Both the position numbers and the translations under genes were made by a program. Source: Flavobacteriales bacterium (GTDB lineage Bacteria; Bacteroidota; Bacteroidia; Flavobacteriales; UBA7312). Taken from it: a stretch of DNA of 64,000 nt. Within the stretch, counting starts at the first letter, position 1. The number at the start of each line of letters is the position of its first letter. The stretch is from NCBI GenBank assembly GCA_016779995.1, contig JADHMO010000004.1:62001-126000 (forward strand), given 5' to 3'. The notes beneath the pieces were generated by a model. The model was given only the letters and a program-made list of their open reading frames with translations. It searched no databases and was not told where the DNA came from. Positions 1 through 64,000 of the stretch are shown here, in pieces.

Positions 1-542
1 GCTGAATTACCACTAATTAGTGTCCTTTCGAATGTGGCAATAGCCTTTGTAAGTACTCTTGGGCTAGGCTCTTCTCCATAAGCTTCAAAGGATAGCTGCA
101 CATATTCTGAACTCTTTTTCATTCGCTCAGCCACTAGAATTACGCTAAAGTCAAACTCATTAGTTTCGTGTATTGGAATATTAACTTGTGCTTCTAAACT
201 CGGATTTAGTCCGTCGAGCAAAAACTTGTCTTGATAAGCAACATTGGTCAATGTTGGTGTATTTCTAGAAACCTCTTGATCTCTTATACCAACTCCTTTA
301 GTCCTTCTGTCGGTAAAGGCAAACTTTGGCACATGACAACTTGCGCAAGACAAAGTGGAATCTCTAGATAACATTTTGTCAAAAAATAATTTTTTTCCCA
401 ACTCAATACGCTTTGCTGAAATTGAATTGTCTTCTGGAATGTAAGGTTGTGGAAAGCCTTGAGGAACTATCAATTCATAACTTTTATCTACTAGTATAAT
501 TCCAAAAACACTAAGACATAAAACTAAAAGTGTTTTAAACAT
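1..542 (-). CDS. Di-heme cytochrome c peroxidase / MauG family protein (C-terminal part outside window)
   Basis: Reading the minus strand from an ATG at 540-542 gives an open frame to the window edge (about 180 residues; the rest lies before position 1). A hydrophobic N-terminal segment (residues 1-18) suggests export. A c-type heme site CASCH lies at residues 66-70, inside the usual cytochrome-c-peroxidase context (ELGKKLFFDKMLSRD before it, FAFTDRR after it, then RNTPTLTNVAY). The family either reduces peroxide in the periplasm or, in MauG/MbnH members, oxidises a protein partner. Its start is three bases from the stop of the MbnP-like gene upstream, so the two are co-transcribed and probably form an MbnP-MbnH-like pair. 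The second heme site and ligands cannot be seen, so peroxidase versus MauG-type activity is open. Confidence 0.88.
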   Translation of the reverse strand, partial: MFKTLLVLCLSVFGIILVDKSYELIVPQGFPQPYIPEDNSISAKRIELGKKLFFDKMLSRDSTLSCASCHVPKFAFTDRRTKGVGIRDQEVSRNTPTLTNVAYQDKFLLDGLNPSLEAQVNIPIHETNEFDFSVILVAERMKKSSEYVQLSFEAYGEEPSPRVLTKAIATFERTLISGNS

Positions 543-545
543 CTA

Positions 546-1541
546 CTACCTAGTTACGATAAATTGTTGAGACTTTTGATACCCCATTTCACTCGTGAAA
601 ATGGCATAGTATATTCCTGTTGGTAGTTCGGACTTAACGAAATAATTGCCTTCAAAACCTATGTTTTTTTCATCAACCATTCGTCTTCCACTCATATCAA
701 TGATGCTTAAAGAGTAGTTTGATTTTGGTAATTTGTAAAATAAGGTAGGTGCGTATGGCATTCTGTAGTCTACACTAATAAATGCTAAATCTTCAAGTTG
801 AGTTGTTATATTGACAGTTTCAGCAGGTGAAGCCGTGAAAACATTTTGAGAATTGGTATTGTCCACAACGCTAATATTTGGAGCTCCAGCGCCATGCTGT
901 ATTCCTATAGTTTCAAAATCCATTTGTTTGAACCAACGTTCTATATTAACATAAAGTGGCAAGGTGATTTCAGAGTTAATGGCTGTTATTGGCTCCTCAA
1001 AGGTAATAGGGTCTATTGTTCTCAATAATTCATCTCCGAAACACTCAAGCTGAAATGCTTTGTTTGGAGAGCCGTTATCTGTATTATCTACCCTACCGTC
1101 TAAGATTAAGAAAAAATATCCCGCAGGCCAACCCCAATCCATAGGTGGAGTTTTAGGCCCTAAAGGATGAGAAGCAGACCAATTACTCGTATTACCATGG
1201 TTGGCATCATAATCTACTCCTAAGTCAAAAGCTATTTTTTCTACACTATTAATGTCGTATGTATTTTCAATACTATAATTGGTGACGTTGCCTTCACCTA
1301 GTATATAAATATCGGTTAAAGGTGTAACTTGACCCCCATCGTGAGTAATCTTGATCGAAGACATATAATACCTAACAGGGTAAAAGTTCACCGCTCTGTC
1401 TTGATAGTCAGTATATGACTGATTGTAAACTAAGGGTTGTCCTCTAAAAATGTGATTCAACTCTAATTTTATACTGTTTTGGGCATAAAATAAAGTGGGA
1501 ATAATAGATGCAAATAGTAAGATGGCAATGTTCTTTTTCAT
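546..1541 (-). CDS. MbnP-like secreted protein with type IX secretion sorting domain
   Basis: The 331-residue product has a signal peptide (MKKNIAILLFASIIPTLFYA) and an MbnP-like body: residues 25-230 include VRYYMSSIKI, SHPLGP and the Trp-rich DWGWPAGYFF at about 135-144. MbnP proteins are copper-binding periplasmic or surface proteins encoded beside a MauG-like di-heme enzyme (MbnH) that oxidises a Trp in MbnP. The next gene here is exactly such a di-heme protein, three bases away. The last ~70 residues (from SNYSLSIIDMSGRR through GIYYAIF to QQFIVTR) form a type IX secretion C-terminal sorting domain, so the protein should be exported through the outer membrane and attached or released. 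The family call rests on motif resemblance plus gene context. Confidence 0.78.
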   Translation of the reverse strand: MKKNIAILLFASIIPTLFYAQNSIKLELNHIFRGQPLVYNQSYTDYQDRAVNFYPVRYYMSSIKITHDGGQVTPLTDIYILGEGNVTNYSIENTYDINSVEKIAFDLGVDYDANHGNTSNWSASHPLGPKTPPMDWGWPAGYFFLILDGRVDNTDNGSPNKAFQLECFGDELLRTIDPITFEEPITAINSEITLPLYVNIERWFKQMDFETIGIQHGAGAPNISVVDNTNSQNVFTASPAETVNITTQLEDLAFISVDYRMPYAPTLFYKLPKSNYSLSIIDMSGRRMVDEKNIGFEGNYFVKSELPTGIYYAIFTSEMGYQKSQQFIVTR

Positions 1542-1691
1542 GGTTTGGATTGGGTTATTGATATGACATGCAATTTACAAAACTGTAGCGTTATAAAGAA
1601 ATTTAATTCCTTGAATGTTTCTATTTCTTACGCTTTCTAGAGCCAAAATTTCATGCCAAATAAATAATTATATTTTTTATAAAAAATATGA

Positions 1692-1699
1692 TAGCTTTG
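1692..1699 (+). promoter_or_regulatory. -7 promoter element TAGCTTTG of neuA
   Basis: This matches the Bacteroidota -7 consensus TAnnTTTG. It lies only six bases before the ATG at 1706, so transcription should begin at or next to that ATG. The in-frame ATG at 1688 would then be upstream of the transcript. No clear TTG -33 element is visible. Confidence 0.5.
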
Positions 1700-1705
1700 T
1701 ATATA

Positions 1706-2377
1706 ATGAGTTCTTCTAGTAAAATATTAGTCATTATACCAGCTCGTGCAGGCTCAAAACGTATTAAAGGCAAAAATACTAAGCCTTTTAATGGTTTTCC
1801 GCTCATTGTGCATAGCATTAAATATGCTCAAAGCTACATTGGTGGTGATATTATCATTTCTACTGACGACAAACAAATTGGGTCAATCGCTGAACAATAC
1901 AATATTCCTATACTATGGCGCAACGAAAGTTTGGCTCAAGACCAAACGCCAACTACAGATGTTGTTAAAGATGTAGTGTCAAGAGTGGAAAAATTATATG
2001 ACTTTGTTGTATTACTACAACCTACCAATCCATTGCGACCAAAAAAAATGTTTAAAGAAGCTCTCGATTTACTACAAGAAAAGAAAAGCGATAGTCTTTT
2101 AACGGTAAGTTTAAGTAAGCATAAACTTGGTAAAATCAAACATTCTGCCTTTAAACACTACACCTATGAATTTGGTCAAAGATCACAAGATTTAGAGCCA
2201 TTATACTATGAAAATGGATTGTTGTATATATGTTCATTTGAACTAGCTAAAAATGGTAAGCTGATGAGTGAAAACCCAACAGCCATGCTCATAGAACATC
2301 CTTATGGTAGTGTAGATATTGATACGGAACTGGATTGGAAATGGGCAGAATTAATTTCAAAAGAATACAATGATTGA
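1706..2377 (+). CDS. neuA: N-acylneuraminate cytidylyltransferase (CMP-sialic acid synthetase)
   Basis: This enzyme activates a nonulosonic (sialic-type) acid with CTP to give the CMP-sugar. The nucleotide-binding start [15 protein letters not shown] near the N terminus, then [22 protein letters not shown] and the C-terminal DIDTELDW are family hallmarks. Length is 223 residues, normal for a single-domain NeuA. I place the start at 1706 because a -7 promoter element sits at 1692-1699; an ATG six codons earlier (1688) is less likely. The end overlaps neuB by eight bases, the first of two such overlaps in a tight neuA-neuB-neuC operon. Sequence alone cannot fully separate neuraminic from legionaminic acid specificity. 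Confidence 0.9.
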
Positions 2378-3401
2378 AATAGCAGGAAGAAAAATTGGAG
2401 CTGAATACCCTCCGGTAGTGATTGCTGAAATTGGCATTAATCACGAAGGTAGTTTGAAGGTAGCTAAAGAAATGGTAGATGCAGCCTTCAGAGCAGGTGT
2501 TGAAATCGTAAAACACCAAACACATATCGTAGAAGACGAAATGAGTGGAGCTGCAAAAAAAGTAATCCCTGGAAATGCCGATGTCTCTATTTATGAGATT
2601 ATGGAGCGTTGCTCCTTGAGTGAACAAGAAGAATTTGAACTCAAAGAATATGTTGAATCTAAAGGCATGATATTTATTAGCACCCCATTTTCTAGAGCCG
2701 CCGCCGATAGATTACGCCAATGGGACGTCCCAGCCTATAAAATTGGTTCTGGAGAATGTAACAACTATCCATTATTAGAACATATAGCCTCTTTTGGCAA
2801 ACCCATTATTTTGAGTACTGGCATGAATACCATTGAGAGTATTGCCAAAGCTGTTTCTATCTTTGAAAAGCACCAAGTTCAATATGCTTTATTACATACC
2901 ACCAACTTATATCCTACTCCCAACCGCTTAGTAAGACTTGGTGCTATGCAAGAAATGGCCAATCACTTTTCAGGTACAACCTTTGGCTTATCGGACCACA
3001 CCCTTACTAATCACGCCTGTTTGGCAGCCGTAGCTTTAGGGGCATCTATTTTAGAAAGACATTTTACCGATCATATGGGCAGAAAGGGACCCGACATAGT
3101 GTGTTCTATGGACGAAGAAAACTGCAAAGCACTTATTGAAGGTAGTCATATTATATGGGAGCAAAGCGGCGGAACAAAAGGACCTGCCAAAGAAGAACAG
3201 GTTACCATAGACTTTGCTTTTGCAACAGTATGCTCTATTCAAGCTATAAAAAAGGGAGAGGTGCTAAGTATGGAAAATATTTGGGTAAAACGCCCCGGAA
3301 CAGGAACAATACTGGCAGAGCATTTTAATTCTATATTAGGAAGAAAAGCCACAAGAGATATTGAAAATGATGAACAATTAAACTGGGAAGATTTTGAATA
3401 A
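2370..3401 (+). CDS. neuB: N-acetylneuraminate synthase
   Basis: NeuB condenses ManNAc with phosphoenolpyruvate to make N-acetylneuraminate. The 343 residues show the NeuB TIM-barrel signatures ([12 protein letters not shown] near the N terminus, [55 protein letters not shown]) and a C-terminal SAF (antifreeze-like) domain with VKRPGTG. The motif set resembles E. coli NeuB more than the legionaminate or pseudaminate synthases, which favours true sialic acid. It starts inside neuA and its end overlaps neuC by eight bases, indicating translational coupling. Confidence in the enzyme class is high; the exact acyl substrate is inferred. Confidence 0.92.
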
Positions 3402-4527
3402 AACTATTGTATTTCTTTCAGGTACTCGTGCTGACTTTGGCAAACTAAAGTCGCTAATTAAAATCAGCTCTGAAGCTAAAGAATTTAATGTTCATATTTT
3501 TGCTACGGGTATGCATCTACAAGAAGAATATGGGTATACCGTCAATGAAATCGTAAAGTCTGGCTTTCAAAATATCCACACTTTTGCTAATCATACAGAG
3601 GAGTCAACTATGGACTTGACTTTGGCTAAAACCATTGAAGGCTTATCTAATTTTGTGAAAGAAGTACAAGCCGATTTATTAATTGTTCATGGCGATAGAG
3701 TCGAGGCTCTTGCTGGTGCTATAGTCGGTTCGCTAAATAACATCTTAGTAGGGCATATTGAAGGAGGTGAAGTTTCTGGCACTATTGACGAATTGATTAG
3801 ACACTCCATTAGTAAATTAAGCCATATTCATTTCGTTGCTAATGATGAGGCTAAAAACAGATTGTTGCAAATGGGTGAATTAGAAAATCAAATTTATGTT
3901 ATTGGTTCTCCTGATGTTGATATCATGTTTTCTGAAAACCTGCCTACAATTAAAGAAACATTAGGCTATTATGATATCCCTTATGAAAACTATAACATAT
4001 TGATGTATCACCCAGTAACAACTGACACAAATAATGGCGACCACGCCAAAAGCTTAGTACAAGCGGTTTTAGAAGATAATGGTAACTATATTGTAATAAA
4101 GCCTAATAACGATATGGGGAGTAAGCAAGTCAATCAGGCTTTATCAGAATTAGAGAATAACTCTAGGTTTACTATTTTTCCTTCTTTACGTTTTGAATAT
4201 TTTTTAGTGCTATTAAAACACTGTAATTTCATTATTGGTAATAGTAGCGCAGGTGTTAGAGAGGCTCCTTATTATGGGGTGAACAGTATTGATATTGGCA
4301 ACAGACAACTCAATAGAGCAAAGTCTGAAAGTATCATACACACTAGCCACAACAAAAACGATATAATTTTAGCTATACAAAAAGCTAAGGAAAAAGAAAG
4401 TAATGACCAAAAACTTCCGTTTGGCAAAGGACAAAGTGACCGATTGTTTATTGATTTACTTAAATCAAAAAGCCTATGGGCAATTCCTTGCCAAAAACAA
4501 TTTAAGGATAGAGAAATAAAAGATTGA
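3394..4527 (+). CDS. neuC: UDP-N-acetylglucosamine 2-epimerase (hydrolysing), NeuC type
   Basis: This cytosolic enzyme converts UDP-GlcNAc to ManNAc and UDP, supplying NeuB. The 377 residues carry the epimerase fold signatures: [12 protein letters not shown] at the start, [32 protein letters not shown], and [14 protein letters not shown] near the C-terminal part. The start is a TTG at 3394-3396 overlapping the neuB stop; the first in-frame ATG lies after the conserved GTRADFG segment, so the TTG start is needed to keep the fold intact. The gene ends the operon; pheS converges from the other strand 11 bases later. A LegG-type activity on another UDP-sugar is the main alternative. Confidence 0.88.
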
Positions 4528-4538
4528 TACTCTTTTTA

Positions 4539-5558
4539 CTAAAACGTAGATTTGAATTGTTCTAGAAAACGAACATCATTTTCAAAAAATAAACGCAAGT
4601 CTTTGACTTGGTATTTGAGCATAGCTATACGCTCTATCCCCATGCCAAAAGCAAAGCCTGTATATACATTAGGGTCAATACCGCAATTCTTAATAACGTT
4701 GGGGTCAACCATACCACAACCTAATATTTCTAGGTAACCCGTGTATTTACATACATTACATCCCTTGCCAGAGCATATGTTACAAGAAACATCTACCTCA
4801 GCACTAGGTTCTGTAAAGGGAAAATAAGACGGTCGTAAACGAATCTCTGTCTTGTCCCCAAACATCTCTTTAGCAAAATAAAGTAACGTTTGTTTAAGGT
4901 CGGCAAAAGAAACGTCTTTATCAATATATAAACCCTCTACTTGATGAAATATACAATGTGCCCTAGCGGATATCGCTTCGTTTCTATATACTCTACCTGG
5001 AGATAATGTTCTAATGGGAGGTTGGTTATTTTCCATAAACCTAACTTGAACAGAGGAGGTATGAGTTCTCAATAAAATATCTGGGTTTTGCTGAATAAAA
5101 AAGGTGTCCTGCATATCTCTAGCAGGATGTTCGTCAGGCAAGTTAAGAGCAGTAAAATTGTGCCAATCGTCTTCTATTTCAGGTCCTTCAGAAAGGGTAA
5201 ACCCTATGCGCTTAAAAATCTCAACAATTTCATTTCTCACCAATGATAAGGGGTGTCTACTGCCTAGTTGGTCTTCAGTCACTGGTCTAGATAAATCTAA
5301 ACCTGAAGATTGTTGAGTACTTTCAGAAAAACGAGTCTTTCCTTCATCTAATTTATCCTGAATAGCTTGTTTAAGCTGATTTAAAGCTTGTCCAAAATCT
5401 TTTTTTTGGTCGTTTGGCACTTCTTTAAAAGCTGCAAACAAATCATTCATCTTACCTTTTTTACCAAGATATTGGATGCGAAACTGTTCTAACTCTTCTA
5501 GATTTTTAGGGGAATATGATGAAACCTCTTCTAGTAAAACCTTTACTTTATCTAACAT
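4539..5558 (-). CDS. pheS: Phenylalanine-tRNA ligase alpha subunit
   Basis: PheS is the catalytic subunit of the cytoplasmic heterotetramer that charges tRNA-Phe. The 339-residue protein has the N-terminal coiled-coil arm (residues 1-90, with LGKKGKMNDLF), then the class II core: HPLSLVRNEI, motif 2 region RTHTSSVQVRFM, the substrate-pocket segment FFIQQNPDILLR, a Cys-rich insert (CNICSGKGCNVCKYTG) and motif 3 GFAFGMGIERIAML near the C terminus. Length fits the family. It directly follows the cyclophilin gene with no spacer. pheT is not in this window. Confidence 0.97.
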   Translation of the reverse strand: MLDKVKVLLEEVSSYSPKNLEELEQFRIQYLGKKGKMNDLFAAFKEVPNDQKKDFGQALNQLKQAIQDKLDEGKTRFSESTQQSSGLDLSRPVTEDQLGSRHPLSLVRNEIVEIFKRIGFTLSEGPEIEDDWHNFTALNLPDEHPARDMQDTFFIQQNPDILLRTHTSSVQVRFMENNQPPIRTLSPGRVYRNEAISARAHCIFHQVEGLYIDKDVSFADLKQTLLYFAKEMFGDKTEIRLRPSYFPFTEPSAEVDVSCNICSGKGCNVCKYTGYLEILGCGMVDPNVIKNCGIDPNVYTGFAFGMGIERIAMLKYQVKDLRLFFENDVRFLEQFKSTF

Positions 5559-6209
5559 CTATTTGATTATGCTTATATTCATAATTACTTTATCCTTAGG
5601 CAAGTTGTTTTTGTCTCTAGTGACATTGGATATTTTTGAGATAATCTCTAATCCTTCCACTAACTCACCAAATACGGTATAGTTAGCATCTAAATGCGGC
5701 GTGCCTCCAACGGTTGTATAGGCTTTTTTCTGAGCAGGACTAAATTCTATCCGCATCCTTTGGGCAAATAGGTCAATGGTATTATTATCATATACTTGGC
5801 CTTCAACGATATAAAACTGTGAACCCGAAGACTCTTTTTTAGGATTAACAGCATCGCCCATTCGTGCCGCTGCAAGTGCTCCTTTTTTATGAAAAAATTG
5901 GGGGTTAAACTCTGCTGGCAAAGTGTATCCTGGTCCGCCATTTCCTATTGTTGTGTTTGGAGTGTCGTCTTTAGAAACAGGGTCGCCACCTTGAATCATA
6001 AATCCAGGGATAACTCTATGGAAAAGTGTCCCGTCATAAAAACCTTCTTTGACCAACTTTATAAAATTATCTCTATGAATGGGAGTTTCATCATAAAGCT
6101 CTGCAACCATGTCGCCATATTTGGTTGATATTTTCACTTTTACTCGCTCTTGTGAGTGCGCTAAAAGACTAAATGTTAGAGCAAATACAGCTATTAAAAT
6201 TGGTTTCAT
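5559..6209 (-). CDS. Exported cyclophilin-type peptidyl-prolyl isomerase
   Basis: The 216-residue protein has a signal peptide ending near LLAHSQ, so it acts outside the cytoplasm in protein folding. Cyclophilin motifs are clear: NFIKLVKEGFYDGTLFHRVI with the catalytic Arg in FHRVIPGFMIQGGD, GSQFYI, and TVFGELVEGLEII near the C terminus. An insertion around DTIDLFAQRMRIEFSPAQ-like residues separates the last core motifs, as in many Bacteroidota cyclophilins. It abuts pheS without a gap, suggesting co-transcription. No lipobox Cys is present, so it is probably soluble in the periplasm. Confidence 0.93.
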   Translation of the reverse strand: MKPILIAVFALTFSLLAHSQERVKVKISTKYGDMVAELYDETPIHRDNFIKLVKEGFYDGTLFHRVIPGFMIQGGDPVSKDDTPNTTIGNGGPGYTLPAEFNPQFFHKKGALAAARMGDAVNPKKESSGSQFYIVEGQVYDNNTIDLFAQRMRIEFSPAQKKAYTTVGGTPHLDANYTVFGELVEGLEIISKISNVTRDKNNLPKDKVIMNISIIK

Positions 6210-6217
6210 ATTATTAC

Positions 6218-6225
6218 TATCTTTG
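6218..6225 (+). promoter_or_regulatory. -7 promoter element TATCTTTG
   Basis: This is an exact TAnnTTTG match 36 bases before the ATG of the small lipoprotein at 6262. A TTG at 6200-6202 is a possible -33 element but the spacing is short (15 bases). Confidence 0.5.
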
Positions 6226-6261
6226 TTTGAATAAGCAAATTAACAAATAATCATTTACAAA

Positions 6262-6630
6262 ATGAAGATAAGTAGACTGCTGATTGTTATTATTACACTA
6301 TTTTCTATGTCATCGTGCTACGAAGAACCCTTGACTAAAGGTATTATTACCGTTTATGATTCGGAAGGAAATACCGTAAGTGGTGCAATCGTAAAACTAT
6401 ACCAAGAAGACATAGTTGGTGTAACTCAAACGAATGTTGTTAGCACTTTAGTATCTGACTTCAATGGACAAACAGAACATGTTCTTGAACTTGAAGCCTT
6501 AATGAATGTTGAAGCCTACACATTATCTGAGTCTGCGTCAGCTGACACCCTTCTGTATGGCACTACTGTTATACGTTTAATGCGAGGAAAAACAATTTAT
6601 AAAAACATAGAAATACTACCACTGAACTAG
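6262..6630 (+). CDS. Small lipoprotein with carboxypeptidase-regulatory-like fold
   Basis: A 122-residue predicted lipoprotein: a hydrophobic signal segment ends in a lipobox (FSMSSC, Cys at about residue 19). The mature part (GIITVYDSEGNTVSGAIVKLYQ) resembles the start of carboxypeptidase-regulatory-like/Ig-like beta domains, which are common in Bacteroidota surface proteins. No catalytic motif is visible and no specific function can be given. Its stop overlaps the stop of the convergent gene at 6627. It has its own promoter element at 6218-6225. Confidence 0.8.
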   Translation: MKISRLLIVIITLFSMSSCYEEPLTKGIITVYDSEGNTVSGAIVKLYQEDIVGVTQTNVVSTLVSDFNGQTEHVLELEALMNVEAYTLSESASADTLLYGTTVIRLMRGKTIYKNIEILPLN

Positions 6631-6953
6631 TTAAAGTATTCTATAATAGCCTCTTTTATCATTTCGTCTTGCTGTTTAGCATTCATACTTGGCAGCTTAT
6701 CTGTGGCTTTCCAATGAGGCCAGCCTTCTTCATCGTGTCCTGCGAATTCATAAATCCCCCACTGACTTAGCAAAGCGCAAACTGCGACATGTATAACGTC
6801 TAACTTTTGATTTTTAGTTAGCTTTTGATAGCCTTGACCCAATTCTTGTAAGCCAATAAGAAATAATATGGCCTGTAAATCTAAGCCCTCACCAAATCGA
6901 TGACTTAATTTTACCACTAAATCTTTCCAATTTTTATCTAAGCTATTTTCCAT
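6627..6953 (-). CDS. Conserved-looking hypothetical protein, cytoplasmic
   Basis: I do not recognise a named family. The 108 residues have no signal peptide or membrane segment, and look mostly helical (IQLVVKLSHRFGEGLDLQ-like N-terminal part is amphipathic) with a Trp-rich stretch WGIYEFAGHDEEGWPHW in the middle. The gene is real-looking because a TATTTTTG element on the minus strand (6958-6965) lies four bases before the ATG and the reading frame fills the space between cvpA and the lipoprotein. Only 28 bases separate it from the divergent cvpA. Confidence 0.75.
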   Translation of the reverse strand: MENSLDKNWKDLVVKLSHRFGEGLDLQAILFLIGLQELGQGYQKLTKNQKLDVIHVAVCALLSQWGIYEFAGHDEEGWPHWKATDKLPSMNAKQQDEMIKEAIIEYFN

Positions 6954-6957
6954 CGCA

Positions 6958-6965
6958 CAAAAATA
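6958..6965 (-). promoter_or_regulatory. -7 promoter element TATTTTTG of the 6627-6953 gene
   Basis: Exact TAnnTTTG match on the minus strand, four bases before the ATG at 6953, implying a leaderless message. It sits back to back with the plus-strand element at 6967-6974. Confidence 0.5.
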
Positions 6966-6966
6966 C

Positions 6967-6974
6967 TACTTTTG
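6967..6974 (+). promoter_or_regulatory. -7 promoter element TACTTTTG of cvpA
   Basis: Exact TAnnTTTG match seven bases before the cvpA ATG at 6982, implying a leaderless or nearly leaderless message. Confidence 0.5.
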
Positions 6975-6981
6975 AAGTCTT

Positions 6982-7530
6982 ATGAATTATTTAGATATCA
7001 TTTTAGCTGTTCCCTTATTATGGGGTTTGTACAAAGGAATTAGTAAGGGCATTGTTAAAGAATTAGCTACTTTAATAGCTTTAATAGCTGGTATTTATGG
7101 TGCTGTTCATTTTGCAGATAATATTCACCCTTATTTAAAAGAACAGTTTGCTATAGAATCTTCTTTCCTGCCAATAGTCTCTTTTGCTATCACTTTTATT
7201 GTTATTGTTCTGGCTGTAAAACTTGTAGGATTTATTATTGATAAAATTGTAAAAGCAGTTGCTTTAGGAATAATTAGTCGCTTATTAGGGGGTGTCTTCG
7301 GTGTATTGAAAACCGCATTTATACTTAGTGCCTTGCTACTCATTATCAATACCTTTGACTACTACCTAAAGCTGATTCCTGTAGAGCAAAAGAAACAATC
7401 TGTATTGTATAAGCCCATTTCCAATATGATTCCCTCTATTATGCCCAACGTGAAAGACGGCGACTCCTTAATTAAAGAAGCGGATAAGATATGGAAAGAT
7501 ACGGAAGAAAAAATTAATCTTGAGTTATAG
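6982..7530 (+). CDS. CvpA family inner-membrane protein
   Basis: The 182-residue protein has four hydrophobic spans (about residues 5-25, 28-45, 62-85 and 100-125) and the CvpA opening NYLDIILAVPLLWGLYKGISKGIVKELATL. CvpA-family proteins are required for colicin V production in E. coli and more generally affect envelope functions; the biochemical role is unsettled. The C-terminal ~60 residues are hydrophilic (KDGDSLIKEADKIWKD). The 3' end overlaps the convergent pgk gene by 17 bases. Confidence 0.88.
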   Translation: MNYLDIILAVPLLWGLYKGISKGIVKELATLIALIAGIYGAVHFADNIHPYLKEQFAIESSFLPIVSFAITFIVIVLAVKLVGFIIDKIVKAVALGIISRLLGGVFGVLKTAFILSALLLIINTFDYYLKLIPVEQKKQSVLYKPISNMIPSIMPNVKDGDSLIKEADKIWKDTEEKINLEL

Positions 7531-8704
7531 CTGCAATTCCCGGTAATGCTTTGCCCTCTAAATATTCAAGCATAGCTCCTCCGCCAGTAGAAACATAACT
7601 CACCTTGTCAGACAAATTATATTTGTTAATAGCTGCAACAGAATCTCCTCCTCCTACTAATGTAAAGGCTCCTTTTTGTGTGGCACTAACTAATGCATCG
7701 GCAATAGCTTTTGTCCCTTGAGAAAAGTTTTCCATCTCAAAAACACCCATTGGGCCATTCCATAGAACTGTGGCAGATTGCTCTATTACTTCAGTAAATT
7801 GTTGAGCCGTCTGATGACCTATATCTAAGCCCATAAAACCCTCTGGAACATTACCAACTAAAGAATATTCTTTATTAGCGTCATTATCAAATTTATCCGC
7901 ATTCATAGAGTCCGTAGGAATGCAAAGTCTAACGCCTTTTGATTTAGCGGTCTCAATAATTTCAAGAGCTAAATCTAATTTATCTTCTTCAACCAATGAA
8001 TTACCTACTTCTCCTCCCATAGCCTTGACAAAAGTATAAGTCATTCCTCCACCTATAATCAAGTTGTCGACTTCTTCAAGCATTCTTAGTATAATCGTAA
8101 TTTTAGATGAAACTTTTGCTCCACCCATTATGGCTGTAAACGGTTTTTTTGCTCCACCAACGACCTTATCAATGTTTTCTATTTCATTGGCCATAACATA
8201 GCCAAAGCATTTGTTTTGCTTAAAAAATTGAGCAATAATTGCTGTTGATGCATGGGCTCTATGAGCCGTTCCAAAAGCATCATTTACATAAACATCACCC
8301 AACTCTGAAAGTTGTTTAGCGAAGTCTATATCACCAGCTGTTTCTTCATTATGAAAACGTAAATTTTCAATTAACAATACCTCTCCACTTTTTAGAGATT
8401 TACTGGCTTTTGTTGCCTTGTCACCAACACATTGGTCAATGAATTTAACCTCTTGTGACAATAGGTTGCTTAAGTGTTCTACTAAATGTCGCATCGACAA
8501 ACTATCGTCTTGACCTTTTGGTCTGCCTCTGTGAGACATTAAAACAACAGAACCTCCCGAAGAAATAATTTTGTTTATAGTGGGTAAAGTTGCTCTCATT
8601 CTGGTGTCATCAGTGATGTTTAAATCTGAATCCATCGGCACATTGTAGTCTACCCTAATAAGAAAACGTTGGTTTTGAAAAGGAAAAGAATCTAGGTGTT
8701 TCAT
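7514..8704 (-). CDS. pgk: Phosphoglycerate kinase
   Basis: Pgk transfers a phosphate between 1,3-bisphosphoglycerate and ADP in glycolysis. The 396-residue product shows RVDYNVPMDSD, the basic-patch SHRGRPKG, NDAFGTAHRAHAS, the hinge MGGAKVSSK, LWNGPMGVFE and the nucleotide-site GGGDSVAAI near the C terminus. I place the start at the ATG at 8702-8704 because a -7 promoter element lies at 8720-8727; a TTG inside that element would otherwise give six extra residues. Length is normal. It converges on cvpA and is divergent from holB. Confidence 0.97.
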   Translation of the reverse strand: MKHLDSFPFQNQRFLIRVDYNVPMDSDLNITDDTRMRATLPTINKIISSGGSVVLMSHRGRPKGQDDSLSMRHLVEHLSNLLSQEVKFIDQCVGDKATKASKSLKSGEVLLIENLRFHNEETAGDIDFAKQLSELGDVYVNDAFGTAHRAHASTAIIAQFFKQNKCFGYVMANEIENIDKVVGGAKKPFTAIMGGAKVSSKITIILRMLEEVDNLIIGGGMTYTFVKAMGGEVGNSLVEEDKLDLALEIIETAKSKGVRLCIPTDSMNADKFDNDANKEYSLVGNVPEGFMGLDIGHQTAQQFTEVIEQSATVLWNGPMGVFEMENFSQGTKAIADALVSATQKGAFTLVGGGDSVAAINKYNLSDKVSYVSTGGGAMLEYLEGKALPGIAAITQD

Positions 8705-8719
8705 TTGTGAAAATTTAGG

Positions 8720-8727
8720 CAAATGTA
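8720..8727 (-). promoter_or_regulatory. -7 promoter element TACATTTG of pgk
   Basis: Exact TAnnTTTG match on the minus strand, 15 bases before the pgk ATG. Its position decides the start choice for pgk. Confidence 0.5.
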
Positions 8728-8763
8728 TATTTTCTTTAAGTAATCTAAAAAAGATTTATTCAT

Positions 8764-8771
8764 TACCTTTG
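8764..8771 (+). promoter_or_regulatory. -7 promoter element TACCTTTG of the holB operon
   Basis: Exact TAnnTTTG match 21 bases before the holB-like ATG at 8793. A purine-rich GAGGAG at 8772-8777 lies between them, which could serve as a ribosome site only if included in the short leader. Confidence 0.5.
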
Positions 8772-8792
8772 AGGAGTTAGAAAGACACAACT

Positions 8793-9944
8793 ATGCTTTT
8801 TAGAGATATTCCTTCCAACACTAGAGCAAAACAGCAATTACTTAAAGCTATCCAAAACGATAGATTAAGTCATGCCCATTTGTTTTTAGGTAATGATGGT
8901 TCTTCCAGCTTAGCAATGGCGTGGGCTTTTGCTCAATATTTGATGTGTGCTCAGCCAACAGAAGAAGATTCTTGCGGTCAATGCCCTTCCTGTCTTAAAA
9001 GTGCTAAACTAAGCCACCCAGACTTACACTGGGTATTTCCTGTTGTTACAGGTCGTGGAACTCATCCTACAAGCGATATGTTTCTTTCTGATTGGAGAGA
9101 ATTTTTAGAAAAAAATTCATTCCCTTCTGAAGAAGATTGGTATTCACACCTCGGCACAACCAATAAACAAGGCTTTATAAGTGTAAATGAAGCCAATGAG
9201 TTAAGTAAAAAAACAATCCTAAAACCTTATGAAGGTTCGTATAGAGTAGTCATTATTTGGCATAGTGAAAAAATGCACGGACCAACAGCAAATAAACTGT
9301 TAAAGTTACTCGAAGAACCACCACAAAAAACTATCTTCATACTACTAACAAGTCAATCTGAAAATTTACTAGCCACTATAGTTTCTAGGTTACAAAGCAT
9401 TAAAATAGAGCCAACAGATGAGTTTAGTCTTTCGACCTTTCTTCAAGATAAATATAACATTGATAAAGACCGAGCAGATGAAACAGCAAAACTTTCTGAA
9501 GGAAACATCGGTAAGTCCATTCATTTTTTAGTTGGCAATAATTTATTAGAGCAAAATACCCAAGAATTTCAAAATTGGATGAGAATGTGCTATCAAGCTA
9601 AGGTGGTTGATTTGGCTAATTGGGTAGATGTTGCTAATTCTTGGGGCAGAGAACAACAAAAGGGCTTTTTACAATATGCTCTACATATGGTTAGAGAAAG
9701 TTTGATTCAAAATTTTGGACACCATAACATCAAAAAAGTAAGACAAGAAGAAGCCATTTTTACCGAAAAGTTTGCCCCCTTTATTCATCAAAATAATGCT
9801 ATAGAAATTATTGAGGAATTGGAGCTCGCATATCAACACATTGCTAGAAATGGAAGTGCAAAAATCATTTTTATGGATTTGACACTAAAGATGATTGTAC
9901 TTCTTCACGTTAAAAGTATAAATTTGCAAACAACTACAAACTAA
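8793..9944 (+). CDS. holB: DNA polymerase III delta-prime subunit
   Basis: The delta-prime subunit is a fixed part of the clamp loader that places the sliding clamp on DNA. The 383 residues start with RLSHAHLFLGNDGSSSLAMA, the position of the AAA+ P-loop, which lacks the GKT residues as is normal for delta-prime. A Cys-rich zinc-binding segment follows (CSGQC-like pattern: MCAQPTEEDSCGQCPSC). Later motifs NKLLKLLEEPPQKTIFILLT and TIVSRLQSI (SRC-like sensor region) fit the family. It is the first gene of an operon with ricT, gldH and pbp1A, a gene order typical of Bacteroidota. Confidence 0.92.
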   Translation: MLFRDIPSNTRAKQQLLKAIQNDRLSHAHLFLGNDGSSSLAMAWAFAQYLMCAQPTEEDSCGQCPSCLKSAKLSHPDLHWVFPVVTGRGTHPTSDMFLSDWREFLEKNSFPSEEDWYSHLGTTNKQGFISVNEANELSKKTILKPYEGSYRVVIIWHSEKMHGPTANKLLKLLEEPPQKTIFILLTSQSENLLATIVSRLQSIKIEPTDEFSLSTFLQDKYNIDKDRADETAKLSEGNIGKSIHFLVGNNLLEQNTQEFQNWMRMCYQAKVVDLANWVDVANSWGREQQKGFLQYALHMVRESLIQNFGHHNIKKVRQEEAIFTEKFAPFIHQNNAIEIIEELELAYQHIARNGSAKIIFMDLTLKMIVLLHVKSINLQTTTN

Positions 9945-9947
9945 ACT

Positions 9948-11108
9948 ATGGGTTGCTCAGGATGTTCTTCAGGAGGTTGTGGTAGTGAATTACCAAGAGG
10001 CTGTAAAAATAACGGCAATTGTGGTAGTGGTGGCTGTAATAAATTATCGGTATTCGATTGGTTGTCTAATATACAAGAACCAACTAATGAAAATAGCTTT
10101 AATGGTGTTGAAGTTCGCTTTAAGGGAAGTCGTAAAGAGTTTTATAATAACTCAAAAGAAATTCCTTTACAAGTTGGTGATGTAGTAGCCGTACAATCCA
10201 ATTCAGGACACGATATTGGAGTGGTTTCTATTGTAGGTGTCTTGGCTAAATTACAGATGAAGAAAAAAATTAAAGCCTCAAATCTTGATGACTTAAACAT
10301 CATTTACAGAAAAGCGAAAGACACAGACATACAAAAGTGGAAGGAAGCAGTAGCCTTAGAAAACGAAACAATGTACGGTGCTAGAAAATCAGCCGAATTG
10401 TTAGGTCTCGAAATGAAAATCAGTGATGTAGAATATCAAGGAGATAAGAGTAAAGCTACCTTTTATTACACAGCTAACGGAAGAGTAGATTTTAGAGAAT
10501 TAATTAAATCGCTATCGTCTCAATTTAAGATTAGAATAGAAATGAGACAGATTGGCGCAAGACAAGAAGCCGCACGATTGGGTGGTATTGGAGCGTGTGG
10601 AAGAGAACTGTGTTGTTCTTCTTGGTTAACAGATTTTAGAAGTGTAAGCACCTCAGCAGCACGATACCAACAGCTATCTATAAACCCTCAAAAATTAGCT
10701 GGTCAGTGTGGTAAACTAAAGTGCTGTTTGAATTACGAATTGGATAGCTACATGGAGGGAATTAAAGAGTTTCCTTCTAATAATATTAAGCTAAAAACTA
10801 AATTAGGCGATTGCTCGTTTGTTAAAATGGATATTTTTCAACGAAAAATGTGGTATTCCTACCCCGGTTCAGCTAATGAATCCATAGTAGAATTGCCTTT
10901 AGACTATGTCAACGAAGTTATTGAACAAAATACCAAAGGTGTTTTCCCTGAAAAATTAGAACAATTTTTTAATGAAGTTGACGAGCCTAAAAATGATTAC
11001 GAAAATGTAGTGGGGCAAGATAGTATTAACCGCTTTGATAATCGAATTAAGAAAAAAAAGAAAGGTAATAAGAAACGCTTGTACAAAAGAAAAAAGAAAA
11101 AAATATGA
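9948..11108 (+). CDS. ricT: PSP1-domain protein of the RicT (YaaT) family
   Basis: The 386-residue protein contains the PSP1/RicT core: NGRVDFRELIKSLSSQF, RIEMRQIGARQEAARLGG, GACGRELCCSSWL and LAGQCGKLKCCLNYE. In Bacillus, RicT works with RicA and RicF in an Fe-S-containing complex that affects mRNA processing; no RicA or RicF homologue is seen here. Two lineage-style additions stand out: a Cys/Gly-rich head (Cys at residues 3, 6, 11, 19, 25, 30) and a very basic Lys/Arg tail. The first could hold a metal or cluster, the second could bind RNA or ribosomes (inference). It lies three bases after holB and overlaps gldH by four. Confidence 0.88.
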   Translation: MGCSGCSSGGCGSELPRGCKNNGNCGSGGCNKLSVFDWLSNIQEPTNENSFNGVEVRFKGSRKEFYNNSKEIPLQVGDVVAVQSNSGHDIGVVSIVGVLAKLQMKKKIKASNLDDLNIIYRKAKDTDIQKWKEAVALENETMYGARKSAELLGLEMKISDVEYQGDKSKATFYYTANGRVDFRELIKSLSSQFKIRIEMRQIGARQEAARLGGIGACGRELCCSSWLTDFRSVSTSAARYQQLSINPQKLAGQCGKLKCCLNYELDSYMEGIKEFPSNNIKLKTKLGDCSFVKMDIFQRKMWYSYPGSANESIVELPLDYVNEVIEQNTKGVFPEKLEQFFNEVDEPKNDYENVVGQDSINRFDNRIKKKKKGNKKRLYKRKKKKI

Positions 11109-11587
11109 TGAAATATTGCTTTATAGCACTTATACTATTTTCGTTGTTGTCATGCGATTCAAACAGGTTATATGAGAAAAATATTTCTATCGAAAATACA
11201 GTTTGGGATTTATCAAACAAACCTTCTTTTGAATATAACAATACCGATTCCATTTCTAAAGTAAATTTAAAAGTGAATGTCAGACATTCTAGTTCATATC
11301 CTTTTTCTAATCTATGGCTATTTGTTAACACTATTGACCCTGCAGGAACATTGAAAACAGATACGTTGGAGTGTATTCTAGCTCAAAAAGACGGCAAATG
11401 GCTAGGGACTGGATTAGGTGATATTTGGGACATTCAATGCCACTTCAAAAGCTATCGTTTACTTAAACAAGGAAAATATATTTTTGAAATTGAACAAGCT
11501 ATGAGGCATGGCGATTTAGCTAAAATTGAGCAATTGCCCGGAATAATGGAAATCGGTTTAAGAATAGAAAAACAAGACCATAAATGA
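11105..11587 (+). CDS. gldH: Gliding motility lipoprotein GldH
   Basis: GldH is an outer-membrane-associated lipoprotein required for gliding and type IX secretion function in flavobacteria. The 160-residue product has a signal segment with lipobox LLSC (Cys at about residue 17) and GldH features in the mature part: YEKNISIENTVWDL, YPFSNLWLFVNT, DTLECILAQKDGKWLGTGLGDIWD and QAMRHGDL near the C terminus. It overlaps ricT by four bases and pbp1A by four bases (ATGA), which indicates translational coupling. The conserved neighbourhood supports the call. Confidence 0.93.
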   Translation: MMKYCFIALILFSLLSCDSNRLYEKNISIENTVWDLSNKPSFEYNNTDSISKVNLKVNVRHSSSYPFSNLWLFVNTIDPAGTLKTDTLECILAQKDGKWLGTGLGDIWDIQCHFKSYRLLKQGKYIFEIEQAMRHGDLAKIEQLPGIMEIGLRIEKQDHK

Positions 11588-13845
11588 TGAAAAAAACATC
11601 GCAAAGGCAAAAAGTATTTTCGGTTTGGCTATTTATACTTAGCCCTATAATAATTCTATTAGTAACCTTGTATCTAACCTCGGTTGGTTTGTTTGGTGAT
11701 TTGCCAAGCTTTGAACAATTGGAAAACCCCAAAAGTAATTTAGCTACAGAAATTATTTCTTCTGACGGAGTGGTATTAGGAAAATACTTTTTTGAAAATA
11801 GAAGTAACGTGAAATATCATGAGTTGTCTCCTATGTTAGTGAACGCTCTATTATCCGCTGAAGATATTCGATTTAGATCCCACTCTGGCATTGATGTCAG
11901 AGCTTTGTTAAGAGCGATAAAAGGCGTTGTAACAGGCTCTAACTCAGGGGGAGCTAGTACTATAACACAACAACTAGCAAAAATGCTCTTTACTGAAAAA
12001 CCTGCGTCTGGATTAGAAAGAGTAATGCAGAAATTTAAGGAATGGATCATAGCTGTTAGATTAGAAAGACAGTACACCAAAGAAGAAATTCTAACCATGT
12101 ACCTCAATAAATTTGATTTCATAAATAATGCTGTAGGAATAAAATCAGCCTCTCAAATTTATTTCAATACTACTCCAGATGCACTAACAGTGGAGGAGTC
12201 TGCCATGCTTGTTGGCATGTTAAAAAACCCCTCTCTATACAACCCCAACAGAAGGCTAGAACTAACTCAAGAACGAAGAAATGTTGTGCTCTCACAGATG
12301 AAGAAGTATGACTTTATTACCGCTTCAGAATATGATTCTATTTCTACAAACCCAATTGTTTTAGACTTCAAAAAAGCTAGTCATAACGTAGGTTTAGCAC
12401 CTTACCTTAGAGAACACCTTAGAGGAGAACTTAAAGAATGGTGCGAAAACAACCAAAAGGCTGATGGATCAAATTATAATTTATATACCGATGGTTTAAA
12501 AATATATACCACCATAAACTCCAAAATGCAGCAATATGCTGAAGAGGCGGTTCATTCACATATAGCGTCACTTCAAGATGACTTTTTCAAACATTGGAAA
12601 GGCTACACAAACGCACCATTTCCCAAAGACTTTGATAAAGACCAAATTAATGCCATACTTGAGCAAGGTATGAAACGCTCGGATCGTTATAAAAAATTAA
12701 AAAGTAGAAATGCCTCTAAGAAAGAGATAAATTCAGCTTTTAGAACCAAAATACCTATGCGGGTTTTTACTTGGAAAGGTGAAAGGGATACAATAATGAC
12801 ACCCTTAGACTCCGTGCGTTATTACAAGTATTTTATTCATTCTGGCATGATGAGTATGGACCCCAACACTGGATATGTAAAGGCTTATGTAGGAGGCATC
12901 AATTACAAATATTTTAAATATGATCATGTTAAGGTTGGAAAACGACAAGTAGGATCTACTTTTAAGCCATTCTTATATGCTTTAGCAATGCAAGAGGGGT
13001 ACTCCCCCTGCTACGAGATACCCAATGTGCCTGTAGTTTTTGAAAAAAACCAATGGGGCTTGCCTGATAAAGATTGGGTGCCTAGAAATTCAGATGATAA
13101 ATACGAAGGTATGTTAATGAGTTTACGTTTTGGATTGGCTAACTCAATAAATACCATTACCGCATATATTATGAAACAGTTTGGTCCTCATTCTGTTTTA
13201 GATTTAGCTAAAAAAATGGGGATTACAAGTAAGCTTGACCCAGTTCCTTCAATATGCTTGGGAACATTTGATTTATCAGTATACGAAATGGTAGGGGCTT
13301 ATTCTACTTTTGTAAATAAAGGAATTTGGACAGAGCCACTTATTGTAAGTCGAATAGAAGACAAAAACGGCATCTTACTACAAGAATTTAATCCAAAAAC
13401 CAACGAGGCTATGAGTGAAAAAACAGCCGATTTGATGGTTAGAATGTTGCAAGGCGTGGTAGACGGAGTGTATAACCGTCATGCTGATGTAACTATGGGA
13501 ACAGGTGTCAGGTTAAGAAGAAAATATGAATTTGAAAATGAGATTGGTGGTAAAACAGGAACAACTCAAAATAACTCTGATGGTTGGTTTATGGGAATTA
13601 CTCCGAATTTAGTAACTGGTGTTTGGTCTGGTAACGAAGATAGAAGTGTGCATTTCAGAAGCACCTTTTACGGTCAAGGAGCTAATATGGCTTTGCCGGT
13701 TTGGGCCGAATATATGCAAAGGGTTTATGCCGATAGTTTGACACTTGGGATATATCCAGAGTCTTTTGAAATACCTCCATCCATAGATGTCCTTTTAGAT
13801 TGTGGCTCTAAGAATGAAAGCATTGAAAAATACGAAGAATTTTAA
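11584..13845 (+). CDS. mrcA: Class A penicillin-binding protein (PBP1A-like)
   Basis: This bifunctional peptidoglycan synthase has one N-terminal membrane anchor (residues 15-37). The transglycosylase domain shows [14 protein letters not shown] with the catalytic Glu, [14 protein letters not shown] and the RKEKE-like [13 protein letters not shown]. The transpeptidase domain shows the three active-site motifs: SxxK in [11 protein letters not shown], SxN in LANSINTI and KTG in [13 protein letters not shown]. At 753 residues it is typical for Bacteroidota PBP1A. The end lacks a long tail. It closes the holB-ricT-gldH operon. Confidence 0.96.
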
Positions 13846-13856
13846 CTCATTTAGAT

Positions 13857-14558
13857 ATGATAAATAAAGAAGTAAAAAGCATTGAAGATGCTATTAAAGG
13901 GGTAGATAACAACATGACCTTTATGCTCGGAGGGTTTGGCTTATGTGGTATTCCAGAAAATGCAATTAAAGCCTTATCAGAGTCTGGCATCACTGGTTTA
14001 ACATGTATTTCTAATAATGCCGGAGTCGATAATTTTGGATTAGGGTTACTACTCCAAAAAAAGCAAATCAAAAAAATGATATCTTCTTATGTGGGGGAAA
14101 ATGCTGAATTTGAAAGACAAATGCTAAGTGGAGAATTAGAGGTCGATTTGATTCCTCAAGGTTCATTGGCAGAACGTTGTAGAGCTGGAGGAGCGGGTAT
14201 TCCTGCTTTTTTCACGCCTGCAGGATACGGCACAGAAGTGGCTGAAGGTAAAGAGGTTCGAGAATTTAACGGTCAGCCTCATATATTAGAATCAGCACTT
14301 GAGGCCGATTTTGCATTCGTAAAAGCTTGGAAAGGAGATACCGCAGGTAATCTTATTTATAAAGGCACCGCTAGAAATTTTAACCCTATGATGGCTATGG
14401 CAGGTAAAATAACCGTAGCGGAAGTGGAACATTTAGTTCCAGCTGGTGAACTTGACCCTGCTAGTATTCACACTCCTGGAATTTTTGTACAACGCATCTT
14501 TCAAGGTAAAGATTACGAGAAAAGAATAGAACAACGAACCGTAAGAACTAAAGAATAA
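13857..14558 (+). CDS. scoA: 3-oxoacid CoA-transferase subunit A
   Basis: With ScoB this enzyme moves CoA from succinyl-CoA to acetoacetate or related 3-ketoacids, so that ketoacids can enter central metabolism. The 233 residues carry the subunit A signatures [13 protein letters not shown] near the N terminus, [33 protein letters not shown] and [14 protein letters not shown]. The stop shares one base with the ATG of the next gene (TAATG), so both subunits should be made in equal amounts. It begins 11 bases after pbp1A and may be read from the same transcript. Confidence 0.95.
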
Positions 14559-15214
14559 TGGCACTAGACAAAATTGGTATTGCAAAACGTATTGCTCAAG
14601 AGCTAAAAGACGGTTATTATGTAAACTTAGGAATAGGTATTCCTACTCTTGTAGCCAACTACATTCCTGAGGGAATAAATGTTGAATTTCAATCTGAAAA
14701 CGGAGTCTTAGGTATGGGTCCATTTCCTTTTGAAGGAGAAGAAGATGCTGACCTTATAAATGCTGGCAAACAGACTATTACCACTTTAGATGGTGCCGTA
14801 TTTTTTGATTCTGCTACGAGTTTTTCAATGATTAGAGGAAAACACGTTCAACTAACTGTTTTAGGGGCAATGGAAGTATCCGAACAAGGTGATATAGCTA
14901 ATTGGAAAATACCTGGCAAAATGGTTAAAGGTATGGGAGGGGCAATGGATTTGGTAGCCTCTGCTGACAACATTATTGTTGCTATGATGCACACCAACAA
15001 GAATGGAGAAAGTAAACTTCTAAAACAATGTAGTCTGCCTTTAACAGGCGTAGCTTGCGTGAAAAAGATTGTTACCAACTTAGCTGTACTTGAAGTGGTA
15101 GCTAGTGGTTTTAAATTATTAGAAAGAGCTCCAGGCGTAACAGTAGAAGACATCCAAAATGCTACTGAAGGAAAATTAATTGTTGAAGGTGATATTCCAG
15201 AGATGGTACTATAA
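14558..15214 (+). CDS. scoB: 3-oxoacid CoA-transferase subunit B
   Basis: This 218-residue subunit carries the catalytic Glu that forms the CoA thioester, in SENGVLGMGPFP. Other family motifs are VNLGIGIPTLVANY near the N terminus, GKHVQLTVLGAMEVS and GKMVKGMGGAMDLV. The stop codon at 15212-15214 runs directly into the A-tract that is the T-run of a minus-strand terminator at 15213-15245, so scoB and the small-RNA-like unit are tail to tail. No other terminator for scoB is seen on the plus strand besides the same stem. Confidence 0.95.
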   Translation: MALDKIGIAKRIAQELKDGYYVNLGIGIPTLVANYIPEGINVEFQSENGVLGMGPFPFEGEEDADLINAGKQTITTLDGAVFFDSATSFSMIRGKHVQLTVLGAMEVSEQGDIANWKIPGKMVKGMGGAMDLVASADNIIVAMMHTNKNGESKLLKQCSLPLTGVACVKKIVTNLAVLEVVASGFKLLERAPGVTVEDIQNATEGKLIVEGDIPEMVL

Positions 15215-15300
15215 AAAAAGATGCCGAGGCGTTAACCTCGGCATCCCACTTAACCTTAACAAGTTCATTTATGAAGCGTAAGTCTTTCATGTTCTTAAGC
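15213..15300 (-). ncRNA. Candidate small RNA, copy 1
   Basis: On the minus strand a -7 element TAAATTTG (15306-15313) is followed by about 88 bases ending in an intrinsic terminator: 10-bp arms GATGCCGAGG/CCTCGGCATC (15220-15245) around six bases, then seven T. The transcribed part is nearly the same as in a second copy at 15451-15535. The start is estimated as about six bases after the -7 element. A small reading frame begins with an ATG in this copy but is broken in the other copy, so RNA rather than peptide is favoured. No known RNA family was recognised. Confidence 0.5.
15220..15245 (-). terminator. Intrinsic terminator of candidate small RNA copy 1
   Basis: A perfect 10-bp stem with a six-base loop is followed on the minus strand by seven T (15219-15213). 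On the plus strand no T-run follows, so direction is minus, although the stem could also slow transcription from scoB. Confidence 0.75.
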
Positions 15301-15305
15301 TATGA

Positions 15306-15313
15306 CAAATTTA
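15306..15313 (-). promoter_or_regulatory. -7 promoter element TAAATTTG of candidate small RNA copy 1
   Basis: Exact TAnnTTTG match on the minus strand. Upstream of it lies a 59-bp stretch shared with copy 2, with an inverted repeat CGAAAAA/TTTTTCG (15317-15346). No TTG -33 element is visible. Confidence 0.45.
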
Positions 15314-15403
15314 AGACGAAAAATCTCCTTAAAAAAGTGTTTTTCGACGAGTCATAAAACTATCTGATAAACAAGCTAATTCTGCTGATGAACTTATTCT
15401 CAT

Positions 15404-15429
15404 TTCAATTTATAACGTCATAAATTGAA
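15404..15429. repeat. Inverted repeat between the two small-RNA units
   Basis: Arms TTCAATTTAT and ATAAATTGAA (10 bp, perfect) surround six bases. There is no T-run beside it, so it is not an evident terminator; an operator or processing site is possible. Confidence 0.6.
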
Positions 15430-15450
15430 TTCTGTTGTTTAAAATTGAAC

Positions 15451-15535
15451 AAAAAAAAGATGCCGAGGCGTTAACCTCGACATCCCACTTAACCTTAACA
15501 AGTTCATTTATGAAGCGTAAGCTTTCATGCTTAAG
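15451..15535 (-). ncRNA. Candidate small RNA, copy 2
   Basis: Same layout as copy 1: -7 element TACATTTG at 15541-15548 on the minus strand, about 85 transcribed bases, and a terminator stem at 15459-15484 followed by eight T. The stem differs from copy 1 by one base, which on the minus-strand RNA turns a C-G pair into a U-G pair and so keeps the stem, while on the plus strand it would be an A-C mismatch. That supports minus-strand transcription. A short frame MKAYAS ends after six codons. Confidence 0.5.
15459..15484 (-). terminator. Intrinsic terminator of candidate small RNA copy 2
   Basis: 10-bp arms with one U-G pair on the minus strand, six-base loop, followed by eight T (15458-15451). 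Confidence 0.72.
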
Positions 15536-15540
15536 TACAA

Positions 15541-15548
15541 CAAATGTA
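15541..15548 (-). promoter_or_regulatory. -7 promoter element TACATTTG of candidate small RNA copy 2
   Basis: Exact TAnnTTTG match on the minus strand at the same relative place as in copy 1, although its two variable bases differ from copy 1. The conserved inverted repeat lies just upstream. Confidence 0.45.
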
Positions 15549-15687
15549 AGACGAAAAATCTCCTTAAAAAAGCGTTTTTCGACGAGTCATAAAACTATCT
15601 GATAAAAGAGCGTTTTTAACAGATAAACAAAACAAAAATGCTTAAAAATTGGTTTGAAAGAAAAATTCAAGCGAAAGATAATATAGC

Positions 15688-17469
15688 TTAAGCCTTATTA
15701 GTCTTCTTTATGTTTTCTTTTCTTCCTTCTGGAATAGCAGAAATTAATCGCTGAGTGTATGGTGTTTTAGCCTCTAAGTAAATTTGGTCGGCATCACCCA
15801 TTTCCTCAATTTTACCATTTTGCATAACTACCATTCTATCACTCATGTATTTTACAACAGAAAGGTCGTGAGAAATGAAGATGTAGGTTAAACCAAATTC
15901 CTTCTTTAAATCGTTGAGTAAGTTTAAAACTTGAGCTTGAACAGATACATCTAGGGCAGATACTGACTCGTCACAAATAATGAATTTAGGGTTGACTGCC
16001 AATGCTCTTGCTATTCCAATACGTTGACGTTGACCACCAGAAAATTCATGGGGATAACGGTTGAAGTGTTCGGCTCCCAAACTTACTTTTTCTAATAGCT
16101 CTTCAACTCTCTTTTTACGTTCTTCATCATTGGCTAAAATTCCATGTACCTGCATAGGTTCCATAATAGCATTTCCTATAGTCATACGGGGGTTTAATGA
16201 AGAATATGGGTCTTGAAAGATAATTTGAACTTCCTTTCTAAACTCTCTGAGTTCTTGTTCGTTGAAAGCGGCTATATCTTTACCCTTATATAACATCTGA
16301 CCCGAAGTAGGCTCGTTTAGTCTTAAAATGGTTCTTCCTGTAGTCGTTTTACCACAACCTGACTCTCCAACTAAGCCTAAGGTTTCTCCGGGATAAACAT
16401 CAAAGCTAACATCATCTACTGCTTTCACATAATCCGTGATTCCCCCAAAAAAGCCATTTCTTATTGGGAAATAGGTTTTAAGGTTTTTAATTTGAAGTAG
16501 TGGCTCTTGAGCAAATAATGCTTTTTGTTGTTTATCTCTTTCTGCTTTTGAGACTACTAAATCTTTAGTAAAGTCCTCAACAGAAATGTCATTGGCTATA
16601 TTCTCCCCTTTTTCATTGGTTTGCATAAAGTCGCCAACTGTCGGTAAAAATGTGTAACGCTTATCTAGTGGAGGGCGACAAGCTAATAGTCCTTTGGTGT
16701 AGGGGTGTTGTGGGTTGTTAAAAATATCCCAAACACTGCCTTGTTCTACGATATTTCCTTTGTACATCACCACTACTTTGTCGGCTAACTCAGCAATAAC
16801 ACCTAAATCGTGAGTAATGAATAAAATTCCCATATCGTGTTCTTTTTGCAGCTTTTGCATCAGCTCCAAAATGGTTTTTTGAACGGTAACATCTAAGGCT
16901 GTTGTCGGCTCATCAGCAACCAATACGGAAGGCTGACAAGACATGGCCATAGCAATCATTACCCTTTGCTTTTGACCTCCTGAAATCTGATGTGGATAGG
17001 TGTTAAAAATTCTTTCAGGGTCTGGCAATTGAACTTCTTCAAATAATTTAATGGTTAAATTTTTAGCCTCAGATTTACTGATGTTTTGGTGAAGCATAAT
17101 AGCTTCCATCACTTGATCGCCACAGGTAAACACAGGATTTAAAGAGGTCATAGGTTCTTGAAATATCATAGCTATTTCATTACCTCTATATTTGCGCATT
17201 TCTTTTTCAGAAATTTGTAAAAAATCAACCGTTTCTCCGTCTTTTTTATGGAATAGGATTTCGCCACCAGCAATTTTACCTGGAGGTGAAGGGACTAAAC
17301 GCATGGCAGACAATGAAGTCACCGACTTTCCAGAGCCTGATTCACCAACAATACCAATAGTCTCGCCTTTATTGAGTGTAAAGCTTATATTATTTACAGC
17401 GGTTACTACTTTTCCTTCTGTATGGAACTCAGTAACAAGGTTTTTAAATTCTAATAAGGTATTGTTCAT
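15688..17469 (-). CDS. Oligopeptide/dipeptide-type ABC transporter, fused double ATP-binding protein
   Basis: This 593-residue protein carries two complete ATPase domains in one chain, like GsiA or a DppD-DppF fusion. Domain 1: Walker A GESGSGKS, signature SGGQKQRV, Walker [12 protein letters not shown]. Domain 2 (from about residue 325): GESGCGKTT, signature [23 protein letters not shown]. Each domain ends with an oligopeptide-type C-terminal piece ([12 protein letters not shown] and [11 protein letters not shown]). The protein powers import of peptides or similar solutes from the cytoplasmic face. No permease or binding protein gene is adjacent in this window. Confidence 0.93.
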
Positions 17470-17511
17470 GATAGGTATATTTATGGCCTCAATTTAGGAG
17501 TTATCGTTTAA

Positions 17512-18231
17512 TTATGCAACTTCTATTTGTTCTTCTGTAAGTATGGGTTTACCCATGTATTTCAATAATATTTGTGCTACAGTTAGTGTGTCTTTCTGAC
17601 AATATACTCGAATGCGTTCCAAATCTTGTTCTTGCCAATAGATTTTGGCTACTTGACTACCGTCAATATCATCTTTGGGTGTTGGTATGTCAAATAATGC
17701 CGCCAACAATTTGATAGAGGTGTAGTGTTTGTAATCTCCAAACTTCCATAGCTCCATGGTGTCTAGGTGACGAACTTCCCACGGTTTTTTACCTGCTATT
17801 TCTAGTATCTTAGGTAGGGTTACTCCGTTGACAATCATTCGCCTACATAAAAAGGGGTAATCGAACTCCTTGCCATTGTGAGCGCAGAGGTAATGGCTTT
17901 TAGTAGCAAACTTATCATCTAAAAGTGTTTTAAGCTCATTTAATAATAACTGCTCGTCATCGCCATAAAAGGACTTAATCCTAAAAAAAGAGGTGTTGTT
18001 TTTCTCATAAATGTAACCTACAGAAACACAAATTACTTTGGCAAATTCTGCCATTACACCTGCTTTTAGTCCATAAAATTCGTCTGGAGTTTGGCCTTCT
18101 GAACGTTGCCAACGTGTTTTTTCTGCCCATAACAATTGAAACTCCTCTGAAAGCTCAGAAAATGTGGGAGCTACAGGGACTGTTTCTACATCTAGGAATA
18201 GTATTTTATGAATGGAAATGTTTTCGAGCAT
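17512..18231 (-). CDS. DEDDy-type 3'-5' exonuclease (DnaQ/PolB exonuclease-like)
   Basis: The 239-residue protein is a stand-alone 3'-5' exonuclease domain. Catalytic motifs are visible in order: ExoI FLDVETV (Asp and Glu, residues ~13-19), ExoII AHNGKEFDYPF (Asp), and ExoIII YCQKDTL (Tyr and Asp) near the C terminus, making it DEDDy. Such proteins trim DNA or RNA ends; the exact substrate is unknown. The message seems almost leaderless because a TATCTTTG element ends eight bases before the ATG. A small membrane-protein gene lies upstream on the same strand, 47 bases away. Confidence 0.85.
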   Translation of the reverse strand: MLENISIHKILFLDVETVPVAPTFSELSEEFQLLWAEKTRWQRSEGQTPDEFYGLKAGVMAEFAKVICVSVGYIYEKNNTSFFRIKSFYGDDEQLLLNELKTLLDDKFATKSHYLCAHNGKEFDYPFLCRRMIVNGVTLPKILEIAGKKPWEVRHLDTMELWKFGDYKHYTSIKLLAALFDIPTPKDDIDGSQVAKIYWQEQDLERIRVYCQKDTLTVAQILLKYMGKPILTEEQIEVA

Positions 18232-18239
18232 AACAAGCT

Positions 18240-18247
18240 CAAAGATA
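18240..18247 (-). promoter_or_regulatory. -7 promoter element TATCTTTG of the exonuclease gene
   Basis: Exact TAnnTTTG match on the minus strand with eight bases between it and the ATG at 18231. Confidence 0.5.
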
Positions 18248-18278
18248 AGAATATCCCATCAGAATTATAGGGCAAAAC

Positions 18279-18686
18279 TCAATAAGAAACTATTAGAGGA
18301 AACATCTGAAAACAAAAGATAAGATAGGCGTATTGCAATAACAATTTATAAGCCTTGACCTTTTTATCATCTTTTGTACTTATTCTCAAAGCTATTATTA
18401 CAATTAAAATCAATAAAGCTACAGCTATACCGATTTCAAAAAGAAGCTTGAGGTAAGGTGGGTTCAAATAATATACCGATAAATGAAGAACATAAATAGA
18501 AATCAAAAACAGACATATAAATTGGTGAACTGAAATAAGATTAGGCATTAGCCTATTTCTTTGAACTATGGCAAGACATAAACTCAAAGATAAAGTCGGT
18601 AAAACAACAAAGCTGTACCAATTCATTTCCACACCTAAAAAGGTAAATACTGAAAGTGAGATTAAAAATGTAAGAAGTGGTTTCAT
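18279..18686 (-). CDS. Small integral membrane protein of unknown function
   Basis: No family recognised. The 135 residues contain four hydrophobic spans (about 4-18, 25-42, 53-73, 82-103) with a short basic linker KDDKKVKAYK before a final hydrophobic stretch. No catalytic residues or signal cleavage site stand out. It follows lipB by 29 bases on the same strand and is probably co-transcribed with lipB and the isomerase gene. Confidence 0.65.
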   Translation of the reverse strand: MKPLLTFLISLSVFTFLGVEMNWYSFVVLPTLSLSLCLAIVQRNRLMPNLISVHQFICLFLISIYVLHLSVYYLNPPYLKLLFEIGIAVALLILIVIIALRISTKDDKKVKAYKLLLQYAYLIFCFQMFPLIVSY

Positions 18687-18715
18687 TAGAAATGGCTTTA
18701 AAATTCAAAAGCAAG

Positions 18716-19414
18716 TTATTCATTCACAAACTGAAAGTCAAACAGCTTTTTGAGATGATCTTTTAGCTTGTGCTGGACTTCTTGCATATCCACTTCCTTG
18801 CCCAATTCCTTTTGCATAGAAGTCACCGATTTATCGACTATACCACAAGGAATAATATTGCCAAAATAGGACAAATCACAATTGACGTTAAAAGCAAAAC
18901 CGTGCATCGTTACCCATCGGCTAGAACGGACTCCTAAGGCACATATTTTTCGGGCATTTTCATTGCCTACATCTAACCAAACGCCCGTTTCACCGTCTGA
19001 ACGTGTGCTCTCAATTCCGTAGTCAGCAAGAGTTAAGATAACCGCTTCTTCAAGGTAACGTAGATACTTATGGATATCTGTAAAAAAATTGTCTAAATCT
19101 AAAATGGGGTAACCGACTATCTGTCCCGGTCCGTGATAAGTGATGTCCCCTCCTCTATTGATTTTATAAAAGGTCGCTCCTCTAGACTTAAGGTAATCTT
19201 CATTGACTAAGAGGTTATTTTCGTCGCCACTTTTACCTAAAGTATATACGTGAGGGTGTTCACAAAATAAGAGGTAGGATAAGGTAGGGTCTTTTCTGTT
19301 TTCCTTTCTGTTGTTTTTCTTAACATCAAGGATTTCATTAAATCGTTTTTCTTGATAGTCCCAAGCTTCTTTATAATCGATGAGCCCTAAATCTTGAAAA
19401 ACAACTTTAGGCAT
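18716..19414 (-). CDS. lipB: Octanoyltransferase (lipoate biosynthesis)
   Basis: LipB moves an octanoyl group from acyl carrier protein to lipoyl-dependent enzymes such as pyruvate dehydrogenase. The 232-residue protein has family motifs NRGGDITYHGPGQIVGYPI, KICALGVRSSRWVTMHGFAFNV and the catalytic-Cys segment IIPCGI with nearby Lys in DKSVTSM. The length fits. It starts three bases after the isomerase gene, so the two form an operon. lipA is not in the window. Confidence 0.95.
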   Translation of the reverse strand: MPKVVFQDLGLIDYKEAWDYQEKRFNEILDVKKNNRKENRKDPTLSYLLFCEHPHVYTLGKSGDENNLLVNEDYLKSRGATFYKINRGGDITYHGPGQIVGYPILDLDNFFTDIHKYLRYLEEAVILTLADYGIESTRSDGETGVWLDVGNENARKICALGVRSSRWVTMHGFAFNVNCDLSYFGNIIPCGIVDKSVTSMQKELGKEVDMQEVQHKLKDHLKKLFDFQFVNE

Positions 19415-19417
19415 ACA

Positions 19418-20407
19418 TTATAGCTTAGCTAAAGAACTCTTTAGGAAGTTAATTACATCTATTTCTATAGCATCTACTTCATTCATTTCTGATAAGTACC
19501 ACGATACCCAATCGCCCAAATGAATGTGGTAAAGACTGTTTTCGATACGAGAATCACCTTTGCTCCAAACCTCGGAAATATTATCCGTGAATTTAGAAAT
19601 GACTTCTTTATTGATGTCTATTCTCACCTGATTTCTATCGTAATCACATTTGTTTCTAAAGTAAACCACACCTAAATTATCTGTGTTTATTCTCCAACCT
19701 AATAATTCGTTGTGATTCATTTCAGGGATAACGTGGTGCCAACATAACATTTTACTGTTTTCGTTGATTTGTTGGCGGAAACGCACACCAACACCTTCAA
19801 ATCCTGCCGCCGTATAAATTACAGGGGTAGTGCCATATAGTTTTGAGGCTAACGCTTTAGCTTCTGATTTAATGGCCTCCTCTTGGCTATCTAATAGGGC
19901 TATCCCTTTTTCAAATTCAGACATAAAAGAATTGTCTATCAATCCATAATGATTGAGCAAGAAGAACAACTGAGTAAAAGAATACCCAAACATAGCTCTT
20001 GGTGGCTGACCACCAGGTATTGTTATGCAGTTAAATCCTTTTTCTTTGGCTAACTTTTCTAATGCCCCTCCAGATGTTACACAAGCTATCTGGGCTCTTC
20101 TCTTTTGACAAGCTTCCAAAGCATACAGCGTTTCTTCGGTGTTACCTGAGTATGAAGAGGCTATTACAAGGGTGTTTTCATCTACAAAATTGGGTATGCT
20201 ATAATCTTTTGTTGCTGCTATCGGCACATTGATATGTTCAGATACTAAATCGTTGACTATTGTTCCTCCAATTCCAGACCCCCCTAAACCACAAATAAGA
20301 ACGTTATGAATATCAGCGTGAGGTTCGCTAAGTAAAGTAGTCTGACCTATTTCTAATGCTTCTGTTAGGTGCTTAGTAAAGTCGCTGATATAATCGTTCA
20401 TTTTCAT
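19418..20407 (-). CDS. Bifunctional phosphoglucose/phosphomannose isomerase (SIS domains)
   Basis: The 329-residue protein has a sugar-isomerase (SIS) N-terminal domain with CGLGGSGIGGTIVND and SSYSGNTEETL, then a C-terminal half with the PGI/PMI-type ENSKMLCWHHVIPEMNHNELLGW. In this family the enzyme interconverts glucose-6-P, fructose-6-P and mannose-6-P in the cytoplasm. Two Met codons stand at the start (20407 and 20401); both are acceptable. A TAATTTTG element at 20456-20463 probably drives it and lipB. Confidence 0.9.
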   Translation of the reverse strand: MKMNDYISDFTKHLTEALEIGQTTLLSEPHADIHNVLICGLGGSGIGGTIVNDLVSEHINVPIAATKDYSIPNFVDENTLVIASSYSGNTEETLYALEACQKRRAQIACVTSGGALEKLAKEKGFNCITIPGGQPPRAMFGYSFTQLFFLLNHYGLIDNSFMSEFEKGIALLDSQEEAIKSEAKALASKLYGTTPVIYTAAGFEGVGVRFRQQINENSKMLCWHHVIPEMNHNELLGWRINTDNLGVVYFRNKCDYDRNQVRIDINKEVISKFTDNISEVWSKGDSRIENSLYHIHLGDWVSWYLSEMNEVDAIEIDVINFLKSSLAKL

Positions 20408-20455
20408 AATAAAGATGTGTTTTGTATAAGGTTATTTTTAATGGGTGTAAAACTA

Positions 20456-20463
20456 CAAAATTA
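20456..20463 (-). promoter_or_regulatory. -7 promoter element TAATTTTG of the isomerase-lipB operon
   Basis: Exact TAnnTTTG match on the minus strand, 48 bases before the start codon, in the divergent interval with lysS. Confidence 0.45.
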
Positions 20464-20480
20464 GAGCGTTAATTATTTAA

Positions 20481-20488
20481 TATCTTTG
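20481..20488 (+). promoter_or_regulatory. -7 promoter element TATCTTTG of lysS
   Basis: Exact TAnnTTTG match 15 bases before the ATG at 20504. A TTG inside this element could be misread as the gene start. Confidence 0.5.
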
Positions 20489-20503
20489 CCGAAAATTAAT
20501 TAC

Positions 20504-22027
20504 ATGCATAGAGAGTTGTCAGAACAAGAAATTGTGAGGAGGGAGTCCTTACAAAAGTTGTTAGAATTGGGTATAAATCCTTACCCTTCAGAGTTATTTG
20601 ATGTTAATGTTTCGGCTACTGAAATAAAGAAAAACTACAATTCTGATAAACTTGGTTATAAGAATATCCAAATTGCTGGTCGATTGATGAGTCGTAGAGT
20701 TATGGGAAAAGCCTCTTTTGCTGAACTACAGGATAGTACGGGTAGAATACAACTCTATTTTAATCGAGATGAAATTTGTCCTGATGAGGACAAAACCATG
20801 TACAACACCGTCTTTAAAAAACTCCTTGATATTGGAGACTTTATAGGAGTTAAGGGCTATGTGTTTACTACTAAGGTTGGTGAAATTTCTATACATGTAG
20901 AAAGTTTTGTTGTTTTAAGTAAAACACTAAGACCATTACCGTTACCAAAAACCGATACTGATGGTAAAATATATGACGCCTTTACTGATCCTGAGAAAAG
21001 ATACCGTCAGCGTTATGTAGATTTGGTGGTTAATCCACACGTTAAAGAAGCGTTTGTTAAGCGAACACAACTGACTAACTCTATGCGTTCTTATCTAAAT
21101 GACAAAGGGTATTTAGAAGTGGAAACTCCTATTTTACAACCTATTTATGGGGGGGCGGCAGCACGTCCTTTCAAAACACATCACAACACTTTAGACATGC
21201 CTCTTTATTTGCGTATTGCTAACGAGCTATATCTCAAGAGACTGATTGTTGGTGGTTTTGATGGCGTTTATGAATTTTCTAAAGACTTTAGAAATGAGGG
21301 TATGAGTCGATTTCATAATCCAGAGTTTACTCAAGTTGAACTGTATGTGGCTTATAAAGACTATAACTGGATGATGGATTTGGTGGAAGAAATGGTAGAA
21401 AAAATTGCTTTAGACCTACACGGCACTACTGAAGTACAAGTTGGCGAAAACCTCATCAACTTCCAAAGACCATGGAAGCGATACACTATGTATGAAGCCA
21501 TTGAAAACTTCACAGGTATTGATATTTCTGAAATGGACGAGACAACTATGGCAAAAACAGCTAAAGATTTAGGGGTTAGCGTGGATTCCTCTATGGCAAG
21601 AGGTAAATTAATTGACGAGATTTTTGGAGAAAAATGTGAAGGGCAATTGATACAGCCTACTTTCATAACAGACTACCCAGTTGAAATGTCACCATTAGCT
21701 AAAAAACACAGAGATAAAGAAGGTTTGGTAGAACGATTTGAAGCCATTTGTAATGGTAAGGAAATATGTAATGCCTTTTCAGAATTGAACGACCCTATTG
21801 ACCAAAGAGAGCGTTTTGAGGACCAACTAAAATTAGCAAAAAGAGGCGACGAAGAAGCTATGGTCTTAGATGAAGATTTTCTACGTTCAATAGAATATGG
21901 TATGCCCCCTACAGCTGGACTAGGTATTGGTATTGATAGACTGTCAATGATAATGACTAATAGCAACTCTATTCAAGATGTGTTATTCTTCCCTCAGATG
22001 AAGCCTGAAAACAAAACCGAAGAATAA
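20504..22027 (+). CDS. lysS: Lysine-tRNA ligase, class II
   Basis: LysS charges tRNA-Lys. The 507-residue product has the N-terminal anticodon-binding OB-fold ([23 protein letters not shown] region), then the class II catalytic core with [13 protein letters not shown], motif 2 [26 protein letters not shown] and motif 3 [13 protein letters not shown] near the C terminus. Start at ATG 20504 is chosen because a -7 element covers the TTG at 20486. The stop is directly followed by the gpsA ATG. Confidence 0.97.
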
Positions 22028-23023
22028 ATGTCTTTGTTCAAAAATATAGCGGTAATTGGTGGTGGTAGTTGGGCAACAGCTATCGTTAAGATGCTCTCAG
22101 AAAATCAAGAATCTGTTAGTTGGTGGATGCGTAATGAGGATAATATTGCCCACATCAAACGCTATGGCAACAACCCCAATTACATTAGTGCTGCCGAGTT
22201 ATTCCCTAACAAACTCACTATCGATTCTGATATTAATGCTATTGTTGAGACTGCTGATTGTATTGTACTAGCCGTACCATCTGCTTTTTTGGCAACAACT
22301 CTAGAATCCTTGAGTGTATCAATAAAAGATAAATTTGTGGTGTCAGCCATAAAAGGAATTGTACCTGAGAATAATTCTATAATTGGTGATTATCTACACG
22401 AAATCTATCATATCCCTTATGAAAATATAGGTGTTGTAACAGGTCCGTGCCATGCTGAAGAAGTCGCTTTAGAACGCCTTTCATACTTAACGGTTGCTTG
22501 TGAAGATGTTAGAAAAGCAGAATGGTTTGCTGAGCAAATTACTTGCCGATATATCAAAACTAATGTTTCTGAAGATATCTATGGTACTGAAATTGCTGCT
22601 GTACTAAAAAACGTGATAGCCATAGCGTCTGGAGTTTGCCATAGTCTAGGATATGGTGATAATTTTCAAGCCGTTTTAGCCTCTAATGCCATACGAGAAA
22701 TCAAACGCTTTGTAGATACTGTACACCCCATAAAAAGGGATATCAAAGAGTCCGCCTATTTGGGTGATTTATTGGTTACTGTATATTCTCAGTTCAGTAG
22801 AAACCGAACCTTTGGAAATATGATAGGCAAAGGCTATTCTGTAAAGTCGGCACAGCTAGAAATGAATATGATAGCAGAAGGCTATTATGCTGTTAAATGT
22901 ATCAAAGAAATTAACGAGCAATACAACATTGAGATGCCTATTACAAAGGCAGTATATCACATTTTATATGAAAAGATTTCTCCTGTAATAGAGATGCGTT
23001 TACTTTCCGATAAGTTGAATTAG
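22028..23023 (+). CDS. gpsA: NAD(P)-dependent glycerol-3-phosphate dehydrogenase
   Basis: GpsA reduces dihydroxyacetone phosphate to sn-glycerol-3-phosphate for phospholipid synthesis. The 331 residues open with the dinucleotide-binding motif IGGGSWATAIVKML; further motifs are SAIKGIVPENN, VVTGPCHAEEVA, the catalytic-Lys region AAVLKNVIAIASG and the C-terminal GKGYSVKSAQ with EGYYAVK. It abuts lysS with no spacer. Its end overlaps the convergent Kunitz-like gene by four bases. Confidence 0.95.
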   Translation: MSLFKNIAVIGGGSWATAIVKMLSENQESVSWWMRNEDNIAHIKRYGNNPNYISAAELFPNKLTIDSDINAIVETADCIVLAVPSAFLATTLESLSVSIKDKFVVSAIKGIVPENNSIIGDYLHEIYHIPYENIGVVTGPCHAEEVALERLSYLTVACEDVRKAEWFAEQITCRYIKTNVSEDIYGTEIAAVLKNVIAIASGVCHSLGYGDNFQAVLASNAIREIKRFVDTVHPIKRDIKESAYLGDLLVTVYSQFSRNRTFGNMIGKGYSVKSAQLEMNMIAEGYYAVKCIKEINEQYNIEMPITKAVYHILYEKISPVIEMRLLSDKLN

Positions 23024-23268
23024 TCGCAGTCGCACTCTTGACACGCTTCAAGAGATTCAAAGCCCCATTCATTACAACCGCTATACCCAATTTGTTGGCA
23101 AGCATTTTCTTCGCTATTGTAAAACCACCTTTCAAAATAAGCTGCACATAACTCATCTGTTGGTGGCGTATGACTACATAAAGGATTGTCTTCTTCGCAA
23201 TTTTCTGAACAATTAGAAAAAAAAACGATAGCTAGTGATAGAAATGGTATTAGTCGTGCTACTTTCAA
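23020..23268 (-). CDS. Kunitz/BPTI-domain lipoprotein
   Basis: The 82-residue protein has a signal peptide and lipobox (FFSNC, Cys 20), then a Cys-rich module. Cys 31, 41, 57, 65, 76 and 79 are spaced x9, x15, x7, x10, x2, against x8, x15, x7, x12, x3 in bovine trypsin inhibitor; the two central spacings are identical. Conserved Kunitz residues also match: RWFYN before the third Cys, CQ after it, and YSGC like YGGC. The residue after the second Cys, which sets inhibitor specificity, is Ala. A surface-tethered serine-protease inhibitor is therefore likely (inference). It overlaps the methyltransferase gene by four bases. Confidence 0.75.
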   Translation of the reverse strand: MKVARLIPFLSLAIVFFSNCSENCEEDNPLCSHTPPTDELCAAYFERWFYNSEENACQQIGYSGCNEWGFESLEACQECDCD

Positions 23269-24062
23269 AAATTATACTTTTTAGGGTTAGGGTTTTTCTG
23301 TGCTATAAAGAATAAATCAAAGCAGTCGTCATTAGCCTCGTCTATATAATAATCTGTCATCGCAATCTCCTCAACTAGAGCTGTATTGTTTTTAAGTAAT
23401 TTCTTTCGGTTTCTTCGGTTTAGAATGTCGTAAGGTATTTGCAACAATTGTCTTGGCAGACGGTATTGCAAATTCAAAAAATCATACTTAGTAATTTTCT
23501 CTACTGCTTGTTTGTTTTTCTCATAGTATTTGGCAATTTTTTCATTTCCAAAAACTCCAAGTTTTTGAACCGTCTTAAAGTGAATTAACATTTTCTTCTC
23601 GAGTTCTGAAATAGTATATTCACGTATATGCCAAGGATTTCTGGTTAGTGTTTTTTTAATATTTGGTGTGCTTACAATAAACTTCCCTCCATTTTTTAGT
23701 ACTCTGCTTACTTCTGACAGAAAAAAAGCGTCGTACTTGATGTGTTCAATGACCTGAAAACTAATTACAAAGTCAAAGGTTTTACGTTCAAAGTTATTCA
23801 TTGGAGGCATACTCATTTGGATAAACTCTACATTGTCTTTATTATGTGTTGAAATATTAGCATCGTGTTTATCAATGGTAACAAATTTATCGGTAAAAGG
23901 CGAAATGATATCTATACCGTATCCGCTACCTGTTCCTATTTCTAGGACTTTGCCCGAAACAATTTTTGATGCCTCTACATAGGCTAATAAAGAACGTTGA
24001 AAAACAAAATTATCGGAGATGTCCTCATGAGATACCCTCTCCGCTGTTTGGATAATTTTCAT
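23265..24062 (-). CDS. SAM-dependent methyltransferase, class I
   Basis: The 265-residue protein has the class I methyltransferase core: motif I VLEIGTGSGYGIDI (about residues 39-52), an acidic post-I strand VTIDKHD, motif IV FDFVISFQVIEHI and GGKFIVSTPN. The C-terminal third is basic and has no recognised domain. The substrate cannot be told; the pattern is like those used on small molecules, quinones or surface sugars. A -7 element TAACTTTG sits 21 bases before the start. The 3' end overlaps the Kunitz-like lipoprotein by four bases. Confidence 0.85.
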   Translation of the reverse strand: MKIIQTAERVSHEDISDNFVFQRSLLAYVEASKIVSGKVLEIGTGSGYGIDIISPFTDKFVTIDKHDANISTHNKDNVEFIQMSMPPMNNFERKTFDFVISFQVIEHIKYDAFFLSEVSRVLKNGGKFIVSTPNIKKTLTRNPWHIREYTISELEKKMLIHFKTVQKLGVFGNEKIAKYYEKNKQAVEKITKYDFLNLQYRLPRQLLQIPYDILNRRNRKKLLKNNTALVEEIAMTDYYIDEANDDCFDLFFIAQKNPNPKKYNF

Positions 24063-24083
24063 GGCTATTGGTTTTAAGTCCTA

Positions 24084-24091
24084 CAAAGTTA
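24084..24091 (-). promoter_or_regulatory. -7 promoter element TAACTTTG of the methyltransferase gene
   Basis: Exact TAnnTTTG match on the minus strand, 21 bases before the ATG at 24062. Confidence 0.45.
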
Positions 24092-24106
24092 AGGAATTAA
24101 ATTTTA

Positions 24107-26683
24107 TTACAACTTTAACTTGATGCCAGCTGTAATATAGCCACCTAAAATCTCTCTAACCTCTTCTTCAATATAGCTAAAGTGATTTTCTAAGATATAG
24201 GTTTCGTTAGTATTTAAATTCAAAATATCGTTAGCACTTAAACTAAATTCCCATTTGGATTTAGCTTTATGATATTTAAAAGTGGGTGACAAATAAATTC
24301 TTTCTTGAGTGTAATTTTCAGTTGAATATGATTTAAGCGACGTATTGATTTTTGCTTTTAAGTTCTTAAACTCAAAATTTAAATTAATATGAGGATTTAT
24401 GACTGTTATTTGATTGATTTTTAAGTTGTTTTTGTTTTTTACTTGATTGATTCGTAATTTATAGGCAACATCACAATTAAAAATAGGATTTTTAAAGCGA
24501 GACTTTAATTCTATTTGAGTGGAAAATGTATTACTCAAGGTGGTCTGTTCTGAGTCTTGCAGATATGCTATTTGCTCAGAAGAATTAAAAGATGTTTTAG
24601 TTTGAATGTTTAGGGGTAAAATAAAAACCCTTTTTCCGATTATAGCAATGAGTCTATAATCATAACTATATGGGCTTTTTACTGATAAATGAGTAGTTGC
24701 ATTTGAAGATATTAAAGAATTTTTGGTAAATACATCTTTACCCTCACTAACACTTCCGCCTATCACAGCGTTTATTCCGGAATACATATCATAAATCTTA
24801 TAATTTAAATCTATCATACTATATTTTGCATAATCATTGGGCTTAAGATTTAGATTCTGATGTAAAGTATTATAAGATACAATATAGATTTCTGAAGCTA
24901 ATTGTTTTGCCGATACATACTCCATTTTTTGGTTTAGGTTTAGTGACAAGCTATGGGATTGACTGAAGTTTAAAAGAATTGATGCAAAAGGCAAAAAGTG
25001 ATGAGTTAGAGAGTTAAAATTACGCCTAACAATAGAATAATTGGTGCCTAATTGATAATTAAAAAAAGTATTATTCCTCTTGAAAAATATCAACCCTAAC
25101 TGATTTTCGAAATGATTTAACTCAGACCGATTGTTGAAAAGAGATGTGTTAAAGACATCATTGTTCGTTGATACTTTATAGTAAACTTTAGTTGATAAAT
25201 AATCGGCTATTTTAACTTTGAGCTCAGTATTTAAGCCGTATGAACTTTTATTCCTACTGATTAACTCATTTACTTCATATGCTTGATTTAAGTTTGTTGA
25301 AGAAGACGTATCAGCTTGAATAAGCAAGGTGTTTTCTTCGCTATTATGATTTAAAAAAACAGCACTGTTTAGCTTGGCTTTACCCAAAAGTCTGCTATAA
25401 CTTATATTATGGTTAGTAGAAAAGCCTTTTTGCTTTCTCTCCTCGCCTATTCGTCTTGAATTAAAGGTGTCGTCATTGGCTAAGTCATTGAGTTTTGGTG
25501 CAAAATGCGCCGTATAATTTAATTTCGATTTTGAGTCTAGCTTATAGTCAATATTAGCATGACTATTGTTGATGATGAACTTACTTTCTATTCTATTAGA
25601 AATTGTATTGAGTTGGTTATTAAAAAATTGTTGTTGTGTTAGCTGTTGTTCTATTGCGTTTACATTATCGATTATAATATTCGTGTTTAACTTAAACTTA
25701 TTTGTAGGAATGTACGAATAATTAAGAGCGCCTAAATGTTCGTTTTTAGATTTAACCTCATTGTTTGTGAATAAAAATTCTGGTACATCGAAATGTATTG
25801 AGCCAAAAGACTGACTGCTCTGTTCAACCAATTTTTCTATTCCTCCTTGAAAACCGATATAATCTTCTATACTGAATGTTTGTTTACCTAAATTGTTTGA
25901 ATTTGTAAGTAAATAAAAGTTGGATTTTTCTTTTAAAGAAAATGAGATTGTGGATAAATAGTAACGATTTTTATAACCTGCCTGAGCCTCTATTTGACTT
26001 TTTAACTGCCCTTTATAATTATCATCAATTTGAATATTCAATGCCGTAATTCCTGTTGGTTCATTATCATTTAAATCATAAGCATCCTGATAATTTTCAT
26101 ATTTAGAAATACCACTTATCATATCCGAAGAAATATATTCACCTGCAAGTTGGTGCTGTTCGCCAAAAAAGGGTTTGCCATCAACAAGTAATTCATCTAT
26201 TTTCTTTCCATTAGCATGTATTTTGCCGTTATCGTCAATATTTATTCCTGGTAGTTTTTCCAAAATATCATTTAGGCTTTCTTCAGTGCCGTTTGTTGTT
26301 ACATCAAGATTATAATGTGTTGTGTCACCGCTAACTACAAATTCCATGGCTTTAGACTCTACCATTATCTCATTTATAAGTTGTGGGTTTTCTTTAAGCT
26401 CAAAGTCAATCTTTGAACTATTGATAATGGTTATTGCTTTTTGCTCTGTATAATAGCCAAGGTGGCTGACTTTTAAAAAAAAACTGCCATTTGCAAGGGA
26501 CAAATCGTAACGTCCTTGAATATCACAACTAGTGTGTGTGAGGAATTCGGATGAATCTGCCGAATAAACTACTACCATAGCATTGGCTAGTGGTTGATTG
26601 TTTGAGCTTACTAATCCAGAAATTGTATTCTGTGTAAAGGAGAGTAATGGTAAAAGGAATAGCGTACATATTAATGCTCTCAT
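24107..26683 (-). CDS. Outer-membrane beta-barrel protein, TonB-receptor-like with carboxypeptidase-regulatory domain
   Basis: The 858-residue protein has a signal peptide, then an N-terminal carboxypeptidase-regulatory-like domain (TISGLVSSNNQPLANAMVVVYS, GRYDLSL, KVSHLGYYTE). A plug-like region follows (SLNDILEKLPGINIDDNGKIHANGK is visible in part as LPGINIDDNGKI), and then a long series of amphipathic beta strands to the end. This is the layout of the outer-membrane proteins found beside GLPGLI proteins in Bacteroidota. No TonB box was identified. The nearby GLPGLI gene ends nine bases upstream, so they form an operon. Ligand unknown. Confidence 0.87.
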   Translation of the reverse strand: MRALICTLFLLPLLSFTQNTISGLVSSNNQPLANAMVVVYSADSSEFLTHTSCDIQGRYDLSLANGSFFLKVSHLGYYTEQKAITIINSSKIDFELKENPQLINEIMVESKAMEFVVSGDTTHYNLDVTTNGTEESLNDILEKLPGINIDDNGKIHANGKKIDELLVDGKPFFGEQHQLAGEYISSDMISGISKYENYQDAYDLNDNEPTGITALNIQIDDNYKGQLKSQIEAQAGYKNRYYLSTISFSLKEKSNFYLLTNSNNLGKQTFSIEDYIGFQGGIEKLVEQSSQSFGSIHFDVPEFLFTNNEVKSKNEHLGALNYSYIPTNKFKLNTNIIIDNVNAIEQQLTQQQFFNNQLNTISNRIESKFIINNSHANIDYKLDSKSKLNYTAHFAPKLNDLANDDTFNSRRIGEERKQKGFSTNHNISYSRLLGKAKLNSAVFLNHNSEENTLLIQADTSSSTNLNQAYEVNELISRNKSSYGLNTELKVKIADYLSTKVYYKVSTNNDVFNTSLFNNRSELNHFENQLGLIFFKRNNTFFNYQLGTNYSIVRRNFNSLTHHFLPFASILLNFSQSHSLSLNLNQKMEYVSAKQLASEIYIVSYNTLHQNLNLKPNDYAKYSMIDLNYKIYDMYSGINAVIGGSVSEGKDVFTKNSLISSNATTHLSVKSPYSYDYRLIAIIGKRVFILPLNIQTKTSFNSSEQIAYLQDSEQTTLSNTFSTQIELKSRFKNPIFNCDVAYKLRINQVKNKNNLKINQITVINPHINLNFEFKNLKAKINTSLKSYSTENYTQERIYLSPTFKYHKAKSKWEFSLSANDILNLNTNETYILENHFSYIEEEVREILGGYITAGIKLKL

Positions 26684-26692
26684 TAATACGTG

Positions 26693-27439
26693 TTACATTG
26701 TAATTATTTCTATTTTAGATCCATCTTCCCTGCCTCCCATATCATTCATCCTCTTTTTTTGAATTTCCTCAAACTCTTGAGCACTAACTTTTTTGCCTTT
26801 TTGTGGCTTATTAATCTCCAAATCATCTTTTGATAGAGATACCGAAGTGGCTATAATTTCCGTTCCCTCGATTGACACTTTTAAAATAAGTCCTGGCAAA
26901 CCACCAAATTTCTTTGGTCCATATTGAAAGGGTATGGCATCGGAATACCAAGCGTAAACCGTATCTGTTGGCGTATCCAAGCTGAAAGCTTTTTTACAAT
27001 CATATCCTGCAATGCGCGAATCTTCATTGAGAAGTGTCCAGTCAAGCTGTTTTATCTCTCCATCTATTAAAAACTTGCGTGACATAAAGTTACTTTGTTG
27101 TGTATATGTTTTTTGCTGATAATTTGTATATATAATATCCTCATTACTACTAACATACATTGAAATCATTGAACCATTTTCTTCTGTTTCGTCTTCAATG
27201 GCACTATATATAGTTTCTCCAATCTTATTGGCTTTCAGCTCAAATGTTGATGGCTTATTCATTGCGCTAGAAATCATATTTTTAATAAACTCACCGCTTA
27301 AACCTCCTAAATCTTCAGGCATTTCCATTTCAGCTAGTTCGTTAGATAAGTCCATTGTTTCGCTATACCTTACCGTGACAGATTGGGAATAACAAAATAA
27401 TACAGCTAGGGTACATACAGTAGTTAGAATATTTTTCAT
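26693..27439 (-). CDS. GLPGLI family secreted protein
   Basis: The family is named for the motif GLPGLI, seen here as FGGLPGLILKVS in the C-terminal half, after the usual YSDAIPFQYGP. A signal peptide (MKNILTTVCTLAVLFCYSQ) directs export. The rest includes GYDCKKA before the motif and a charged tail ending in RMNDMGGREDGSKIEIITM. GLPGLI proteins are widespread in Bacteroidota and usually precede a large outer-membrane beta-barrel gene, as here. The function is not known; an accessory or ligand-binding role for the partner is a guess. Confidence 0.93.
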   Translation of the reverse strand: MKNILTTVCTLAVLFCYSQSVTVRYSETMDLSNELAEMEMPEDLGGLSGEFIKNMISSAMNKPSTFELKANKIGETIYSAIEDETEENGSMISMYVSSNEDIIYTNYQQKTYTQQSNFMSRKFLIDGEIKQLDWTLLNEDSRIAGYDCKKAFSLDTPTDTVYAWYSDAIPFQYGPKKFGGLPGLILKVSIEGTEIIATSVSLSKDDLEINKPQKGKKVSAQEFEEIQKKRMNDMGGREDGSKIEIITM

Positions 27440-27524
27440 GGTTTTAAATTTTAAGTAATGTTAACACAATACAGTGTTATTATTTTGCAAAATAACGACA
27501 AATAAAGCTATTAATTGTATTGTA

Positions 27525-29321
27525 TCATTTTTTTTTCATCTCCAAAATAAGCTGTGCTTTGCGCATGCCTACTAACTTGGTGAGTTCGTCTTCTTGGGCT
27601 TCTAAAACACGTTTTACAGAACCAAAATGACTGATTAAAGTATCGACTGTTTTAGGGCCTATTCCGACGATATTGTCTAATGAAGTCCCAAGACTATTTT
27701 TACTTCTTCTGTTTCTGTGGTGGTTAATGCCAAAACGATGGGCTTCATTACGCAGTTGCTGAATGACTTTCAGGCTTTCGGAGCGTTTGTCTAAATATAA
27801 GGGAATACTATCATTAGGAAAATATATTTCTTCTAATCGTTTAGCAATACCTATGATGGCTATGGTATGGTGTAGATTTAGTTTTTCTAAACTCTTCAAA
27901 GCAGAGCTAAGCTGTCCTTTACCGCCGTCAATAACGATAAGTTGAGGTAAATCATGACCTTCATTCATCAAGCGTTTATAGCGTCTATATACAACCTCTT
28001 GCATAGATGCAAAATCATCAGGACCTGATACGGTTTTGATATTAAACAAACGGTAGTCTTTCTTGCTGGGTTTTGCGTTTTTGAAGACCACACAAGCTGC
28101 CACTGGGTTAGTACCCTGTATATTGGAGTTGTCAAAACATTCGATATGACGAGGTTTTGAACTGAGTCGCAAGTCGTGTTGTAACTGCTCCAACACCCTT
28201 TTGTTGTCTAATCGATGACGCAATTCTTCATTTTTACGAATACGGTCTTTTTGTATGTTTTTAGCATTCTTAAAACAGAGATTGACTAATTTGTATTTAT
28301 CGCCAATTTTTGGAACTGAAATTTTTAAATTTTGCCATTTGGATTTTATTGGAATATTTAAAAACGCCTCCTTAGATGTACTGTGAAAACGTTGGCGAAT
28401 TTCTGTAATAGCCATTGTGAGGAGCTCTTCGTCCGTTTCGTCTAATTTCTTTTTTATTTCCATAGCGTGGGCTTGTATGATAGCTCCACTAGACACTTTA
28501 AAAAAGTTAACATAAGCGTAGTCTTGGTCGGAAACAATACTAAAAACATCAACGTCATTAATGCTTGGGCTAACGATAGACGATTTAGACTGATAATGTT
28601 CTAACTGTTCTATCTTCTCCTTTACAACCTGGGCTTTTTCATACTCCATCTTTTCTGATAGCTTGAACATTTCTGCTTTGAAATGTTGAACTACAGAACG
28701 TATGTTTCCTTTTAATATTTGGCGTATTTGTTCCACGTCTTGCTCATAATGTTGGCCTTCTTGTTTGCCAACACAAGGGGCTAAGCAATTTCCAATATGA
28801 AATTCCAAACATTCTTTGAATTTGCCCGCTTGAATATTTTGTTCAGACAAATGGTATTTGCATGTTCTTAGAGGGTAAATCTGCCGAATAAAATTCAGCA
28901 TAGCACTAATGATTTTTGGATTGGTGTAGGGACCAAAATATTCAGAACCGTCTTTGATGAGTTGTCTGGTATAGAATACTCGAGGAAAAGGTTCTTTTTT
29001 GATACAAATCCAAGGGTAGGTTTTATCGTCTTTGAGTAAGATGTTGTAGCGAGGTTGGTATTTTTTGATGAGGTTGTTTTCAAGCAATAAGGCGTCCATT
29101 TCGGTATCGACGACTAGGGTTTCGATACGGTGTATTTTGCGTACCATATAAGTCGTTTTGAAACTGTCGTGTTTGCGATTGAAATAAGACGACACCCTGC
29201 GTTTGAGGTTTTTAGCCTTGCCGACATATAAAAGAGCTTCTTTAGCGTCATAAAAGTGATATACTCCTGGCTCGGTGCTAAGGTTCTGTAATACTGATTT
29301 TATGTCTTCTGAAACTTCCAT
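27525..29321 (-). CDS. uvrC: Excinuclease ABC subunit C
   Basis: UvrC makes both incisions in nucleotide excision repair. The 598-residue protein has the N-terminal GIY-YIG nuclease (PGVYHFYDAKEALLYVGKAKNLKRRV), a Cys-containing region (CLEFHIGNCLAPCVG), a UVR motif (EYEKAQVVKEKIEQLEHYQ), the RNase H-like second nuclease (ECFDNSNIQGTNPVA, IDGGKGQL) and a C-terminal helix-hairpin-helix (DNIVGIGPKTVDTLISHFGS). I place the start at ATG 29321: an upstream in-frame TTG at 29324 is possible, but a -7 element at 29329-29336 makes 29321 the natural start of a leaderless message. Confidence 0.96.
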   Translation of the reverse strand: MEVSEDIKSVLQNLSTEPGVYHFYDAKEALLYVGKAKNLKRRVSSYFNRKHDSFKTTYMVRKIHRIETLVVDTEMDALLLENNLIKKYQPRYNILLKDDKTYPWICIKKEPFPRVFYTRQLIKDGSEYFGPYTNPKIISAMLNFIRQIYPLRTCKYHLSEQNIQAGKFKECLEFHIGNCLAPCVGKQEGQHYEQDVEQIRQILKGNIRSVVQHFKAEMFKLSEKMEYEKAQVVKEKIEQLEHYQSKSSIVSPSINDVDVFSIVSDQDYAYVNFFKVSSGAIIQAHAMEIKKKLDETDEELLTMAITEIRQRFHSTSKEAFLNIPIKSKWQNLKISVPKIGDKYKLVNLCFKNAKNIQKDRIRKNEELRHRLDNKRVLEQLQHDLRLSSKPRHIECFDNSNIQGTNPVAACVVFKNAKPSKKDYRLFNIKTVSGPDDFASMQEVVYRRYKRLMNEGHDLPQLIVIDGGKGQLSSALKSLEKLNLHHTIAIIGIAKRLEEIYFPNDSIPLYLDKRSESLKVIQQLRNEAHRFGINHHRNRRSKNSLGTSLDNIVGIGPKTVDTLISHFGSVKRVLEAQEDELTKLVGMRKAQLILEMKKK

Positions 29322-29328
29322 CAAGTTC

Positions 29329-29336
29329 CAAAAATA
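29329..29336 (-). promoter_or_regulatory. -7 promoter element TATTTTTG of uvrC
   Basis: Exact TAnnTTTG match on the minus strand with seven bases between it and the uvrC ATG. Confidence 0.5.
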
Positions 29337-29341
29337 CGGAT

Positions 29342-29605
29342 TTATAAAGCATTATCTGTAGTATCGTCTTCTTGCTCTAGATTGGTATTGGTATTTTGTG
29401 ATTCTAAAGGTTTCAAGGCTTGGTATAGTCGAAAAACAAAATCTAAAAATATATAACTGAAAAAGAAGAACGAAACCCAAGAGAATAGGCTAAGTTCTGC
29501 TAGATTGTTCAATTTCACCCATTCGTGGGTACCACACCAATAGGCTAAAAAGATAACGGCAAAGAGATAAAAGAAGATTTTAAATAGTCGGACACTGTTT
29601 TTCAT
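29342..29605 (-). CDS. Small two-span membrane protein
   Basis: No family recognised. The 87 residues hold two hydrophobic spans (about 8-26 and 38-60) and an acidic, Asn/Thr-rich tail. The N terminus is basic, which would place it in the cytoplasm. The gene lies just upstream of uvrC on the same strand, but uvrC seems to have its own promoter. An intrinsic terminator lies 35 bases before its start codon, so it is not read from the lipoprotein genes further upstream. Confidence 0.6.
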   Translation of the reverse strand: MKNSVRLFKIFFYLFAVIFLAYWCGTHEWVKLNNLAELSLFSWVSFFFFSYIFLDFVFRLYQALKPLESQNTNTNLEQEDDTTDNAL

Positions 29606-29639
29606 AGTTTAGGGATTTTATTAGTCTTCAAATTTAACT

Positions 29640-29670
29640 AAAAAAACCCTTTGGATAGTCCAAAGGGTTT
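29640..29670 (-). terminator. Intrinsic terminator after the 29701-30081 lipoprotein
   Basis: A perfect 12-bp stem (arms 29644-29655 and 29659-29670) with a three-base loop is followed on the minus strand by a T-run (29646-29640). It ends the two-gene lipoprotein unit. Confidence 0.88.
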
Positions 29671-29700
29671 AAATCGAATTCAAAACTTATAGTTGCTTGA

Positions 29701-30081
29701 TTAATAACCCTTGTGGTCAGCAATCGATATAGAGTCTTGGAAGAGTATAATGTCTGTTTCGTCAACTAGAAAGCTTTTGTTGGTATAATACCAGCCGTGC
29801 ACCGAAGAATCGTTGAGATAACAAAGAACTGTTCCCTCGCCATCCATCTTTGGCTTTTTCCACTCAAAACTTTCTTCTGCATTGGGCTGAAGTGCAAATA
29901 CAATCGAATCCAATCTGCCCGTACTTCCATCGATAACAAGCTTCATACTTTTATAATAACTTGTATTATTTTCTACATTAAGTGTAAAGCGATTAGAGAA
30001 AAGGTTAGATTTACCACAAGACGCTAACAAAACTATCATTAGCAGTCCAAAAATTTTATTATTTAACATTTTAATTTTCAA
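29701..30081 (-). CDS. Small predicted lipoprotein
   Basis: The 126-residue product has a signal segment and lipobox LLASC (Cys at about residue 22), then a beta-rich body (FTLNVENNTSYYKSMKLVID) without a recognised domain. Two starts are possible: 30081, which overlaps the upstream stop by 11 bases, or Met 5 at 30069. It is co-directional with the lipoprotein at 30071-31096 and is followed by a strong terminator. An assisting role for that protein, for example as a partner or immunity-like factor, is only a speculation. Confidence 0.7.
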   Translation of the reverse strand: MKIKMLNNKIFGLLMIVLLASCGKSNLFSNRFTLNVENNTSYYKSMKLVIDGSTGRLDSIVFALQPNAEESFEWKKPKMDGEGTVLCYLNDSSVHGWYYTNKSFLVDETDIILFQDSISIADHKGY

Positions 30082-31096
30082 AATATACTAGTTTGTATTT
30101 AGATACTTGCCTAACCTTATTAACACTTTTACCAACCTTTGTTGCATTATTGGCTTTAGTTTTAAAGGCATTTTTAATAACTGATTCTGATGGCGATACT
30201 AACCATTTTTTCTTAAACCAAAGCTTTCGTTTTTTAGTTTTGATATAACTCTTTTTTTGAAAGTAATCTCTCCCGACATAATTGTTGTGATAGTCCATTT
30301 CACAATCCCAATCTTTTATACCAGCATCTAAGTTACAAAGTTCGTGCCTATCTGTAAAGCCTTTTGCTAAATTCACTCCTTTGGTTACGCTTTTTTTCTT
30401 TGTACCATAATATTTGGCTATTAATACATTCCAAACTCCATGCCTAAAAGCATCTGCTTTAGTTTGACTTTTACTTTGTCCTGAAAATTGAGAATTTGTC
30501 ATCTCTAAGGCTTTGTTCTTTGCCTTATTGATACAATAAGCTGCCGTGGGTTTTCCTGCTATGTACCAAAACTCATAAGAGCACATTCCTCCAGGATAAC
30601 CCCCTGATAATCTAGCATTTTCAAAAGTATTTTGAGTAAGATTATCTAGTAACTCTTGGAAGTAATCATACTGTATGTTTTTGTCATAATATTCAGCAAT
30701 GACCTCTAAATTTTCTGCAATTTCCTGATCAGAAAGTGATGGAAAATCTAGCTTTATTCTATCGATATCTTCATCACTCATTTCATAGACATCTGGATAA
30801 TTTGGTATTATTTCCTCTTCTATTTGAGCTAATGTCTCTAGACTCGGATAATCAATATCGTCAAGCGTAGCGTTGCTTCTAGCTGTCGATTTATAACGGT
30901 TTAAATATAACTCTTGGTAATCTTCAATTGTATAATTTAATGCTTCTAAGTCATTTTTATGGTTAACCTCTAAGCCTTTAAATTTCTTTACCACATCATC
31001 TTTTGTTGGTGTCGGTAAAAATTCTTTTTTGCAACTAGTAGTGAATAAAATTAAAACAAAAAGAGTTAATTTACTAAAATTAATGATTTTTTTCAT
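30071..31096 (-). CDS. Lipoprotein with DUF6973-like C-terminal domain
   Basis: The 341-residue protein has a signal peptide and lipobox (FTTSC, Cys 22), an acidic helical middle part (about 30-160), and a conserved-looking C-terminal domain with AFRHGVWN (216-223), TDRHE (248-252) and MDYHNNYVGR (267-276). This pattern of His, Glu, Asp and Asn matches the one I associate with DUF6973-type proteins, whose function is not established; the residues look like a metal or catalytic site. The last ~60 residues are very basic (KKSYIKTKKRKLWFKKKW). A surface-anchored enzyme is the likely picture, without a known substrate. Confidence 0.7.
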   Translation of the reverse strand: MKKIINFSKLTLFVLILFTTSCKKEFLPTPTKDDVVKKFKGLEVNHKNDLEALNYTIEDYQELYLNRYKSTARSNATLDDIDYPSLETLAQIEEEIIPNYPDVYEMSDEDIDRIKLDFPSLSDQEIAENLEVIAEYYDKNIQYDYFQELLDNLTQNTFENARLSGGYPGGMCSYEFWYIAGKPTAAYCINKAKNKALEMTNSQFSGQSKSQTKADAFRHGVWNVLIAKYYGTKKKSVTKGVNLAKGFTDRHELCNLDAGIKDWDCEMDYHNNYVGRDYFQKKSYIKTKKRKLWFKKKWLVSPSESVIKNAFKTKANNATKVGKSVNKVRQVSKYKLVYFEN

Positions 31097-31227
31097 TTCT
31101 TCTAAGGAATTAAATTCGTGCTTACTTCGGAAGTTTTACGTTGCTGTTCAGCTTATTCCAACAGCTTCAGAAATAAGAAGTGAAAAGGGAAAGTATATGC
31201 AAAGACAACGCAAAATTACACCATTTA

Positions 31228-32688
31228 TTACTCTCGGCCAACAACAGTAGTTTGCTTTTCTAGAACAGAAGAATATTGAGGGTGCGTTGCCTCTAGCCAG
31301 ACGATATATAATCCCGCTTTGGCAACTTCATTTCTATCCGTTGTGCCGTCCCAAAAAAAGATGTCACTTGTGCCAAAAAGTGCATTATTTACTAGAGTTT
31401 TAATAAGAAATCCTTGGGGGTTAAAAATAAGTATCCGCCCTCGATAGCCACTAGTATTGAATTGTAATTGAATACTCAGCAAGTCATTCACCCCATCATT
31501 GTTAGGGCTTATAATAGCTGGGCTTAGAGTCATTATCTCTTGAGGTGTTAGCAATAGTTGGGCTTGGGAATTAACTAGTGTAGGGGTTGAAAAGCCGTCC
31601 TGTTCGGCAGCCGAATGCCAATTGTTAATACTATTTATTTCAGTACTAATACGCTCTAAAGATACCCCTTCAACGTCCGTTAATAAATCAAAATGCATTC
31701 CTTCATCGTAATGAAACTCATCGATAATGGTACTATCTAAACTCAATACAACCGCCCCCATATCGTTATTGTAAGAGGGCATAGATTCTAATTCTATGAT
31801 TCTGTATTCTAAAGCTAGGGGGTGGTAATGTAATAGCGTTTCTTTAGATAGACACAAGACTAATATTTCTTGAGGTTTTAAAAAGTTGTATGAGTCCGTA
31901 ATGCTTTTAAAATTGGCTGGAGCATTGGCATAATAGTTGCCCAATTGTAAGTTTTTAAGGCATAAGGTCTTGTCGCTACGGTTAATTATTTCTACAAAAT
32001 CGTTATCCCCATCAATGGGATTGAACAAGACTTCATTTATGACTATATCGTTGGCTTGGGGATACAAAAATGTATCTACAAAAGAATAACCTTCTACCCT
32101 CAAATTGTCAAAGTAAAATTTGTCTGAACGTGTTTTTGTATAAACGCATTCAATTCCAAACTGCTGACTTGTCAAATAGCTATCATCAAAACATTGACCT
32201 TGAAATAAAAAATCATTATCGGATATTCGCTTAATGCTTAATTGCCATAGTCCTAAACTGTCTCTTTCAACCAATAAACTCAGTGCTACGCTATCTAAAT
32301 CTAATAAGTCGTCCGAACCGTCTATTAATTTTATGCTTTGACTGTCTTGACGTTTATATAGATTTACCTCATCATTTGCGCCCCCTAACTTTATAAAGTA
32401 ACCATTAGCCACAGAGTCTGAAGACAAATGAATCTGAGTATAGTTAGTAGAAGAGGGGTTAAAGTCCATGGTCACGTCTATTTGCCAAAGTCCATTAATT
32501 AAAGCCTTAGAGTTACGCCAAATAATGGCTTTATCTGTAAGTGCTTGTGCCGAAAGGTGCAATTGCCCTAAACTATCTATTTCAAACTTGTAAGTGTCAC
32601 CTGTCCAATTGTCTAAGTTTTGAAAATCATCGTTTAACTGAGCAAACAGATAAAAAGGGCAGAACGTTATAAGTAAGTATTTTTTCAT
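31228..32688 (-). CDS. Lamin-tail-domain surface protein with gliding-associated C-terminal domain
   Basis: The 486-residue protein has a signal peptide, a jelly-roll-like N-terminal part (FQNLDNWTGD onward), a lamin-tail domain starting near DIVINEVLFNPIDGDNDFVEI and running to IIDEFHYDEGMHF, and a C-terminal domain with SPNNDGVNDLLSI and LYIVWLEA typical of CHU_C/FlgD-like modules on type IX secreted proteins. It is therefore probably exported to the cell surface. Lamin-tail domains in bacteria occur on secreted nucleases and adhesins, but no nuclease domain is visible here. A TAATTTTG element four bases before its ATG implies a leaderless message. Confidence 0.83.
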   Translation of the reverse strand: MKKYLLITFCPFYLFAQLNDDFQNLDNWTGDTYKFEIDSLGQLHLSAQALTDKAIIWRNSKALINGLWQIDVTMDFNPSSTNYTQIHLSSDSVANGYFIKLGGANDEVNLYKRQDSQSIKLIDGSDDLLDLDSVALSLLVERDSLGLWQLSIKRISDNDFLFQGQCFDDSYLTSQQFGIECVYTKTRSDKFYFDNLRVEGYSFVDTFLYPQANDIVINEVLFNPIDGDNDFVEIINRSDKTLCLKNLQLGNYYANAPANFKSITDSYNFLKPQEILVLCLSKETLLHYHPLALEYRIIELESMPSYNNDMGAVVLSLDSTIIDEFHYDEGMHFDLLTDVEGVSLERISTEINSINNWHSAAEQDGFSTPTLVNSQAQLLLTPQEIMTLSPAIISPNNDGVNDLLSIQLQFNTSGYRGRILIFNPQGFLIKTLVNNALFGTSDIFFWDGTTDRNEVAKAGLYIVWLEATHPQYSSVLEKQTTVVGRE

Positions 32689-32692
32689 ACAG

Positions 32693-32700
32693 CAAAATTA
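32693..32700 (-). promoter_or_regulatory. -7 promoter element TAATTTTG of the lamin-tail gene
   Basis: Exact TAnnTTTG match on the minus strand with four bases between it and the ATG at 32688. Confidence 0.45.
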
Positions 32701-32735
32701 GCATGTTTAGTTCTAGGCAATTCAAATATAGTCCT

Positions 32736-32743
32736 TATTTTTG
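32736..32743 (+). promoter_or_regulatory. -7 promoter element TATTTTTG of asd
   Basis: Exact TAnnTTTG match 18 bases before the asd ATG at 32762. Confidence 0.5.
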
Positions 32744-32761
32744 GCATAAATTATTCACTCA

Positions 32762-33745
32762 ATGAAAGTAGCGGTTGTAGGGGCAACAGGAATGGTGGGG
32801 CAGGTTATGCTCAAAGTTTTGGAGGAACGTTCCTTTCCTGTAAGTGAATTATTAGTTGTTGCTTCTTCCAATTCAGTCGGTCAAACTGTAACATTTAAGA
32901 GTAAAGAATTGACCATTATTTCGATAGAAGATGCTGTAACTGAACGGCCCGACCTAGCCATATTCTCTGCTGGTGGAAATGTTTCTTTAGAATGGGCACC
33001 TCGTTTTGCTGAAGTAGGCACTAAAGTGATTGATAACTCTTCGGCTTGGCGACAGACTAAAGCACTTATTATTCCAGAAATTAATGGCAATACCTTAACT
33101 AAAGAAGATAAAATTATTGCCAATCCTAACTGTTCCACTATTCAGCTATTGATGGCATTAAAGCCTTTGCACGATGTTTATACAATAAAACGTGTGGTAA
33201 TCTCTACCTATCAGTCCATTACAGGGACTGGTGTAAAAGCCGTCAAACAATTGGAAAATGAAAGCAATGGAATTAATGGAGAAATGGCATATCCTTACCC
33301 CATTCACGAAAACGCTTTGCCTCATTGCGATATCTTTGAAGATAATGGTTATACCAAAGAAGAAATGAAGTTAGTTAGAGAGACTAAAAAGATAATGGGA
33401 GATGATAGTATAGAAGTTAGCGCAACAGCTGTAAGAGTGCCTGTCAAAGGGGGGCATTCTGAGAGTGTTAATGTAGAGTTTTATACTGATTTTGAATTAT
33501 CCAAGGTACGTCAGTTATTACATGATTTTCCGGGCGTTAGTGTTCAAGACAACCCAGATGTTAATACCTACCCAATGCCTATATATGCCGAAGGTAAAGA
33601 TGAGGTGTTTGTGGGGCGAATACGCCGCGATTTCTCTCAAGAAAATACTTTAAATATGTGGGTGGTTTCTGATAACCTCAGAAAAGGTGCTGCCACCAAT
33701 GCTGTGCAAATTGCAGAACACCTTTACAAGAATAATTTAATATGA
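32762..33745 (+). CDS. asd: Aspartate-semialdehyde dehydrogenase
   Basis: Asd makes aspartate-semialdehyde, the branch point to lysine/diaminopimelate, threonine and methionine. The 327 residues begin with the NADP-binding VAVVGATGMVGQVML, contain the catalytic Cys in IIANPNCSTIQ, the substrate Arg/His region VRVPVKGGHSESVNVEF and the C-terminal VSDNLRKGAATNAVQIAEHL. Length and motifs are normal. The stop overlaps the start of a sulfotransferase-like gene by four bases, an unusual partner for asd. Confidence 0.97.
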   Translation: MKVAVVGATGMVGQVMLKVLEERSFPVSELLVVASSNSVGQTVTFKSKELTIISIEDAVTERPDLAIFSAGGNVSLEWAPRFAEVGTKVIDNSSAWRQTKALIIPEINGNTLTKEDKIIANPNCSTIQLLMALKPLHDVYTIKRVVISTYQSITGTGVKAVKQLENESNGINGEMAYPYPIHENALPHCDIFEDNGYTKEEMKLVRETKKIMGDDSIEVSATAVRVPVKGGHSESVNVEFYTDFELSKVRQLLHDFPGVSVQDNPDVNTYPMPIYAEGKDEVFVGRIRRDFSQENTLNMWVVSDNLRKGAATNAVQIAEHLYKNNLI

Positions 33746-34509
33746 TTATTAGTCATAAATATAAATACGTTTTTGTAGGTCTGCCGTTGGCGGCATCAAC
33801 AGCTATATCAAAAGAATTGTGCGAACAATATGATGGGAAGCCCATACTTGCTAAACATTCCATCTATCAAGACTTTTTGAAGATAGCAACAGAGGAAGAA
33901 AAAAAATACAAGGTTATAGCTTGTGCTCGAAATCCTTTAGATATTTCTGTGAGCTATTATACTAAGATGATAAACGACAGTAGTGGTAATTTTAGTAATG
34001 AGAAATTATTAAGAAAAAATGGTGGACATCTTAAAATGAGAGACTACAAATTGTCAAAATATTTGAGAGACAATAATAGTAGCTACGAAGATTTTCTAAG
34101 TCTTTATTACCAATTTCCTTTTGATAATTGGTTAAGTATAACCGCCCCATATTGTAGTTTTATTATTCGCTTCGAAAACTTACAAGAAGACTTTGAAAAG
34201 GCACTAAAACATTGTGATATTTCTCCAAAACGAAAATTACCCACTGTAAACAAGACCAAAGAGAAGGTAACTTTTGACAGTTTTTATAACGAAAAAAATT
34301 GCGAATTAAGCCTTTCCATTTTTGGGCCTTATATGTTAAAACACGGTATGGCTTTTCCAGAAATCTGGAAGGGGAAAAAGGTGCGTTCGTACAGTCTATT
34401 TTTATTCAAGCTTTTTGGATTTGTTAGAAGAATATATTGGACTAAAAAAAGCTACAGAAACACCAATGCACAAAAAGTTTACAAAGAATTATTAGAAAAA
34501 CACCAATAA
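33742..34509 (+). CDS. Sulfotransferase-family protein
   Basis: The 255-residue protein resembles PAPS-dependent sulfotransferases. The N-terminal strand-loop YKYVFVGLPLAASTAISKEL lies where the 5'-phosphosulfate loop is expected but lacks the usual Lys-Gly-Thr pattern, while ACARNPLDISVSYYTK fits the 3'-phosphate site (Arg and Ser) well. RFENLQEDF and a basic C-terminal segment follow. The acceptor is unknown; a surface glycan would fit a Bacteroidota cell. It overlaps asd by four bases and its end meets lspA on the other strand with no gap. Confidence 0.72.
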   Translation: MIISHKYKYVFVGLPLAASTAISKELCEQYDGKPILAKHSIYQDFLKIATEEEKKYKVIACARNPLDISVSYYTKMINDSSGNFSNEKLLRKNGGHLKMRDYKLSKYLRDNNSSYEDFLSLYYQFPFDNWLSITAPYCSFIIRFENLQEDFEKALKHCDISPKRKLPTVNKTKEKVTFDSFYNEKNCELSLSIFGPYMLKHGMAFPEIWKGKKVRSYSLFLFKLFGFVRRIYWTKKSYRNTNAQKVYKELLEKHQ

Positions 34510-35094
34510 TTATTTGAAGAAAGAACGGTGAAAAATCAAAATATTGATAACTCCCGTACTAATAGCAGCATCAGCAATATTAAAAATTGGTCTGAAGAAG
34601 ATAAAATGATTGCCCCCAACAAAAGGAAACCAGTTGGGAAAGTGTCCATTAATCAATGGAAAGTAAAACATATCGACAACTTTTCCTTGAAGAAAACTAG
34701 AATATCCTCCCTCAAAAACAGTCGCTATTTGTCCATAACTTTCAGAAAAAATCATACCATAAAAAGCACTATCAACCATATTGCCAATAGCACCTGCAAG
34801 TATAAGGGATATACTATAAATAATGCCTTTTTTAACCTGAGTCTTTGCCAATTTTATCCAATAAATACTAATGGCAACGATGGCTATTATTCTAAAAATA
34901 CTTAGTATATATTTCCCTAGATTTCCCCCAAACTCCATACCAAATGCCATACCCTTGTTTTCAGTAAAGTGTATAATAAACCAATCAAAAAAATGTATTT
35001 CTTGACCAATCATCATATTTGTCTTTATCCAAACCTTTAGTAATTGGTCTAGGATTAATACAAATGCAATAAGTAAAGATGACTTTTTTAACAT
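34510..35094 (-). CDS. lspA: Lipoprotein signal peptidase (signal peptidase II)
   Basis: LspA cleaves signal peptides of lipid-modified prolipoproteins in the inner membrane. The 194-residue protein has four membrane spans and the two catalytic Asp motifs: GAIGNMVDSAFYG and FNIADAAIS. TENKGMAFGM is the usual segment after the first periplasmic loop. It has extra residues in the loop before the last span compared with the ~165-residue E. coli enzyme. It follows a traR/dksA-like gene by six bases in the ileS unit. Its many substrates are plausible from the lipoproteins in this window. Confidence 0.95.
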   Translation of the reverse strand: MLKKSSLLIAFVLILDQLLKVWIKTNMMIGQEIHFFDWFIIHFTENKGMAFGMEFGGNLGKYILSIFRIIAIVAISIYWIKLAKTQVKKGIIYSISLILAGAIGNMVDSAFYGMIFSESYGQIATVFEGGYSSFLQGKVVDMFYFPLINGHFPNWFPFVGGNHFIFFRPIFNIADAAISTGVINILIFHRSFFK

Positions 35095-35100
35095 GGAGTC

Positions 35101-35478
35101 TTATTGTGCGCGCTTAGCTTCAATACTAAGTGTTGCATGTGGAACCAGTTTTAGGCGTTCTTTTTGGATTAGTTTTCCTGTAACTCTACAAACTCCATAG
35201 GTTTTGTTATCAATGCGTTTTAGAGCATTATATAGGTTGTGAATAAACTTTTCTTGCCTTAAAGCTAATTGAGCATTCTCTTCTTTAGATAAGGTTTCTG
35301 AACCTTCTTCAAAGCCTTTGAAAGTAGGTGAGGTATCGTCAGTACCATTGTTAGAATCGTTTGTATAAGCACTTTTGATAAGCTCTAAATCGTTTTCTGC
35401 TTTATCAATTTTATCTTGTATGATTTGACGAAATTCTTCTAATTCTGAATCGCTATATCTGGTTTTTTCGCTTGACAT
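35101..35478 (-). CDS. TraR/DksA-family protein with degraded zinc finger
   Basis: The 125-residue protein has an N-terminal coiled coil (EFRQIIQDKIDKAENDLELI) and the DksA-like C-terminal part (ALKRIDNKTYGVCRVTGKLIQKERLKLVPHAT seen in pieces TYGVCRVTGKLI and RLKLVPHAT). The zinc finger keeps one Cys only; the four-Cys site of classical DksA is not present. In many Bacteroidota the homologue between ileS and lspA shows this form. DksA proteins bind RNA polymerase in the secondary channel and affect rRNA and amino-acid genes; whether this member does is unproven. Confidence 0.88.
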   Translation of the reverse strand: MSSEKTRYSDSELEEFRQIIQDKIDKAENDLELIKSAYTNDSNNGTDDTSPTFKGFEEGSETLSKEENAQLALRQEKFIHNLYNALKRIDNKTYGVCRVTGKLIQKERLKLVPHATLSIEAKRAQ

Positions 35479-35482
35479 ATCT

Positions 35483-38400
35483 TTATCTTTTTAATAATTC
35501 TATTCTTGTAAATACTCCTTCTGTCAACTCCATTTCTTCTTCTTTTTCTAGGGAATCATAAGGCGTAATACGTATCTCATCAGCCAAAGTTTCAGAACAA
35601 ATATAATTTAAATTATTGTTAATTGCGTTGGCTAACTTTTGTTCAGCACTTAAGGTAATTTCTATTCGGTCTGTGACCTCAAAACCTAAATCCTTTCTAA
35701 GGTTTTGAACTCGGTTTATCACTTCCCTTGCTAAACCTTCACTTATTAGATTATCGCTAAGGCTAATATCTAAGGCAATAGTATTGCCGTTCATGGACGT
35801 CACCACCCAACCTGGAATATCTTCAGTTGTAATGATTACATCATTTAGATCTATTTGTATCTCCGAACCTCCTACGTTTAAAGGATAATTTTTTTCTTGT
35901 TCGATAGTGCTAATATCCTCAGAACTAAATTGAGAAATAGCTTGAGAAATAGCCTTCATCTGTTGACCGAATTTAGGGCCTAAAGTTTTGAAGTTGGGTT
36001 TTACTTTCTTAACTAAAATGCCTGAATCAGAAGTCATAAATTCAAGCTCTTTTACATTCACTTCTGACAATACCAATTCTTTAACCGCCTCTATTTGACT
36101 CTTAACTTTATTATTAAGAACAGGTACCATCATTTTTTGCAAAGGCTGTCTTACTCTTAAATTTTCCTTCTTTCTTAAAGAAAACACCATTGAAGTTAAG
36201 TCTTGAGCCAATCGCATCTGTTCTTCCAAAGCCGTATCAATAGCTTCGGCATTAACCTTAGGCCACTGAGCTAAGTGAACGGATTCTAGCTTGGTTTTTT
36301 GTGTCGCTTGGTTAAGGTCGCCAAACAGTTTATCCATAAAAAATGGTGCTATGGGAGAGGCTAATATAGCTACCGTTTCTAGACAAGTATATAGTGTCTG
36401 ATAAGCTGATATTTTATCTGTGCCATAGTCTCCTTTCCAAAAACGTCTCCTACACAATCTAACATACCAATTGCTCAAATTATCGTTAACAAACAACTGA
36501 ATTGCACGGGCTGCCTTGGTTGGCTCAAAGTCATCTAAAGAGTTTCCTACCTCATGAATGAGTGTATTGAGTTCTGAAAGTATCCATCGGTCAATTTCTG
36601 GTCTTTCCTCTAAAGGTATGTCTTCTTCTGAATAGCTAAAGCCATCAATATTGGCGTATAAAGCAAAAAAGGCATAGGTATTATAAAGTGTGCCAAAAAA
36701 CTTACGCTTAACCTCAGCTAAACCATCTAAATCAAACTTAAGGTTGTCCCAAGGCTGAGCGTTACTTATCATATACCAACGCGTAGCATCTGCCCCATAT
36801 TCTTCTAAAGTCTCGAACGGATCAGCTGCATTACCCAAGCGTTTAGACATTTTATTACCGTTTTTATCTAAAACCAAGCCATTAGAAACGACGTTTTTAA
36901 ACGCTACACTATCGAATAAAATACTTGCTATGGCGTGTAGGGTAAAAAACCAGCCTCTAGTTTGGTCAACCCCTTCTGCGATGAAATCAGCTGGATAGGA
37001 TTGTTCAAACATTTCCTTATTCTCAAAAGGATAATGCAATTGGGCGTAGGGCATAGAACCTGAATCAAACCAAACATCGATAAGGTCAGACTCTCTACGC
37101 ATCGCTTTGCCACTAGTAGAAACTAAAATAATATCATCTACAAAAGGTCTGTGCAAATCAAAAGTGGCATAGTTTTCGGCAGACATATCGCCCACTACAA
37201 AATCAGCTAAAGGATTTGTCGGCATTAGACCCGATTGAACTGATTTTTCTATTTCAGATTTTAGCTGCTCCATTGAGCCAATACAGATTTGTTCTTCCCC
37301 ATCTTCAGTCATCCAAATAGGTAAGGGAATTCCCCAAAATCGAGAACGAGATAAATTCCAATCCACCAAGTTTTCAAGCCAATTGCCAAAACGACCTTCT
37401 CCTGTAGATTTGGGTTTCCAATTGATACTTTTATTAAGCTCTACCATACGTTCCTTAGCAGCAGTAGTCTTTACAAACCAACTTTCTAAGGGGTAGTATA
37501 ATATGGGCTTATCTGTACGCCAACAATGTGGGTAAGAGTGTTCGTATTTTTCAGCCTTAAAGCATCTGTTTTCTTCTTTTAACTTGATGACAATTTGAAT
37601 ATCAGCCGATTTATCTGGCGCTTGACCTTGGCTGTAAAATTCGTTTTTTACATACATTCCTGCAAAGTCTGTTACAGCATCTACAAATCGCCCTTGAGTA
37701 TCAACTAGCGTTAATGAGCCTATGCCATTTTGCTTAGCTACCAAATTATCATCTGCACCAAAGCTAGGTGCTAAGTGAACAATTCCTGTTCCATCTTCAG
37801 TGGTTACAAAGTCGCCTATCAATACCTTAAAGGCCTCTCCGTCCTCTGGCTGAGCATAAGGCAATAATTGCTCATAACTAAGACCCTCTAATTCAGAGCC
37901 CTTAATTTCTTGGATTATTTCAAAAGGAATAGACTTGTCTCCCTCGTTATATTCTGAAATTTTAAGGTCTTTGTTTTTTTCTGGAAAATACTTGGAGAAA
38001 AGAGCTTTTGCTAAAACAACTGTAACTGCCTTAAAGGTATAGGGATTAAAGGTGTTAACGACTACGTAATCTATTTTTTTTCCTACTGCTAAAGCTGTAT
38101 TAGATGGCAAAGTCCAAGGAGTTGTGGTCCATGCTAAAAAGAAAACCTCATCTGTAGCATTATGAAACAGGAAGTTTGACTTATCCTCTTTTAAAACTTT
38201 AAATTGGGCTATAGCAGAAAGGTCTTTAACGTCTTTATAACAACCAGGCTGATTAAGCTCATGAGAGCTTAGCCCTGTTCCTGCTTTTGGGGAAAAGGGC
38301 TGAATGGTATGCCCTTTATATAGCATACCTTTTTTGTCCATCTGACTCAACAACCACCAAACACTTTCAATGTATTTGTTGTCATAAGTAACATATGGGT

Positions 38401-38839
38401 CGTTCATATCTACCCAATAGCCCATCTTATCCGTTAAATCTTCCCAAACGTTTTTGAATTTCATGACATTTTCACGGCACTTTTTATTGTATTCTTCAAT
38501 AGAAATTGTCGTTCCGATATCTTCTTTAGTTATACCTAGCTCTTTTTCAACGCCAAGTTCTACCGGCAAACCGTGAGTATCCCAACCAGCTTTACGATTG
38601 ACTTTATATCCTTGTAGAGTTTTAAAACGGCAGAAAATATCTTTAATCGCTCGTCCCATAACGTGATGAATACCCGGCATTCCATTAGCCGAAGGAGGCC
38701 CTTCATAAAAGGTGTATGACGGCTTTCCCTCTCTTGTAGATAGGCTTTTCTCAAAGATTGATTTGGACTGCCACTGAGCAAGTACTTCTTTATTTATTGC
38801 CGATAAATCAAGCTGTTTATATTCTGGATATTTTTTCAT
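35483..38839 (-). CDS. ileS: Isoleucine-tRNA ligase
   Basis: IleS charges tRNA-Ile and edits misactivated valine. The 1118-residue protein shows the class I HIGH-type motif in NGMPGIHHVMGRAIKD, the editing domain with TTPWTLPSNTALAVG, a KMSKR motif (GNKMSKRLGNAADP) and the anticodon-binding part NDNLSNWYVRLCRRRFW. The length fits the long eukaryote-like type common in Bacteroidota, without the C-terminal four-Cys zinc finger of E. coli IleS. Its ATG overlaps the stop of the upstream RidA-like gene by one base. Confidence 0.97.
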   Translation of the reverse strand: MKKYPEYKQLDLSAINKEVLAQWQSKSIFEKSLSTREGKPSYTFYEGPPSANGMPGIHHVMGRAIKDIFCRFKTLQGYKVNRKAGWDTHGLPVELGVEKELGITKEDIGTTISIEEYNKKCRENVMKFKNVWEDLTDKMGYWVDMNDPYVTYDNKYIESVWWLLSQMDKKGMLYKGHTIQPFSPKAGTGLSSHELNQPGCYKDVKDLSAIAQFKVLKEDKSNFLFHNATDEVFFLAWTTTPWTLPSNTALAVGKKIDYVVVNTFNPYTFKAVTVVLAKALFSKYFPEKNKDLKISEYNEGDKSIPFEIIQEIKGSELEGLSYEQLLPYAQPEDGEAFKVLIGDFVTTEDGTGIVHLAPSFGADDNLVAKQNGIGSLTLVDTQGRFVDAVTDFAGMYVKNEFYSQGQAPDKSADIQIVIKLKEENRCFKAEKYEHSYPHCWRTDKPILYYPLESWFVKTTAAKERMVELNKSINWKPKSTGEGRFGNWLENLVDWNLSRSRFWGIPLPIWMTEDGEEQICIGSMEQLKSEIEKSVQSGLMPTNPLADFVVGDMSAENYATFDLHRPFVDDIILVSTSGKAMRRESDLIDVWFDSGSMPYAQLHYPFENKEMFEQSYPADFIAEGVDQTRGWFFTLHAIASILFDSVAFKNVVSNGLVLDKNGNKMSKRLGNAADPFETLEEYGADATRWYMISNAQPWDNLKFDLDGLAEVKRKFFGTLYNTYAFFALYANIDGFSYSEEDIPLEERPEIDRWILSELNTLIHEVGNSLDDFEPTKAARAIQLFVNDNLSNWYVRLCRRRFWKGDYGTDKISAYQTLYTCLETVAILASPIAPFFMDKLFGDLNQATQKTKLESVHLAQWPKVNAEAIDTALEEQMRLAQDLTSMVFSLRKKENLRVRQPLQKMMVPVLNNKVKSQIEAVKELVLSEVNVKELEFMTSDSGILVKKVKPNFKTLGPKFGQQMKAISQAISQFSSEDISTIEQEKNYPLNVGGSEIQIDLNDVIITTEDIPGWVVTSMNGNTIALDISLSDNLISEGLAREVINRVQNLRKDLGFEVTDRIEITLSAEQKLANAINNNLNYICSETLADEIRITPYDSLEKEEEMELTEGVFTRIELLKR

Positions 38840-39258
38840 TAGTCGATAGTCGCTATTACTTTCAATTCAATGGCAATTGGGGTGGGCAAACAGTTTATTT
38901 CTAGCGTTGTTCTGCAAGGCTGATTGTCAGCAAAGAACTCAGCATAAACTTTATTGTAAATTTTAAAATCGTCCTTCATATTAGTTAAAAAAACTGTAAC
39001 ATCAATAATATTGTCCCACGAAGAACCCGATTCCTCCACAATAGTACGTACATTATTGAAGACCGAACGGCATTGCACCTCTATATCATAAGATGTAATG
39101 TTACCTGTTTCGTCAAGCTCTACTCCGGGTATTTTTTTTGTTCCTCTTTCTCTTGGTCCTACACCTGACAAAAACAACAAATTACCGTGTTGTCTAGCGT
39201 GTGGATATAGCCCTACTGGCTCAGGAGCTTTGCTAGATTCTATTTTTTTACTAGTCAT
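38839..39258 (-). CDS. RidA-family deaminase, 2-aminomuconate-deaminase-like subtype
   Basis: The 139-residue protein belongs to the Rid (YjgF/YER057c/UK114) family of enamine or imine deaminases. Features such as GNLLFLSGVGPR, GVELDETGN, NMKDDFKIYNKVYAEFF, PCRTTLEI and IAIELKVIA resemble the 2-aminomuconate deaminase (NbaF/AmnD-like) branch more than RidA itself. No other gene of tryptophan or aminophenol breakdown is near. Its stop overlaps the ileS ATG (TAATG), so the two are co-translated; a housekeeping role in clearing reactive enamines is a possible reading. Confidence 0.85.
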   Translation of the reverse strand: MTSKKIESSKAPEPVGLYPHARQHGNLLFLSGVGPRERGTKKIPGVELDETGNITSYDIEVQCRSVFNNVRTIVEESGSSWDNIIDVTVFLTNMKDDFKIYNKVYAEFFADNQPCRTTLEINCLPTPIAIELKVIATID

Positions 39259-39344
39259 TAGTCAAAATTTAATGTTGCGAAAATACTTAATGATAAGCAG
39301 AATAGCAATCTATAAAAATTAGTCTTAAAAGAGCTGAAAATCCC

Positions 39345-39352
39345 TACATTTG
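39345..39352 (+). promoter_or_regulatory. -7 promoter element TACATTTG of tRNA-Ala
   Basis: Exact TAnnTTTG match 13 bases before the first base of the mature tRNA. Confidence 0.5.
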
Positions 39353-39365
39353 TAAACTTAGTATT

Positions 39366-39439
39366 GGGGATGTAGCTCAGTTGGCTAGAGCGCTTGACTG
39401 GCAGTCAAGAGGTCGTGGGTTCGAATCCCATCTTCTCCA
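39366..39439 (+). tRNA. tRNA-Ala (anticodon GGC)
   Basis: A full cloverleaf is seen: acceptor arm GGGGATG/CTTCTCC, D arm GCTC/GAGC, anticodon stem CTTGA/TCAAG with loop CTGGCAG, and T arm with TTCGAAT. The anticodon GGC reads GCC/GCU alanine codons. The acceptor contains the G3-U70 pair that is the identity mark for alanyl-tRNA synthetase, and one T-T mismatch at 6-67. CCA is not encoded. This is a single-gene unit with its own promoter. Confidence 0.97.
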
Positions 39440-39590
39440 CTTATTTTATTGTAAGCGTCTGATTTACAGAATATTAAATAAGCATAAGGGGAATGTAAAA
39501 TAAATTTGCTTGGCGGTTCTTTAATTGTATTTTACAAGATTAGTTCCTGTTCAGGAAATTTACTTTTTTTTCATATAAAATAAGTTCGAT

Positions 39591-39621
39591 AAAGGTTAGT
39601 TTATATTGGCTAACCTTTTTT
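39591..39621 (+). terminator. Intrinsic terminator downstream of tRNA-Ala
   Basis: Perfect 9-bp stem AAAGGTTAG/CTAACCTTT with a ten-base loop, followed by further T residues. It probably stops a transcript from the tRNA-Ala promoter. Confidence 0.7.
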
Positions 39622-39734
39622 GATAGGGAAATGGTGAACGCCTTTAAAAATATAATTTCGAGTTTTACTCGTGTAACGACTTGTTGTTGGTCTGTTACAT
39701 TTCTCAATTTTCTTGTTGGTATTCTTTTTTTGCT

Positions 39735-39742
39735 TATATTTG
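39735..39742 (+). promoter_or_regulatory. Promoter of a candidate small RNA (-33 TTG, -7 TATATTTG)
   Basis: The -7 element TATATTTG has a TTG at 39713-39715 exactly 19 bases upstream, a full match to the Bacteroidota promoter layout. The expected start is around 39747-39750. Confidence 0.5.
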
Positions 39743-39747
39743 TCGAC

Positions 39748-39812
39748 AGAAAGCGGTGGAGATAAGTGCCTAGCAATTGGAGCGACGGGCTTATCTTTAT
39801 CGCTTTTTTTAC
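39748..39812 (+). ncRNA. Candidate ~65-nt hairpin RNA
   Basis: Right after a good promoter, arms AAGCG (39751-39755) and AGATAAG (39760-39766) pair with CTTATCT (39790-39796) and CGCTT (39801-39805), with an internal loop, and the outer arm runs into a T-run (39804-39810). The whole transcript would be one terminator-like hairpin. No plus-strand gene follows, so it is not a leader. I know no matching family. Confidence 0.35.
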
Positions 39813-39925
39813 TTTTGTAAAGTTTTAGGATAAATTAACTTTCTACCCATTCTGTTGTGCCTAACTTAAACCCTTTGTGGGTTTTAAAAAACAGTTCTAA
39901 ATCTACTTGACACAAACAACCGTTT

Positions 39926-40795
39926 TTATTGGGTGATAAAGTCTTCTATAACGTTAAGGTAGGCTTCATAACCCATGGTTTGCGGAACTCCGTCTAGTCC
40001 GTGATTGGCCCCTTCAACACGAATATAGGTAGAGTCACTTCCTGAATAATTCGCTACGATGGCCTCGCCATTTGTAATAGCCACATAATCATCGTCTGTT
40101 CCGTGTAACCACATAAAAGGTTGACTAACTTGTTTAATCTTTTCGGAATTATCAAACTCAAGTTCTGTGATGTAGCTTGCTGAAACCCCTATTAGCGTAG
40201 ACTCTTGCGCCAACAAGTCGGTAGAAGCAAAAGGAGATTCAAGTATCAATTTATTAGGGTAATCTCCGTCCTTACCAAAAGCCATTAAATCTGTTGCTGG
40301 TGCAGAACCTAAACTAAAGCCATAATTAATTATTTGCTGTGTTGGAACCCCCCAACTCTTAAGCCAATTCATAGCGGCCCTAACATCTTCATACATGCCT
40401 TCTTCTGTTGGTATACCTTCTGATTTGCCATAGCCTCTGTAGTCATAGATTAAAACGCCAAAACGCTCTTTTCCTCCACAATTGGCTAACAGCTTAGCCC
40501 TCTGCCAATAGTGGTCTATGTGGCGGGTTTGTCCATGACTATATAAAATGACAGTATCATTCTGAATGTCACTTATGTCTCCTATGTAAATAGCTGCTAT
40601 TGTGTAATCTCCCGATGAAAAAGAAACTTCATGTATGTTTTGAACAGAATAGGTGCTGTCTAATCTAAAATCTAGCTCAAAGTTATAATTATCAAGCTTG
40701 TATTCAGATAAGGGTTCGTTGTAAAAGGCTATATCGTTTAGTTTTATGCACCCAAACAAAGAAAGAAATAGAGCTAGTATTAATGCTTTTTTCAT
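39926..40795 (-). CDS. Alpha/beta-hydrolase lipoprotein
   Basis: The 289-residue protein has a signal peptide and lipobox (SLFGC, Cys at about residue 16). The hydrolase fold shows the oxyanion region YSHGQTRHIDHYW, DYRGYGKS, the nucleophile elbow NYGFSLGSAPAT with Ser, an acid in HGTDDDYV and the catalytic His near GANHGLDG. It is similar to BAAT/prolyl-oligopeptidase-like serine hydrolases of the envelope. Substrate unknown. It is one base from the next lipoprotein gene upstream, in an operon of two. Confidence 0.87.
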   Translation of the reverse strand: MKKALILALFLSLFGCIKLNDIAFYNEPLSEYKLDNYNFELDFRLDSTYSVQNIHEVSFSSGDYTIAAIYIGDISDIQNDTVILYSHGQTRHIDHYWQRAKLLANCGGKERFGVLIYDYRGYGKSEGIPTEEGMYEDVRAAMNWLKSWGVPTQQIINYGFSLGSAPATDLMAFGKDGDYPNKLILESPFASTDLLAQESTLIGVSASYITELEFDNSEKIKQVSQPFMWLHGTDDDYVAITNGEAIVANYSGSDSTYIRVEGANHGLDGVPQTMGYEAYLNVIEDFITQ

Positions 40796-40796
40796 T

Positions 40797-41444
40797 TTAA
40801 AACCGTTTACTAATGTTAAAGTATAAGCCAGTAGCTCCTTTATCTCCTGTAAGACTTTGGTAGGGTAAAAATACCTTAGTGTTGTCGTATGATGGAGCTA
40901 AAAACTTTAATTCTGTTCCTATTTCCCAAAGCTTAATTTTATAAGTATATCCAAGGTGGGGGTTAACTATTCCTATTTTATTTTCATCTATCATATCAGT
41001 ATCAATCCAAATAGAATATCCTAAATGAAGCCTGTGTTTATTATTATTTAAATTCCAATATGCATTTCCGTCTATTTGAGGCCACAGTTTTGAATTTCCT
41101 AATGATAATTCAGTAATATAATTTAATGCTAGGACGGATGAAATTCCAGGGATATAATTTACCTGACCTCTTATTTGTGATAAGACACCTACTTCCGTTT
41201 GAAGGTTGTTGAAAACCAAAGATGTTGTGTGTAGGGAACCAAAGGCTGTTAGCTTGTTAGAAAGACCATAAGCATACGTTAAGGAGGTTAAAGGAACTGG
41301 TATAGTTGCCCCTCCATAATCTATCAACGAGCCTCCAATATTAAAAGATACTGCTTGTTGGTTTTTTGAAAGAGGCTCAACAAACCTTGATGGGGCACAA
41401 GAGAGAACCGTTAGGGCTAAAAAAATGAAAACGTATATCCTCAT
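40797..41444 (-). CDS. Outer-membrane beta-barrel-like lipoprotein
   Basis: The 215-residue product has a lipobox (TVLSC, Cys at about residue 16) and alternating hydrophobic/polar segments typical of small beta barrels: AVSFNIGGSLIDYGG, LTYAYGLSNKLTAFGSLHTT, HRLHLGYSIWIDTD and a C-terminal strand ending in Phe (LYFNISKRF). Such proteins resemble outer-membrane-protein-beta-barrel domains of unknown role. It is encoded directly before the hydrolase lipoprotein and shares its strand; the two may work together in the outer membrane. Confidence 0.72.
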   Translation of the reverse strand: MRIYVFIFLALTVLSCAPSRFVEPLSKNQQAVSFNIGGSLIDYGGATIPVPLTSLTYAYGLSNKLTAFGSLHTTSLVFNNLQTEVGVLSQIRGQVNYIPGISSVLALNYITELSLGNSKLWPQIDGNAYWNLNNNKHRLHLGYSIWIDTDMIDENKIGIVNPHLGYTYKIKLWEIGTELKFLAPSYDNTKVFLPYQSLTGDKGATGLYFNISKRF

Positions 41445-41484
41445 GCCGTAAAGTTAAAAAATAATAAAACGATGAGAGGTTGAT

Positions 41485-41922
41485 TTACTCCCTTAGATAA
41501 ACCACGGCGTCTTGTAAAATATAATTGCACTGATAAATATCGTCAGCATTAAGTTTAAGGGTTCCTTTTATAGTGGCTACTTCGTCCATTATAAAAACCT
41601 CCTTTGAGGATTTCATCTCTAACTCAACAATGGTTTCAGGTCCACCGACTCCACAGAAAAAACAAGAAGAAAATGGCCCTTTAGATAGGATATAGTAGTT
41701 TTGAGTGGGGTCTATCGCTAGAACAAAACCTCTTATCATCACTTCTTGGCCTGCCAACTCTCTAACGCTTGGACCAAAATGAGGATATAAAAAATATTCA
41801 TCAACTTCTTCTATATACAAATCTGTAAACTCTACATCAGCTAAGACGCTCCAGTCAATTTCTTTTTGTGCAAAACTGATTTTGGCAAGAAGAATAAAAA
41901 GAATAATTATTAGCCTATTCAT
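41485..41922 (-). CDS. DUF3299-like periplasmic protein
   Basis: The 145-residue protein has a signal peptide (cleaved near SFAQ) and the body of a DUF3299-like protein: LAGQEVMIRGFVLAID, then KGPFSSCFFCGVGGPETIVEL with Cys 87 and Cys 90, and VATIKGTLKLN. In proteobacteria such proteins are encoded with an FtsX-type permease and a LolD-like ATPase in zinc-responsive operons, and that is exactly the neighbourhood here: the gene overlaps the permease by eight bases. The Cys pair and context suggest metal handling; the family match is from memory of motifs, not a search. Confidence 0.72.
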   Translation of the reverse strand: MNRLIIILFILLAKISFAQKEIDWSVLADVEFTDLYIEEVDEYFLYPHFGPSVRELAGQEVMIRGFVLAIDPTQNYYILSKGPFSSCFFCGVGGPETIVELEMKSSKEVFIMDEVATIKGTLKLNADDIYQCNYILQDAVVYLRE

Positions 41923-43279
41923 TGGAAAGGATTTTGGGAATATTAATATTGTATGATAAAACCGTGGGTATTAGAGAAGCAACTACACCTATAAGTAAAG
42001 CAATAGGAAGTAGCCAAAGTTCTTCATTAAGCAAATTAAACTGAAAGGAGCTAAAGGTGTACTTATGTTCAGCGAATAAAGTTATTATGAGTAACGTTAT
42101 GCGGCTAATTAATAATCCTAGAACGGTTCCTATTACAGATAAAATTATTCCTTCTTGAAGTACCAATTGAACCAATTGCCATTTTGAAGCTCCATGTACA
42201 CGCATCAAAGCAAGTTCGTAACGCCTTTTTTTCAATGAATTGTATAAGCTAATAAATATACTTAGACCTGAAACTATTATTATAATAAAAGCTATGATGT
42301 TAATCGTTTGAACACCAAAACCAAGCAAATTAGTTAATCGACTTATTTCAAGGGCAGGTACTGCTGCTTGTAAATTAGTCGTCTCATTAATTTTTCGAGG
42401 CAACTGTATTAGTCCAATAGGGCTTTTAAATTTAACTAGCAAGGAGGTTATCATTGCGTCTTCTGGAACATTAGTAAGTTCTAATCCTACTACTGTTGAT
42501 TCTTCTACATGATGCTCATGGTCACAATTGTGATGCTCATGACTATGCTTATCGTCATGATGCTCGTGGTCACACTCTTGGTGCTCATCGTTATGATGGT
42601 CATGTTCGCAATTGTGATGCTCGTGGTCACACTCTTGGTGCTCATGACCTTGTTCTATAACTTCGTGATTATGAACTTGCCAAACGCTTTGAGTATTAGT
42701 CAATATAAGCTGATCAAGAATAGTGTATGAGGGATTAAAAATTCCTACAACCTCATAGGCATATTCATTATGAACATGACCTCCTTCAATCAGTCCGTGT
42801 GTGCCATAAAAAGTGTCCCCTATTTTTAATTGGTGAATTTTAGCTACCGTACTACCAAGGACAACCTCTAAACTTCGACTCCATAAACGGCCCTCATTCA
42901 AACTCATTTCATACAATTCAGGATATTGGTGTGTTGTTCCAACAATTCGAAATCCATTGTAGGAATCGCCATACGAAAGAGGAACCGTTAAATCAACTAA
43001 TGAGTTGTTGTCAATTTTAATAGCCTCCTTGTATGGAATATTGCCAGTTGGGTTATCAATGTGATAAATTGAAGAGAGTATGAGTTGTAAAGGGCTACCC
43101 TTTGAGCCAACAACCATATCAACACCTCTAAGATTGGCTTGTAGTTGTTGCTCAATTTGATTGTTTAACAAAAATAAAAGAGAAATAATACCAACGCCAA
43201 ACATCATTAACAACAAGCTAAGGGTGGTGTTTAATGGGCTGCTAATTAGGTTTTGCCAACTTAATCTACTGATGTTCAT
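41915..43279 (-). CDS. FtsX-like ABC permease with His/Cys-rich periplasmic loop
   Basis: The 454-residue protein has one N-terminal membrane span (about 20-38), a large MacB/FtsX-type periplasmic domain, and three C-terminal spans (about 305-325, 360-385 and 415-440), as in LolE/MacB-like proteins. Within the periplasmic domain, residues ~203-257 hold 21 His, 4 Cys and many Glu/Asp in units like HEHHNCEHDHHN, a likely zinc, nickel or copper buffer or sensor. It overlaps both the ATPase gene (four bases) and the DUF3299-like gene (eight bases). Transport of lipoproteins or metal-linked substrates is inferred from family and neighbours. Confidence 0.85.
   Translation of the reverse strand: MNISRLSWQNLISSPLNTTLSLLLMMFGVGIISLLFLLNNQIEQQLQANLRGVDMVVGSKGSPLQLILSSIYHIDNPTGNIPYKEAIKIDNNSLVDLTVPLSYGDSYNGFRIVGTTHQYPELYEMSLNEGRLWSRSLEVVLGSTVAKIHQLKIGDTFYGTHGLIEGGHVHNEYAYEVVGIFNPSYTILDQLILTNTQSVWQVHNHEVIEQGHEHQECDHEHHNCEHDHHNDEHQECDHEHHDDKHSHEHHNCDHEHHVEESTVVGLELTNVPEDAMITSLLVKFKSPIGLIQLPRKINETTNLQAAVPALEISRLTNLLGFGVQTINIIAFIIIIVSGLSIFISLYNSLKKRRYELALMRVHGASKWQLVQLVLQEGIILSVIGTVLGLLISRITLLIITLFAEHKYTFSSFQFNLLNEELWLLPIALLIGVVASLIPTVLSYNINIPKILSNE
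42509..42653 (-). repeat. Degenerate tandem repeat encoding the His-rich loop
   Basis: Within the permease gene, short units built on GATGCTCGTGGTCAC-type sequence repeat. A 30-base stretch occurs identically at 42559-42588 and 42616-42645, 57 bases apart. The repeat keeps the reading frame, so it can grow or shrink without breaking the protein. Confidence 0.8.
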
Positions 43280-43905
43280 AGCGTAATGGATTTATCAAAT
43301 TGGCTTTTTAATCTTTGGTCGTGCGTGATGATGATTAACTGAGCGTTTGTTGAGGCTGCTTGTTCTTTAAGTAAGCTTGTTATTTTTTTACAATTAACGT
43401 CATCTAAGCTTGATGTAGGCTCGTCTGCTAAAATCACGCTTGGGTTTTTAACTACCGCCAAAGCAATAGCTGCTCTTTGTTGCTCCCCTTGACTTAAATC
43501 ATTTGGTTTACTATTGATTTTATGTCCTAAGCCTACTTGTTCTAAAAGCTCAATAGCTCTTTTTTTGTCTTCTTTGTTTTTAGACAAATAAAGGGAAAGA
43601 AGAAGATTGTCTAAAATACTAATGTTTTTCACAAAGTGAGGGCTTTGAAAAACCATACCGATATGCTTACCCCTAAACTGATCTAACTCTTTTGATGGTA
43701 AATTGTGAAATTGGACTCCATTAAATTCTAATCGTCCTGAAGACGGCTTTAATAAACCTGCTAAAATTTGAATCAAGGTGGTTTTACCAACACCCGATTC
43801 ACCCAAAATTAACAACTCCTCTCCCTCTAAAAGTTGAATATCTGGAAAATAAAATTGATGCGTTCCGTCATATGAAAAATTTATTGATTGGGAGTGTAGC
43901 ATCAT
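43276..43905 (-). CDS. ABC transporter ATP-binding protein (LolD/MacB type)
   Basis: The 209-residue protein is a single ATPase domain: Walker A GESGVGKTTLIQ, Q-loop VFQSPHFV, signature LSQGEQQRAAIALA, Walker B VILADEPTSSLD and the switch His in IITHDQRL. This small type drives FtsX-like permeases that move substrates from the inner membrane or change the shape of a periplasmic domain. It overlaps the His-rich permease by four bases and is the first gene of the three-gene module. Two Met codons stand at the start; either is possible. Confidence 0.92.
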   Translation of the reverse strand: MMLHSQSINFSYDGTHQFYFPDIQLLEGEELLILGESGVGKTTLIQILAGLLKPSSGRLEFNGVQFHNLPSKELDQFRGKHIGMVFQSPHFVKNISILDNLLLSLYLSKNKEDKKRAIELLEQVGLGHKINSKPNDLSQGEQQRAAIALAVVKNPSVILADEPTSSLDDVNCKKITSLLKEQAASTNAQLIIITHDQRLKSQFDKSITL

Positions 43906-44068
43906 ATCTATTTAAATAGGTTGTGTGTTTTTAACAAGTTTACAAATGCAAATTTTATCTAATTGAACAATATATCAAAGTATATTAACTAAAAAATTGT
44001 ACGTATAGTATAGTAGTAAACGGAAATTATTTCCATTCTAAAACTTGGGTTTTACAATATTTTTTTAT

Positions 44069-44101
44069 TTTGTTCGTAATTAGTATTATGTTGTATCTTT
44101 G
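44069..44101 (+). promoter_or_regulatory. Promoter of the YceI gene (TTTG, 21 bases, TATCTTTG)
   Basis: TTTG at 44069-44072 and TATCTTTG at 44094-44101 form a complete Bacteroidota promoter. The leader would be about 35 bases. It is the best full match in the window. Confidence 0.65.
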
Positions 44102-44142
44102 TATTTAACCTATTTAATCTTTAACATTTAATATTTATTACT

Positions 44143-44739
44143 ATGATTTCTAATTTTTCTACTGCCAAACATTTTAAACAAGCTGTTTTATTAATCCTTA
44201 CAATAGGATGTTTTTTGACACTTCAAAGTTTTACTATTGAAAAAGAAGATGTTAAAATTAAAGATAGTGCTTTGACTTGGGTGGGCAGTAAGGTTACGGG
44301 TTCTCATGAAGGAACTATTAACCTTAAGTCTGGATTTTTAACTCTTGATAATAACGACTTAGTAGGTGGAGAATTTGTTATTGATATGACAACTATTGTT
44401 TGTACTGATTTAAGTGGTAAAGGTAAAGCTAGTCTTGAAGGTCATCTTAGGTCAGATGATTTCTTTAGTGTTGATAAATTCCCTACTGCCAGTTTAACAA
44501 TTTTAAATGTCAAGAAAAAGAGCTTGGGACAATATCAAGTAGCTGCAAACATTACCATTAAAGGAATCACACAAGAAATAATGTTTGATGCTGAAATAAA
44601 AGAAAAAATAGCTAAAGCAAAACTTGTTCTTGATAGAACAGAGTTTGGAATAATCTACAAGTCTGGAAATTTTTTCGAAGAGTTAGCTGATAAAGCAATC
44701 TACGACGAATTCGAAATGTCAATAGAGTTGAAGTTTTAA
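44143..44739 (+). CDS. YceI family lipid-binding-like protein
   Basis: The 198-residue product has a signal peptide and the YceI fold, an eight-stranded lipocalin-like barrel that holds polyisoprenoid lipids in known members. Signs are LTWVGSKVTGSHEGTINLKSG near the N terminus of the mature part, GGEFVIDMTTIVCTDLSGKGKASLEGHL, DKFPTASLTI and GITQEIMFDAEI, the usual order of YceI strands. A periplasmic role in binding or carrying isoprenoid-like lipids is the family guess. It is a monocistronic gene with a strong promoter. Confidence 0.92.
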   Translation: MISNFSTAKHFKQAVLLILTIGCFLTLQSFTIEKEDVKIKDSALTWVGSKVTGSHEGTINLKSGFLTLDNNDLVGGEFVIDMTTIVCTDLSGKGKASLEGHLRSDDFFSVDKFPTASLTILNVKKKSLGQYQVAANITIKGITQEIMFDAEIKEKIAKAKLVLDRTEFGIIYKSGNFFEELADKAIYDEFEMSIELKF

Positions 44740-44762
44740 TTTATCATTATCTATAATTAGCG

Positions 44763-44792
44763 TTTGGGTTGTTTAAGTTTTTCATATCTTAG
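44763..44792 (+). promoter_or_regulatory. Candidate promoter of the OmpA-family gene (TTTG, 18 bases, TATCTTAG)
   Basis: TTTG at 44763-44766 and TATCTTAG at 44785-44792 fit the Bacteroidota layout with one mismatch in the -7 element. The leader would be about 100 bases. Confidence 0.4.
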
Positions 44793-44845
44793 CCAACTCT
44801 ATTTTTACTCTTAATTTTTTCTCGTTTTATTTATGATTTTAACTG

Positions 44846-44865
44846 TTAAACCCACAGGGGTTTAA
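44846..44865 (+). promoter_or_regulatory. Hairpin in the leader of the OmpA-family gene
   Basis: Perfect 8-bp arms TTAAACCC/GGGTTTAA around the loop ACAG, 32 bases before the start codon. No T-run follows. It may stabilise the mRNA or affect translation. Confidence 0.45.
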
Positions 44866-44897
44866 TTGTATTGGATTAATAACTTAAAACGAAGAAC

Positions 44898-46274
44898 ATG
44901 AAAAAACTTTTACTATTTGGAGCTGTATTATTGTTTAGCTTAGATATAGTAGCTCAATCACTGGACAGAAAATGGGGGCTAGGATTTAAATTGGGGGCTG
45001 AACAATACGCCGGAGAACTTGGCAATGGCTTTGAGCCTTTCTCACAAGACAAATATTTTTTAAATGGCCTAACACTTTCTAGAAAGTTGAGCAATCGATT
45101 AGATTTATCATTTAGTGCTGTAAGGGGCGAGGGTTATACTTTTGACAGTCATCAAAAAAGCGATAAGTTTTTACTGAAAAAATTGAGTCTGTTAAACCTT
45201 AATGCAAAATATCATTTCTTCGATTATGACGAAACTATATGGAGACCTTTTGTGTTTGCTGGCTTTGGCTACCTAGCCTATGACGATAATAATTCAGATA
45301 AAATCTCTGAAAAGGTTCAATATCCTGATTTAGGATTTGGATTGTCAATCAAATTGGGGCCTATCGTAAGCCTAACGTTTGACGAAACGTTTTTATTTAT
45401 AGACTATGATGGCGCAAAAACAAGCAACGAAGACAATGAAATGTATCTACAACATGCTGTAGGGATTTCCTTTAATATCGGTCAAATGAAAGATAGTGAT
45501 AAAGATGGTATAAGTGATAAATATGATGATTGTCCGTTAGATTTTGGGGTTGAAAAATTTAACGGTTGTCCTGACTCTGATGGTGATGGTGTTAAAGATT
45601 CTGAAGATAATTGCCCACAAGAAAGTGGTGTAATTGCATTGAGTGGTTGCCCTGATAGTGACTCTGATGGTGTACCTGATAAAAACGATAAGTGTCCTAA
45701 TATTAAAGGCTCTAAATCACTAAGTGGCTGCCCTGATAGTGACTTTGATGGTGTCGCTGATTTAGACGACGATTGTCCTAATGAAAAAGGAAGTAAAGCA
45801 CTCAAGGGCTGTCCAGACTCAGATAATGACGGAATCATTGACAAATTGGATTTGTGTCCAAAAGTAAAAGGCACAAAGGCAAACAAAGGCTGTCCTGAAG
45901 AAGAGAAGAAAAAGGAAGTTATAACGGATAGCGAGCCTAAAGTCTCTTTATATACAGTATATTTTGAAAGTGCAAATGCCGATATTAGTAATGCTTCTAA
46001 AAATGTGTTAAATACTATTGTAAAGCTATTCAAGAGTGATCCTAATTATAAGTTAACTATTGAAGGTCACACTGACTCTGAAGGTAATGATAAATTAAAC
46101 ACTGAGCTTTCAAAAGAACGTGCTAAAATTGTAAAACAATACCTTGTTAAAAAAGGTATCGCTAATAGTCGTTTATCAACCAATGGATTTGGCGAACAAA
46201 AACCAATTGCGGATAATAAAACAGAAGAAGGAAAAGCTAAAAATAGAAGAGTTGAACTTTATATAAAAAAGTAA
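44898..46274 (+). CDS. OmpA-family outer-membrane protein with thrombospondin type 3 repeats
   Basis: The 458-residue protein has a signal peptide, an N-terminal beta barrel (about 20-195), four to five calcium-binding thrombospondin type 3 repeats (units like CPDSDGDGVKDSEDNCP, about 198-330) and a C-terminal OmpA/MotB peptidoglycan-binding domain with TIEGHTDSEGNDKLNTELS and RLSTNGFGEQKP. It should link the outer membrane to peptidoglycan. The calcium repeats act as a rigid spacer. It ends before a strong bidirectional terminator. Confidence 0.95.
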   Translation: MKKLLLFGAVLLFSLDIVAQSLDRKWGLGFKLGAEQYAGELGNGFEPFSQDKYFLNGLTLSRKLSNRLDLSFSAVRGEGYTFDSHQKSDKFLLKKLSLLNLNAKYHFFDYDETIWRPFVFAGFGYLAYDDNNSDKISEKVQYPDLGFGLSIKLGPIVSLTFDETFLFIDYDGAKTSNEDNEMYLQHAVGISFNIGQMKDSDKDGISDKYDDCPLDFGVEKFNGCPDSDGDGVKDSEDNCPQESGVIALSGCPDSDSDGVPDKNDKCPNIKGSKSLSGCPDSDFDGVADLDDDCPNEKGSKALKGCPDSDNDGIIDKLDLCPKVKGTKANKGCPEEEKKKEVITDSEPKVSLYTVYFESANADISNASKNVLNTIVKLFKSDPNYKLTIEGHTDSEGNDKLNTELSKERAKIVKQYLVKKGIANSRLSTNGFGEQKPIADNKTEEGKAKNRRVELYIKK

Positions 46275-46292
46275 AGCCAAGTTATAATGAAT

Positions 46293-46323
46293 AAAAAAAG
46301 CCCTCTTAATGAGGGCTTTTTTT
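46293..46323. terminator. Bidirectional intrinsic terminator
   Basis: Arms GCCCTC/GAGGGC with flanking A7 and T7 tracts, loop TTAAT; works for the OmpA-family gene on the plus strand and for the M42 peptidase gene on the minus strand, whose stop lies within the T-run. Confidence 0.92.
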
Positions 46324-47368
46324 ATTTAAAACTCCAATCGTATTTATCCAAATCTTTTACAGAATAGTGCAATAGGTCTATGGCATTGCGAATATCTGTT
46401 TTATCAGCCATTTCAATCACTTGATGGATATGTCTAGTAGGGATTGATACTGCACCAGCAATTGAGCCCCCCGCAGTAAAACGCTGAATCCCTGCTGTAT
46501 CTGTTCCTCCTCCTGTTAAAATCTCTAATTGATGAGGTATCTTGTGTCTTTTAGCAACTTCTTTCATATAGCTTACCATACGATAATCACATATTGTTGA
46601 GGAGTCCATTACTTTTATAGCTGCACCTTTTCCAAGTTCCGTTATTTTTTCGTGTGGAGCAGCACCGGGTACATCATAAGCAATAGTGGTGTCAAGACCA
46701 AAACCAAAATCAGGTTGCACTTCTTGTGTTGCCACATTAGCACCACGAATACCTACTTCTTCTTGAACAGTAAACACACCATAAACATCGTATGGAGCGT
46801 CTTTTAATTCTCTTAACATTTCTATTAAGATAAAAACCGAAACTCTATTGTCAATGGACTTACAATTGACACAATTACCCATTTCTATAAGCTTTCTTTC
46901 TCTTGTAATGGGGTTGCCAACTTCTATGAATTTTTCTACCTCTGATTTAGGCATTCCCATATCAATAAAGAAGTCTGTTGTCTTGGGAGATTTATTACGT
47001 TCTTCTGGAGTCATTACATGTATGGGCTTACTCCCCATCACTCCAACTAGGTCTTTTTTGCCATGGACAATAACACGTTGAGCTGTTAGTGTTTTGGGGT
47101 CAAAACCACCTAAAGTGTGGAAACGCAAAAAGCCATTGTCGTCAATATGAGTTACGATAAAACCAATCTCATCCATATGAGCACCAATCATTACTTTTTT
47201 ATCATGCTTACCTTTTTTAACAGCGGTTACATTACCCATATTATCAGTGCGTACCTCATCAACCAAGGGGCTAACTTCTCTAATTACAATTTCTCTAATT
47301 CTTTGCTCGTAACCTGGTGCACCAGCAGCCTCACATATTTCAGCAAGCAGTTTTACATTTATAGACAT
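46322..47368 (-). CDS. M42-family glutamyl aminopeptidase-like metallopeptidase
   Basis: The 348-residue protein matches the M42 family of dinuclear zinc aminopeptidases (FrvX/TET-like). Metal and active-site motifs: GAHMDEIGFIVTHID (His-Asp), NCKSIDNRVSVF, FTVQEEVGIRGANVA (Glu-Glu) and GLDTTIAYDVPG, with ETPHTTGGTDTAG-like HQLEILTGGGTDTAGIQ near the C terminus. Such enzymes form large tetrahedral complexes in the cytoplasm and degrade short peptides. It lies 12 bases after pyk on the same strand. Confidence 0.92.
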   Translation of the reverse strand: MSINVKLLAEICEAAGAPGYEQRIREIVIREVSPLVDEVRTDNMGNVTAVKKGKHDKKVMIGAHMDEIGFIVTHIDDNGFLRFHTLGGFDPKTLTAQRVIVHGKKDLVGVMGSKPIHVMTPEERNKSPKTTDFFIDMGMPKSEVEKFIEVGNPITRERKLIEMGNCVNCKSIDNRVSVFILIEMLRELKDAPYDVYGVFTVQEEVGIRGANVATQEVQPDFGFGLDTTIAYDVPGAAPHEKITELGKGAAIKVMDSSTICDYRMVSYMKEVAKRHKIPHQLEILTGGGTDTAGIQRFTAGGSIAGAVSIPTRHIHQVIEMADKTDIRNAIDLLHYSVKDLDKYDWSFK

Positions 47369-47380
47369 GTTTAAAATAGT

Positions 47381-48802
47381 TTATTTGAGGTAGCTTAACC
47401 TCATCATGTTAGTCATTCCTTTTTCCTTAATTGGCATACTAGCAACATTAAGCACTAAGTCTTTGGATTTTAAATACCCTTCTTCTCTTAATATTCGCTT
47501 AGTATCAGCAACTGTTTCATCAGTGCCTGTTTCGTTGTCATAATAAAAGCCTGTTACCCCCCAAACCAAACTTAAAGTGTTTAAAATAGCATGGTTATTG
47601 GTGAAGGCGTAAATTTTACAAGGAGGTCTATGGCTTGAAATTTCGATAGCGTTATAGCCCGAGTGTGTCATAGTTATTATAGCCTTTGCGCTCACTTGCT
47701 CTGCTAGTGTGCAAGAGTGGTAACAGATGGCGTCTGATATAAAGCGTTCGCCGTGTTTCTCTTTCAACTCGTAAGAGCGTATGGTAGAAAATTCTTGCTC
47801 TACGTTAGTAATAATCTTACTCATTGTTTCAACCGCTTGTACTGGGAACGCTCCTACGGATGTTTCTCCGCTAAGCATAACAGCGTCCGCGCCATCCATT
47901 ACTGAGTTGGCAACATCGTTAACCTCTGCTCTTGTGGGTGTTACGTTTTCTGTCATACTCTCTAACATCTGAGTAGCCACAATTACGGGTTTTGCTTTTT
48001 CTAGGCAAGCCCTAGCAATTTTCTTTTGTATAACAGGTACTTTCTGCATTGGTATTTCTACTCCCAAATCTCCCCTAGCAATCATAACAGCGTCTGTTAC
48101 ATCAATAATACTGTCAAGATTGTCTAATGCTTCAGGCTTCTCTATTTTTGCCACGACTCTAGCATCGTGGTCAGCTTTAGAAATGTGGTTCTTAAGCTCT
48201 AAAATATCCTGTGCTGAACGCACAAAAGACAAGCCTATCCATTCTATTGGTTGTGTGAGTATAAACTCTAGGTCTTTTAAGTCCTTTTCTGTTAAACATG
48301 GTTGAGAAATTGCTGTATTAGGTAGGTTTACTCCTTTGTTTGAGCTTAATGCCCCACCATGAATTACTTTGGTAGTTACTGTGTCTTTTTTATTTGTTTT
48401 TACAACTTGTATTTGTAGTTTTCCGTCGTTAATTAAAACCATTTCCCCTTCTTTAACATCTTGAGGAAAGTTATCATAGTTGATATAAGCTATTTTAGAG
48501 TTTCCAACACACTTCTTTGATGTTAAGATAAATTCAGAGCCGTTGACCAATTCAGAACCTTCTTCAATTTCACCAACTCTAATTTTTGGCCCTTGTAAAT
48601 CAGCTAATATAGCTGTATGAACATGAAGTTCTTGGTTAATCTCTTTAATTAATTTAATAATCTCTAAATGTGTTTTGTGGTCGGCGTGCGAAAAATTTAA
48701 ACGACACACATTTACCCCTGCTTTAATCATGCTTGTTAAAACATTTTTATTTGTACAAGCGGGACCCATTGTCGCTACTATTTTGGTGTTATTTTTATTC
48801 AT
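47381..48802 (-). CDS. pyk: Pyruvate kinase
   Basis: Pyk makes ATP and pyruvate from phosphoenolpyruvate. The 473-residue enzyme shows TKIVATMGPAC, ADLQGPKIRVG, AKIEKPEALDNLDSI, the active-site MIARGDLGVEIPMQKVP and TSVGAFPVQAVETM, and lacks long extensions. It follows the IPExxxVDY gene by two bases, part of the Bacteroidota gene order fabF-rnc-IPExxxVDY-pyk. Confidence 0.97.
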   Translation of the reverse strand: MNKNNTKIVATMGPACTNKNVLTSMIKAGVNVCRLNFSHADHKTHLEIIKLIKEINQELHVHTAILADLQGPKIRVGEIEEGSELVNGSEFILTSKKCVGNSKIAYINYDNFPQDVKEGEMVLINDGKLQIQVVKTNKKDTVTTKVIHGGALSSNKGVNLPNTAISQPCLTEKDLKDLEFILTQPIEWIGLSFVRSAQDILELKNHISKADHDARVVAKIEKPEALDNLDSIIDVTDAVMIARGDLGVEIPMQKVPVIQKKIARACLEKAKPVIVATQMLESMTENVTPTRAEVNDVANSVMDGADAVMLSGETSVGAFPVQAVETMSKIITNVEQEFSTIRSYELKEKHGERFISDAICYHSCTLAEQVSAKAIITMTHSGYNAIEISSHRPPCKIYAFTNNHAILNTLSLVWGVTGFYYDNETGTDETVADTKRILREEGYLKSKDLVLNVASMPIKEKGMTNMMRLSYLK

Positions 48803-48804
48803 AA

Positions 48805-49197
48805 TTAAAATACAAAATGTTCTTTAATCTGTTTATTATCTTCCTCAAACACAGTAAGAACGGACTGTGTTTTACGGATTGAACTTATATAATGGCTGAC
48901 CGTTTTTTCATCCACAGTATTGTGAAATAATATCCAATAGTCTACCTGCTTCTTTTTTGTTATAAGAAATCCATCTTGGCTTTTGTTAGCAAATAAATAA
49001 ATAGTATCTAAATCTAACTGGTGCTCATATTGTGAAAACTCCAAATCATCGCCTTTAATATAAGGTTTGGATTTTTTAAAATCGACGCTTAAGGATTTGT
49101 TAATTGTCCAAGCAAACCGAAAGTCTTTCAAATGACAGCTTATACCGAAAAGGGAGAAGCTAGTGTCTAATTCTATGCGTAATAACTGTTTTGCCAT
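48805..49197 (-). CDS. IPExxxVDY family protein
   Basis: This 130-residue cytoplasmic protein belongs by position and shape to the family between rnc and pyk in Bacteroidota. The family motif appears as ITKKKQVDYW, keeping the VDY part but having Thr-Lys in place of Pro-Glu. Another feature is SFSLFGISCHLKDFRFAWTIN at the N terminus, typical of the family. The function is unknown. Its proximity to rnc and pyk reflects old conserved order, not a proven shared role. Confidence 0.8.
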   Translation of the reverse strand: MAKQLLRIELDTSFSLFGISCHLKDFRFAWTINKSLSVDFKKSKPYIKGDDLEFSQYEHQLDLDTIYLFANKSQDGFLITKKKQVDYWILFHNTVDEKTVSHYISSIRKTQSVLTVFEEDNKQIKEHFVF

Positions 49198-49236
49198 TTA
49201 CATTCGCTAAAATAGTCTTTCTGTTTGACATTAATT

Positions 49237-49935
49237 TTATGTTTGAAGTAATTCTTTGAGGGCTCGTTGTGCAGCTAATTCTTCTGCTCTTTTGATAGAG
49301 GTTCCCACAGCGTCAGCATATTTCTTTTGACCTATCATAACCATAACTTCATAGGATTTTTCGTGGTCTTTTCCATGGGAAGAAACTAATTTGAATATAA
49401 CTTGTTTTTTTTGGGCCTGACCCCACTCTAAAAGTTTGCCTTTATGACTAGAAACTTCTTTCACTAGCTGATGAATGTCTAAGTGTGGTCGTATGAGTTT
49501 GTCTTCAATATAGTTGGAAGTGAATTGATAACCTTTATCTAGGTAAACTGCCCCTATCAAAGCTTCTAAAGCGTTACCAAATATGGAGCGATTAGAGTTT
49601 ACTTGGTGTTTTAATACGGTGTTAAGATTAATTTGAAGTGCTATGGTGTTCAGTGTCTTTCGGCTAACTATTTTGGAGCGTGTTTGGGTAAGAAACCCCT
49701 CGTTTTCATCAGGAAATTCTCGAAAAACAAAATCGGCAACGACTGAACCAAAAATAGCATCTCCCAAAAACTCTAATCTTTCGTTATGTACTATACGACC
49801 TCTTACAGATTTGTGGGTAAGGGCTTCTTGGTAAAGGTTAATGTCTTTGGGATAAAAACCTAAAATCTTGAATAACTGCTTTTCTTGTGGGGTTTTGGAA
49901 ATAAATGTTTGTTTGAAAAAACGAAACAAATCCAT
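49237..49935 (-). CDS. rnc: Ribonuclease III
   Basis: RNase III cuts double-stranded RNA in rRNA and mRNA maturation. The 232-residue protein has the signature NERLEFLGDAIFGSVVADF with the metal-binding Glu and Asp, LEALIGAVYLDKGY with the second acidic pair, and a C-terminal double-strand RNA-binding domain (DAVGTSIKRAEELAAQRALKEL). The ATG overlaps the fabF stop by one base. Length is normal. Confidence 0.96.
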   Translation of the reverse strand: MDLFRFFKQTFISKTPQEKQLFKILGFYPKDINLYQEALTHKSVRGRIVHNERLEFLGDAIFGSVVADFVFREFPDENEGFLTQTRSKIVSRKTLNTIALQINLNTVLKHQVNSNRSIFGNALEALIGAVYLDKGYQFTSNYIEDKLIRPHLDIHQLVKEVSSHKGKLLEWGQAQKKQVIFKLVSSHGKDHEKSYEVMVMIGQKKYADAVGTSIKRAEELAAQRALKELLQT

Positions 49936-51179
49936 TAAACTTTTTTAACCATTACACAGGCATTATGACCACCAAATCCAAAGGTGTTGGAAATGGCTGT
50001 TCTTACTTCTCTTTTTTGAGCCTTATTGAAGGTGTAATTCAAGGATGAATCAATTTCAGGGTCATCTGTAAAGTGATTTATCGTTGGTGGCACAACATTA
50101 TTTTTAACGGATAGAATCGCTGCTATTGTTTCAACCGCTCCTGCAGCTCCCAAAAGATGACCAGTCATTGATTTAGTAGAACTGATATTTAGATTTTTAG
50201 CATGGTCTCCAAAAACATTTTGTATCGCTTTTATTTCTGCTATATCGCCTAGGGGAGTTGATGTTCCGTGAACATTAACGTAATCTACATCTTCAGGTGC
50301 CATATTAGCGTCTTCAATAGCTAATCGCATAACATTCGTCGCTCCTATACCATCGGGGTGTGGTGCTGTTATGTGGTGGGCGTCTGCGGTCATAGCACCT
50401 CCTACGATTTCTGCATAGATATTAGCACCACGAGCAACAGCATGTTCATATTCTTCTAGAATAAGAGCTCCTGCACCTTCTCCAAGAACGAAGCCTTCTC
50501 TGTCTTTATCGAAAGGACGAGATGCTGTTTGTGGAGAATCGTTTCTAGTCGATAGAGCGTGCATGGCATTAAACCCTCCTACTCCAGCTTCATTAATTGA
50601 AGCCTCTGAACCACCAGAAATAAATATATCAGCTTTTCCCCATTTTATATAGTTAAATGCGTCAATTAAGGCGTGAGTTGATGATGCACAAGCTGAAACT
50701 GTTGCGAAATTAGGTCCTCTAAAACCGTATTTGATGGAAATGTGTCCAGCCGCTATATCGGCAATCATTTTTGGAATAAAGAAAGGATTGAATCGAGGAA
50801 CACCTGAGCCGGTAGCAAAATCACCGCACTCTTTTAAAAATGTATCTAATCCTCCAATTCCTGAACCCCAAATGACCCCTGCTCGGTCTAAATCTATTTG
50901 TTCTAAGTCAAGCTTTGAATCAGCCATAGCCTCAGATACTGCAACCATAGCGTATATGGCATACATATCTAATTTACGCGCTTCTTTTCTATCTAAAAAG
51001 TCTGTTGGCGCAAAGTCTTTGACTTCACACGCAAACTGAGTTTTAAATTGTGTAGAATCAAAACGAGTAATGGGTCCTGCTCCACTTACACCATCTAGCA
51101 AATTTCTCCAAAAATCGGAAATATTATTGCCTACAGGTGTGAGCGCACCTAAACCGGTAACTACGACTCGCCTGGACAT
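49935..51179 (-). CDS. fabF: 3-oxoacyl-[acyl-carrier-protein] synthase II
   Basis: FabF elongates fatty-acyl-ACP in the cytoplasm. The 414 residues show VVTGLGALTPVGN at the start, catalytic Cys in VSACASSTHALIDA, His in VNVHGTSTPLGD and His in SMTGHLLGAAGAVE, and GFGGHNACVMV at the end. It lies 16 bases after acpP and overlaps rnc by one base. Confidence 0.97.
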   Translation of the reverse strand: MSRRVVVTGLGALTPVGNNISDFWRNLLDGVSGAGPITRFDSTQFKTQFACEVKDFAPTDFLDRKEARKLDMYAIYAMVAVSEAMADSKLDLEQIDLDRAGVIWGSGIGGLDTFLKECGDFATGSGVPRFNPFFIPKMIADIAAGHISIKYGFRGPNFATVSACASSTHALIDAFNYIKWGKADIFISGGSEASINEAGVGGFNAMHALSTRNDSPQTASRPFDKDREGFVLGEGAGALILEEYEHAVARGANIYAEIVGGAMTADAHHITAPHPDGIGATNVMRLAIEDANMAPEDVDYVNVHGTSTPLGDIAEIKAIQNVFGDHAKNLNISSTKSMTGHLLGAAGAVETIAAILSVKNNVVPPTINHFTDDPEIDSSLNYTFNKAQKREVRTAISNTFGFGGHNACVMVKKV

Positions 51180-51195
51180 AACTGATTGTAGTTAA

Positions 51196-51426
51196 TTAAG
51201 CTTTTTCTATAAACGATATGGCATCGCCAACAGTAGCAATTGCTTCTGCTTGATCGTCTGGAATTTGAATGTCGAATTCTTTTTCAAACTCCATTATAAG
51301 TTCAACAGTATCTAATGAATCAGCACCTAAATCATTAGTGAAACTTGCTTCTGAAGTTACTTCAGCTTCGTCAACACCTAATTTATCTACTATAATTGCT
51401 TTTACTTTTGTTGCAGTATCAGACAT
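51196..51426 (-). CDS. acpP: Acyl carrier protein
   Basis: The 76-residue acidic protein has the phosphopantetheine site [12 protein letters not shown] (Ser 37). It carries growing fatty acids for FabF and others. It is the first gene of the acpP-fabF-rnc string. The start is the only ATG that gives a normal length. No clear -7 element was seen upstream on the minus strand. Confidence 0.97.
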
Positions 51427-51537
51427 GAATTGTTGTTTTTATATTAAGATGCAAATAAATACACTTTTTGAATATAAAACAAGTCATCTGACTTAGTATT
51501 ATTAAAATAATTGTCTATTTCTTTAAAATAGTTGTTC

Positions 51538-51545
51538 TATTTTTG
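51538..51545 (+). promoter_or_regulatory. -7 promoter element TATTTTTG of purN
   Basis: Exact TAnnTTTG match ten bases before the purN ATG at 51556, implying a leaderless or almost leaderless message. A TTG at 51532, just upstream of the element, is thus not the start. Confidence 0.5.
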
Positions 51546-51555
51546 GGTAACAAGA

Positions 51556-52134
51556 ATGAGTAAATATAAAATTGCAATATTAGTTTCTGGAACAGGCACA
51601 AACGCTGTTAATATTATCGAGTATTTCGAAAAAAACAGTGTCGCTGACGTTGTCCTTGTTATTAGCAACAAAACGGACGCTTTAGCAATCGAAAAAGTGC
51701 AAAACAAAGGTGTTAAAACAGTTGTTTTTAACAATGAATCGTTTAAAAAGAATGGTACGGTTTTAGATTATTTGAGGTCTCAGTCCATTGATTTTATTGT
51801 TCTAGCAGGATTTTTAATGAAAGTCCCTAATGATATAATACATGCTTATCCTAATAAAATAGTAAACTTACACCCTTCTTTATTGCCTAAATATGGTGGT
51901 AAAGGTATGTATGGGAAGCATGTTCATAGGGCTGTAATTGAAGCTCAAGAGTCTGAAAGTGGAATAAGCATCCATTTTGTTAACGAGGAATATGATGAAG
52001 GCGCAATCATATTTCAAGCCAAAGTAAGTGTTGAAAAAGGGGATAGTGTTGAGGTGTTAGCCCAAAAAATACAGCAATTGGAGCACCGTTTTTTTCCAAA
52101 GGTAATTGAACAAGTTATTAGTAAATCATTATGA
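51556..52134 (+). CDS. purN: Phosphoribosylglycinamide formyltransferase
   Basis: PurN adds a formyl group in purine synthesis using 10-formyl-tetrahydrofolate. The 192-residue protein has the N-terminal loop LVSGTGTNAVNIIEYF, the active-site Asn-His in IVNLHPSLLPKYGGKGM and the Asp in NEEYDEGAIIF. The start at 51556 (MSKYKIAIL) is favoured over the TTG at 51532. The stop overlaps the rnhA start by four bases. Confidence 0.94.
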   Translation: MSKYKIAILVSGTGTNAVNIIEYFEKNSVADVVLVISNKTDALAIEKVQNKGVKTVVFNNESFKKNGTVLDYLRSQSIDFIVLAGFLMKVPNDIIHAYPNKIVNLHPSLLPKYGGKGMYGKHVHRAVIEAQESESGISIHFVNEEYDEGAIIFQAKVSVEKGDSVEVLAQKIQQLEHRFFPKVIEQVISKSL

Positions 52135-52610
52135 GTATTAGAATATATACGGATGGTTCAGCAAAGGGAAACCCTGGTCCTGGCGGATATGGGATTGTTT
52201 TATTGTCAGATGAGGGGCACCGCAAAGAAGTAGCTAAGGGTTATCGCAAAACAACAAACAATAGAATGGAATTACTGAGTGTAATCGTTGCATTAGAGAT
52301 GCTTAAGGCTAGGCCAATGGATGTATTAGTTTATTCTGACTCTAAATACGTTGTTGATGCCGTCGAAAAAAAATGGGTGTTTAATTGGGAAAAAAAGTAT
52401 TTTGATAAAAAGAAAAACGTTGATTTATGGAAACGCTTTTTGATTGTTTATCGACAACATAATGTCAAGTTTATTTGGGTTAAGGGACATGCCAATAATG
52501 TTGAAAACGAGCGTTGCGATAAACTAGCCGTAGCCGCCGCCGAAGCCGAACAACACCATGATATTGACAAGGGTTACGAAACCCAAGCTCAAAACCCAAG
52601 CCTATTATAA
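52131..52610 (+). CDS. rnhA: Ribonuclease HI
   Basis: RNase HI cuts RNA in RNA-DNA hybrids. The 159-residue protein has the four acidic active-site residues: IYTDGSAKGNPG (Asp), NNRMELLSVIVALE (Glu), VYSDSKYVVD (Asp) and KGHANNVENERCDKLA (Asp), and the basic helix WVFNWEKKYFDKKKN. It is co-transcribed with purN and its stop overlaps the convergent M1 peptidase stop by six bases. Confidence 0.96.
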   Translation: MSIRIYTDGSAKGNPGPGGYGIVLLSDEGHRKEVAKGYRKTTNNRMELLSVIVALEMLKARPMDVLVYSDSKYVVDAVEKKWVFNWEKKYFDKKKNVDLWKRFLIVYRQHNVKFIWVKGHANNVENERCDKLAVAAAEAEQHHDIDKGYETQAQNPSLL

Positions 52611-55073
52611 TAAGGGCTCTATACGAACGAGAGTTTCTTTGGCTCTTAACTTTAGCTCCTTATTTTTTTCGTTTTTAAGCATGCTTTGTATCGTTTCTTC
52701 TAAGTCAGCAAAACGATACTTACTTACCTCAGCCATCCAAGATTTAGAATCTTTAAGCGATTCTACTAGCACCTCAGTACCATCTAAAACTAAACTCAAT
52801 TCTTGGTTTTTTAAATACAAAACATAATACGCCGAAATATAATATAAGTCAAGAGTGTTATTTGTGTTTAGCTTGTCTGTAAAAAATGTATTCTTATCCA
52901 CTCCTCCGTGTTCGACATATAGCTTTGCAACATCATAAGGCAGCTCTTTTTCTAAACTTGGTGCTACAGATAACGCCTGTTGATAATCAACCTGTGACAA
53001 TCCGTATAATCCTGATGCTGCCATAAGTAATGATTTTTCTTGAATTGCTGACTCAAAAAGAGGGGTAAGTTCAGAATTATCTTCTTGTTGAGCTAAAAGT
53101 GTTAGGGCTGAAGAGCGAACCTTGGTTGGATTGTTTTCTTGAGTGGCTTGTTGCTTTATTAATTCTGATATATCTTCAATACTTTCTAAAGCATTTGCTT
53201 TTTGAAGCGCCAATAAACGTATTCCCCAAAAGTCATGTGTTAAAGCGTTTTGTATAGCTGCTATGGTGCTTTTTTCACTGATGTTGTCTAACGCTATCTT
53301 GCTGTCCATGTATAATGGTGCTTTGAGTTGTTCTAACCACCATTCGTCTGGTTTTTCGTCAAAAATTTCTGCTAACAAAACGTGTTCTGCATCTACAATA
53401 ACATTGGTAGGTTTTTCTTCTACATCAAAATAATAGTCTTGTTGGTGAGAGTTCATTTCCACCAAATGACGTTTAGGCACACCGTTTTCATAAACGTCTA
53501 TATAAAATGACAGTCTGTGAATAGGTGTGGTTGTTTTATCTTGTATTTGCTCTAACTTAACTATTTGTTGTTTGTTGTCTGCGTCGTATTCATAGTCTAT
53601 AACTAGAAGGGGGTGACCAGACGCCAAAAACCATTGATTAAAAAACCAATTTAAATCTTCTCCACATACCTCTTCCATGGCAATCCGTAATTGATGTATT
53701 TCTACCGTGCTAAACGCATTGTCATTGAGGTATTTTTTTAATCCTTTATAAAAGGCTTCATCACCTAAGTAATATCGCAACATGTGTAAGACTCGACCTC
53801 CTTTAGCGTATGAGTGATTGTCGAACATATCTTCTTTATCTAAGTAGTTAAATCGAATCATATCTACTTGTTTGCGCTGAGACTCTCTCAGGTAATTGTT
53901 TAAGTCTGCATCTAAATGCATATCTGCTTCCATACGACCAAAACCTTTTTCTCTCCAGATGTACTCCCCATAAGTAGCAAAAGATTCGTTAAGGGGTAGG
54001 TTAGCCCACGACTCACAAGTCACCAAGTCACCAAACCAATGGTGAAATAATTCATGAGCAATGATGTCTTCTTCGTGGTCATCTAGCAATTCTCTATCTG
54101 TCATTTGAACAAACTCTCCATAGATAACAGCCGTTGTGTTTTCCATCGCGCCAGAAACAAAGTCTCTAACTATAATTTGAGCGTATTTTTCCCAAGGGTA
54201 CTCTACACCAAGTATTTCCGAAAAATGGGCTATCATTTGTGGGGTTCTTCCAAAGATTGCTCTTGCAAAAGAGTGATAGTCGTCTTCTAGGTAATAATCT
54301 ACCTCAATATCTTTCCATTTATCAGAAGTGATGTTAAAGTCTCCAACACCTAACATAGCAAGGTAAGGAGTGTGGGCTAATTTCTGCTCCCAAAAATCTG
54401 TTCTGGTGCCGTCTCCATTTTTTTCTGACTTCACCAAAAGGCCATTTGACAAGGTAACAAACTCGTCTTTTACGGTTATAGCGATGTTTTGAGTCATGCG
54501 TTCGTTAGGCTTATCTATGGTAGGAAACCAACATGAACTAGCTTCTGTCTCTCCTTGTGTCCAAATTTGTTGGGGTTTATCTTCCTCACCTAGTGGGTTG
54601 ATAAAGTATAGACCCTTTGCATCGGTAATGGCGTCGCTACCTTCTATTTTTAGGTCATTAGGCTTGGCGGTATAATCAATGTTTATGATGTATTTCTCGT
54701 TTCTTTGATACTCTCTGTCTAGCTGAATGAATAGTTGCAAACTATCGTACTCAAAAGAAAGCTCTTTTCCGTTCATATTTATAGAGTGGATATCAAAACC
54801 TTTAGCGTCTAAAATTAGTTCGTTGGTAGAGTAAAAATAGGGGCTTATTGTGAGTTCTGCTTGTCCCAATAAGTGTTGTTTTTCCCAATTAAAACTTACG
54901 GCCAAATTGGTGTGAATGACATCGCTAAGACGTGTTGCTGAGGGGTTATATATTTCTTTTTCTTTAGAGATATTGTCTGAATTGACCTGATTTTGTGTAG
55001 AGCTAGTGCCTAATAATAGGGCTAGAGCCAAAGCTAGAATAGCTTCCATATTGGTATATTTTTTAGTGTGCAT
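52605..55073 (-). CDS. M1-family aminopeptidase
   Basis: The 822-residue protein is an exported zinc aminopeptidase. It has an N-terminal hydrophobic segment (Met 1 at 55073 or Met 9 at 55049) with a signal-like LALALALLLG, the substrate loop GAMENTTAVIYGE, the zinc motif HELFHHWFGDLVTCESWANL with the third ligand in NESFA, and a long C-terminal helical domain (from about 600). Family members trim peptides in the periplasm. The two N-terminal Met make the exact start uncertain. Confidence 0.94.
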   Translation of the reverse strand: MHTKKYTNMEAILALALALLLGTSSTQNQVNSDNISKEKEIYNPSATRLSDVIHTNLAVSFNWEKQHLLGQAELTISPYFYSTNELILDAKGFDIHSINMNGKELSFEYDSLQLFIQLDREYQRNEKYIINIDYTAKPNDLKIEGSDAITDAKGLYFINPLGEEDKPQQIWTQGETEASSCWFPTIDKPNERMTQNIAITVKDEFVTLSNGLLVKSEKNGDGTRTDFWEQKLAHTPYLAMLGVGDFNITSDKWKDIEVDYYLEDDYHSFARAIFGRTPQMIAHFSEILGVEYPWEKYAQIIVRDFVSGAMENTTAVIYGEFVQMTDRELLDDHEEDIIAHELFHHWFGDLVTCESWANLPLNESFATYGEYIWREKGFGRMEADMHLDADLNNYLRESQRKQVDMIRFNYLDKEDMFDNHSYAKGGRVLHMLRYYLGDEAFYKGLKKYLNDNAFSTVEIHQLRIAMEEVCGEDLNWFFNQWFLASGHPLLVIDYEYDADNKQQIVKLEQIQDKTTTPIHRLSFYIDVYENGVPKRHLVEMNSHQQDYYFDVEEKPTNVIVDAEHVLLAEIFDEKPDEWWLEQLKAPLYMDSKIALDNISEKSTIAAIQNALTHDFWGIRLLALQKANALESIEDISELIKQQATQENNPTKVRSSALTLLAQQEDNSELTPLFESAIQEKSLLMAASGLYGLSQVDYQQALSVAPSLEKELPYDVAKLYVEHGGVDKNTFFTDKLNTNNTLDLYYISAYYVLYLKNQELSLVLDGTEVLVESLKDSKSWMAEVSKYRFADLEETIQSMLKNEKNKELKLRAKETLVRIEPLL

Positions 55074-55095
55074 AAAAATAAGAAGAATTCTTTGC

Positions 55096-55103
55096 TAAAT
55101 TTG
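55096..55103 (+). promoter_or_regulatory. -7 promoter element TAAATTTG of the biotin-carrier gene
   Basis: Exact TAnnTTTG match only four bases before the ATG at 55108, implying a leaderless message. Confidence 0.5.
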
Positions 55104-55107
55104 TCAA

Positions 55108-55575
55108 ATGAAAGGGATTGTAAATACACGTTTTGATTTTGTGTTAGATGAGGTGGTTAACTGGGATATCGTCGAAGTTAAAGAAGGTCGCTTTCACATT
55201 GTTTACAATAACAAATCTTTTGTAGCCGATGTTTTAACACATGACAGAAAAAGCAAAACCTTTGAAATTGCCATCAATAACAACACTTACTCCGTACAAC
55301 TGAAAGATCGTTTTGATGAATTGCTTCACGATTTGGGTATGGACGCTGGAAACTCCAATAAAGACAATGATGTCAAAGCGCCTATGCCGGGAAGGGTTCT
55401 TGAAATTCTTGTTAAGGAGGGAGATGCTGTTGCTGAAGGCGACGGTTTAATTGTTTTAGAAGCCATGAAGATGGAGAATATTATCAAATCAACAAGGAAA
55501 GGCGTGTTAAAACACATTCAAACGGCTGAAGGGGATAGTGTTGAAAAAAATGCTGTTCTATTATCTTACGAATAG
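55108..55575 (+). CDS. Biotin carboxyl carrier protein-like subunit
   Basis: The 155-residue protein ends with a biotinyl domain: APMPGRVLEILVKEGDAV, then EAMKMEN with the biotin Lys at about residue 121, and VLKHIQTAEGDSV. The N-terminal ~90 residues are a beta-rich module unlike the Pro/Ala linker of AccB, more like the carriers of acyl-CoA or oxaloacetate carboxylases. No carboxylase subunit genes lie near in the window, so the enzyme partner is unknown. The message appears leaderless. Confidence 0.9.
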   Translation: MKGIVNTRFDFVLDEVVNWDIVEVKEGRFHIVYNNKSFVADVLTHDRKSKTFEIAINNNTYSVQLKDRFDELLHDLGMDAGNSNKDNDVKAPMPGRVLEILVKEGDAVAEGDGLIVLEAMKMENIIKSTRKGVLKHIQTAEGDSVEKNAVLLSYE

Positions 55576-55576
55576 C

Positions 55577-56500
55577 TTAAACCAGCTGAATATCAAACTG
55601 TACTAAATCTACAAACTGGCTTATTCTGTCATTAACTTCCTGCATATCTAAGCCATTCATTCGCTCTGTACCGAACTTCTCAACACAAAATGACGCCATA
55701 GCAGAACCAATTATTACTGCTCTTTTCATATTCTCAAAAGAATAATCTTTAGTAGCACACAAATGCCCCACAAATCCACCTGCAAAGGTGTCGCCTGCTC
55801 CTGTTGGGTCAAACACTTCCTCTAAAGGCAAGGCTGGAGCAAAGAACACTTCCTTTTCATTGAATAGTAAGGCTCCGTGTTCTCCTTTTTTAATAATTAA
55901 AAACTTAGGGCCAAAGGATAGAATTTTTTTAGCCGCTTTAACCAGTGAATATTCTCCTGAAAGCTGACGTGCTTCTTCGTCATTAATGGTTAGTACGTCA
56001 ATATTTTTTAGAGCAATCATTAAATCATCCATAAAGTTGTCCATCCAAAAGTTCATGGTGTCAAGAACGATTAGCTTAGGACGCTCTTGCAGTTGGTCTA
56101 AAACTTTTTGCTGTATGCTTGGCATTAAGTTTCCTAACATTAAGCAGTCGCAATTTTGATAAGAATTAGGAACTACAGGATTAAAACTTTCTAAAACATT
56201 GAGCTGAGTATCTAAGGTATCTCTAGAGTTCATATCGTTGTGGTAACGACCAGACCAAAAGAATGTTTTTTCGTTTTCTTTGATTTGTAAGCCCTCAGTA
56301 TTTACGTTGTGATTATGCATCATATCAATTGCGTCTTTAGGGAAATCCTCTCCTACAACAGAAACTAAATTTATTTTATCATAAAATTTAGAGGCAGACA
56401 AGCCAATATAGGTTGCTGCACCGCCAACTATTTTATCTGTTTTTCCGAATGGAGTCTCGATAGCGTCAAAAGCAACCGTACCTACAACTAATAAGCTCAT
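55577..56500 (-). CDS. PfkB-family carbohydrate kinase
   Basis: The 307-residue protein has the PfkB start VGTVAFDAIETPFGK, GGAATYIGLSASKFY and the C-terminal signature DPTGAGDTFAGGFVGHL with the catalytic Asp. PfkB kinases phosphorylate sugars or nucleosides such as ribose, fructose or adenosine; the substrate cannot be told here. It is divergent from tRNA-Asn, and a TATATTTG element at 56524-56531 on the minus strand lies 23 bases before its ATG. Confidence 0.9.
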   Translation of the reverse strand: MSLLVVGTVAFDAIETPFGKTDKIVGGAATYIGLSASKFYDKINLVSVVGEDFPKDAIDMMHNHNVNTEGLQIKENEKTFFWSGRYHNDMNSRDTLDTQLNVLESFNPVVPNSYQNCDCLMLGNLMPSIQQKVLDQLQERPKLIVLDTMNFWMDNFMDDLMIALKNIDVLTINDEEARQLSGEYSLVKAAKKILSFGPKFLIIKKGEHGALLFNEKEVFFAPALPLEEVFDPTGAGDTFAGGFVGHLCATKDYSFENMKRAVIIGSAMASFCVEKFGTERMNGLDMQEVNDRISQFVDLVQFDIQLV

Positions 56501-56523
56501 TTTATCTATTTTTTTTATTTTGG

Positions 56524-56531
56524 CAAATATA
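56524..56531 (-). promoter_or_regulatory. -7 promoter element TATATTTG of the PfkB-family gene
   Basis: Exact TAnnTTTG match on the minus strand, 23 bases before the start codon at 56500. Confidence 0.45.
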
Positions 56532-56562
56532 TTGCATAATTATTAGCATTGTACTAATATTG
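56532..56562 (+). promoter_or_regulatory. Promoter of tRNA-Asn (TTG, 20 bases, TAATATTG)
   Basis: TTG at 56532-56534 and TAATATTG at 56555-56562 (one mismatch to TAnnTTTG) are 20 bases apart. The tRNA starts 14 bases after. Confidence 0.45.
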
Positions 56563-56575
56563 CAAACTGATTTTT

Positions 56576-56649
56576 TCCTCCTTAGCTCAGTTGGTTAGAG
56601 CATCTGACTGTTAATCAGAGGGTCCTTGGTTCGAGCCCAAGAGGGGGAG
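56576..56649 (+). tRNA. tRNA-Asn (anticodon GTT)
   Basis: Full cloverleaf: acceptor arm TCCTCCT/AGGGGGA, D arm GCTC/GAGC, anticodon stem TCTGA/TCAGA with loop CTGTTAA, T arm CTTGG/CCAAG with TTCGAGC. The discriminator is G and CCA is not encoded. Anticodon GTT reads AAC/AAU. A terminator follows ten bases after. Confidence 0.97.
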
Positions 56650-56658
56650 CAAAAGACA

Positions 56659-56688
56659 AGGCGATTACGAAAGTAGTCGCCTTTTTTG
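56659..56688 (+). terminator. Intrinsic terminator of tRNA-Asn
   Basis: 10-bp stem AGGCGATTAC/GTAGTCGCCT (one G-T pair) with GAAA tetraloop, followed by T6. Confidence 0.9.
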
Positions 56689-56723
56689 TTTGGTTTTTTT
56701 ATCTTGCAACAAGTAAATTCAAG

Positions 56724-57467
56724 TTGATATCCATGACGTTTCTTTTTCGCTTCTTATATTTTATCAAGAGAAAAATAAGAGCCTTATTCGTTTTAAGGAA
56801 AATTCATTTTATTGGTGATAGTCATACAGAGGTGTTTTGGAATATGGAGTTTTCTCCATGGTATTTCTGGAGGCTTACTCCAAAAATAAAAGTTGTTCAC
56901 GGTGCCACAGCCACAGGTTTGGCAAACCCTAATAGCAAAACTCAAGCTCTTGGTATTTTTGAAAATTACTTAAAAGAAGAAGTTAAAAAAGACGATTATG
57001 TCGTTTTTCAGTTGGGTGAGGTGGATTGTGGTTTTGCGATTTGGTATCGAGCTGAGAAACATGGGTTAAGTATTCAAAAACAAACTCAATTAGCGATAGA
57101 TAATTATTCTAGTCTAATTCAAAAGTCAAGTGCTATCAATGATAAAAAAACCATTATCTGCAGTGCTGTACTCCCCACCATACAAGAGGGGAGTAATTTT
57201 GGAGAAGTGGCCAATCTTAGAAAAGAGGTAAAGGCCAACATTAAAGAAAGAACTCAGCTAACCTTAGACTTTAATAAAATGCTGAGGCAATTAGCAGAGA
57301 AAAACCGCTTAGCTTTTATAGATTTGGATCAATCTCTTTTAAATGAAAAAACTAGCATTATTCACTCCAAATTTTTACATAAAGATTCTACTAATCATCA
57401 CTTAGACCCCTCTAGTCTAGCTAAAATTATTTCAAGGGAGTTAAATTTTATAATCTCAAAATTCTAA
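56724..57467 (+). CDS. SGNH/GDSL-hydrolase-like protein
   Basis: The 247-residue protein has no evident signal peptide but a hydrophobic, basic N terminus. It shows the blocks of an SGNH hydrolase: FIGDSHTEVFW (nucleophile Ser), FQLGEVDCG in the place of block III and DSTNHHLDPSSLAKII in the place of block V (Asp-His). The enzyme class covers esterases and acyl or deacetylases of glycans. Gene context gives no hint, as it lies alone between tRNA-Asn and the nar cluster. Confidence 0.7.
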   Translation: MISMTFLFRFLYFIKRKIRALFVLRKIHFIGDSHTEVFWNMEFSPWYFWRLTPKIKVVHGATATGLANPNSKTQALGIFENYLKEEVKKDDYVVFQLGEVDCGFAIWYRAEKHGLSIQKQTQLAIDNYSSLIQKSSAINDKKTIICSAVLPTIQEGSNFGEVANLRKEVKANIKERTQLTLDFNKMLRQLAEKNRLAFIDLDQSLLNEKTSIIHSKFLHKDSTNHHLDPSSLAKIISRELNFIISKF

Positions 57468-57827
57468 TTAAACTGCTGTAGTATTCAATACATCATCTGT
57501 TTAAAGTTCTTTTTGGACGTATTTACCTTCTGAACGCCATATTCTTTCTATATTAATTACCACCAATAGTAGTTTGGCCATATTTTAAATGTTGTAATGT
57601 GCTCAAAAATCTCTTTTTAAAATAGCCATTATAATCAAGTTTATGTAAAAAAGAGGGGTAATAAGGTGATTAAATCAAGAATTTATATAAATAATTTTTT
57701 GTTAATGATTTTTCTCTAATGTTGGTTTGTATATCGTTAAAACATGAGCCACATCATTTTTTGAGTCCAAGGCTATTCCGAATCTTGTAGTAAGAAAAAT
57801 TAATAGTAATTTTTAAACTACTACTCA
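57468..57827. promoter_or_regulatory. Long upstream region of the nar cluster
   Basis: These 360 bases hold no convincing gene; a 26-codon frame on the minus strand (57501-57581) is too short to support. A perfect 11-bp palindrome TGATTAAATCA lies at 57667-57677, close to but not matching an FNR box (spacer one base short). A possible promoter is TTG at 57785-57787 with TAATTTTT at 57807-57814, 19 bases apart. A region this long before an anaerobic respiration operon suggests regulation. Confidence 0.4.
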
Positions 57828-58661
57828 ATGAAAAAATACAATTCGTTTTGGTTTGTTATAGGATTAGTTTTAGCGTCATTTCTTATCGCAGAGGCTCAAG
57901 ATGGAGAAGCTCTTTACAATCAAAATTGTACCGCCTGCCATAAGTTTGGACAAAAACTAATTGGTCCTGATTTGATTGGTATCAATGAAAAAAGAAGTGA
58001 AAAATGGTTAATTGAATTTATTCGTTCGTCACAATCAATGATTAAATCAGGTGATGCTGAAGCAGTAGCAATCTTTGAAGAGTTTAATCAAATGGTTATG
58101 AACGACCAAACTCATTTGAGTGATGCAGATATCAAAGCAATACTAGCACATATCGAAAGTCAAAGCTCTTCAGAAGCTGGTAACAGTGAAACAGCTGAGC
58201 CTATTGAAGAGGTTGTTATAGAATACACACAAGAAGATATTGATAAAGGTAAGTTGTTGTTTTCTGGAAAAGAACAATTTGCAAATGGTGGTGCTTCGTG
58301 TATAAGTTGTCATAATGTTACTAATGATGAACTTATTAGTGGTGGTTTACTAGCCAAAGACCTTACAAAAGCTTTTAGTCGCATGGGTGATGCTGGTGTG
58401 AGTAGTATTATCTCGTCTTCGCCTTTTCCTGTTATGTCCACAGCCTACCAAAACAATCCTTTAGATAGTATAGAAATCGTTCAACTAACCGCTTTTTTAA
58501 AACACGCAGATGAGGTGAGTGCTGAACAAATGGAAAACAATGGCAATGCTTTGTTTGTTTTTGGAGGAGGAGGGGGTATTATTATACTCTTCCTTTTAAT
58601 TGGATTGGTTTGGGCAAGACGACTAAGAAACTCGGTAAAAGAAGATATTTATAACAGATAA
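57828..58661 (+). CDS. Membrane-anchored di-heme cytochrome c
   Basis: The 277-residue protein has a signal peptide (to about EAQ24), two cytochrome c domains with heme sites CTACH (34-38) and CISCH (158-162), a Ser/Glu-rich linker (about 111-135) and a C-terminal membrane span (241-263) with basic end. It is placed 22 bases before narG on the same strand, which points to a periplasmic electron carrier for this nitrate reductase, similar in role to NarC of Thermus. Axial Met ligands may lie in MNDQ and FPVMST regions, but this is a guess. Confidence 0.88.
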
Positions 58662-58683
58662 TAAATTAACAAAACAATATATT

Positions 58684-61600
58684 ATGAGTTGGATAGAAGA
58701 CATCATATCACCTAAAACACGAAAGTGGGAAGAATTTTACAGAAATAGATGGCAATACGACAAAGTTATTAGAAGTACGCATGGCGTTAACTGTACTGGT
58801 GGCTGTTCGTGGGCTATACATGTAAAAGATGGTGTTGTTGTTTGGGAAATGCAGCAATTGGATTACCCACAATTTAATAAAGAAGTACCCCCTTACGAGC
58901 CTAGGGGTTGTCAAAGAGGTATTTCATACTCTTGGTATTTGTATAGTCCTATACGTGTAAAATACCCTATTGTAAGAGGTGCTCTAATTGATTTATTTCG
59001 TGTAGAAAAAGAAAAAGCTGGTGGCGATGCAGTACAGGCTTGGGCAAATTTACAAGCAGACCCTCAAAAAAGACACCGTTACCAAAGAGCTAGAGGAAAA
59101 GGTGGTTTTAGAAGAGTACATTGGGATGAGATTACTGAGCTAATCGCAGCCTCAAATATTTATACTGTTCAAAAGTACGGTCCTGATCGTCTTATAGGTT
59201 TTTCTCCTATTCCGGCTATGAGTATGTTAAGCTACGCCTCAGGAGCAAGGTATCTACAATTAATGGGTGGTGTAAATCTAAGTTTTTACGATTGGTATTG
59301 TGACTTGCCAAACGCTTTCCCAGAGATATGGGGAGAACAAACTGATGTATGTGAAAGTGCTGATTGGTACAAGTCTAAATATATCATTTCGATGGGTGCT
59401 AATCTCGGCATGACTAGAACACCTGATATTCATTTCTTTTCTGAAGCGAGACACAATGGTACAAAAACAGTAGTAATGTCACCAGACTTTAGTATGGTCG
59501 CAAAACACGCCGATCAATGGTTGCCATTACACGCTGGTTCAGACGGTGCTTTTTGGATGGCGGTAACTCATGTTATTCTAAAAGAATTTCATGTTGATAG
59601 ACAAGTTCCTTACTTCATAGATTATGTAAAACGATTTACTGATTGTCCGTTTCTAATTAAGCTTAATAAAAATGGGGACAATTACTTACCTGGAAAAATG
59701 GTGCGTGTTAATGAGGTTGTGAACTTTAAAAACGTTGAAAATAGCGATTGGAAGTTTTTAAATTTTGACTCCAAAACAGGCAGCTTGGTTTCTCCGATGG
59801 GAACATCGGGTTATCGTTGGCAGGAAGAAAAAGGAAAATGGAACCTCAATTTTAATGATGGTGAAACTGGTAAAGAATACGATCCAGAATTAACTTTAAT
59901 TGAAAACAATGATGATATCCTTCAGGTTGAATTCACCGAATACGGCTTAGATAAAAAGGCAGTTCGTGGAGTTCCTGTGAGATATATTGTTGATAAAGAA
60001 GGCAATAAAGTTCCAGTAACAACTATCTACGATGTTACTATGGCACAATACGGTGTTGGTAGAGGTTTAGAAGGGGATTATCCTTCGTCATATGACGACA
60101 AAGACAGTGCCTACACCCCTGCATGGCAAGAAATCTTTACAGGACTTAGTCAAAAAGAAGTTATTCAAATTTCTCGTGAATGGGCAAATACGGCAGAGAA
60201 AACAGAAGGGGCGTGTATGGTAATAGTTGGTGCTGCAATCAATCACTGGTTCCACAACAACTTAATGTATCGCTCATCAATAATGGCTCAAATGCTAACG
60301 GGTTGTAATGGAAAAAATGGTGGAGGAATGAACCATTATGTTGGACAGGAAAAATTAGCCCCTATGGACTCTTGGGCAACCATAATGAGTTCTAAAGATT
60401 GGGGAACAGCTCCAAGGTTACAACAAGGTCCTATTTGGCATTATATCAACTCCTCACAATGGAGGTATGATGGCAATCAAAAATACTATAACTCATCGCC
60501 TGAGAATAAACTCGCTAATATGCATAGTGCTGACTGGGCGGTTATGTCAGTTCGAAATGGTTGGATGCCTTACTACCCACAATACAATAAGAGTAATTAC
60601 GATATTGTTAGAGAGGCTCAAGAGGCTGGACATACGACTGACGAGGCTATGCGTAAGCATATTGTCAATCAGTTAAAAGACGGCTCCTTGGTACATTCTG
60701 TGGCTCAACCAGACGAAGAGATTAACTTCCCTAGAGTGTGGTTTATATGGAGAGGTAATGCCATTGGTACATCAGCCAAAGGACATGAGTATTTCTTAGA
60801 CCATTATTTAGGCACACATAACAATAAAATTGCAGATGAGGTGGCTGGTGACGTTGTACAAGATATTGAATTTAAGAAAGAAGGTGCTAGAGGAAAAATG
60901 GACCTGGTGATTGATATCAACTTTAGAATGGACACTTCAGCCTTGTATTCTGACATTGTTCTGCCAACTGCCTCTTGGTATGAAAAAGCCGATATCAACT
61001 CAACAGACATGCATTCGTTTATTCACCCCCTTTCTGAGGCTATTCCACCAGTATGGGAGGCAAAAACGGACTGGCAAATTTTTCAAGGTTTAGCCAAAAA
61101 AGTTCAAGAAATGGCACCTCATTACTTACCTGATGTCATGAAGGATGTTGTAAATGTGCCATTGGTTCATGATTCAAAAGATGAAATTAGCCAAACTAAT
61201 TTACAAGATTGGAGTAAAGGAGAGTGCGAAGCTATTCCTGGCAAAACAATGCATAAAATTGTATTTAAGGATAGGGATTACACCAAAATATATGACAAAT
61301 TTATTTCTTTGGGTAAAGGGGTTGCAGAAAACGGATTGGGCGCACACGGAAATTCTTACAAATGTGAAGATGTCTACCAAGAAATGTTGCAAAGAAGACA
61401 ACACATATCCAAATGGGATGATGGAACAGAATACCCTTCATTAAAAGAAGATGTTGAAGCTATAAACGCAATATTGAAACTATCAACACTAACAAACGGT
61501 AAGTTAAGTAAGCGTTGTTATGAGAATATGGCAGAAAAAATCGGTGTCCCAGAAATTGCCAAGTTAGGAGACGCTTATGAAAGTGTTCAAATGGAATATA

Positions 61601-62325
61601 TGGACCTTCAAGCACAACCTAAACGCTATAATTCTTCTCCTTTATGGTCTGGTCTTATGCATGATGGCAGAACCTATGCCGCCTACACATACAATGTTGA
61701 CATGTTTGTCCCTTGGAGAACACTTACGGGAAGACAGCATTTTTACTTAGATCATGATGCTTATATCGCTTTTGGAGAGCATCTATCGACCTATAAACCT
61801 TCACCTACCCCCGAAGCTTATGGCGACCTGAGGGTTACTGTAAATGATGGTAAAGCAAAAATGCTTAACTGCCTTACTCCGCATGGAAAATGGCACATTC
61901 ACTCCACTTATGGAGATACATTAAGAATGCTTACGCTTTCTAGAGGGGCTGAGCCTTGCTGGATTAGTGAGGTAGATGCTGCCGAATTAGGAATAAACGA
62001 TAACGACCACGTAGAAGTTTATAATGACCATGGTACATATGTGGCAAGGGCTTGTGTAAGTTCTCGTATTCCTAAAGGTGTATGTATTGTATATCACGCT
62101 GTAGAAAGGACGTATAACATCCCTAAGTCACAAGAAAGAAGGGGTAAAAATGGTGAGCCAAGACGAGGGGGTATGAACAATTCTTTTACAAGGGTACACC
62201 TTAAGCCAAATTTAATGTGTGGTGGTTACGGTCAATTTACCTATCACTTCAACTATTGGGGGCCAGTAGGCGTCAATAGAGACACCCATGTGTTGGTTCG
62301 TAAAATGGAAAAAGTAGAATATTAA
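58684..62325 (+). CDS. narG: Respiratory nitrate reductase alpha subunit
   Basis: NarG holds the bis-molybdopterin-guanine-dinucleotide cofactor and one Fe-S cluster, and reduces nitrate to nitrite. The 1213-residue protein has the N-terminal cluster motif with His 33, Cys 37, Cys 41 and Cys 76 ([12 protein letters not shown] and PRGCQRG), then [15 protein letters not shown] with the Mo-ligand Asp, GWLPYYPQ-like blocks, [17 protein letters not shown]-like [16 protein letters not shown] and [14 protein letters not shown]. No Tat signal is seen, consistent with the cytoplasmic-facing type. Cytoplasmic nitrite oxidoreductases look alike, so direction is open. Confidence 0.95.
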
Positions 62326-62344
62326 TAAAGAAATAGATAGTATT

Positions 62345-63838
62345 ATGGATATTAGGTCGCAAATTTCAATGGTTTTTCATTTAGACAAATGTATTGGTTG
62401 TCACACTTGCTCTGTCGCTTGTAAAAACATCTGGACAGATAGAAAGGGTGCTGAATACATGTGGTGGAATAATGTAGAAACAAAACCAGGAACTGGATAC
62501 CCCACAAAATGGGAAGATCAAGATATTTACCAAGGGGGGTGGGAAAAAAACGGCGATACTGTTTCTTTAAAAGGTGCTGGAAAATTAAAAGGTTTGAAAA
62601 ACATCTTTCACAATCCTAATATGCCAGTATTAGATGATTATTACCACCCATGGAGATATAAATACGAAGATTTATTTACCTCGCCAGAGGGAGATGACCA
62701 ACCTATTGGAAGGGCGGTTTCATTAATTACTGGTGAGCCTATGGAAATTAAGGCTGGTCCTAACTGGGATGATGACTTGGGTGGTTCGCCAGACTATGCG
62801 CGTAAAGATACCAACTTCAAAAGCTTGAGTAATGCCGAACAAGAGGCTATGTTTCAGTTAGAAAAGATGACAATGATGTATCTGCCTCGAATATGTAACC
62901 ACTGCCTTAATCCGGCTTGTGTGGCGTCATGTCCTTCTGGTGCTTTATACAAAAGGGGTGAGGATGGTGTTGTTCTCATTAATCAAGAGCGTTGTAGAGC
63001 GTGGAGAATGTGTGTGACTGCTTGTCCCTATAAAAAAACATATTACAATTGGAGTAGTGGTAAGTCTGAAAAGTGTATCCTTTGCTATCCAAGACTGGAG
63101 TCGGGTCAAGCTCCTGCATGTATGCATTCTTGTGTTGGGCGTATTAGATATCTTGGTGTTATGCTATACGATGCAGACAAAATTCATGAGGTAGCATCTT
63201 GCGACGAAAAAGATTTAGTGGATAAGCAGCTAGATATATACCTAGACCCCAATGACCCTAAGGTTATAGAAGAGGCTAAAAAATGTGGAATAGCTGAATC
63301 TACTATAAAGGCTGCTCAAGACTCGCCGGTGTACAAGTTTGTTAAAGAGTGGGAAATTGCACTTCCTTTACATCCAGAGTTTAGAACTATCCCTAACCTA
63401 TTTTATGTTCCTCCAATGCTACCCGGAATGGCTCAGGTTGACGGCGATGGGGTATATGAGTCAAGTTCTAAGTCTTTGTTTCCAAGTATTGACGAAAATC
63501 GATTGCCAATGAAGTATATCGCCTCCTTATTTTCTGCGGGAGATACCGATATTGTAAGAAAAGTATACGACAAAATGATGGCTGTTAAGGTTCATCGTAG
63601 AGCAGAAACAGTCGGAGATTTACCTCAAGATGAGGTCAAGGATTTGATGGCAAAAGCAAAAATTAATGGAGATTCCGCAAACGCTATCTATAGGCTAACA
63701 TCGCTTGCCACCTTTGAGGAGCGTTTCGTTATTCCGCCCGCTCATAGAGAGGAGTCTATTGAAATGCTTGAGGCTACAGCTGAGTTTAAAGGAGAAAATG
63801 GATTTGGATTTAAAGAAAGACCTGCTAGAGGATTATAA
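62345..63838 (+). CDS. narH: Respiratory nitrate reductase beta subunit
   Basis: NarH carries three [4Fe-4S] clusters and one [3Fe-4S] cluster that pass electrons to NarG. The 497-residue protein has CIGCHTCSVACK (Cys 16, 19, 22, 26), CNHCLNPACVASCPSGAL, CRAWRMCVTACPYKK in which Trp replaces one Cys, as expected for the [3Fe-4S] cluster, and CILCYPRLESGQAPACMHSC. The C-terminal part fits NarH. It is 19 bases after narG and its stop overlaps the narJ start by one base. Confidence 0.97.
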   Translation: MDIRSQISMVFHLDKCIGCHTCSVACKNIWTDRKGAEYMWWNNVETKPGTGYPTKWEDQDIYQGGWEKNGDTVSLKGAGKLKGLKNIFHNPNMPVLDDYYHPWRYKYEDLFTSPEGDDQPIGRAVSLITGEPMEIKAGPNWDDDLGGSPDYARKDTNFKSLSNAEQEAMFQLEKMTMMYLPRICNHCLNPACVASCPSGALYKRGEDGVVLINQERCRAWRMCVTACPYKKTYYNWSSGKSEKCILCYPRLESGQAPACMHSCVGRIRYLGVMLYDADKIHEVASCDEKDLVDKQLDIYLDPNDPKVIEEAKKCGIAESTIKAAQDSPVYKFVKEWEIALPLHPEFRTIPNLFYVPPMLPGMAQVDGDGVYESSSKSLFPSIDENRLPMKYIASLFSAGDTDIVRKVYDKMMAVKVHRRAETVGDLPQDEVKDLMAKAKINGDSANAIYRLTSLATFEERFVIPPAHREESIEMLEATAEFKGENGFGFKERPARGL

Positions 63839-64000
63839 TGAAAGAGCAATATTTAACATTAGCAGAAATATTCAAGTACCCCAAAAAGGGCTATGTTGAA
63901 AACGTCAAGAAGTGTTCGGCTTTTTTAAATCGTTACTACCCAGAGGCGGGCTCTTCGTTTAAGCGATTTTTGAGCTATGTAGAAGGTAAAGATTTGTTCG
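63838..64000 (+). CDS. narJ: Nitrate reductase molybdenum-cofactor assembly chaperone NarJ (partial)
   Basis: An ATG overlapping the narH stop (TAATG) opens a frame of 54 residues that runs off the window edge. It begins MKEQYLTLAEIFKYPKKGY, the usual start of NarJ-type chaperones (a leucine-rich helix followed by a Tyr-Pro turn), and position after narH is canonical. NarJ guides cofactor insertion into NarG. narI, the heme b membrane subunit, is expected beyond the window. Confidence 0.82.
   Translation, partial: MKEQYLTLAEIFKYPKKGYVENVKKCSAFLNRYYPEAGSSFKRFLSYVEGKDLF

Follow-up and report, generated by a model that had tools for sequence, protein, structure and literature searches.

A putative ZrgA-less form of the Zrg zinc-starvation ABC module, with a histidine-rich permease loop, in a marine Flavobacteriales genome

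The Zrg system, encoded by zrgABCDE in Vibrio and by PA4063-PA4066 in Pseudomonas, is one of the strongest responses to zinc starvation in some bacteria, and its function is disputed (PMC9820375, PMC11481552). Vibrio zrgABCDE is Zur-repressed and responds strongly to a lack of zinc: in Vibrio parahaemolyticus, zrgA, zrgB, zrgC and zrgE are upregulated 76- to 206-fold when zinc is limiting, and Zur represses zrgA (PMC9817125). Vibrio zrgA is required for low-zinc growth once znuA has been lost (PMC9817125, PMC9820375). Growth at low zinc is aided by Zrg operons, in which ZrgA is the proposed solute-binding protein (PMC9820375, PMC9817125). A 2024 study, in which cobalt accumulated in a PA4065 mutant, argued for PA4064-PA4065 as a pyochelin-cobalt exporter of MacB type (PMC11481552). 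Do Zrg systems import zinc, or do they export something? The literature is divided (PMC9820375 versus PMC11481552). Here we describe a module that, judged by its sequence, is the Bacteroidota form of this system; it lacks ZrgA and therefore isolates the core of ATPase, permease and OB-fold protein. The open-access full text that we searched yielded no paper on a Bacteroidota Zur regulon, on this module in Bacteroidota or on a link between an ABC system and alkaline phosphatase metallation, and the ZepA paper (PMC10957091) mentions no module of this type.

The window, the whole stretch of 64,000 nucleotides that was analyzed (contig G000:C4, positions 62001-126000), comes from the 1.96-Mb, 35-contig assembly of a small marine Flavobacteriales genome. 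Its module consists of three genes on the minus strand: a LolD/ZrgC-type ABC ATPase (43276..43905, 209 aa), an FtsX/MacB-type permease (41915..43279, 454 aa), assigned by Pfam, a family HMM and fold matches to MacB/LolCDE, and a small exported, predicted OB-fold protein of diverged DUF3299/ZrgE type (41485..41922, 145 aa). A sequence-only reading of this DNA had described a LolD-type ATPase, an FtsX-like permease and a small exported CxxC protein joined by 4- and 8-base overlaps, and the reading frames bear this out: ATPase and permease share 4 bases, permease and small protein 8. The ATPase carries a Walker A motif (GESGVGKT), a signature (LSQGEQ) and a Walker B motif (VILADEP); of its two possible ATG codons, relatives use the second (43902). 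It is nearest to the LolD models of NCBIfam, but the equivalog cut-offs for LolCDE are not reached (LolD, 184 of 308 bits; lolCE, 33 of 362 bits).

Since dN/dS against the sister genome G003 is 0.03 to 0.09 for ATPase, permease and small protein (purifying selection), and since the order ATPase-permease-small protein is the same across close relatives that have the module, we conclude that the three frames are real, conserved genes. Module orthologues occur in 8 of 10 genomes of the family, our own included; the two genomes without them are 65% and 54% complete. By eye, a candidate promoter (43949..43979, minus strand; TTTG, 18 bp, TAAAATTTG) is conserved across four genomes in the genus; it resembles the Bacteroidota promoter consensus. 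The upstream neighbor is a divergent YceI gene (44143-44739), and two further genomes of the genus show the same divergent arrangement. Beyond it, at 44898-46274, a gene encodes an OmpA-family protein containing thrombospondin type 3 repeats. On the other strand, the repeats give rise to an open frame of 183 codons (45482-46033), which is probably spurious.

To which family does the permease belong? We built a family HMM from 91 homologues; it matched, over their full length, the permeases of ZrgA-bearing operons in Phaeobacter (252 bits), Sulfitobacter (239 bits) and Aeromonas (231 bits), whereas a LolC/E-type permease of our own genome scored only 48 bits. The operons of these three matches carry DUF2796/ZrgA and DUF3299 genes, and that of Phaeobacter also has a Fur-family gene. 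Hence, on the strength of these scores, the window permease almost certainly belongs to the Zrg (ZrgB) family. The earlier reading had seen no visible sign of MacB-like drug export. For the fold, the denial of a likeness to MacB was mistaken: the protein exceeds the Pfam cut-offs for MacB_PCD (PF12704, 42.4 bits against a cut-off of 27) and FtsX, and the best PDB fold matches of its AlphaFold model (pLDDT 86) are MacB, LolE and further permeases with four helices, with MacB on top.

The small protein has a signal peptide, with cleavage placed by eye between KISFA and Q, and a CFFC motif (C87-x-x-C90; 41653..41664, minus strand) whose two cysteines are invariant in 35 homologues. It had been called DUF3299-like. 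As a single sequence it scores 11.9 bits against Pfam DUF3299 (PF11736), below the gathering cut-off of 22; single-sequence Pfam and NCBIfam scans gave no match over cut-off, and a PDB sequence search gave no relevant match. At the level of profile and fold, however, the assignment held. A profile of 35 rows aligned to the DUF3299 profile in hhalign with a probability of 96% (E=2.4e-9), and the best PDB fold match of the AlphaFold model (pLDDT 91.5) was PA4066 (4HSP). Profile and predicted fold thus mark the small protein as a diverged DUF3299 homologue, in which the invariant CxxC stands where DUF3299 has C-x-H. It is closer still to the CPFC protein of the alkaline phosphatase clusters described below (hhalign E=4.7e-15).

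The permease loop that the sequence-only reading had singled out, with 21 His and 4 Cys in about 55 residues, corresponds by our count to residues 203-257 (42509..42673, minus strand). The 20 His in residues 204-258 would arise by chance with a probability of about 3e-19, given 2.3% His in the rest of the permease. In the window, the loop is encoded by diverged direct repeats, and AlphaFold assigns low confidence to residues 212-266, as expected if they are disordered. Across 91 homologues, the segment from H203 to I277 varies from 9 to 117 residues and from 0 to 31 His; its composition is 18% His and 34% Asp/Glu, against 2% His elsewhere. The sister permease L035, 95% identical, retains about half of the loop length and 6 of its His. 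A survey of the loop had been proposed, with homologues lacking it as evidence against a metal-linked transporter, and such homologues do exist: L038 and L040, from the same family, have no His-rich loop. Loop His content showed no significant link to the presence of zinc-gene neighbors (p=0.21).

Three histidines behave differently. H161 (42797..42799) and H203 (42671..42673, where the loop starts) are invariant in the 91 homologues, and H170 (42770..42772; all three codons on the minus strand) is 97% conserved; D75, D105 and D189 are conserved as well. The three histidines have counterparts in Zrg permeases, and H161 and H203 also align in permeases of Deinococcus and Alphaproteobacteria. 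From this conservation we infer that H161, H170 and H203 are better candidates than the loop for a functional metal site. Because the loop is hypervariable and missing in relatives while these histidines are essentially invariant, it is probably an accessory zinc-binding segment and not a metal gate. The His-rich loop is not the core of the machine; the conserved candidate metal ligands are these three histidines. The loop probably binds metal, presumably zinc, and is dispensable. The loop as an essential metal site was rejected, since relatives do without it. The three conserved His and the CxxC of the small protein are thereby singled out as functional candidates, and the natural variants with and without the loop provide a ready-made test of its function.

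Neighborhoods were compared in 80 loci, which were picked by similarity to the query and are not independent; Pfam and NCBIfam served to identify representatives of the neighbors. The permease has the small gene, or a relative, nearby in 70 of these loci. A Fur-family gene is a neighbor in 26, a CobW/ZigA gene in 22 and a MerC gene in 28, and at least one of the three is present in 34. The CobW-type GTPase representative scores 573 bits against the ZigA model, very close to the cut-off of 600, and the Fur representative matches the Zur model best, below threshold. Because order and strand vary between lineages, the surroundings are not one frozen synteny block. In order-level relatives, MerC is divergent from a run of Fur, ATPase, permease and small protein. 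In G005, of the same family, the genes for a TonB receptor, a Cys/His lipoprotein, the ATPase, the permease and the small protein follow one another and all point the same way; directly upstream of the three module genes in G008 are the lipoprotein gene and the end of the receptor gene. In G004, of the same genus, the module adjoins ZigA and MerC. In many loci (L045, L046, L048, L055 and others), membrane proteins of the MerC family, a name tied to mercury resistance, are found with a Zur-like box next to Zur, ZigA and the module, which suggests that the Bacteroidota MerC-family proteins belong to zinc homeostasis.

The promoters of the module, Fur/Zur, ZigA and MerC in relatives have in common a 7-1-7 palindrome, which at its best sites is TGCAACA-N-TGTTGCA. 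In 90 upstream sequences, YGCAACNNNGTTGCR occurs in 9 exact and 10 one-mismatch copies, compared to 0 and 0.18 in Markov simulations. Allowing at most one mismatch, we counted 61 sites in 1.0 Mb of loci, of which 46 belong to promoters of the module or of a Fur, CobW or MerC gene; each of eight control palindromes gave 1 to 5 sites. The Zur-like sites often come in tandem pairs about 38 bp apart. A 7-1-7 arrangement is one of the usual forms of the Zur box according to a review that does not mention Bacteroidota (PMC6103462), and we found no description of this operator in the open-access full text searched. TGCAACANTGTTGCA is a candidate zinc operator of Bacteroidota that the neighboring Fur-family protein may bind, and the box bears the name Zur by association.

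Unlike many relatives with the box upstream of the module, the window copy has none: in the 300 bp upstream of 43905, where the earlier reading had proposed to look for a Zur box, there are 0 sites within 3 mismatches. The other module copies in the genus also lack an upstream box, and the single Zur-like site in the whole window is at chance level. Apparently the operator was lost from the window copy or was never there. The same reading had set a lack of any response to metals against its own hypothesis; the Zur-like operators of the relatives speak for such a response.

Our own genome does carry a tandem pair of boxes, outside the window, at G000:C4:48807 and 48846. The pair sits between a Zur-like Fur gene (L126 8789-9253, plus strand; its protein at G000:C4 about 48866-49252) and a divergent TonB-dependent receptor (receptor side, 6334-8862, minus strand; G000:C4 about 46.3-49.3 kb), followed by a 91-aa Cys/His lipoprotein. 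Receptor and lipoprotein are orthologous to those upstream of the G005 module, and the locus likely serves zinc uptake across the outer membrane. Also outside the window, L126 10430-12127 (minus strand) looks by eye like a bacteriorhodopsin-type light-driven pump beside a Blh-like retinal-forming gene, which fits a surface-ocean bacterium. Scans of the genome found no ZnuA (PF01297), no ZnuB-type ABC-3 permease (PF00950), no CobW_C, no MerC and no ZrgA/DUF2796 (PF10986); the last was over cut-off in 0 of 198 Bacteroidota genomes. Two Fur-family genes and two ZIP transporters are present, and the latter offer zinc a possible route besides the module. The receptor-lipoprotein synteny in G005 and G008, and the Zur-like boxes that ZigA and MerC each carry in G004, indicate that the zinc tie holds in the nearest relatives. 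In this organism itself, with no Zur-like box at the window copy or at the other copies of the genus, zinc control is conjectural; zinc as the metal, its binding by the loop, and its direction and path are inferred.

Behind a gene for the zinc enzyme alkaline phosphatase (PhoA type) lies a related trio. Clusters of phosphatase, small CPFC protein, ATPase and FtsX-type permease lie on plasmids and chromids (L151-L155, L160, L167-L169) and were found in Paracoccus, Shinella, Rhizobium and Deinococcus. These Alphaproteobacteria and Deinococcus trios share with the window a homologous small CxxC protein, an ATPase and the same permease family, and in Paracoccus, Shinella and Rhizobium they have a His-rich loop at the same place. 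They differ in their neighbors, which are not Zur, ZigA, MerC or a TonB receptor, and their permeases score 145-200 bits by the family HMM, below the Zrg permeases. That the same core is encoded with PhoA suggests a role in loading periplasmic zinc enzymes. A further locus, on a plasmid of Ruegeria conchae (L159), has a MacA-like biotin/lipoyl-binding protein upstream, a His-rich loop, two DUF3299 proteins and no ZrgA; this mixed type could bear on the exporter hypothesis.

Could the module be an envelope housekeeping system, Lol-like or cell-wall related, whose loop is a neutral low-complexity expansion with no metal role? The loop is indeed repeat-borne and hypervariable, the ATPase is nearest to LolD models, and the window copy lacks an operator. 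However, of the 61 Zur-like sites 46 belong to the module and the zinc genes around it; ZigA, MerC and Fur recur beside it, and the loop is rich in His and acidic residues in many lineages, a composition that is not random. We regard this explanation as very improbable. A true importer, as proposed for ZrgABC, would carry zinc from periplasm to cytoplasm through the permease, with the loop and the small protein replacing ZrgA. In its favor, Zrg operons aid low-zinc growth, and ZrgA is the proposed solute-binding protein (PMC9820375, PMC9817125). The absence of ZnuABC from our genome points the same way, but the two ZIP proteins could perform inner-membrane zinc import. To our knowledge, no solved member of the MacB/LolE-type fold carries small ions inward. 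Hence, with a MacB/LolE-type permease of four TM helices, a channel-type importer is unlikely.

That same fold speaks for an exporter of a metallophore or of an excess metal complex, an idea put forward for PA4063-PA4066, pyochelin and cobalt; the cobalt build-up in the PA4065 mutant (PMC11481552) and the MacA-like protein upstream in the Ruegeria relative agree with it. But no MacA, TolC or metallophore gene lies beside the module in the window or recurs in the neighborhoods of relatives, and a drug context is likewise absent. Because no adaptor or TolC-type gene accompanies the module, and with the OB-fold CxxC partner and the alkaline phosphatase link left unexplained, export is quite improbable here. 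With importer and exporter both less likely, periplasmic zinc handling is favored, and the PhoA link in other phyla fits it. We therefore favor, at a probability of roughly 0.6, a ZrgA-less, Zrg-type zinc-starvation ABC module with periplasmic zinc hand-over as its preferred mechanism. A role in zinc starvation is very likely for the module in its lineage and likely for the window copy. The hand-over itself, preferred because of the MacB-type fold, is tentative.

In the zinc hand-over that we prefer, the ZrgC-like ATPase would drive the ZrgB-like, four-helix MacB-type permease, whose periplasmic domain would work with the small exported OB-fold CxxC protein (ZrgE/DUF3299-like). ATP hydrolysis would move that domain, as in MacB, LolCDE and FtsEX (mechanotransmission). 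Scarce zinc might be captured by the CxxC protein and the H161/H170/H203 site, aided by the loop, and passed between periplasmic carriers to downstream importers or zinc enzymes. The loop would be a zinc-collecting tether, playing in the permease a role like that of the His-rich part of ZrgA in Proteobacteria. A broader proposal, which we consider doubtful, is that a single ATP-driven periplasmic zinc-transfer (metallation) machine of permease, ATPase and OB-fold partner, acting by mechanotransmission and being neither importer nor exporter, serves three contexts: the Zrg operons, the Bacteroidota sets with Zur, ZigA, MerC or TonB receptor, and the PhoA sets of Alphaproteobacteria and Deinococcus. 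Its His-rich zinc antenna would act in trans (ZrgA) or in cis (the permease loop).

How does the module compare with known systems? Like the cluster A-I importer ZnuABC, it is very likely an ABC system of zinc starvation, but ZnuABC has a different permease family and ZnuA, and is absent from this genome. With MacB it has in common the permease fold, four TM helices and a periplasmic core domain; here the ATPase is a separate protein, without MacA/TolC partners or drug context. The sequence-only reading was right to draw a metal link, most probably to zinc, and to see a likeness to proteobacterial ATPase-permease-DUF3299 sets. The window module shares with Zrg an adjacent LolD-type ATPase (ZrgC), a ZrgB-type permease with the same conserved His, a diverged OB-fold partner related to DUF3299, a zinc-starvation context and, in relatives, a Fur/Zur neighbor or operator. 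In contrast, Zrg has the His-rich periplasmic zinc protein ZrgA (DUF2796), which the window module lacks; ZrgE has C-x-H where the small protein has CxxC and falls below the Pfam DUF3299 threshold; and the Zrg promoter is Zur-controlled, whereas the window copy has no Zur-like box and many relatives do. A His-rich loop such as that of the window permease is absent from the permeases of the three ZrgA-bearing plasmid examples (0 of 3), and most ZrgA-less proteobacterial permeases have one, which suggests that a system carries ZrgA or the loop and not both. Because Deinococcus, Catenovulum and Sinorhizobium have neither, and the sample is small and not independent, this stays a suggestion. What is new here is the combination of a Zrg-like core without a detected ZrgA, a diverged OB-fold partner and a permease that itself bears a His-rich segment.
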